Of a stretch of DNA of 23,392 nucleotides, positions 1-23,392 are shown piece by piece (positions within the stretch are counted from its first letter, which is position 1; the number at the start of each line of letters is the position of its first letter). The notes under the pieces are model-generated. The model did no database searches, was not told where the DNA came from, and was given only the letters and a program-made list of their open reading frames with translations. The stretch spans positions 1 to 23,392 of the forward strand of contig RFFU01000085.1 of assembly GCA_003697085.1 (NCBI GenBank), read 5' to 3'. The translations under genes were made by a program, and so were the position numbers. The stretch is from Candidatus Hydrogenedentota bacterium (GTDB lineage: Bacteria > UBA8481 > J006).

Positions 1-2
1 GC

Positions 3-47
3 GGTCGGCAAAAAGGGGGAAATTTTAGGATGGAGGAAATCGTTTGA
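3..47 (+). CDS. Possible 3' end of an upstream gene (partial)
   Basis: One frame is open from the window edge to a TGA at 45-47, ending in the residues MEEIV. This stop would overlap the TTG start of the next gene at 44-46 in a TTGA arrangement, as is usual inside an operon. Only about 14 codons are visible, so the product cannot be identified and the frame could be open by chance. Confidence 0.2.
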   Translation, partial: GRQKGGNFRMEEIV

Positions 48-2164
48 ACACGTCCGGAATCTCCGAAATGACGTTGGGGGATTACTGGCGGGTTTTTCGG
101 CGTCGCCTCCTCCATGTTTTCATCCCCTTTCTTGCGCTTTTGGTTGGGGCGTACTGGTATGGAATGACGATCCCATCCGTCTATGAGGCGCGAGCACTAA
201 TTGAAATACAGAAAAACCTCATTCGAAGCGGGATGGGGTTGACCCGAGGGTTTGTCTCGACGTTCGAGAAAGCAACGATGGCAAAACTGGCGACAAGTCG
301 TGATGTCGCGGCGCTGGCAGCTCGAAAACTTCGACACTCCCTTCCTGATCGTTATGGAATGACCTCGGAGGAAATCCTGGCACGGGAAATCCGGGCGGAG
401 GTTCACGTCGAGAACCTTACCCAATCGAACATTCTTCAAATCCGCACCGTGGGATCCGATCCTCGGCAACTGGCGGATTATTGCAACGCCTATGCCGAGG
501 CGGTTGTTGAGTTTTTCGAGAACGAACGCCGGAAGAGCACGATGGAGTTGAAGGAATACATATTGGGCCAGATCCAGGCGTACGACAGCAAGATTGCGGC
601 GTTAGGAGCCAAACTTCAAAGGGTGCGGAACGTCAAGACACCGGAAGGCCTGGAGGAGATAGCCGTTTCCAAGATTGCGACGCGAGCGAATCTGAATCGA
701 ATCGAGGAAGAATTGGAACGACTGGTTCGTGAAAGGGAACGTTTGCGGGAGAAAGCGGAAAATCTTCGCAATGCGAGGGCAAGCGGCGATTTTGTGAAAG
801 TGGCGCAAATGCTGGGGGGAAGGGAGTTGGAGTCCCGTGTGGACGAGATTCAGAGACTCGAGAAACGGCGCGATCAACTTCTCACGCAGTTTACCCCGGC
901 GCATCCCCGCGTCGCGAAGGTAATAGACACCTTGAATAAAGCGAAGGAAGAATTGAAGGGAGTCGCAAATCAGGCGTTGGAAGCCTATCTGCTCTCGAAC
1001 GAAACCCGCGAGCGGGAGATCGAACAGTCCTTGACTCGGCTCGAAGGAGAAAGAGCGATGACCCACCGTGCAATAGAGGAATTGCCGGAGCGTTTGAAAA
1101 ACCAAACAAGCCTTGAACGGGAGTTGGCGATTGCAACGTCCGTCAGCCGGATGTTTCAACAAAAACTCCAAGATTTCGAGATTTCGATGAACGCCCCGTC
1201 GGACAGATTATTTCTGATGGAGCGAGCGGCTGTTCCGGAAAAGCCGATTCGTCCGGATCGGAAGATGATCGTAATTCTGGGGGGGATCATCGGTTTTCTT
1301 TTGGGGCTTGCGGGGGCGTTTTTAGCCGAGGCGATCGACACAAGCCTCAGTGCCCTGAAGGATGTCGAGCGGATTCTCGAACGGCCGGTTTTGGCGGTGG
1401 TTCCCAGAATTCGGATCCCCAATGAAAAATTGGACACGGAACGATTTCCGACGGTACGAAAGGATCTTCTTCAGACGGTTCCGATGATGGTGGATCAACG
1501 ATCACCTTCGGCGGAGGCCTATCGCACGCTGAGGGCCGTCATTCAGAGGCGATTTCTCGAATCCGGGTTCAAGACCTTGTTGGTAACGAGTTCGACGCCG
1601 CAGGAAGGAAAGACGACCACGATCGCGAATTTGAGTTTGGCGTGCGCGGCGGCGGGCCTGAAAACGATTGTGGTTGGAGCGAACATGCGGCATCCGGTGA
1701 TCGGCCGTTTCTTCCCCATCGACCGTATGAAAGGCCTCCACGAATTGTTAACCGGGAAGCGGACTTTGGAAGATGTGATTCAGGAAACGGGGTTCGAGAA
1801 TCTCCATATCATCGATTCGGGAAGCTTTGTGCGACGTCCCGCCGAGGTTCTGGCGAGCAGCCGGTTCAAGGAAGTCTTGGAAATTCTCAAGAAACGGTAC
1901 GATATCGTCCTGGTCGATTCGCCTCCCATGTTGCCCGTGGCGGACGCCACGACGATAGCGCCGCTTGTGGACGGCGTCTTGCTCGTTTATCTCGTGAGTG
2001 TGGCGCCGCGGGATGCTCTTTTGCGATGTCGCGAGACTCTGGAGGAAGTCGGCGCCAACATCATCGGCGTGGTCTTCAACGATCCATGGGAGCGCTCGCA
2101 GAACGATTATGCGGGATACTATTATCATCATCGATATGCCGCGGACGAGTTTTCGAGGTTGTGA
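44..2164 (+). CDS. Wzz/GumC-type polysaccharide chain-length protein with BY-kinase domain (first of two)
   Basis: Inner-membrane tyrosine autokinase controlling polymerisation or export of an exopolysaccharide. The 706-residue product has an N-terminal Wzz segment with a transmembrane helix near residues 24-46, a long periplasmic coiled-coil region (about 160-380), a second helix near 405-428, and a cytoplasmic BY-kinase domain from about 480. Visible motifs are Walker A STPQEGKTTT (K523) and Walker B VLVDSPP (D625). The C-terminal tail holds five tyrosines (Y689, Y692-694, Y698), the usual autophosphorylation cluster. Oddity: Walker A' reads VVGANMR, with G545 and N547 where the family has Asp. 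The TTG start is preferred because GGAGG lies 7 bases upstream (32-36); the ATG at 68 has no ribosome site. A close paralogue follows 38 bases downstream. Fold assignment is firm; kinase activity is not. Confidence 0.93.
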   Translation: MNTSGISEMTLGDYWRVFRRRLLHVFIPFLALLVGAYWYGMTIPSVYEARALIEIQKNLIRSGMGLTRGFVSTFEKATMAKLATSRDVAALAARKLRHSLPDRYGMTSEEILAREIRAEVHVENLTQSNILQIRTVGSDPRQLADYCNAYAEAVVEFFENERRKSTMELKEYILGQIQAYDSKIAALGAKLQRVRNVKTPEGLEEIAVSKIATRANLNRIEEELERLVRERERLREKAENLRNARASGDFVKVAQMLGGRELESRVDEIQRLEKRRDQLLTQFTPAHPRVAKVIDTLNKAKEELKGVANQALEAYLLSNETREREIEQSLTRLEGERAMTHRAIEELPERLKNQTSLERELAIATSVSRMFQQKLQDFEISMNAPSDRLFLMERAAVPEKPIRPDRKMIVILGGIIGFLLGLAGAFLAEAIDTSLSALKDVERILERPVLAVVPRIRIPNEKLDTERFPTVRKDLLQTVPMMVDQRSPSAEAYRTLRAVIQRRFLESGFKTLLVTSSTPQEGKTTTIANLSLACAAAGLKTIVVGANMRHPVIGRFFPIDRMKGLHELLTGKRTLEDVIQETGFENLHIIDSGSFVRRPAEVLASSRFKEVLEILKKRYDIVLVDSPPMLPVADATTIAPLVDGVLLVYLVSVAPRDALLRCRETLEEVGANIIGVVFNDPWERSQNDYAGYYYHHRYAADEFSRL

Positions 2165-2202
2165 AACGAGGGGAGAAGTTTCAGGGAAGAGGAGCTGGAT
2201 AA

Positions 2203-4437
2203 ATGGCCGTTGGATATGAGATGTCGATCCAGGATTACCTGCGCGTTATCTTCAAGCGCAAATGGATCATTCTCCTCAGCGCGTTTACCCTCCTCATTTC
2301 CGCTATTGTTTACACAAACCAATTTTTGACACCCATTTATCGGACGTCCGCGCGCGTAGAGCTGAATTATCAATCCACGCTGGCGAATCTTCTGGCGGAT
2401 GCCTTGTTGTACAAGGGAAACGAATTGGCGACAGCCATCGAATTTGCGACATCGATGCCGGTGATGGAGCGCGCGGCCATGGAATTGGGTTGGGTCGGAG
2501 TGGATTCCTCTCCGGCCGAGGTCACGCAAGCCGCTTCAACCTTGAAAGCGGGGGCTAGCGCAAACGGAGACGGGCAAACCAATTTCATAACGATCTATTA
2601 CACGGGTGATGACCCGCATCTCTGTGCCCGGGCGGCCAACGCGATTGCGAAGGCTTTCGAGGAGGAGTACAGCACGCGAAACAAGAAGGAGACCCGGGAG
2701 ATACGGCACTTTCTCGAGATGCAGCTGAGGGACGCCGAAGAGAAGTTATACGAAGCCGAAAACGCCTTGTTGCGTCTGAAACAAGAAAAGCCGCTTGTGA
2801 CACTGGAGCCGGGGGTGAAGGTCAGCGTGGACAAGGCCGCCGACCTGGAAGCGGAGTATCAAAAGGTCCAGATAGAACGGATGCGGGCCGAACGGGAATT
2901 GGCCGAGTTCAAGAAACAGTTGGATCAAGAAAAAGAGGGTAAGCAGGCGGAAAAACTCCTCCAGCAGGATCCTCGTTTTCAACGAATCAAACAGGAACTT
3001 TTTGACGCCGAGGTGGAATTGGCACGGAAATTGAAAGACCTCACACCGAGGCATCCGGAGGTCGAGGCGCTCGAAAGGAAGATCACGCGACTTCGTTCCG
3101 CAATGGAGATGGCGATTTCCGAGATCTTCACGAATCGCCGGGGAACCCTGGAGGCGCGGGTTATGACGCTTCGCGCAAGAGAAAAGGCCCTTGCCAACGC
3201 TCTTCCCCAAATCAATGCCCTGCTCGAACAAATTCCGAGAAATCAGATTGAACAGGCTCGCTTGTCCAGAAAAGTCGCGCTTCAGGAGAAATTGTACAAT
3301 TTCTTCCGCGACAAGCTGGAAGAGAAGCGTTATGAGGAACTGATCTCGAAGGGGAACACCGTCAGTTTCGTGGAACCTGCCCCGATCCCCGCGGAACCGA
3401 TTTATCCGAACAAAACGAACAACGCCATCATCGGCCTCGTGATCGGCCTTATGCTCGGTTTCGCGTTGGCCTTTGTCGTTGAAGCAATGGATACATCGAT
3501 TGGAACGATCGGGGATGTCGAACGAACGACAGGGTTAGCCGTGCTCGGCGTGATACCATCGATTGTGGTGGACGAGGAGGAGGCGGAAGAGACGGCCAAG
3601 GCGGTCGTGACCTTCGATCCCGATCGCGTCCGTGCCCGCGATCTCAAGGAACGTCTCCACGAACTGGATCAGGCGATGGACAAGCCGGAAAACCTCCTCG
3701 GTTTCAAGCCACATCTGATCACGTACTTTGATCCGAAATCGCCCATTTCCGAGGCCTATCGAACCTTGCGAACGAACGTGCAATTCCGTGGCGTGATCGA
3801 CAACGCGAAGACACTGACGGTAACTTCGTCCGGACCTCAGGAGGGAAAGACGACGACGCTGTGTAATCTGGCCGTGACGATGGCGCAATCCGGCCAGAAG
3901 GTTTTGGCCGTGGGATGTAATCTGCGGCGGCCGGCGCTTCATAAACTCTTCGGGATCCCGAAGAAGCCGGGAATGACCGACGTGTTGATCGGGGCCAAAA
4001 AGTGGCAAGAGGTCGTGAAGGAGACGGGGATCGAGAATCTCCACGCCTTTTGTTCCGGTCCGATTCCTCCGAATCCCTCGGAGTTGATCGCGTCGGAGGC
4101 GATGACGGAAATGATCCGGGAGGTGCGGGAGGAATACGACGTGATCGTTTTCGATTGTCCGCCGGTCCTTCCGGTGACCGACGCCGCCGTGCTTTCCTCG
4201 AAGGTCGATTCCGTTTTGCTCGTTTATCACGTCGGAAAGGCGGCGCGGGAAGCCCTCTTGCGGGCCAAGGTTCAGCTGGAAAATGTCGGAGCGCGACTTT
4301 TGGGCATTGTTCTCAACCGTATTCCCGCGGAGGGCCGGCTCGGTTACTCTTATTATTACTATCATTATCATTACTACGGAGATCCGACCTCTGAGATCGA
4401 GACGAATGGCAAGGTACTGCGGAGGAGGAAAACCTGA
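2203..4437 (+). CDS. Wzz/GumC-type polysaccharide chain-length protein with BY-kinase domain (second of two)
   Basis: Second membrane tyrosine autokinase of the polysaccharide locus, 744 residues. It has a Wzz N-terminus with a transmembrane helix at about 22-42, a periplasmic coiled-coil region (about 165-390), a second helix near 406-428 and a BY-kinase domain from about 510. Walker A is SGPQEGKTTT (K549) and Walker B is IVFDCPP (D651). The tail is unusually tyrosine-rich, with eight Tyr between 715 and 725. As in its neighbour, Walker A' is altered: AVGCNLRRP gives G571 and N573 in place of the two aspartates. The ATG at 2203 has GGAG 8 bases upstream; the ATG at 2221 is a weaker alternative. 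The two paralogues could form mixed oligomers or act at different steps; the sequence does not say which. Confidence 0.93.
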   Translation: MAVGYEMSIQDYLRVIFKRKWIILLSAFTLLISAIVYTNQFLTPIYRTSARVELNYQSTLANLLADALLYKGNELATAIEFATSMPVMERAAMELGWVGVDSSPAEVTQAASTLKAGASANGDGQTNFITIYYTGDDPHLCARAANAIAKAFEEEYSTRNKKETREIRHFLEMQLRDAEEKLYEAENALLRLKQEKPLVTLEPGVKVSVDKAADLEAEYQKVQIERMRAERELAEFKKQLDQEKEGKQAEKLLQQDPRFQRIKQELFDAEVELARKLKDLTPRHPEVEALERKITRLRSAMEMAISEIFTNRRGTLEARVMTLRAREKALANALPQINALLEQIPRNQIEQARLSRKVALQEKLYNFFRDKLEEKRYEELISKGNTVSFVEPAPIPAEPIYPNKTNNAIIGLVIGLMLGFALAFVVEAMDTSIGTIGDVERTTGLAVLGVIPSIVVDEEEAEETAKAVVTFDPDRVRARDLKERLHELDQAMDKPENLLGFKPHLITYFDPKSPISEAYRTLRTNVQFRGVIDNAKTLTVTSSGPQEGKTTTLCNLAVTMAQSGQKVLAVGCNLRRPALHKLFGIPKKPGMTDVLIGAKKWQEVVKETGIENLHAFCSGPIPPNPSELIASEAMTEMIREVREEYDVIVFDCPPVLPVTDAAVLSSKVDSVLLVYHVGKAAREALLRAKVQLENVGARLLGIVLNRIPAEGRLGYSYYYYHYHYYGDPTSEIETNGKVLRRRKT

Positions 4438-5873
4438 TGCCGTCTCCGGTATCAGTCGGCCCGGGAACATTCAGCCCCTATCGCGTGACGCCACCGGCCA
4501 GAACGAAACCCATGGCGGGAGCAATGGGGATCGTGTTCGTGTCCTTGGGGTTTGTGATGGTTCTGGCCTCGCGCGCTTCGGCCACCGGAGCGTCGGGACT
4601 GGCGATTTTCATTATCGCGACCATCGTCATTCTCTTTACGATCATCGATGTGGAGTTTGGTCTTTATTGTCTTGTGGCGGGGATGCTTCTGTCACCGGAA
4701 ATTCCTCTCAAGTTCATTAAGCTGCCACAGCGGGAGGTCGTGATTCGAATCGATGATATTATGATCATTCTTGTCAGCGCTGCCTGGTTTGCTCAAGTGG
4801 CGGTTTATGGAAAACTCGAAACGCTGGTATCCTCCCCCTTGAACAGACCCATTCTGTGGTTCTCTTTTCTGACGATTGTTTCCACAGCTCGTGGTGTTTT
4901 CGCCGGCTCCGTGCCGCATGCCCCCACGGCTTTCTTTTACGTCTTGAAATTCTTGGAATTTTTCCTCCTGTATTTCCTCGTCCTCAATACCGTGAACTCC
5001 GAGGAACAAGTAAAACGAATTATGAGTGCTTATCTTTTAACCCTGGTGATTGTGGTGGCCTGGGCCACGTGGACGGCGGTAATTACGAAACAATACGGCC
5101 GTGCCACAACGCCGTTCGAAACGGAAGAAGAGCCGGGAACACTGGGCGGTTATCTTCTCTTCTCCTTCGCGCTTTGCTTCGGCTTGCTGAATTATGTCCC
5201 CAATATTATTCAAAAAATATTTTATTTTCTAATGATGGTGGCGATTGTTCCTCCCTTTCTCTACACACTTTCGCGCGGGTCTTACATGGCGTTCTTTCCA
5301 ATGTTCCTGACGATCCTCTTTCTGAGCCGGCGGAAGGCCATCCCGCTCTTTTTTCTGATCATCCTTGCGGCCTCGATTCCGTGGTTGCCGAGTGCGACAC
5401 GGGAACGCGTCGAATACACCTTCCAAAACAGAGTGCAGTACGTTCGCGGTGAGACACCGGTCGGGTTCAAGGAACAGCTGGATCCCTCCTCGGCGGCCCG
5501 CCTTCAGCGTTACAAGGGCGTCGTGCGCCAATGGAAATACAAGCCGCTTTTGGGGCAGGGGGTTACCGGCGTCGGGTTCGTGGACAGCCAGATCGTGCGC
5601 GTCCTTGGAGAATTGGGGATTCTCGGACTTCTGACCTTGATATGGTTGTTTCGAAATCTTTTTCAAACCGCGGTGCGGCTTTATCGGGCGCTTCCGGTCG
5701 GCTATATGAAGGGGCTGGTTCTCGGAATGATCGCCGGGTCGGTCGGCTTGATCTTTCACGGCGCAACGGCCAACACCTTCATTGTCGTTCGCATCGCGGG
5801 TCCCTTCTGGGTTTTGACGGGTCTCGTTATGGTAATCGAACGGATTCACCGGGAGGAACTGCAGGAGGCGTGA
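4437..5873 (+). CDS. O-antigen ligase/polymerase family membrane protein (WaaL/Wzy-like)
   Basis: Polytopic inner-membrane protein of 478 residues with about ten to twelve hydrophobic helices, expected to polymerise lipid-linked repeat units or ligate them to an acceptor on the periplasmic face. Family marks are the Wzy_C-type segment LYTLSRGSYMAFF (S279-R280-G281), a larger polar loop after it (about 320-380), and the late motif GELGILGLLTLIW. The start ATG shares one base with the preceding stop (TGATG) and has a GGAGGAGG purine run just upstream, so it is coupled to the second kinase gene. Context favours a role in the same exopolysaccharide pathway. Sequence alone cannot separate polymerase from ligase. 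Confidence 0.85.
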   Translation: MPSPVSVGPGTFSPYRVTPPARTKPMAGAMGIVFVSLGFVMVLASRASATGASGLAIFIIATIVILFTIIDVEFGLYCLVAGMLLSPEIPLKFIKLPQREVVIRIDDIMIILVSAAWFAQVAVYGKLETLVSSPLNRPILWFSFLTIVSTARGVFAGSVPHAPTAFFYVLKFLEFFLLYFLVLNTVNSEEQVKRIMSAYLLTLVIVVAWATWTAVITKQYGRATTPFETEEEPGTLGGYLLFSFALCFGLLNYVPNIIQKIFYFLMMVAIVPPFLYTLSRGSYMAFFPMFLTILFLSRRKAIPLFFLIILAASIPWLPSATRERVEYTFQNRVQYVRGETPVGFKEQLDPSSAARLQRYKGVVRQWKYKPLLGQGVTGVGFVDSQIVRVLGELGILGLLTLIWLFRNLFQTAVRLYRALPVGYMKGLVLGMIAGSVGLIFHGATANTFIVVRIAGPFWVLTGLVMVIERIHREELQEA

Positions 5874-6079
5874 GGTACGAATCGACGGCGGCTTCGATCC
5901 TCGGAATTCTCTTGGTGCTCGTTTTCATTGTCGTCTTCAGTGCGGAATTTTGGGAAAGTGTCGTACGCCCGGCCGTGGAACTGGCCGGTGCGACAATCTA
6001 TACATTTGCTCTTCCCCTGGCTGGAATTGTCGTTTTATTGGTTGGAGTTCGACTCTTCTCCAGGATCAGGCATCTGTGA
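5870..6079 (+). CDS. Small two-helix membrane protein, unknown function
   Basis: A 69-residue product starting at a GTG that overlaps the previous stop by four bases (GTGA) and ending in a TGA that overlaps the proC GTG in the same way. It has two clear hydrophobic helices, about 9-27 (ILGILLVLVFIVVF) and 42-61 (ALPLAGIVVLLVGV), joined by an acidic/aromatic loop, and a basic C-terminus (RLFSRIRHL) that would sit in the cytoplasm under the positive-inside rule. I do not recognise a family. The tight overlaps on both sides and the membrane-like composition make it a likely real gene. It could assist the upstream polysaccharide membrane protein, but that is inference from position only. Confidence 0.7.
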   Translation: MRYESTAASILGILLVLVFIVVFSAEFWESVVRPAVELAGATIYTFALPLAGIVVLLVGVRLFSRIRHL

Positions 6080-6936
6080 GCGCGGGTTTGAGGAAAACGT
6101 CGCTCTGTGTCATCGGAGCCGGCCGAATGGCGCGGGCTCTGTTTTCTTCGGGAGGGGGAGACCGCCTGGACTTCGAGGAGATCGCTTTCGTGGACCCGCG
6201 GGCGGAAACGCTTGACGCGATGAGATCGGCAATACCCGCTGCGAGAACGTTTTCTGCAATTTATGACGTGCCGGCAGGGTTTCGAAACGGCATCCTTTTT
6301 TTCGCGGTGAAACCACAGGACCTGAACAACGTCTTTCGGGAATTGGAAGATGCGAACGCGCCTTGGATGCCGGGGATGATCATCACGATCCTCGCGGGTG
6401 TTCCCGTAGGAGTTTTCGAGAAGAAATTTCCGAAAATCCCGGTTGTGCGCGCAATGCCGAATACGCCGGCGAAAGTGTGTCGCGGCGTAACAGCCCTTTG
6501 TGGAAATGCTTTTTCCGAAGGAGAGCCGATGGCGACGGCGACGGGAATCTTTGGAAGAATCGGGAGAGTTGTGCGGGTTGGGGAGGAGTGTTTCGATGCG
6601 GTAACGGCGCTTTCCGGAAGCGGCCCGGCGTATTACTATCTCCTGGCGGCGGCGTTGGCCGAAGCGGGGATCGCCGAAGGGTTGGAGGAGAATACGGCCA
6701 TCCGCTTGGCGGTGGAGACGATGGCCGGCGCGGGCGAACTGGCAAGAACGAATATCGAAACGGGCGAAACGCTTTCCGAAATGATCACCGCGGTACGATC
6801 CAAGGGAGGAACCACGGAAGCGGCCCTTGAGGTCTTCGAGAAAAGGGATTTCCAGGGAGTCGTTCGCGAGGCGGTGGCTGCGGCACGGGAACGGGCGGCG
6901 GTCCTGGGAAAACGAATTTCGGAAGCCCTGGAATGA
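6076..6936 (+). CDS. proC: Pyrroline-5-carboxylate reductase
   Basis: Catalyses the last step of proline synthesis, NAD(P)H-dependent reduction of 1-pyrroline-5-carboxylate, in the cytoplasm. The 286-residue product begins with a Rossmann nucleotide-binding motif (CVIGAGRMARAL) and has the family segments FFAVKPQDL, VVRAMPNTPAKV, the active-site stretch TALSGSGPAYYYLL and the C-terminal signature around VRSKGGTTEAAL. Length fits the family (about 260-280). The frame is open further upstream, but the GTG at 6076 is chosen because it overlaps the preceding stop (GTGA) and places the Rossmann motif at the normal N-terminal position. It is followed by yggT with an ATGA overlap, a pairing common in many bacteria. 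Confidence 0.95.
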   Translation: MSAGLRKTSLCVIGAGRMARALFSSGGGDRLDFEEIAFVDPRAETLDAMRSAIPAARTFSAIYDVPAGFRNGILFFAVKPQDLNNVFRELEDANAPWMPGMIITILAGVPVGVFEKKFPKIPVVRAMPNTPAKVCRGVTALCGNAFSEGEPMATATGIFGRIGRVVRVGEECFDAVTALSGSGPAYYYLLAAALAEAGIAEGLEENTAIRLAVETMAGAGELARTNIETGETLSEMITAVRSKGGTTEAALEVFEKRDFQGVVREAVAAARERAAVLGKRISEALE

Positions 6937-7247
6937 TTATTCTGGGAAACGTTCTCATCGGCCTGGCCTTCGTTCTCAAACTGGCGATGCAGGCTTATTT
7001 TTACATCATCCTGGCATCGGCGATTCTCTCTTGGGTCAATGCGGATCCTTACAACCCGATCGTGCGATTGATTCGGTCGGCCACCGATCCGGTGTATCGG
7101 CCGATTCGCAGGCGATTTCCTTTTCTCGTCGCCGGCGGAATCGATTTCACGCCGGTTGCCTTGATCGCGGCGATCTATTTTCTTGAGGTCGTTCTCGTCG
7201 GTAGTCTCTACGAGTATGGTTCGCTGTTGAAAGGCCGCGTGTTCTGA
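6933..7247 (+). CDS. yggT: YggT family integral membrane protein
   Basis: A 104-residue protein with two hydrophobic segments (about 5-30 and 72-92) and the family's hallmark between them: SWVNADPYNPIVRLI followed by TDPVYRPIRR. It overlaps the proC stop by four bases (ATGA). YggT proteins are often encoded beside proC and are linked to membrane, cell-shape or osmotic functions, without a settled biochemical role. It closes the unit of overlapping genes that began with the polysaccharide genes. Confidence 0.9.
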   Translation: MIILGNVLIGLAFVLKLAMQAYFYIILASAILSWVNADPYNPIVRLIRSATDPVYRPIRRRFPFLVAGGIDFTPVALIAAIYFLEVVLVGSLYEYGSLLKGRVF

Positions 7248-7428
7248 ACGGAGTCCTCTACGTCCTCGAGGAAACTCCAAGAGAGGAGTGTAGGAGACGG
7301 AGAAGCCGCGGAGAGAAAATAGTGATGAAAAAGTGAAAGTCGAGCCTCAAACCGGGGTCGTGCAAATCGTGCGAGATAAGGGCTCTTCGGTCTTGGACGC
7401 TGATTCCCCTTCCGCCTTTTTTCCAGGG

Positions 7429-7460
7429 GGGGCACAATCCCGCAAAAAGTGTCCCTTTTT
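7429..7460 (+). terminator. Probable intrinsic terminator in the gap after yggT
   Basis: GGGGCAC (7429-7435) can pair with GTGTCCC (7449-7455) through seven pairs including one G-U, around a 13-base loop, followed directly by TTTTT (7456-7460). It would end the transcript containing yggT before the aminotransferase. The 312-base gap 7248-7559 otherwise shows only an imperfect inverted repeat at about 7251-7297 and no gene I can support. Confidence 0.5.
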
Positions 7461-7559
7461 CACCATGCGCATAAGGAATAAAACCGGATTGAGAGGAGAT
7501 ACGCCCGGGCGTAAACTCACGGAAATGACCAAGCCGAAAAGAAATCCCGGGAAAGGCGG

Positions 7560-8651
7560 ATGAGGAGATTCATTCCGGTGGCGGAACCCGTTTTGGGCGA
7601 AGCGGAGGTAAGGGCCGTTGCGGAGTGTGTGCGGAGCGGATGGATTTCGCCGCTTTCCTCGTCGGTGCGAGAATTCGAGGAGAGATTCGCGGCATATTGT
7701 GGGGTTTCGGAAGCGGTGGCGGTTTCCAGTGGAACGGCCGGTTTGCACCTCGTTTTGGTTGCATTGGGGCTCGGATATGGAGACGAGGTGATCATTCCGG
7801 ATATGACGTTTGTAGCCACGGCGAACGCGGTGGCATACACGGGAGCGCGAGTCGTGACCGCGGACGTGGATCCGCGGACCTGGAACATCACACCGGAGAC
7901 GGTGGCACGGGTATTGACACGGCGCACCAAGGCGGTGATCCCGGTTCATCTTTTTGGGAATCCCGCCGATGTAGAAGGGATTAAACGTTTGGTCGGGCGA
8001 AAGGTTGTCGTTATTGAAGATGCGGCGGAATCTCACGGGGCGGTGTTCCGAGGGAGAAAGACGGGAGCGTTAGGAACCGCCGGAGTATTCAGTTTTTATG
8101 CAAACAAGTTGATCACTACCGGTGAAGGAGGAATGATCACTTGTCGAAGTCGAGGATTGGGAAGACGCCTTCGGTTCTTGTTGGATCAGGCGATGGATCC
8201 GAACCGGCGTTATTACCATCCGGAAATCGGTTTCAATTACAGGTTGACGGGAATGCAGGCGGCTCTTGGAATCGCCCAGATGAGAAGAATCAAGAGTCTT
8301 CTGTCGGCGAAGCACCGAATTGCGAAGTGGTATCAAGAATTTTTGAAAGACAAGCGCGGTTTGGAATTTCAGCAACAACAATCGGGCGCCGAAAGCTCTT
8401 GGTGGATGGTATCTATTCTTTTACCGAAAGGAGTAGACCGCCGACGGATAGAACAAAAATTGAAACGGTGCGGCATCGAAACGAGACCGTTTTTTCATCC
8501 CATTTCTTCATTACCGATGTTCAGTAAGAATCCGGAAAGGCCGGTAGCGAGGCAGTTGTTTACGAGAGGTTTGACGCTCCCTTCGGGGGCAAAATTGAGC
8601 CGAAAGGATGTACAATGGATCTGTCATGCTCTTCGAAAAGAACTTGTGTGA
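7560..8651 (+). CDS. DegT/DnrJ/EryC1/StrS-family sugar aminotransferase, perosamine-synthase-like
   Basis: PLP-dependent aminotransferase acting on nucleotide-linked keto-sugars to make amino sugars for surface polysaccharide; 363 residues, the usual length. Motifs are PLSSSVREFEERFA near the N-terminus, the PLP-phosphate segment SSGTAGLHL (about 56-64), IEDAAESHGA with D154 contacting the PLP ring nitrogen, and FSFYANKLITTGEGG with the Schiff-base lysine K183. GFNYRLTGMQAALG follows. The HLFGNPADVEGI segment and overall spacing resemble GDP-perosamine synthases, but the substrate cannot be fixed from sequence. The start ATG has only a weak purine run nearby. It lies downstream of the polysaccharide genes but is separated by proC, yggT and a probable terminator, so it may be transcribed independently. 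Confidence 0.92.
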   Translation: MRRFIPVAEPVLGEAEVRAVAECVRSGWISPLSSSVREFEERFAAYCGVSEAVAVSSGTAGLHLVLVALGLGYGDEVIIPDMTFVATANAVAYTGARVVTADVDPRTWNITPETVARVLTRRTKAVIPVHLFGNPADVEGIKRLVGRKVVVIEDAAESHGAVFRGRKTGALGTAGVFSFYANKLITTGEGGMITCRSRGLGRRLRFLLDQAMDPNRRYYHPEIGFNYRLTGMQAALGIAQMRRIKSLLSAKHRIAKWYQEFLKDKRGLEFQQQQSGAESSWWMVSILLPKGVDRRRIEQKLKRCGIETRPFFHPISSLPMFSKNPERPVARQLFTRGLTLPSGAKLSRKDVQWICHALRKELV

Positions 8652-8749
8652 AGGGCAGCGACATGCTGGAAAAAGAGATTGGGAGAACGAACCGAACACA
8701 CCGGCCGCGCCGATTTATCTTGGGAGGCGGCTTTCCAAAGTTCGATATA

Positions 8750-10816
8750 TCAACCTTCGGATTCCATTTCGGTGATTTCCACTTCATTCTTTAATGTCCC
8801 GAATATCTCCCTGGAAAACCGCGCAAGATTTCCTGTGCGTCCAATCACGACGAGCTTATCTCCCGGCTCCAATTTCGTCTTCCCCGTGGGAATGATGTTG
8901 CGGCCCCGCGAGCGTTTGTAAACCAGCACGACCTCGATGTCATACTCATAGCGAAGATTGAGTTCCTCCAGTGTCTTTCCGCCCAAGGTTCCGTTGACGA
9001 CGTACTCGCGCAGCCACATCCCGCCTCCCAGTTCGTATCCCGTTCCCGACTCGACGTTGTATTTTTTCTTTTGAAGAAGACTGATAGCCAGATTCCGCTT
9101 CCCCAATTCCTTGTTGTACACCTCCATCAACGCCTGTTCGTCAATTATCCCGACCAGTCGTCCGTTCTCCAGGACGGGCAGCTCTTCCAGCGCGCTCGTC
9201 GAAAGCACGCGCATGCAGTCCCACAACGTCTTGTCGATCGTAATCGAGGCCGGTTTTTCCATAATGTCCCGAGCGACGACCAGACCCATCAGATCATCCT
9301 TCTCGTAGAAGACCGTCTTCATCACGTGAAAGGTAATCACACCCGTCAAACGTTCCTCCGAATTCACGACAGGGATCACTTGCTGGTCCGAAGTCATTGC
9401 CTTGTCCATGATCTCTTGAATCGTCGAATCCTCGTGAACCGAGATAAAATTCCTTTGGACATAGGAACGCAAGGGGATGCTTTTCAGAATCAAATCCTCC
9501 CGCGCTTCCTTGAAGAGTATTCCACGCCGTAACAGTTTCTGCGTATAGATCGAGCCGGGTTTGATCGAACTTGTCACGAGGGAGGAGATGATGCAGGAAA
9601 GCATCAGAGGAAGAAAGATCTGGTAATCCTTGGTCAGTTCGAAGATCGTGATGATCGCCGTGATCGGCGCGTGGGTGGCGCCGGCCACGACGGCTCCCAT
9701 ACCGACGACGGCGTATGCTCCCGAATGCGCCACGAGCGCGGGAGGATAGATGCGGTGCGTCAGAATCCCGATGGCGGATCCGACCAGGGCTCCCAAATAG
9801 AGGCTCGGAGCGAAGATTCCGCCCGAGCCGCCGCTTCCCAAGGTCAGCGACGTCGCAAGGATCTTCGCGAGAAGCAACACCGCGATCAAGCCGAGCGAGC
9901 CGATCTGGTCCTTCAGGGCCATATTGATCGTCTCGTATCCGACTCCAAGGATATGGGGAACAAAGAGCCCGAATACGCCGATAACGAGCCCTCCAAGCAT
10001 CGGTTTGAGGTACTCCGGAAACCTCCATTCCTCCAACACATCCTCGAAGGAATAAAGCACCTTGATGAAAAGCAACGCGACGTACCCCGCCGCAAAGCCC
10101 AGAACGGTGTATGGGATCATCTCGAGCGGACTCTGGAGCCGGTACTGAATCGGAATCACAAAGACCGGAAAATCACCCTCGAAATGGTGGGAAACGAGTG
10201 TGGCCGTCACGGAAGAGATGACGATTGGTGAGAAAGCCGCGACGCCGAAATCTCCCAGGATGATCTCAACCGCAAAGAGACATCCCGCGAAAGGGGCGTT
10301 GAAAGCTGCCGCGATTCCTCCCGCCGCACCGCAGGCCACCAAGGTCCGGATTGCTTTCGTGTCTTCCCGGAACCACTGCCCAATCGTTGAACCGATTCCG
10401 GCGCCGATTTGAACCAGAGGGCCTTCTCGTCCGACTGACCCCCCCGTGCCGATACAGATTGACGAGGCCAACGCCTTTACAAGCGCTACCCGTTTCCGAA
10501 TCCTCCCTTCACTGAGCAGAATTCCCGTCATAACCTCTGGAACACCGTGTCCCTTTGCTTCACGCGCGAAATAATAGGTGAGAAGTCCGACGAGCAACCC
10601 TCCCGCCGATGGAATGAACAGTCTCCACCAAAGCGGATTTCGATCCACGACCCCGAGGATCGTGTTCCAGCCCCCGTAACTGAAATGCTGCGCATACTTG
10701 ATTCCGGCGCGAACCGCTACGGCCCCGAAACCGGACAACAGCCCCACGAAGATCGCAAAGATGGAAATGCGGATATGTTGGTTCCGAAAGAATCTTGCGG
10801 GTTTGAACGGAGACAT
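8750..10816 (-). CDS. CLC chloride channel/transporter with CBS pair and TrkA-C domain
   Basis: Integral-membrane CLC protein of 688 residues. The membrane domain (about 15-430) shows the three anion-pathway signatures: KGHGVPEVM (88-96), GSVGREGP with gating glutamate E131, and SGGIFAPSLYLG. Two CBS domains follow (about 450-580), then a TrkA-C/RCK_C domain (about 605-685) with LEPGDKLVVIG, suggesting control by nucleotide or another small ligand. Two selectivity positions differ from the E. coli antiporter by my alignment: the central serine of GSGIP is H90, and the internal proton glutamate (second Glu of FIIEEM) is I185 in FAVEII. Loss of the latter is compatible with channel-like or altered coupling, which is inference. 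The gene converges on the aminotransferase. No strong ribosome site stands close to the ATG. Confidence 0.92.
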   Translation of the reverse strand: MSPFKPARFFRNQHIRISIFAIFVGLLSGFGAVAVRAGIKYAQHFSYGGWNTILGVVDRNPLWWRLFIPSAGGLLVGLLTYYFAREAKGHGVPEVMTGILLSEGRIRKRVALVKALASSICIGTGGSVGREGPLVQIGAGIGSTIGQWFREDTKAIRTLVACGAAGGIAAAFNAPFAGCLFAVEIILGDFGVAAFSPIVISSVTATLVSHHFEGDFPVFVIPIQYRLQSPLEMIPYTVLGFAAGYVALLFIKVLYSFEDVLEEWRFPEYLKPMLGGLVIGVFGLFVPHILGVGYETINMALKDQIGSLGLIAVLLLAKILATSLTLGSGGSGGIFAPSLYLGALVGSAIGILTHRIYPPALVAHSGAYAVVGMGAVVAGATHAPITAIITIFELTKDYQIFLPLMLSCIISSLVTSSIKPGSIYTQKLLRRGILFKEAREDLILKSIPLRSYVQRNFISVHEDSTIQEIMDKAMTSDQQVIPVVNSEERLTGVITFHVMKTVFYEKDDLMGLVVARDIMEKPASITIDKTLWDCMRVLSTSALEELPVLENGRLVGIIDEQALMEVYNKELGKRNLAISLLQKKKYNVESGTGYELGGGMWLREYVVNGTLGGKTLEELNLRYEYDIEVVLVYKRSRGRNIIPTGKTKLEPGDKLVVIGRTGNLARFSREIFGTLKNEVEITEMESEG

Positions 10817-10882
10817 AACTTTACTTTACTGGCCCCCTCCCTCCCGTTCCATTTGTTTCCTTTACGCTTTCTAAAGATTGAA

Positions 10883-11272
10883 TCACACTAACTCCTCTTG
10901 CTTTTCCTTTCCTGCAAGTTTGAGAACCTCCTTCTTCAACGTCTTCTTTTTTCGCGAGTTACGGCTTCTTATATATCGGAAAATTCCGCATGTTCCGTAA
11001 GATTTAAAATATGGCTCGCCGCGCTCGCAAGTGAAGCGGGCAACGGGAACGGGACCTATTGTTCTTGCGGCAGCCTCTTTCGGGGAAGTAATGAAAATTC
11101 CCGCGTTTTTGAAATTCCTACTCTGGAATTCGTAGTCCCTTTTCCCTTCTTTCAACATTCGATCCACCAGAGATTCCTTCGAAACGTTTGGTCGTCGTAG
11201 AGATATCGCGCCGGAGACTTCGTACGGAAATCGTTGGAGAAAGAAACTTTTGAAATTGGAAAGGGGTGTCAA
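10883..11272 (-). CDS. Hypothetical protein, overlaps the dnaX stop (doubtful)
   Basis: A 129-residue open frame starting at a TTG that overlaps the dnaX stop by four bases (TTGA). The C-terminal third is very basic and rich in Lys/Arg (RNSRKKKTLKKE), with cysteines in FTCERGEPYF and YGTCGIF. I recognise no family. In many genomes ybaB and recR follow dnaX, and neither is here. GAGGAG lies only two bases before the TTG, which is poor spacing. Codon choice looks less regular than in dnaX, and the stretch is more AT-rich, so this may be non-coding. No better gene is visible in 10817-11268 on either strand. Confidence 0.3.
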   Translation of the reverse strand: MTPLSNFKSFFLQRFPYEVSGAISLRRPNVSKESLVDRMLKEGKRDYEFQSRNFKNAGIFITSPKEAAARTIGPVPVARFTCERGEPYFKSYGTCGIFRYIRSRNSRKKKTLKKEVLKLAGKEKQEELV

Positions 11273-12750
11273 TTCTCCTCGATGCTTATCAGATCAGCAT
11301 TGAAGAGAGTGGCGATTTCCTGAGCCGCTGGGTCAACGGCCTCCCTCGCGGCCTTCCTCTTTCCCGATATCTTCTTTGCGTCTCTTCTCTTCGGAGAATT
11401 TGAGTCCGCCGGAGCAGGAGGAGGAGTGGATGAGGCGTTTCGGAGTGGGGACGTCTCCTGGACGAAAGATCGAATTTCATTCCGGCGAAGACGTGCTTCC
11501 TCCGAAACTCCTTTAAGCCGGTCGGCCGACGCGGCTTTTTTTTCTCCGCGGAATTTTTGTTCTTTCATACGCGATTGTTTCTCCAAATCATCGGGCGGTC
11601 CGGAGAGAATTATGTTTCGATCGTCCGGAATTGTCTGAGCCGCCAAGCGTTTCAGTTCCTCGTGGATGGCCCGCAGAGAGGTATCACGCAAGCCTAGTCC
11701 GCAGAGGCGTCCGAGGAGTACCTCGAGTTCGATGCGCGGGAACCGGCTTGTTCGCATCCGGGCGGCGGTTTCGAGAAGAGTTTCAAGGCTTCGGATGATT
11801 CTTCCGCGGCTCATCTCCGCCATTCCCCCCTTTCGTTCGAACGACGCGACGAGGAGTTCTCGCCAGGAACTCACGAGACCGCGGACGATCTCCATCGGAT
11901 CAATGCCTGATTTGACGAGGGAGCCGACACGGGAAACAACTTCGTCGGCGGAACCTTCCGAGATTGCCTCGACGATTGCCTGGACTTCCTCGTGCGGGAC
12001 CAGACCGAGCGCTTCTTCCACTTCCTTGCGGGTGATTGCTTTGTCGTTGTAGGAACGAACGAGATCGAGGGCGCTGAGCGCGTCGCGGACGCCTCCCTCC
12101 GCATAACGACAGATCAGCGTAAGGGCTTCTTTGTTGATCTTGATCTTCTCTTTCTTTGCGATTGTTTGGAGGCGTGCCACCAGGGTTTCTTCGGGAATCG
12201 GGCGAAAATCGAAACGCTGGCAACGGGAACGAATCGTGACCGGAACCTTATGCCCTTCCGTCGTCGCCAGCACGAAGAGGACGTTCGACGGGGGTTCCTC
12301 GATCGTCTTGAGTAAGGCGTTGAAGGCGGCCGTCGAGAGCATATGGACTTCATCGACGATGAAGGTCTTGACGCGAGCGCGGGCGGCGGAAGTGTTGACC
12401 GCCTGAATGATCGTGTCGCGGACGTTGTCCACGCCAGTGTTCGAGGCGGCATCGATCTCCAGGACGTCGATATCCCGTCCCGCAGCGATCTCGAGACAGG
12501 AATCGCAACGGCAACAGGGGGTTGTCGTCGGTCCCTTTTTGCAGTTGAGTGCTTTTGCAAGGAGGCGCGCCATAGTCGTCTTTCCCAGTCCGCGCCCGCC
12601 GATGAAGAGGTAAGCATGCGCCCAACGTCCGTTCTCAATCGCTTTTGTCAGCGTTCGGACGATGTGCCCCTGGCCGACGACTTCGTCGAACGTCTGGGGC
12701 CGGTAACGACGTGCTAAGCCTTCATACGTATCCGATTTTTCCTTCGCCAA
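11269..12750 (-). CDS. dnaX: DNA polymerase III subunit gamma/tau
   Basis: Clamp-loader ATPase subunit of the replicative polymerase; 493 residues. It begins with the family signature YRPQTFDEVVGQ and has Walker A GGRGLGKTT (51-59). A four-cysteine zinc module is visible at C70, C79 or C80, C82 and C85. Walker B is IVDEVHML (131-138) and the SRC motif is in TIRSRCQRF. The AAA+ and collar domains occupy about 1-370; the remaining roughly 120 residues are a polar, proline/lysine-rich tail, shorter than the E. coli tau tail. The start is TTG with only GGGAA as a ribosome site; no in-frame ATG precedes the conserved YRPQ segment. The large SRP RNA gene sits 53 bases upstream on the same strand, a neighbour pairing seen in various bacteria. 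Confidence 0.96.
   Translation of the reverse strand: MAKEKSDTYEGLARRYRPQTFDEVVGQGHIVRTLTKAIENGRWAHAYLFIGGRGLGKTTMARLLAKALNCKKGPTTTPCCRCDSCLEIAAGRDIDVLEIDAASNTGVDNVRDTIIQAVNTSAARARVKTFIVDEVHMLSTAAFNALLKTIEEPPSNVLFVLATTEGHKVPVTIRSRCQRFDFRPIPEETLVARLQTIAKKEKIKINKEALTLICRYAEGGVRDALSALDLVRSYNDKAITRKEVEEALGLVPHEEVQAIVEAISEGSADEVVSRVGSLVKSGIDPMEIVRGLVSSWRELLVASFERKGGMAEMSRGRIIRSLETLLETAARMRTSRFPRIELEVLLGRLCGLGLRDTSLRAIHEELKRLAAQTIPDDRNIILSGPPDDLEKQSRMKEQKFRGEKKAASADRLKGVSEEARLRRNEIRSFVQETSPLRNASSTPPPAPADSNSPKRRDAKKISGKRKAAREAVDPAAQEIATLFNADLISIEEN
11513..11543 (-). other. Candidate frameshift/slippage site in dnaX (A8 run with -1 stop)
   Basis: On the coding strand dnaX has eight consecutive A (11543-11536), read as GAA AAA AAA GCC (E403, K404, K405, A406). 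A -1 shift, or insertion of one A by polymerase slippage, gives seven residues (SRVGRPA) and then TAA at 11515-11513, yielding a product of about 412 residues. That would be a gamma-like form retaining the ATPase and collar domains. A hairpin with stem GCCG/CGGC, a one-base bulge and GTC/GAC around loop GGCC starts directly after the run. E. coli and Thermus thermophilus make gamma from dnaX at A-rich slippery sites. Use here is inference. Confidence 0.5.
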
Positions 12751-12803
12751 TTTCGTTCCCTTTTCTTTGCTTCCGGCGGCTGTCTATCGAACCTCCTTGA
12801 ATA

Positions 12804-13076
12804 GGATGCGTCCCCGGCGTCGAGAACGACTTCCCGGGCAAGTAACGGCTTTCCGCTCCGGCCGGCCGATCCGCGGCACACGAAGTCAGCGCGCTTAGGG
12901 CTGCTCCGGTCAAGGCCTGACCCGGTTCACGGCCCTTCGTTGCGCGGGGACCGGCCTTCGACACGTTCCACACGCTCTCATCTCCCGGAGAGCCGAACCC
13001 TCGGCCGGGCTTTCGGCCCCGCATCGAGCGGATTTCGGGTACAGGGCACCGCTGGCTCCCCGCCTAGACGCATCCC
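12804..13076 (-). ncRNA. ffs: Signal recognition particle RNA, large form with Alu domain
   Basis: RNA scaffold of the signal recognition particle, about 273 nt. The 5' end GGGATGCGTC (13076 downward) pairs with GACGCATCC at the 3' end (12812-12804). The Alu domain is recognisable by TCTAGGCGGGGAGCCAGCGG followed by TGCCCTGTACCCG. Domain IV shows GGGTCAGG on one side and AGCAGCCCTAAG on the other, the conserved Ffh-binding internal loop. The apical part between GUCAGG and AGCAGC is CCUUGACCGG, where the family usually has GGAA, or UGAC closed by paired bases. The gene lies just upstream of dnaX on the same strand. Open frames in this stretch are shadows of the RNA. Ends are set by the terminal helix and could be off by a few bases. 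Confidence 0.93.
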
Positions 13077-13083
13077 GTGAAGA

Positions 13084-13112
13084 AGCGTATGAGGAATTCT
13101 TTTGGCATGCAA
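13084..13112 (-). promoter_or_regulatory. Promoter of the SRP RNA gene
   Basis: On the minus strand TTGCAT (13112-13107) and TACGCT (13089-13084) are separated by exactly 17 bases, matching -35 and -10 elements. Seven bases further on lies the G at 13076 where the terminal helix of the SRP RNA begins. Agreement between promoter spacing and predicted RNA 5' end supports both. Confidence 0.6.
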
Positions 13113-13147
13113 GGTCCGCGTGTTTTTCCCGTTCTGGCTGCCGAAGC

Positions 13148-13184
13148 GTTCGAGGATTCGGAAAACGGGGACGTTTTCTCGAAC
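13148..13184. promoter_or_regulatory. Inverted repeat in the divergent region between SRP RNA and lanthipeptide operon
   Basis: GTTCGA (13148-13153) pairs with TCGAAC (13179-13184), and inside it GAAAACG (13161-13167) pairs with CGTTTTC (13172-13178) around a GGGA loop, with a seven-base bulge on one side. It lies upstream of both divergent promoters. It may be a regulator-binding palindrome or a transcription barrier; nothing in the sequence decides. Confidence 0.35.
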
Positions 13185-13207
13185 GAGCGACGGTGAGAAT
13201 TTTCACA

Positions 13208-13236
13208 TTGATTTTTCGGCGCATCACCACCATAGT
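13208..13236 (+). promoter_or_regulatory. Candidate promoter of the lanthipeptide operon
   Basis: TTGATT (13208-13213) and CATAGT (13231-13236) are spaced by 17 bases and each match four of six consensus positions of a housekeeping promoter. Transcription would begin near 13243, leaving a leader of about 80 bases before the precursor gene. Confidence 0.4.
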
Positions 13237-13324
13237 TCAAGAGGAGTCCGGTTGTGGGGGCGATGGACAGCAGAGAAGTCTTTTCCACGACTGGAAGAGA
13301 TTCAACAAAAAGGAGGGTGGCGTT

Positions 13325-13714
13325 ATGTCACAGGAGGCTTTGGTCCGGTTTTACAAGGCGATGTTTACGGATGACAACATCCGGAAACAGACGCAGGAGG
13401 CGTTGGCGGCGAACGATGGAGAGAAACTCGTCGAGATCGGCAACGCGAACGGCTTTGAGTTCTCTTTGGAAGAACTCAACGCCTTCACGAAGGTTGTCCG
13501 TGCCTGGCGGGATCCCGAGTTTCGAAATTCGTTGTCGGACGAGGAACGGTCCCAGTTGCCGGAGAATCCGCTTGGCGACGAGGAATTGGATGAAGAATTT
13601 CTGAAGCAGGCGGTTGGAGGGAAACCGAAACCCGGGGGCGGGTGGGTATCCACTGTCAGCGGCGACTGCTGCAAAAAGACCGGAACGTATATTCACGACT
13701 GCAATCCGTTCTGA
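13325..13714 (+). CDS. lanA: Class II lanthipeptide precursor, Nif11-type plus mersacidin-type leader
   Basis: A 129-residue precursor peptide. Residues 1-52 look like a Nif11-type leader domain, ending in ANGFEFSLEEL. Residues 57-99 look like a mersacidin/lichenicidin-type leader: VRAWRDPEFRNSLS, then LPENPLG, an acidic stretch and the double-glycine site VGG (G98-G99). The core is about 100-129 and has C115, C116 and C126 with S109, T110, S112, T119 and T121 available for dehydration. Its segment PGGGWVSTVSGDC parallels mersacidin's PGGGGVCTLTSEC. The ATG at 13325 has AGGAGG 8 bases upstream; the frame is open upstream but without a comparable site. lanM lies in the same direction 2.5 kb downstream, and a stable hairpin directly follows this gene. 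Family call is by motif; the ring pattern is inference. Confidence 0.88.
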   Translation: MSQEALVRFYKAMFTDDNIRKQTQEALAANDGEKLVEIGNANGFEFSLEELNAFTKVVRAWRDPEFRNSLSDEERSQLPENPLGDEELDEEFLKQAVGGKPKPGGGWVSTVSGDCCKKTGTYIHDCNPF

Positions 13715-13724
13715 TTTCGTCGGG

Positions 13725-13761
13725 CGGGATGGGGCGCGCGATTGCGCGCCCCTCCGTCCCG
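13725..13761 (+). terminator. GC-rich hairpin after the precursor gene (terminator/attenuator or mRNA stabiliser)
   Basis: GGGGCGCGC (13731-13739) and GCGCGCCCC (13744-13752) form a perfect nine-pair stem around GATT, extended by CGGGA/TCCCG (13725-13729 with 13757-13761). No uninterrupted T tract follows, though a T-rich stretch begins near 13781. Placed between a lanthipeptide precursor and its enzymes, it probably keeps precursor mRNA more abundant than downstream mRNA. Confidence 0.65.
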
Positions 13762-13953
13762 TCCGCTTCTCCGGAACGTTCTTTCTTCCTTGTATCGCGG
13801 GGAAGAGAAAGAGGGAAATAAGGGGGGGCAGCGCGGGCTGTCGGGGAACGAGAAGGCTGATGCCGGCGGAGGAGCCGACGCGGTTCGAGGAAGGATGTCT
13901 GAGGGGAGTGGAGTGCTGGGAAAACCAAGCCGATTGCGAATGACTTCGTTCGA

Positions 13954-15150
13954 ATGATGGGAAGCCTCTGGTTTACCGAAGGCCTCGGTATTTTTCTCTT
14001 TTTCGTATTCGTGGAATTGGTGGTGGAGCGCCTCTGGCCGCAGATCACGTATTCCTATCAGAACGAATTGATCCGGAAAGGCCGATACAACCTCTTTGCT
14101 CCCGACGAGGTTGTAGGATACCGCTTGAAACCGTCGCTGAAGAACCATTCCGTCTATGCCTTCGATCACTGGATGAAACCCGTGCCTTTCCTCGTATCCA
14201 CCGACGAAGACGGATACAGGATCTCCCGTTTGGACGGCCGAGAAGAGCCGGTGTACGCACTGGTCATAGGAGACAGCAAGGTTTTTGGATTCGGCGTCGA
14301 CAACGATCGAACGATCCCGTCCGTCCTTTCCGCGTTGCTGGATAAGAAAGTCAAGAACTGCGGGCTTCCCGGGGCCGGGCTCGGTGAACATTATTTCACT
14401 TTGAAGAGGGCTTTGGAACGCTACCCGGAGGCACGATATGTCGTTCTTTACGTGAACCTCTCGACGGACACCAGTGAAATGGAGGAAGTCGCGTGGGACG
14501 TCGAGAGAGAAGAATTTCCGGCAAGAATCGAACGGGAACATTTCGTGACGGAGGAGGGATTCTTGAAACAGAAGAATCCTCCTTTTGTTTACCGCATTCC
14601 GGTCATCAGGAATTTTCATTCCGCGATTCTCCTTTTTACCTTCTTTCTTACGATCAAGAGCCTCGTAATCAGCGGAGGAGACCGGCTCTTTCGGAAAGGG
14701 CCGACAAGAATCCTCGACGAAAAGCGAACGAAGATCCAGCGGTGCGTGGCAAAGTATGCGGAGGTGTTGCGGGAATGGAGAGGGAAGGCGATTTTCGTCT
14801 GGGGGATGGCTCTGCCGTATTACGATGGTCGAAAATGGTATGACCGGTTCGATGGATGGCGGAAGGAAATGGAGGAGATGATACGCGGAGAGGAGATCGA
14901 CGCGGCTTTCGTGAATCTGTTGCCTTTGATCAGAGAAAAGTCCGCCCGCCGTTCGCTCTATGTCGAGGCCTCACACTACAGCAGCAGGGGATGCGAGTTC
15001 GTCGCGAAGAGGATCTTCGAGGTGATGCGACGGAACGCGGGGGAGAATCTTCGGCAGGGGAGCGGAGTTGAAGAGGGGGAGGAAAGAAGTGGGACGGCCG
15101 GTACCTCGAAAGAAGTTCGACGGTCCCTTGTGGAGCTGCTCCAGGCGTGA
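13954..15150 (+). CDS. Membrane-anchored SGNH/GDSL-hydrolase-like protein in the lanthipeptide operon
   Basis: A 398-residue protein with an N-terminal hydrophobic helix (about 5-25) that would anchor it, and an SGNH-like fold: block I VIGDSKVFGFGV with candidate nucleophile S108, a glycine segment NCGLPGAGLGEHY, N168 in YVNLSTD, and a C-terminal EASHYSSRG giving H341. The acidic residue three before the histidine is E338 where Asp is usual. A second hydrophobic stretch (about 225-240) breaks the domain. Family members hydrolyse or transfer acyl esters on lipids, sugars or peptides; substrate here is unknown. Its stop overlaps the next gene (GTGA), tying it to lanM. The ATG at 13954 has no good ribosome site; a stop at 13900-13902 limits upstream extension. 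Hydrolase fold is fairly sure; activity is not. Confidence 0.75.
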   Translation: MMGSLWFTEGLGIFLFFVFVELVVERLWPQITYSYQNELIRKGRYNLFAPDEVVGYRLKPSLKNHSVYAFDHWMKPVPFLVSTDEDGYRISRLDGREEPVYALVIGDSKVFGFGVDNDRTIPSVLSALLDKKVKNCGLPGAGLGEHYFTLKRALERYPEARYVVLYVNLSTDTSEMEEVAWDVEREEFPARIEREHFVTEEGFLKQKNPPFVYRIPVIRNFHSAILLFTFFLTIKSLVISGGDRLFRKGPTRILDEKRTKIQRCVAKYAEVLREWRGKAIFVWGMALPYYDGRKWYDRFDGWRKEMEEMIRGEEIDAAFVNLLPLIREKSARRSLYVEASHYSSRGCEFVAKRIFEVMRRNAGENLRQGSGVEEGEERSGTAGTSKEVRRSLVELLQA

Positions 15151-16253
15151 CAGAACCCTTTACTGAGACTTGGCGTCATGTCTTGGACAACGTTCTTCCG
15201 TTTCTTCCCGAGGTACTGGCCGACGGTGAAAACCGATACCGGATGTGTTCGGTTGCCGAGACACTTCCCGCTCCGCTCTCCGAACATTTCGCGTTCGAAT
15301 GTCGTTTCGGGGAAAAAGGTTGTTCCGTGGATTTAATTCTCGAATTGAATCCGGAGTATCGTTCGTCTTTTGTCAAAAAACCGCTTGCCGTTCCCTTTCC
15401 GCCGGGGGCAGGCGAAGAATGGGAGATGGCGCGGGATTTGGCTCGTTGCTGGCTCGATTCCTCTTCCTTCGCCTCTCGGCGCGTGGGAACTCTCTTTTTC
15501 GAGTTCGATACCGCCAGGCCGTCGCCAAGGCGCAATCTCTTCGCGCCGGTCCTCTTCATCGGAGCGCCGGACGAGGGACTCGTTCGCGGCGGAAAAACTC
15601 TTCTTTCCGATGATTTTTCGAGTCTGATGGCGATGCTCGAACTTCTGCGAGGAGTCCCGGTGAGTCCGGGTCACCGGAAGAAACTTCGCCTGCTTCTGGA
15701 GATGCTTCCGGACGGACGGAAACTTGTTCAGCTGGGTTCGACACGCGCCCGAGGGAGAGACGTTACGAAACTCCTTTTGGCGATTGCACCGGAGGAAGAT
15801 CCCGTGGGATACGTTGCGAAGGCGGGCTTTCCCCTTGCAGTTCGGGAGTTGAGGAAAACCTACGACGAGTACCAAAAACTCGTCCGCTGGATTTTTGTGA
15901 TGCTCGATATCGATGAATCCGAAGTTACGAAGATCGGGTGGGAATGTTATACGGGTGATAACGAGTGGCATCCGTTCCTGGAATTCCTGCGGGAACGCGG
16001 TCTCGCTCTGGTCGAGAAGACCGAAGCGCTTCTCCAATGGCTGGGGCGCTCGATCGACGGCGAGGACGGCTACGCGGCGCCGGCGGCGTGGAGGAAGACG
16101 GCGGAAGAGATGAGTCGGATCGCGGGTCGCCGAATTGTTCCGGTCCTGGAGCGCCGCCTCCACCACATCAAAATCGTCCACGACGTTTCCGGGGCGGTGA
16201 CGGCGAAAGCCTACCCCACAGCGCGACTGCGATTCTTAGGAGTCCGGAGATGA
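15147..16253 (+). CDS. Uncharacterised protein coupled to lanM
   Basis: A 368-residue, apparently soluble protein with no signal peptide or membrane helix, starting at GTG (GTGA overlap upstream) and ending in a TGA that overlaps the lanM ATG. I cannot assign a named family. Visible blocks are GTLFFEFDTA (about 113-122), a middle region with KLVQLGSTRARGRDVTKLLL, VMLDIDESEVTKIGWECY followed by WHPFLEFLRERGL (about 251-287), and a C-terminal HHIKIVHDVSGAVTAKAY. From memory, uncharacterised proteins with similar ordered blocks occur beside LanM genes in cyanobacteria; I cannot verify this here. Tight coupling suggests a role in precursor handling or modification, such as substrate recruitment, but no catalytic motif is evident. 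Confidence 0.8.
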   Translation: MTEPFTETWRHVLDNVLPFLPEVLADGENRYRMCSVAETLPAPLSEHFAFECRFGEKGCSVDLILELNPEYRSSFVKKPLAVPFPPGAGEEWEMARDLARCWLDSSSFASRRVGTLFFEFDTARPSPRRNLFAPVLFIGAPDEGLVRGGKTLLSDDFSSLMAMLELLRGVPVSPGHRKKLRLLLEMLPDGRKLVQLGSTRARGRDVTKLLLAIAPEEDPVGYVAKAGFPLAVRELRKTYDEYQKLVRWIFVMLDIDESEVTKIGWECYTGDNEWHPFLEFLRERGLALVEKTEALLQWLGRSIDGEDGYAAPAAWRKTAEEMSRIAGRRIVPVLERRLHHIKIVHDVSGAVTAKAYPTARLRFLGVRR

Positions 16254-19200
16254 CGGTGTCTTCCGATTATCCGTCACTCTCCTCCGAAAATGCCCCGTCC
16301 CGCCTTGCCTCGATTTTCGATCGTGACTGCTGGTATGCCGCTTTGACGCTCGAAGAACGCCGCGATATTTATCGCGCTCAAAGAGACGCTGTAACGGAGG
16401 CAGATCTCGATTATGACCGCGGAAGAGGGTTACGCCAACGTCTTGAGTCGCATCCCGCGTTTCGCCAGTCGCCGGGACGCTTGGAGAAACGATTGCGGAT
16501 GGATGGGCTTGCACCGGCCGAGTTCGAAAGGATTGCATCACTGAAGACAACCTGGCTGAAACAGCACATTCAACACCATCCCTCGTGGCTCCTCGTCCTT
16601 CGTGACGCTTTCGTGAGCGAACCCGACTATTCTCTTTCTCTGGAAGGGCGTCCACTGGCCGGATTTCTCTATCTGGCGCTTCCGCTGATTCAGAGGGCGT
16701 ACGGATCTCTCGGGGACGTTTTCGGTGCATCATCGAATGCATCGCCTCTCATCGCCGATGCCGAAGCTCTGGCGCGTTCGGCCGTCGAGCAGTTTCTCCC
16801 GCACCTCTTCGAGATCGTAGCGAAGGCGGCGATTCTCGAGATGAACTTGGCCTCGCGAATGGGAATTCTTTCGGGAAAGACGGAAGAAGAACGATTTTTT
16901 TCTTTCGTCGCAATGTTGAAGGATCGAGAGTTCGCCGCGGGAATGCTCTCACAATACCCCGTTCTCGCGCGAGACGTCGTGACCTCCGTTGAACTCTTCC
17001 TTAACGCGATGACCGAGATGTTTCAGCACCTGAAGGACGATTGGCCGTCCATCGAACGGGAACTCTTCGGTGGAAAGGCGGCCGGAACCGTGGCGGATCT
17101 CCGCATCGGTCAAGGGGATCGCCATTCCGGTGGACACAGCGTAACCATCTTGAAGTTCAAGGACGGCCGGAAACTCGTCTATAAACCCCGCTCATTGCGG
17201 ATGGAGAGCGGCTTGGCGCGGCTTTTCGAGCGAATCAATAGGGAACTGCCGGAGTTGGATCTGCGGGCATTGAAAGTGCTCGATCGTGGAGATCACGGGT
17301 GGCTCGAATTTGTGGAGGGGCGGTCGGCCGACGAGCGAAACGAGATCTCGCTCTTCTACCGGCGACTCGGCGCGGAGTTGGCTGTCTTGTACGCCTTCCA
17401 AGCCATCGATTATCACTTTGAAAATATTCTCGCTGATGCGGATCATCCGATCTTGATCGATTGCGAGACTCTGATGTCGTCGAACCTCTTTCCGACGGAC
17501 GATTCGATCTCAATCTGGAACAGTATGCAACAGAGCGTTCTGAGTACGGGGCTTCTGCCACACAGGATTTTGCTTCCCAAGTCTCCCGAGGGATTTGATA
17601 TCGGAGGAATGGCTGATGTCGCGGGAGAACGTCTGCCGGACGAAACACCGGACTGGGATGTCCCACCTTCCGATCGCATGCGATTGACCTATTCCGCGAA
17701 GCCGCTCGAAAAGGGTCGGAACCGTCCCCGCTTGAAAGGCCGGGAAGTGAATATGCTCGAGTTTCTCGAGGAATTCGTGGAAGGGTTCTCCGCGGTGTAC
17801 GATCTTTTCCTCGAAAAGCGCAAGGAATGGTTCGACGAGGACGGCGGGGTTTTCGAGGATTTTGCCGGAGCGAAAAGCCGGGTCTTGGTTCGGGTGACGA
17901 TGGGATACGGTTATCTGCTTCGGCGAGTGAGTCATCCGGATTACGGTCGTGATGCTTTGGATCGAGAATGGCTGCTCGACCATCTCTGGATCGGCGCCGA
18001 CGAACAACCGCTTCTGGAGAAGACGATTTCGAGCGAAAGGGCGGCGTTGCGACGGTATGATTATCCCATCTTCTTCGCTTCGATCGGGAGCCGTGATCTC
18101 GAGGACGGTGACGGGGGGCGAATTCCACGGGCTCTTCCTTCCTCGCCGATCGAGGCGGTCCGAGCGCGTCTCGGCCGGTTTTCAGAGGACGACAAGCGGA
18201 AGCAGATCGGTATTATTCGCTCGACCCTGGCAGCCAATCGAAAGGATCGCGTCGCGTTGCGACGCCATACCGTCTTGCCCGCCGCAGGTTCGTTCCCGGC
18301 GAAACGGCTTTTGAAGATCGCGGAACGGGCGAAGGAGTATCTGGAACGCACGGCGATCGAGGGAGAAGACGGAGTGGGATGGTTGGGGCTGCGAATCGGA
18401 ACGGTGATCTTTTCGGAGGCGGAATACGATTTTCAGCCGCTCTGGATCGATCTTTACAGCGGCGTGACCGGCGTGGCGCTTTTCCTTGCTGCGTGGAGCA
18501 AGACGTCCGGTGACGCTCGATCAGAGGAACTGGCACGGAAGGCGTTGCGTTCCCTTGAAAGTCTTGTCGAGGAGAAACTCGAGGGTGTCGAGGAGCGGCT
18601 TGGCGGGTTTGACGGTTGGGGAGGGGTTCTGTACGGACTGACGGCGGTGGGCCGCTTGTTGACGGATGATTCGTTGTTCGCCCTCGCCGCGCGGACCTTG
18701 GCGCGTATCGAAAGAATCATTCCGGAGGTGAAGACGGCGGACATTATTACCGGTGCCGCCGGCGCGATACTTGCTCTTTTGGCTTACGATGCGGTCACCG
18801 GCGAAGCCCGCGGGCACGCGGCGGCTGTTCGGCTCGGAGAGTATCTTGTTCGAACCGCGTTACCGCAAAAACGAGGTCTGGCTTGGAAGGGGCATTCTAC
18901 GGAACCGATTTGCGGTTTCGCTCACGGTGCGGCCGGTATCGGCTATGCATTGCTTCGGCTTGGCGCCGTTACGGGCGAAGAACGGTTTCGGGAAACAGGA
19001 ATCGCGGCGTACGAATATGAGCGGTTTCGATTCCGCTCCGAGATTCGTGATTGGCCGGATATGCGGGATGCCATGAAGGAAATGACGCGAGCCGAGGATG
19101 TCCCACGCAGCTGCACGTGGTGCAACGGGGCTCCGGGAATCGGCTTGAGCAGGCTGGATTCGTTGAGACTGGTGGAGGATTCGCAACTTTCGACGGAAAT

Positions 19201-19510
19201 CCGAGACGCGTTTGATCGCACGATCGAGCGAGGATTCGGCATCTCCCACAGCCTCTGTCATGGAGACTTCGGAAATCTGGTCTTCCTCGACCGCGCCTCA
19301 CGCCATCCGTATTGCGCCGCGGAGCGCGAGCGGGTATGCGCCCTCGCCAACGGTGTGGTGGAGAGCGTCGAAAAAGAAGGGTTTATCTGTGGCGTTCAGA
19401 CGGGGATCGAGACGCCCGGCCTGATGACCGGAGTCGCCGGCATCGGTCTCGGTGCGCTTCTCTTGGCTGAACCGGAATTGTCCGTGAATCCGTTGTTATT
19501 GAAATGTTAG
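16250..19510 (+). CDS. lanM: Class II lanthipeptide synthetase LanM
   Basis: Bifunctional enzyme that phosphorylates and eliminates Ser/Thr, then adds Cys thiols to form thioether rings. The 1086-residue product has an N-terminal dehydratase (DUF4135-like, about 150-680): D290 and H292 in GDRHSGGHSV, K312 in VYKPRS, D387/H389/N392 in DYHFEN, and D404/E406 in LIDCETL, so the kinase-like set is complete. The C-terminal LanC-like cyclase (about 740-1080) has GFDGWGG, H892 in CGFAHGAAGIG, and zinc ligands C958 (WCNGAPG) with C1003-H1004 (CHG), the standard Cys-Cys-His type. The frame is open 95 codons further upstream, but ATG 16250 overlaps the preceding stop (ATGA) and has AGGAG 7 bases before it. 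Its 3' end overlaps the convergent malic enzyme gene by 15 bases. Confidence 0.96.
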   Translation: MTVSSDYPSLSSENAPSRLASIFDRDCWYAALTLEERRDIYRAQRDAVTEADLDYDRGRGLRQRLESHPAFRQSPGRLEKRLRMDGLAPAEFERIASLKTTWLKQHIQHHPSWLLVLRDAFVSEPDYSLSLEGRPLAGFLYLALPLIQRAYGSLGDVFGASSNASPLIADAEALARSAVEQFLPHLFEIVAKAAILEMNLASRMGILSGKTEEERFFSFVAMLKDREFAAGMLSQYPVLARDVVTSVELFLNAMTEMFQHLKDDWPSIERELFGGKAAGTVADLRIGQGDRHSGGHSVTILKFKDGRKLVYKPRSLRMESGLARLFERINRELPELDLRALKVLDRGDHGWLEFVEGRSADERNEISLFYRRLGAELAVLYAFQAIDYHFENILADADHPILIDCETLMSSNLFPTDDSISIWNSMQQSVLSTGLLPHRILLPKSPEGFDIGGMADVAGERLPDETPDWDVPPSDRMRLTYSAKPLEKGRNRPRLKGREVNMLEFLEEFVEGFSAVYDLFLEKRKEWFDEDGGVFEDFAGAKSRVLVRVTMGYGYLLRRVSHPDYGRDALDREWLLDHLWIGADEQPLLEKTISSERAALRRYDYPIFFASIGSRDLEDGDGGRIPRALPSSPIEAVRARLGRFSEDDKRKQIGIIRSTLAANRKDRVALRRHTVLPAAGSFPAKRLLKIAERAKEYLERTAIEGEDGVGWLGLRIGTVIFSEAEYDFQPLWIDLYSGVTGVALFLAAWSKTSGDARSEELARKALRSLESLVEEKLEGVEERLGGFDGWGGVLYGLTAVGRLLTDDSLFALAARTLARIERIIPEVKTADIITGAAGAILALLAYDAVTGEARGHAAAVRLGEYLVRTALPQKRGLAWKGHSTEPICGFAHGAAGIGYALLRLGAVTGEERFRETGIAAYEYERFRFRSEIRDWPDMRDAMKEMTRAEDVPRSCTWCNGAPGIGLSRLDSLRLVEDSQLSTEIRDAFDRTIERGFGISHSLCHGDFGNLVFLDRASRHPYCAAERERVCALANGVVESVEKEGFICGVQTGIETPGLMTGVAGIGLGALLLAEPELSVNPLLLKC

Positions 19511-20953
19511 CGGTGTCGTTTTCCGCCGAGCCACTCCCGACGAAATTGCAGCCTTCGCGGCCGCTTTTGCGACGCGCTCCGCCACCGTTTTATCGAAGAC
19601 GCTGGGTATAATGTACTCCGGCGAGAGGGCCTTCGGGGGAATGGTTCCGGCGATGGCACGCGCCGCCGCCAATTTCATACGTTCGTTGATGCGGGTTGCG
19701 TACACAGAAAGGGCTCCCTTGAAAATGCCTGGGAAACAGAGGACGTTGTTGATCTGATTCGGATAGTCGCTTCTTCCCGTTGCAACGATCTTGACATTGC
19801 GCGGTACCTCCTCGGGATATACCTCGGGAACGGGGTTCGCCATCGCGAAGACCATCGCACGCGGCGCCATCTTCTTCAACCATGCGGGATCGACGGAACC
19901 GGGGCCGGAGAGTCCGAGGAAAAGGTGAGCGCCTTTCAACGCGCCGGCCATTCCGCCACGGTAATTCTCGGGATTCGTAAACTTTACAAAAGAAGCCTTT
20001 TCCGGATTCATGTGCTCGGTCCGACCGCGATAGAGGGCCCCTTTGCGATCGAAACCGATGATGTTGCGGATGCCGGCCCGGTACATCATTCGCGAGCAGG
20101 CGATGCCGGCGGCACCGACTCCGGAAAGAACGACTTTCATTTTCTTCAGTTCGAGTTTCAAGAGACGTACGGCGTTGAGAAGCGCCGCCAAGACGACCGT
20201 GGCCGTCCCGTGCTGGTCATCATGGAAGACCGGTATGGAAAGAGTCTCGATCAATCGACGCTCGATCTCAAAGCACCGCGGCGCCGCGATATCTTCCAGA
20301 TTGATTCCTCCAAAGGTGGGGGCCAAGGCTTTCACCGTTTGAACGATCTCGTCAACGTTATGTGTGTTCAGGCAGATCGGAAAGGCGTTGACGCCCGCGA
20401 ATTCCTTGAAGAGCATCGCTTTTCCTTCCATCACGGGCATCGCCGCCTCCGGGCCGATATCTCCGAGGCCGAGGACGGCCGAGCCGTCCGAGACGACCGC
20501 CACGGTATTGCCTTTGATCGTCAGGGACCACGAGGCCCGCGGTTTCTCGTGAATCGCCATGCAGACCCGGGCCACTCCCGGCGTGTACGCCATCGAAAGG
20601 TCGTCGCGTGTCTTTACGGGATGTCGGTTTTCGACCGAAATTTTTCCCCCGAGATGCATCAGGAAAGTGCGATCGGATACGGAACGGACATCGAAAGACT
20701 TCTCTCTTCGGACCGACGCGATGATTTTTTCCGCGTGTTTCTCGTCACGAGCGGCCACCGTGACATCGCGAATGGTGCCTTCTTTCGAGACGGTGACGAG
20801 GTCGATCGCGCCGAGATCGCCGCCTGCTTTTCCGATGAGAGAGGCCACCTGCGCAAAAGACCCTGGCCGGGAAGGAATGACGATCCGCATCGTGAAAGAA
20901 TAGGAAGCACTGGGTTTGCGGATAGTCGGTGTGTTTCTCTTCCTTTTCTTCAT
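19496..20953 (-). CDS. NAD(P)-dependent malic enzyme with N-terminal ACT domain
   Basis: Oxidative decarboxylation of malate to pyruvate, in the cytoplasm. The 485-residue product has an ACT regulatory domain at about 19-90 ([18 protein letters not shown]), then the catalytic domain: Y123 in MAYTPGVA, K178 in EGKAMLFK, metal-binding E220-D221 and D245-D246 in FHDDQHGTA, and a Rossmann motif [11 protein letters not shown] (275-285). ATANPVPEV-type features appear as AMANPVPEV near residue 360. ACT fusion implies allosteric control by a small ligand, often an amino acid. No strong ribosome site precedes the ATG at 20953; the ATG at codon 22 would cut into the ACT domain and is less likely. It is oriented against lanM and is not part of the lanthipeptide operon. 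Confidence 0.93.
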
Positions 20954-20975
20954 GAGGTCGTATTGTAGAACATCG

Positions 20976-21082
20976 AACGGTGCCGAGCATTAACTTTTAA
21001 CTTTTGAAGACGAACTGTCCAACAGCCGTTTTCAACGGGCTCCCAAGAAGAAAAAGTTAAGAAGTTAATGCCCGGCACCGTT
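20976..21082. repeat. Large imperfect inverted repeat between malic enzyme and tolC-like genes
   Basis: The arms (20976-21005 and 21051-21082) are near-perfect reverse complements: AACGGTGCCGAGCATTAAC on the left and GTTAATGCCCGGCACCGTT on the right, each continued inward by an A/T-rich TTAACTTTT-type segment. A smaller hairpin (AGCCGTT/AACGGGCT, 21024-21041) sits in the centre. The right arm supplies the stop codon and last residues of the tolC-like gene. It may act as a bidirectional terminator, a REP-like palindrome or a small mobile element; no target duplication is obvious. Confidence 0.7.
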
Positions 21083-23023
21083 TCCACGAATCGCAGCCGT
21101 CAGAGTCGCCTGAGCGCGTGCCAGCCCATACCGGGCCTCGATTTCCTTTTGGTACGCCAAGACGACGTCTTCTTCCGCGTCCAACACGCGCTGAGTGTCT
21201 CCCAGTCCAAATTCAAACCGCCGTCGCTCGGCCAGCAGTCGTTCTTCCGCCAATTTCCGAGCCGCCACGGCTTCCTCCAGGCGTTTTTTTCCGAGCCGTA
21301 CCTCGCGGTAGGCATTGCGGACGGCCAAACGCACGCGATTCTCCACCGCTGTCAACGCCAACCGTTTCCGTTCGTAATCGATCCGTGCCGCCTCGAAACG
21401 CGCGCGATCCGCGCGGTTTCCCAAGGGAACGGTCAGAACGAGTCCGGCCGACCAGTTTGGATTGTCGTTGTCCAACGTTTCGCGCCACGCGTCGCCGAAG
21501 GTCTCGTCCGTTCCCCCCGTCCCAACGGACCCGGTCAAATCGAGATTGGGGAGAAGAGCCTTTTTCGCCGCCTTCAACGTGATTTCGGCCGCGTCGAGCG
21601 TTTTCCGTGCGGCGCGGACGTCGTCACGGACGCGTAAGGCCTCCTCTTCAAGAACTTCAGGGGAGGGGAACGTCAAGGGCGGCGGTGGTTCCGAGACGGC
21701 CCAGGGTAGGACCGTCTGATTGCGCGCATCCTCACCGTATATCGCGAAAAGAAGTTCTTCCGCCGCGTTCTCACGTCGTGTCGTTGCGGCGACGAGCGCT
21801 TCCCTTCGAACGGCGACGCCGGCCCTTGCCGTCAAAACTTCGACGTCGGGAAGAAGTCCGTGACGATTCAAGCCCTCGTTGCGTTTCAACAGAAGTTTTC
21901 CAAGTTCGAGCGATGCTCGGGCCACGCGTTCGGACGCTTGGGCCGCCCCGAGGTTCCAGTAGGCCTTCTCGATCCGTTCGATCACCTCGATGCTGAGTCG
22001 TTCGTAAAGTCCTTCCGCCGCTTCCGCGCTCTTTTTGGCCGCCTCTGTTGCCGCGTACGCACTCACACGTCCGGCTCCCTCGAGAATCGGTTGTGTCACG
22101 GATAGGGAGGCGTCGGTTGTGTAGGTGGGATCCAGAGTCGAGGGAAAAGGATAACTTCGGGAACGCTCCGTCGAGGCCGAGAGGTCGATGGTGGTTCCGG
22201 TGGGAAGTGTTTGGGATAAGGTCGCAGAATAGGACGTCGTGCGCGCGTCCGAAATCGAAACCGGCGTCCCGTGTCGCATCACCCGTGATCGGGTCCAGGA
22301 TTGTTGCGATGAGAAGGTCAGCGTGGGGTCGAAATCGGCCCGCGCTTCCTCGTACGTCGTCCACGCCGCTTGGGGATCGTAGGCCTTCGAGAGAATCTCG
22401 AGATTGCGGCGGCGAGCCAAGTTCAAGGCGCTTTTCAAGGAGAGCGGCCGGATCGACGGATCCGAGGGAACCGTCACGAGGTCATAGCGAACCGTGGGAA
22501 GCCTCGGTTTCGGTATCGTCTCCGAGGGGGAAGGAGATTCCGCATGTGGTGCTTGCGCGTTGGAGAAGGTCGGAATGGGAGTGTGCGCGGAACCGATGGG
22601 AGAGGGGACTTGCCGGGGTCGGCGCGAGGAAGGAGAGGCCTTCCCATGGCTTGAAGTGGGAACCCGATCTTCATGTGCACGCCGGCGCCGAACTTCCGAG
22701 GCCTTCGTTTCTTCGGGAATCCGCAGTCTCATTCCAGCCCGAAGTTCGTGTGGTGAAGAGAGTCCGTTTTCCTCTGCCAGGGACTTCCAAGCGTTTCCGT
22801 TTCCCAGTTCGCGCCGGGCGATCCCCCAGAGTGTCTCTCCAGGTTCGACGACGATCTCGCGGGCCGTGACTCCGATTTCGTTTCCCAAGAGAAGAATTGT
22901 TCCGAGTAACACCAGGAAAGTCGCCGTGAAAGAGCGGCGCGGTGCCCGCGACGGGCCGAAGCCGGGTTCCCCTCCTCGTCGGTCTTTCGGACAAGATGTT
23001 TGCGAATTGTCGGATGGAATCAT
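21065..23023 (-). CDS. TolC-family outer-membrane protein with N-terminal LysM domain
   Basis: A 652-residue secreted protein. An N-terminal basic stretch and hydrophobic helix (about 33-50, TATFLVLLGTILLLG) act as signal sequence or anchor. A LysM peptidoglycan-binding domain follows at about 56-101 (VEPGETLWGIARRELG, LRAGMRLRIPEE), then a Ser/Pro/Arg-rich linker to about 175. From about 190 the protein is TolC-like, with two repeats of the outer-membrane factor fold: LSLKSALNLARRRNLEI opens the first and a coiled-coil rich region (320-480, 570-645) forms the periplasmic barrel. TolC proteins are the outer-membrane exit duct for efflux or type I secretion. No pump or adaptor gene is adjacent, so the partner is unknown. 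Last residues (NGAGH) come from the inverted repeat. Confidence 0.88.
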   Translation of the reverse strand: MIPSDNSQTSCPKDRRGGEPGFGPSRAPRRSFTATFLVLLGTILLLGNEIGVTAREIVVEPGETLWGIARRELGNGNAWKSLAEENGLSSPHELRAGMRLRIPEETKASEVRRRRAHEDRVPTSSHGKASPSSRRPRQVPSPIGSAHTPIPTFSNAQAPHAESPSPSETIPKPRLPTVRYDLVTVPSDPSIRPLSLKSALNLARRRNLEILSKAYDPQAAWTTYEEARADFDPTLTFSSQQSWTRSRVMRHGTPVSISDARTTSYSATLSQTLPTGTTIDLSASTERSRSYPFPSTLDPTYTTDASLSVTQPILEGAGRVSAYAATEAAKKSAEAAEGLYERLSIEVIERIEKAYWNLGAAQASERVARASLELGKLLLKRNEGLNRHGLLPDVEVLTARAGVAVRREALVAATTRRENAAEELLFAIYGEDARNQTVLPWAVSEPPPPLTFPSPEVLEEEALRVRDDVRAARKTLDAAEITLKAAKKALLPNLDLTGSVGTGGTDETFGDAWRETLDNDNPNWSAGLVLTVPLGNRADRARFEAARIDYERKRLALTAVENRVRLAVRNAYREVRLGKKRLEEAVAARKLAEERLLAERRRFEFGLGDTQRVLDAEEDVVLAYQKEIEARYGLARAQATLTAAIRGNGAGH

Positions 23024-23244
23024 CTTTCCGAGAGGATATTAGCCGAAGTGAGCCTGCCCCCAAAACCGAAAAGCGGACACAAAAAAAAGGAACTCTTCGG
23101 TGGTATTTGTGGACGGCGACCCATTGGCTCCATTTCGCAACGAGTTGGCGGCCTGAAGAACCCGTTCCCATTCTCGGTGAAGCACGGACACTGCTGTCTG
23201 CGAACAGTTCGATCGCCCCGCCGCAGGTTGGAGAACCTTCGCTC

Positions 23245-23392
23245 GTGCGCCCATGAGCGTACATGGTCGGAGAGGTGAAAGTCCTCTTCAGGTAGACACT
23301 CTCCGGCCTGTAACCAAATGTAACTGCGTCGCCGTGAGGCGGGGTGGGAAGCAACAGGAGGTGAACAACCAGTCCGTACGAAAGGAACTCGA
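23245..23392 (+). mobile_element. Group II intron, 5' end (cut by the window edge)
   Basis: GTGCGCC at 23245 matches the conserved group II intron 5' end (GUGYG). It is followed by recognisable domain I pieces: GAGAGGTGAAAGTCCTCTTC, CGGCCTGTAACC, and further on GGGTGGGAAGCAACAGG and CCAGTCCG...GGAACTCGA, similar to bacterial retroelement introns. The intron-encoded reverse transcriptase would lie beyond the window. Just upstream is a small hairpin, AGGTT/AACCT around GGAG (23225-23238), reminiscent of the hairpin targets used by group IIC introns. The preceding 23024-23244 stretch holds the upstream region of the tolC-like gene and nothing else I can support. Confidence 0.78.

Follow-up and report, generated by a model that had tools for sequence, protein, structure and literature searches.

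Known Class II Systems and the New Locus

The lacticin 481 and mersacidin groups of lantibiotics are described as sharing a lipid II motif (PMC6156582; PMC11877530), and T-x-S/T-x-D/E-C is a general lipid II motif of class II. Ring A of nukacin binds lipid II (PMC6156582), as does estercin A, which has a related ring (PMC11877530). A class II core need not have this target, since for one class II lanthipeptide, from a cyanobacterium, action through lipid II was disproved (PMC13060382). In a mining study, the lacticin 481 family was found mostly in Firmicutes and in some Actinobacteria (PMC7268733). Among the leaders, those of TIGR03898 have 47 residues and carry motif 1, and those of Nif11 type have 69 residues, motif 1 not being listed for them (Haft and colleagues, PMC2887384). 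The two leader types are said to occur, as a rule, singly, and Nif11 leaders to pair only with LanMs of CCG type (PMC10027976).

The locus described here lies on a contig of 23,392 nucleotides (the window, i.e., the whole stretch of DNA that was analyzed) from Candidatus Hydrogenedentota, a phylum represented by two genomes in the set that we compared. Positions 13325–13714 encode a class II lanthipeptide precursor, and the genes downstream of it include a complete LanM. The features of the locus are as follows.

13310..13316, + strand: Shine-Dalgarno sequence AAGGAGG of the precursor gene, upstream of the ATG at 13325
13325..13714, + strand: lanthipeptide precursor gene, 129 amino acids plus stop (translation of 13325–13711)
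13721..13765, + strand: strong RNA hairpin without a T run, between the precursor and the next genes (folding energy)
13954..15150, + strand: 398-aa protein with an N-terminal hydrophobic stretch and an SGNH/GDSL-esterase-like middle (weak matches: NF047474, E = 0.004; PDB 9otv, E = 0.06)
15147..16253, + strand: 368-aa protein with no Pfam or NCBIfam match
16250..19510, + strand: LanM, 1086 aa, CHG type (TIGR03897, 811 bits for a cut-off of 304; LicM2, 6st5, E = 1e-85)

The LanM has the DUF4135 and LanC domains, and the precursor has a GG leader and a core with Ser, Thr, and Cys, the combination by which class II lanthipeptides are recognized. Every dehydratase and zinc motif checked in the LanM is intact, with D-x-H-x-x-N in the dehydratase and G-x-A-H-G, W-C-x-G, and C-H-G in the LanC domain, CHG being the second zinc motif. 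The three genes after the hairpin (the SGNH-esterase-like protein, the 368-aa protein, and LanM) have a four-base overlap at each junction, the 368-aa protein thus overlapping both neighbors; its single-sequence structure model is unreliable (pLDDT 44). The hairpin has a folding energy of −41.4 kcal/mol over a 69-nt stretch (z = −3.66), a stability reached by none of 200 shuffles, and it may act as a read-through attenuator or a 3′ stabilizer.

In a search of the whole genome, the LanM is the sole protein with a LanC domain and the precursor has the sole Nif11 domain. This bears on the idea that the peptide works together with a partner encoded elsewhere, as a two-component lantibiotic. Alpha peptides of such systems do carry a motif of the kind present in this core (PMC10027976; PMC9863751). 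However, with the genome 94.6% complete, neither TIGR03898 nor Nif11 has a second match in it, and a single LanC-domain protein is encoded there, so that we regard this arrangement as very unlikely.

The Two-Part Leader

The precursor leader is made of 52 + 47 residues, in which two known leader domains follow one another.

13325..13477, + strand: Nif11 domain, leader residues 1–51 (PF07862, E = 1.1e-10)
13490..13621, + strand: mersacidin/lichenicidin-type leader ending in GG, residues 56–99 (TIGR03898, E = 4e-17, profile positions 1–44 of 44)

On the precursor, PF07862 scores 42.1 bits (cut-off 23.8), TIGR03798 scores 36.8 bits over residues 1–74 (cut-off 32.3), and TIGR03898 scores 61.8 bits (cut-off 23.5), the latter over residues 56–99, i.e., on the leader only. 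The second half shows, in order, motif 1 (RAWRDPEFRNSLSDE), QLPENP, and the AVGG end, where G98-G99 is the cleavage motif. The original prediction had taken the precursor for a LanM substrate with a GG-ended leader, and both G98-G99 and the downstream LanM bear this out.

In Trichormus and other bacteria, the second half alone is a complete leader, starting at a Met of its own that lies a few residues ahead of RAWKD, and the stand-alone 47-residue leader of Trichormus is the counterpart of residues 53–99. TIGR03898 precursors read from two other phyla likewise begin just before the RAW.D motif, which corresponds to the second half. By its sequence, the leader is a Nif11 domain fused to a whole 47-residue leader of mersacidin/lichenicidin type (TIGR03898). 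This composite leader, which the original prediction leaves unmentioned, joins two types that are normally on separate peptides, and it is less expected than the core. When the 99-residue leader was searched against 767 genomes of two other phyla (367 and 400), many matches fell on the second half, the first half was reached by two weak matches (residues 1–71 and 16–86), and no match spans both halves. No description of Nif11 and TIGR03898 in one leader turned up in the literature searched, although such a case may still exist. In the structure model of the precursor (pLDDT 68), helices run across the leader and the core has low confidence; the model gave no useful match in the PDB.

The Core Peptide and Its Lipid II Motif

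13622..13711, + strand: core peptide KPKPGGGWVSTVSGDCCKKTGTYIHDCNPF, residues 100–129 (translation, after G98-G99)
13652..13669, + strand: predicted ring A, T110-V-S-G-D-C115, lipid II motif (alignments to salivaricin A, nukacin ISK-1, bovicin HJ50, and mersacidin)

The core had been placed at 13625–13714; the location holds, and the start moves one codon earlier, to 13622, because G98-G99 is the cleavage motif. On the translation, the residue numbers given for the core (P103, S109, T110, D114, C115, T119, T121, and C126) are all correct, and the mersacidin-type lipid II motif announced at T110–C115, with the acidic D114, is present. The gapless match to mersacidin (PGGGWVSTVSGDC with PGGGGVCTLTSEC) was reproduced at a BLOSUM62 score of 44, which 3.5e-4 of core shuffles reach, but the choice of mersacidin as the yardstick is not supported: salivaricin A has the top alignment score with the core (51 over 14 residues; about 1e-4 of shuffles), and nukacin ISK-1 aligns over more of it, without gaps across 25 residues (6e-4 of shuffles). 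The shuffle fractions are uncorrected for the choice of comparison by eye. For these comparisons the sequence of mersacidin was checked against PDB 1MQX, those of nukacin and bovicin against PDB entries, and those of salivaricin A and nukacin against plasmid records; the core was also compared with lacticins, actagardine, and others. Searched with phmmer, the PDB gave no match to the core.

The replacement of the mersacidin Cys12 by Ser109 is no novelty, as the lacticin 481 group is normally without a Cys before ring A. A ring A of the form T-x-S/T-x-D/E-C without a preceding Cys, which characterizes that group, is what the core has. PF04604 (type-A lantibiotic, lacticin 481 type; cut-off 21.7 bits) gives 22.5 bits on residues 85–129, a marginal pass helped by leader residues, 20.8 bits on the whole precursor, and 12.3 bits on the core alone. 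Going by the alignments, the core fits the lacticin 481 group no less well than mersacidin. One may still ask whether it is a true mersacidin relative that lost Cys12, since the leader is of TIGR03898 type (a model not matched by the leaders of nukacin and salivaricin A), the PGGG-x-V-x-T segment aligns, and a leader of the same type precedes a CTLTYEC core in another phylum (L059). Yet the core lacks the Cys before ring A, the N-terminal Cys/Thr rings, and a Cys two residues past ring A, and it is outscored by salivaricin A and outspanned by nukacin; we consider this descent unlikely.

No relatives of the precursor or of the LanM were found in genome contigs, nor was any found in one scan of viral contigs. 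The searches turned up no relative sharing this core. PF04604 had no match across one genome set, not even in the genome of the locus itself, which makes this a weak negative; in another set its only match fell below the cut-off, and the 34-residue frame concerned lies where no ORF resembles a precursor. In another phylum, the core of a TIGR03898-type precursor (L059, genome G827) contains QYCTLTYEC, a lacticin 3147 A1-like lipid II motif.

If the core were a fast-changing one, as in prochlorosin-like peptides of unrelated function, the motif could have arisen by chance. Cores behind such leaders vary greatly, and T.[ST].[DE]C is found in only one of the 29 distinct TIGR03898-type precursors read in the second phylum; it is therefore not a trait of the leader family. 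On the other hand, a six-frame search of the 23.4-kb window gives the motif a single time, exactly in the core, behind the GG of a LanM substrate. The motif is present in 0.3% of core shuffles, and its extended form in none of 200,000. The locus also has one precursor and one LanM of CHG type, unlike the prochlorosin system. A chance origin hence looks doubtful.

We find it reasonably likely that the locus makes one class II lanthipeptide with a ring A of lacticin 481/salivaricin A type, a putative lipid II binder behind a fused Nif11 and TIGR03898 leader. The motif shared by the lacticin 481 and mersacidin groups, together with the core alignments, makes a lipid II-binding half credible. The LanM would dehydrate Ser and Thr residues of the core and close at least Thr110–Cys115 (core T11–C16). 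Ring A, with the Lys-containing N-terminus assisting, would then bind lipid II at its pyrophosphate, and the mature product would block cell-wall synthesis in Gram-positive neighbors. A lipid II motif of Gram-positive style is now placed in a nearly unsampled phylum.

The core contains five Ser/Thr and three Cys, and its ring topology is ambiguous for this reason. In the tail, CC stands at core positions 16–17, T at 20 and 22, and a single Cys at 27, the sequence ending in HDCNPF. The tail is indeed unusual, as had been noted, with CC beside ring A and a lone Cys near the end in place of a terminal TCC, and this makes the rings beyond the first unpredictable. The most likely further link would be Ser112–Cys126, at the position of nukacin ring B; for Cys116, a ring with T119 or T121, a free thiol, and a disulfide are all conceivable. 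The Lys at the start of the core raised the idea of a lipidation like that of nostolysamides, which we do not propose because neither of the two other operon genes matches an acetyltransferase family.

Export and Genome Context

No C39 transporter is present among the window ORFs examined. The one C39 peptidase domain of the genome belongs to a transporter on another contig (C106), where TIGR03794, TIGR03796, and TIGR03797 score over their cut-offs and a cyclic-nucleotide-binding protein is encoded upstream. The NHLP-type export system was tied to these leader families by Haft and colleagues (PMC2887384), and a C39 protease domain can cleave leaders of Nif11 type as well as those of nitrile-hydratase type (PMC6363468). 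The precursor is probably exported in trans by this NHLP-type transporter. TIGR03793 has no match in the genome, and the controls are equally without one, which makes this negative uninformative.

The composite leader offers a natural system in which to tell the part used by the synthetase from the part used by the exporter. The LanM and the GG cleavage would most likely depend on the TIGR03898 half, and the distant exporter may recognize the Nif11 half. A bolder and tentative reading is that of a two-address leader, TIGR03898 for the CHG LanM and Nif11 for the distant NHLP exporter, which would deliver a lipid II binder of undescribed ring topology from a diderm of a nearly unsampled phylum.

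On the exporter contig, the NHLP ABC2 subunit (11521–14439, + strand) carries 280 extra residues at its N-terminus, ahead of the model start. About 6 kb upstream of the exporter, a 231-aa ORF (382–1077, + strand) has a double-Gly-type leader (EEPLSEEEMKDVAGG) followed by a stretch that looks Hint/intein-like by eye (CFGPETLVPTRKG...VGDEIVSV), with no Pfam or NCBIfam match. In the window, 21065–23023 on the − strand encodes an outer-membrane efflux (TolC-like) protein with an N-terminal LysM domain, which points to a diderm host. Exopolysaccharide-type genes occupy 44–5873; they include one for an O-antigen-ligase-like protein (PF04932) and two whose products look by eye like Wzc chain-length/tyrosine-kinase proteins.

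Comparison with Known Systems

The core shares K-x-G-x-G-W-[IV]-x-T-[IV]-[ST]-x-D-C with salivaricin A, but the latter has 22 residues and ends in PNSxFVCC, whereas the core has a 14-residue tail (CKKTGTYIHDCNPF), and the leaders are unrelated. With nukacin ISK-1 and lacticin 481 it has in common the N-terminal Lys and ring A (TVSGDC here, TVSHDC there); on nukacin ISK-1, core Cys27 falls on Cys25, the ring B cysteine, and core Thr20 on Ser18. It differs from both in lacking the terminal TCC and in having an extra Cys beside ring A. Accordingly, NF040664, the lacticin 481 family model in which a C-terminal T-C-C closes rings B and C, scores 15 of 46 bits, far under its cut-off. The bovicin HJ50 group shares G-W-[IV]-x-T-[LV]-[ST]-x-D-C but has four Cys and an essential disulfide, whereas the core has three Cys.

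Mersacidin shares PGGG-x-V-x-T-x-[ST]-x-[DE]-C and the TIGR03898-type leader. It is set apart by a Cys directly before ring A and an N-terminal Cys/Thr ring, whereas the present core has Ser109, no Cys before Cys115, no N-terminal rings, and a longer tail. The prochlorosins and other Nif11-leader lanthipeptides likewise have Nif11 at the leader start, GG, and a LanM, but prochlorosins combine a CCG-type LanM with many precursors; here CHG stands at LanM residues 1003–1005, the genome has one Nif11 domain and one precursor, and the leader contains a second, complete TIGR03898 leader. In conclusion, the ring A motif is a general one and the missing Cys before it is usual in the lacticin 481 group; the tail differs from that group, and the composite leader with a CHG LanM is less expected.

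Follow-up and report, generated by a model that had tools for sequence, protein, structure and literature searches.

The window analysed, 23,392 bases, is an entire contig. On it four genes follow each other in an operon with the order Nif11-type precursor, SGNH-like membrane protein, 368-aa protein and LanM:

13325..13714, + strand, lanthipeptide precursor, 129 aa (PF07862 and TIGR03798 above cut-off, TIGR03898 61 bits, motif scan)
13954..15150, + strand, membrane-anchored SGNH/GDSL-hydrolase-like protein, 398 aa (weak NF047474 match, E 0.0044; lysophospholipase L1-like esterase, E 0.059)
15147..16253, + strand, predicted ABBA-fold peptide prenyltransferase, 368 aa (AlphaFold2, PDB fold matches, MppC homology, invariant residues kept)
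16250..19510, + strand, class II lanthipeptide synthetase LanM, 1086 aa (TIGR03897, E 1.2e-243, 811 bits)

The reading frame at 15147-16253 is real, with a GTG start and 368 codons, and it overlaps both neighbours by four bases, as the initial annotation had pointed out. The TGA stop of the upstream gene lies within GTGA (15147-15150), and the ATG of LanM at 16250 lies within ATGA over the stop of the 368-aa gene; AGGAG is found shortly before this ATG. Scans for promoters and terminators gave results at chance level.

The precursor consists of a 99-aa Nif11-type leader, ending in VGG, and a 30-aa core, KPKPGGGWVSTVSGDCCKKTGTYIHDCNPF. The model it matches with 61 bits, TIGR03898, is that of mersacidin/lichenicidin. 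An L(X)4L motif was located by motif scan in an acidic stretch of the leader, LGDEEL at residue 83. The core has a single Trp (in GGGW), one Tyr, also His, and three Cys, and it does not have the C-terminal Trp that many linked precursors have. LanM is a complete synthetase of class II, in which zinc-type motifs (CxWCNG and CHG) are present. The SGNH/GDSL-like protein has a GDS block and a C-terminal H, and its gene is apparently co-transcribed with that of the 368-aa protein. Since it has no relative in the other loci of the family or in plasmids it was left out of the mechanism discussed below; the protein might have the finished peptide as its target or take part in self-protection.

Neither Pfam nor NCBIfam contains a model that the 368-aa protein matches (for NCBIfam none at E<=1), PDB sequences gave no credible match, and sequence searches alone could not place the protein in a family. 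A single-sequence search of 97 relative genomes gave one worthless match, and a phage collection contained no relatives. A translated plasmid search found full-length relatives with 25-30% identity in Azospirillum B510, Nostoc UHCC 0926 and Pseudanabaena galeata, all of them adjoining LanM and Nif11 or NHLP precursors. A genome scan using the alignment of these plasmid relatives added Brasilonema, Halomicronema, Oscillatoria, Nodularia, Calothrix, Prochloron and one acidobacterium. In evenly drawn genome samples relatives occur in 14 of 292 cyanobacteria and 7 of 247 members of the acidobacterial phylum; the source phylum has two genomes in the collection searched, and of these two only the source genome itself has the family. 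The 34 loci recovered belong to Cyanobacteriota, Acidobacteriota, Azospirillum and the source's own rare phylum. In Prochloron didemni P4 (L012:9465-10609) the homologue is broken into two overlapping frames, which may be a pseudogene or a sequencing error.

Five beta-hairpins separated by helices could be read from the alignment, and the hypothesis of an ABBA fold was written down before any folding. Prediction of the structure of the protein alone, as proposed in the initial annotation, gave a confident ABBA prenyltransferase fold: the AlphaFold2 model (eight sequences, pLDDT 88.4, pTM 0.88) has strand-strand-helix-helix (bb-aa) repeats with five hairpins, and thus the ten-stranded antiparallel barrel made from five bb-aa repeats that defines the ABBA (PT-barrel) fold. 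When the model was compared to the PDB with Foldseek all 20 matches at E<=1e-3 were ABBA-barrel aromatic prenyltransferases, with KgpF, PatF and PagF, enzymes that act on cyanobactin peptides, just below (E 0.005 to 0.03). As remote kinship would lead one to expect, the TM-scores are moderate (0.36-0.54); the global rmsd is large. VIA-align gave Z 17.8 for MpnD (rmsd 3.9 over 295 residues), 17.0 for PriB and 16.9 for CymD. MpnD, PriB, CymD, EpzP, NphB and DMATS share the fold with the 368-aa protein over the whole chain (Z 15-18), but are only about 10% identical to it and have small-molecule or dipeptide acceptors. PatF, PagF and KgpF use the same barrel on ribosomal peptides; in contrast to the 368-aa protein they are about 300 aa long, leader-independent and found in another gene setting, and searches of NCBIfam and PDB sequences gave no sequence similarity between the PatF/LynF-type family and our protein.

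All 34 sequences, the 368-aa protein included, share six residues without exception: E51, E119, G264, K342, K354 and Y356. R202, G197, H340 and D62 are kept in 33 of the 34 and are all present in our protein, while position 208 is always Arg or Lys. The blocks IGWECY and HHIKIV...AKAY, which had looked conserved on first inspection, indeed are: G264 is found in 34/34 and E266 in 32/34 sequences, H340 in 33/34, and K342, K354 and Y356 in 34/34. The statement that the protein has no known catalytic motif holds at the level of sequence, but not at the level of the fold, where these blocks are strands of the prenyltransferase barrel. In ABBA enzymes the diphosphate is held by basic residues of the barrel strands and the indole is oriented by an acidic residue near the first strand. 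The roles proposed here for residues of the 368-aa protein are drawn by analogy with these enzymes and not from superposed coordinates.

By profile search, 28 of the 34 loci have a Nif11/NHLP precursor within 12 kb (the matches are weak, E 1e-6 to 3e-4, at L051, L053, L065 and L070) and 14 of 34 have LanM near, where for mpp it was counted from the adjoining locus L072. A precursor and/or LanM is near in 30/34 loci, compared to 1/20 regions drawn at random from these genomes (a weak match), so the homologues are found mostly inside RiPP loci and not outside. Recurrence with LanM in distant phyla, on which the initial annotation had made its proposal depend, was thus observed, and recurrence with Nif11/NHLP precursors as well, as for a tailoring component of class II lanthipeptide loci. 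Several homologues adjoin precursors without LanM, and what the family is linked to is the Nif11/NHLP peptides as a group, whether LanM is nearby or not.

A C-terminal Trp is commoner in linked than in unlinked precursors (27/48 versus 5/24, p 0.006, the cores not being independent). Trp anywhere in the core shows no significant enrichment (37/48 linked versus 15/24 unlinked, p 0.26), and for this reason the Trp content of cores has not been used as strong evidence for the acceptor. On pAB510a of Azospirillum B510 (L003:1990-7958) eight NHLP precursors, seven of them with a terminal Trp, lie by LanM and the prenyltransferase; they are unannotated in the collection's copy.

A CHARACTERISED relative of the 368-aa protein is, as judged from homology, MppC, a lanthipeptide Trp geranyltransferase. 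MppC of Moorena producens, published in 2025 by Wakeel, McShan and Agarwal, is an ABBA enzyme that geranylates the indole C5 of Trp82 in the LanM-cyclised Nif11-type peptide MppE; it needs the MppE leader, prefers the cyclised peptide and does not accept L-Trp (PMC12715784). The core of MppE is ACWRWSG (PMC11791876). A pattern search for this core in 388 cyanobacterial genomes gave one site, where the precursor has 84 residues with a 77-residue leader, and Leu66, Leu71, Trp80 and Trp82 are exactly as published for MppE. LanM lies at most 3.9 kb upstream of it, and 395 bases downstream a member of the family of the 368-aa protein is found (family HMM E 4.7e-107). This MppC is 25% identical to the 368-aa protein over 363 aligned columns (E 7e-28). 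Its residue 340 is Phe as published, but at residue 336 it has Leu instead of the published Trp, which makes it perhaps the ortholog of MppC from another strain. In the tree the 368-aa protein, on a long branch (2.56), belongs to a supported set of 15 rows (96/89) together with MppC, Azospirillum and a Pseudanabaena-Oscillatoria group.

MppC and the 368-aa protein are alike in full-length homology, kind of fold, invariant residues and subtree, and they have similar settings, with LanM and a Nif11-type precursor carrying L(X)4L (LSDSEL at 66 in MppE, LGDEEL at 83 here). They differ in that the mpp cluster contains further genes, for a halogenase, for arginases and for a terpene synthase-like protein, and in that the MppE core has 7 residues with Trp82 as acceptor, whereas KPKPGGGWVSTVSGDCCKKTGTYIHDCNPF has 30 residues and three Cys. 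Phe340 of MppC, which contacts the leader by inserting into its structured nucleus, aligns with Ile325 of the 368-aa protein, also hydrophobic, in a helix that is variable and gapped. The initial annotation's idea of an undescribed accessory factor can therefore not be kept: the protein has an ABBA prenyltransferase fold, and through MppC (PMC12715784) it matches a family of lanthipeptide prenyltransferases that is already characterised, an outcome which the initial annotation had itself named as a refutation.

A second known enzyme is NctPC, a fusion described as geranylgeranylating Trp of ribosomal peptides and cyclising the chain (Hubrich et al., 2024, via PMC13290415). According to that description it has the ABBA fold, has low similarity to the cyanobactin enzymes and acts on Trp (PMC13290415). 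The kind of fusion described for NctPC is shared by two acidobacterial homologues (L065:7994-10279 and L067:8093-10435), which have C-terminal squalene-hopene-cyclase-like domains. The 368-aa protein differs from NctPC as described in being a single domain with no cyclase domain, and no cyclase gene is found on its contig: no terpene cyclase is present among the contig proteins scanned with Pfam and NCBIfam, nor is there a match to TC600, a conserved protein of about 600 aa. An mppD-like neighbour also carries a squalene-hopene-cyclase-like domain; the two fusions and this domain are compatible with isoprenoid chemistry.

Other arrangements were seen in the family. At L068:12357-13664 a squalene-hopene-cyclase-like protein has an NHLP leader-like N-terminus, as if the enzyme had taken over a precursor leader. 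The gene at L069:7865-9823, which overlaps a LanM gene, joins the prenyltransferase domain to one of the radical SAM/SPASM type. A fusion to a 2OG-Fe(II) oxygenase domain is found at L005:9992-11785, L044:8358-10067 and L045:8912-10681 (by Pfam match for L005 and L045, by equal length for L044), and the genes beside these fusions encode another 2OG oxygenase, a small one, and a metallo-beta-lactamase-like protein. TC600 adjoins the prenyltransferase at L003, L005, L007, L008, L010, L044-L046 and L048, and the precursors at these loci, where seen, nearly all have a C-terminal Trp. We asked by structure prediction if TC600 could be a terpene cyclase. As the model is poor (pLDDT 42), such an identification rests on a weak HMM link to the cyclase-bearing mppD-like protein (E 1.4e-6) and on true squalene-hopene-cyclase domains elsewhere.

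The modelled fold and its structural comparison, the homology to MppC, the conservation of barrel residues and the linkage to Nif11/NHLP precursors and LanM together make it very probable that the 368-aa protein is a peptide prenyltransferase with an ABBA barrel (PT-barrel) and serves specifically the Nif11-type lanthipeptide precursor that its own operon encodes. Points that speak against this are the low identity to MppC (25%), the long branch in the tree, Ile325 at the place of the leader-contacting Phe340, the core's missing C-terminal Trp together with the non-significant enrichment of Trp anywhere in linked cores, and the moderate TM-scores with their large global rmsd. We infer the reaction, the acceptor residue, the prenyl donor and the order of steps as follows. 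The precursor is likely the substrate of both LanM and the prenyltransferase. Its leader would dock on the prenyltransferase through its helical part and the L(X)4L motif, probably as in MppC, and the LanM-cyclised core would be delivered into the barrel, prenylation taking place after or together with the LanM reaction. An allylic diphosphate (GPP, FPP or similar) would be bound in the barrel, with R202, K208, K262, K342 and K354 as candidates for holding the diphosphate. It would ionise, pyrophosphate would leave, and an electron-rich aromatic side chain of the cyclised core would attack the allylic cation. The acceptor is most likely the single Trp in GGGW, with Tyr as second choice, and Glu51 or Glu119 may orient the indole. 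The source genome has two polyprenyl diphosphate synthases, which would supply donors, and translational coupling would keep LanM and the prenyltransferase in step. Because the contig has no terpene cyclase the product would keep a linear prenyl chain.

One quite possible variant, to which we give a substantial though smaller share of belief and which overlaps with the reading just given, keeps the ABBA-fold prenyltransferase but gives it an acceptor other than Trp, such as Tyr or His (O- or N-prenylation), or lets it act on the peptide before LanM. The core has both Tyr and His, and one clade of homologues (L004, L006, L047) lies by cores with Tyr and without Trp. However, Trp is the residue modified by MppC and NctPC, the relatives or analogues that have been characterised, in the latter case according to its published description; MppC prefers the cyclised peptide; and the 368-aa protein groups with MppC and its core has one Trp.

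The protein could also be a non-catalytic scaffold of ABBA fold which presents the leader to LanM, the version that comes closest to the accessory factor first proposed. The translational coupling to LanM would suit such a role, as would the lack of a named motif in databases and of any terpene cyclase or other isoprenoid gene nearby. We consider it improbable, as the protein keeps all residues invariant across 34 relatives, these relatives include an active enzyme and cyclase fusions, and many of them have no LanM close by. Least probable of all is prenylation of a small molecule such as an indole or phenol, as suggested by the best fold matches EpzP, MpnD and AmbP3, which are small-molecule enzymes, since 28/34 loci are linked to RiPP precursors, MppC refuses L-Trp (PMC12715784) and the contig has no small-molecule pathway genes.

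Leader-dependent ABBA lanthipeptide prenyltransferases are thus already known, with MppC published in 2025 and the related fusion NctPC in 2024. As its distant relative MppC was characterised so recently, the 368-aa prenyltransferase is a new and very divergent member of a newly discovered enzyme family. What is new here is this divergent member, from a rarely sampled phylum, with a much longer core and no cyclase on the contig. As far as we have searched the literature, no lantibiotic whose core is long and multi-ring has been described as prenylated. We tentatively put forward, as a possibility we would not bet on, that a stand-alone prenyltransferase acts here at an internal aromatic residue of a large multi-ring mersacidin/lichenicidin-like lanthipeptide, that it recognises the leader in another way than MppC does (Ile325 in place of Phe340), and that translational coupling makes it a close partner of LanM. 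Should this be true, a divergent leader-dependent enzyme working on a long multi-ring lantibiotic would be useful as a tool and would allow one to test how the recognition of leaders evolved. The assignment gives a function to a widespread protein family to which our searches found no corresponding Pfam or NCBIfam model. It also shows that predicted loci for prenylated (lipidated) lanthipeptides extend well past the cyanobacteria, to Acidobacteriota, Azospirillum and a rarely sampled phylum, and lipidation can alter the activity and the membrane behaviour of antimicrobial peptides.
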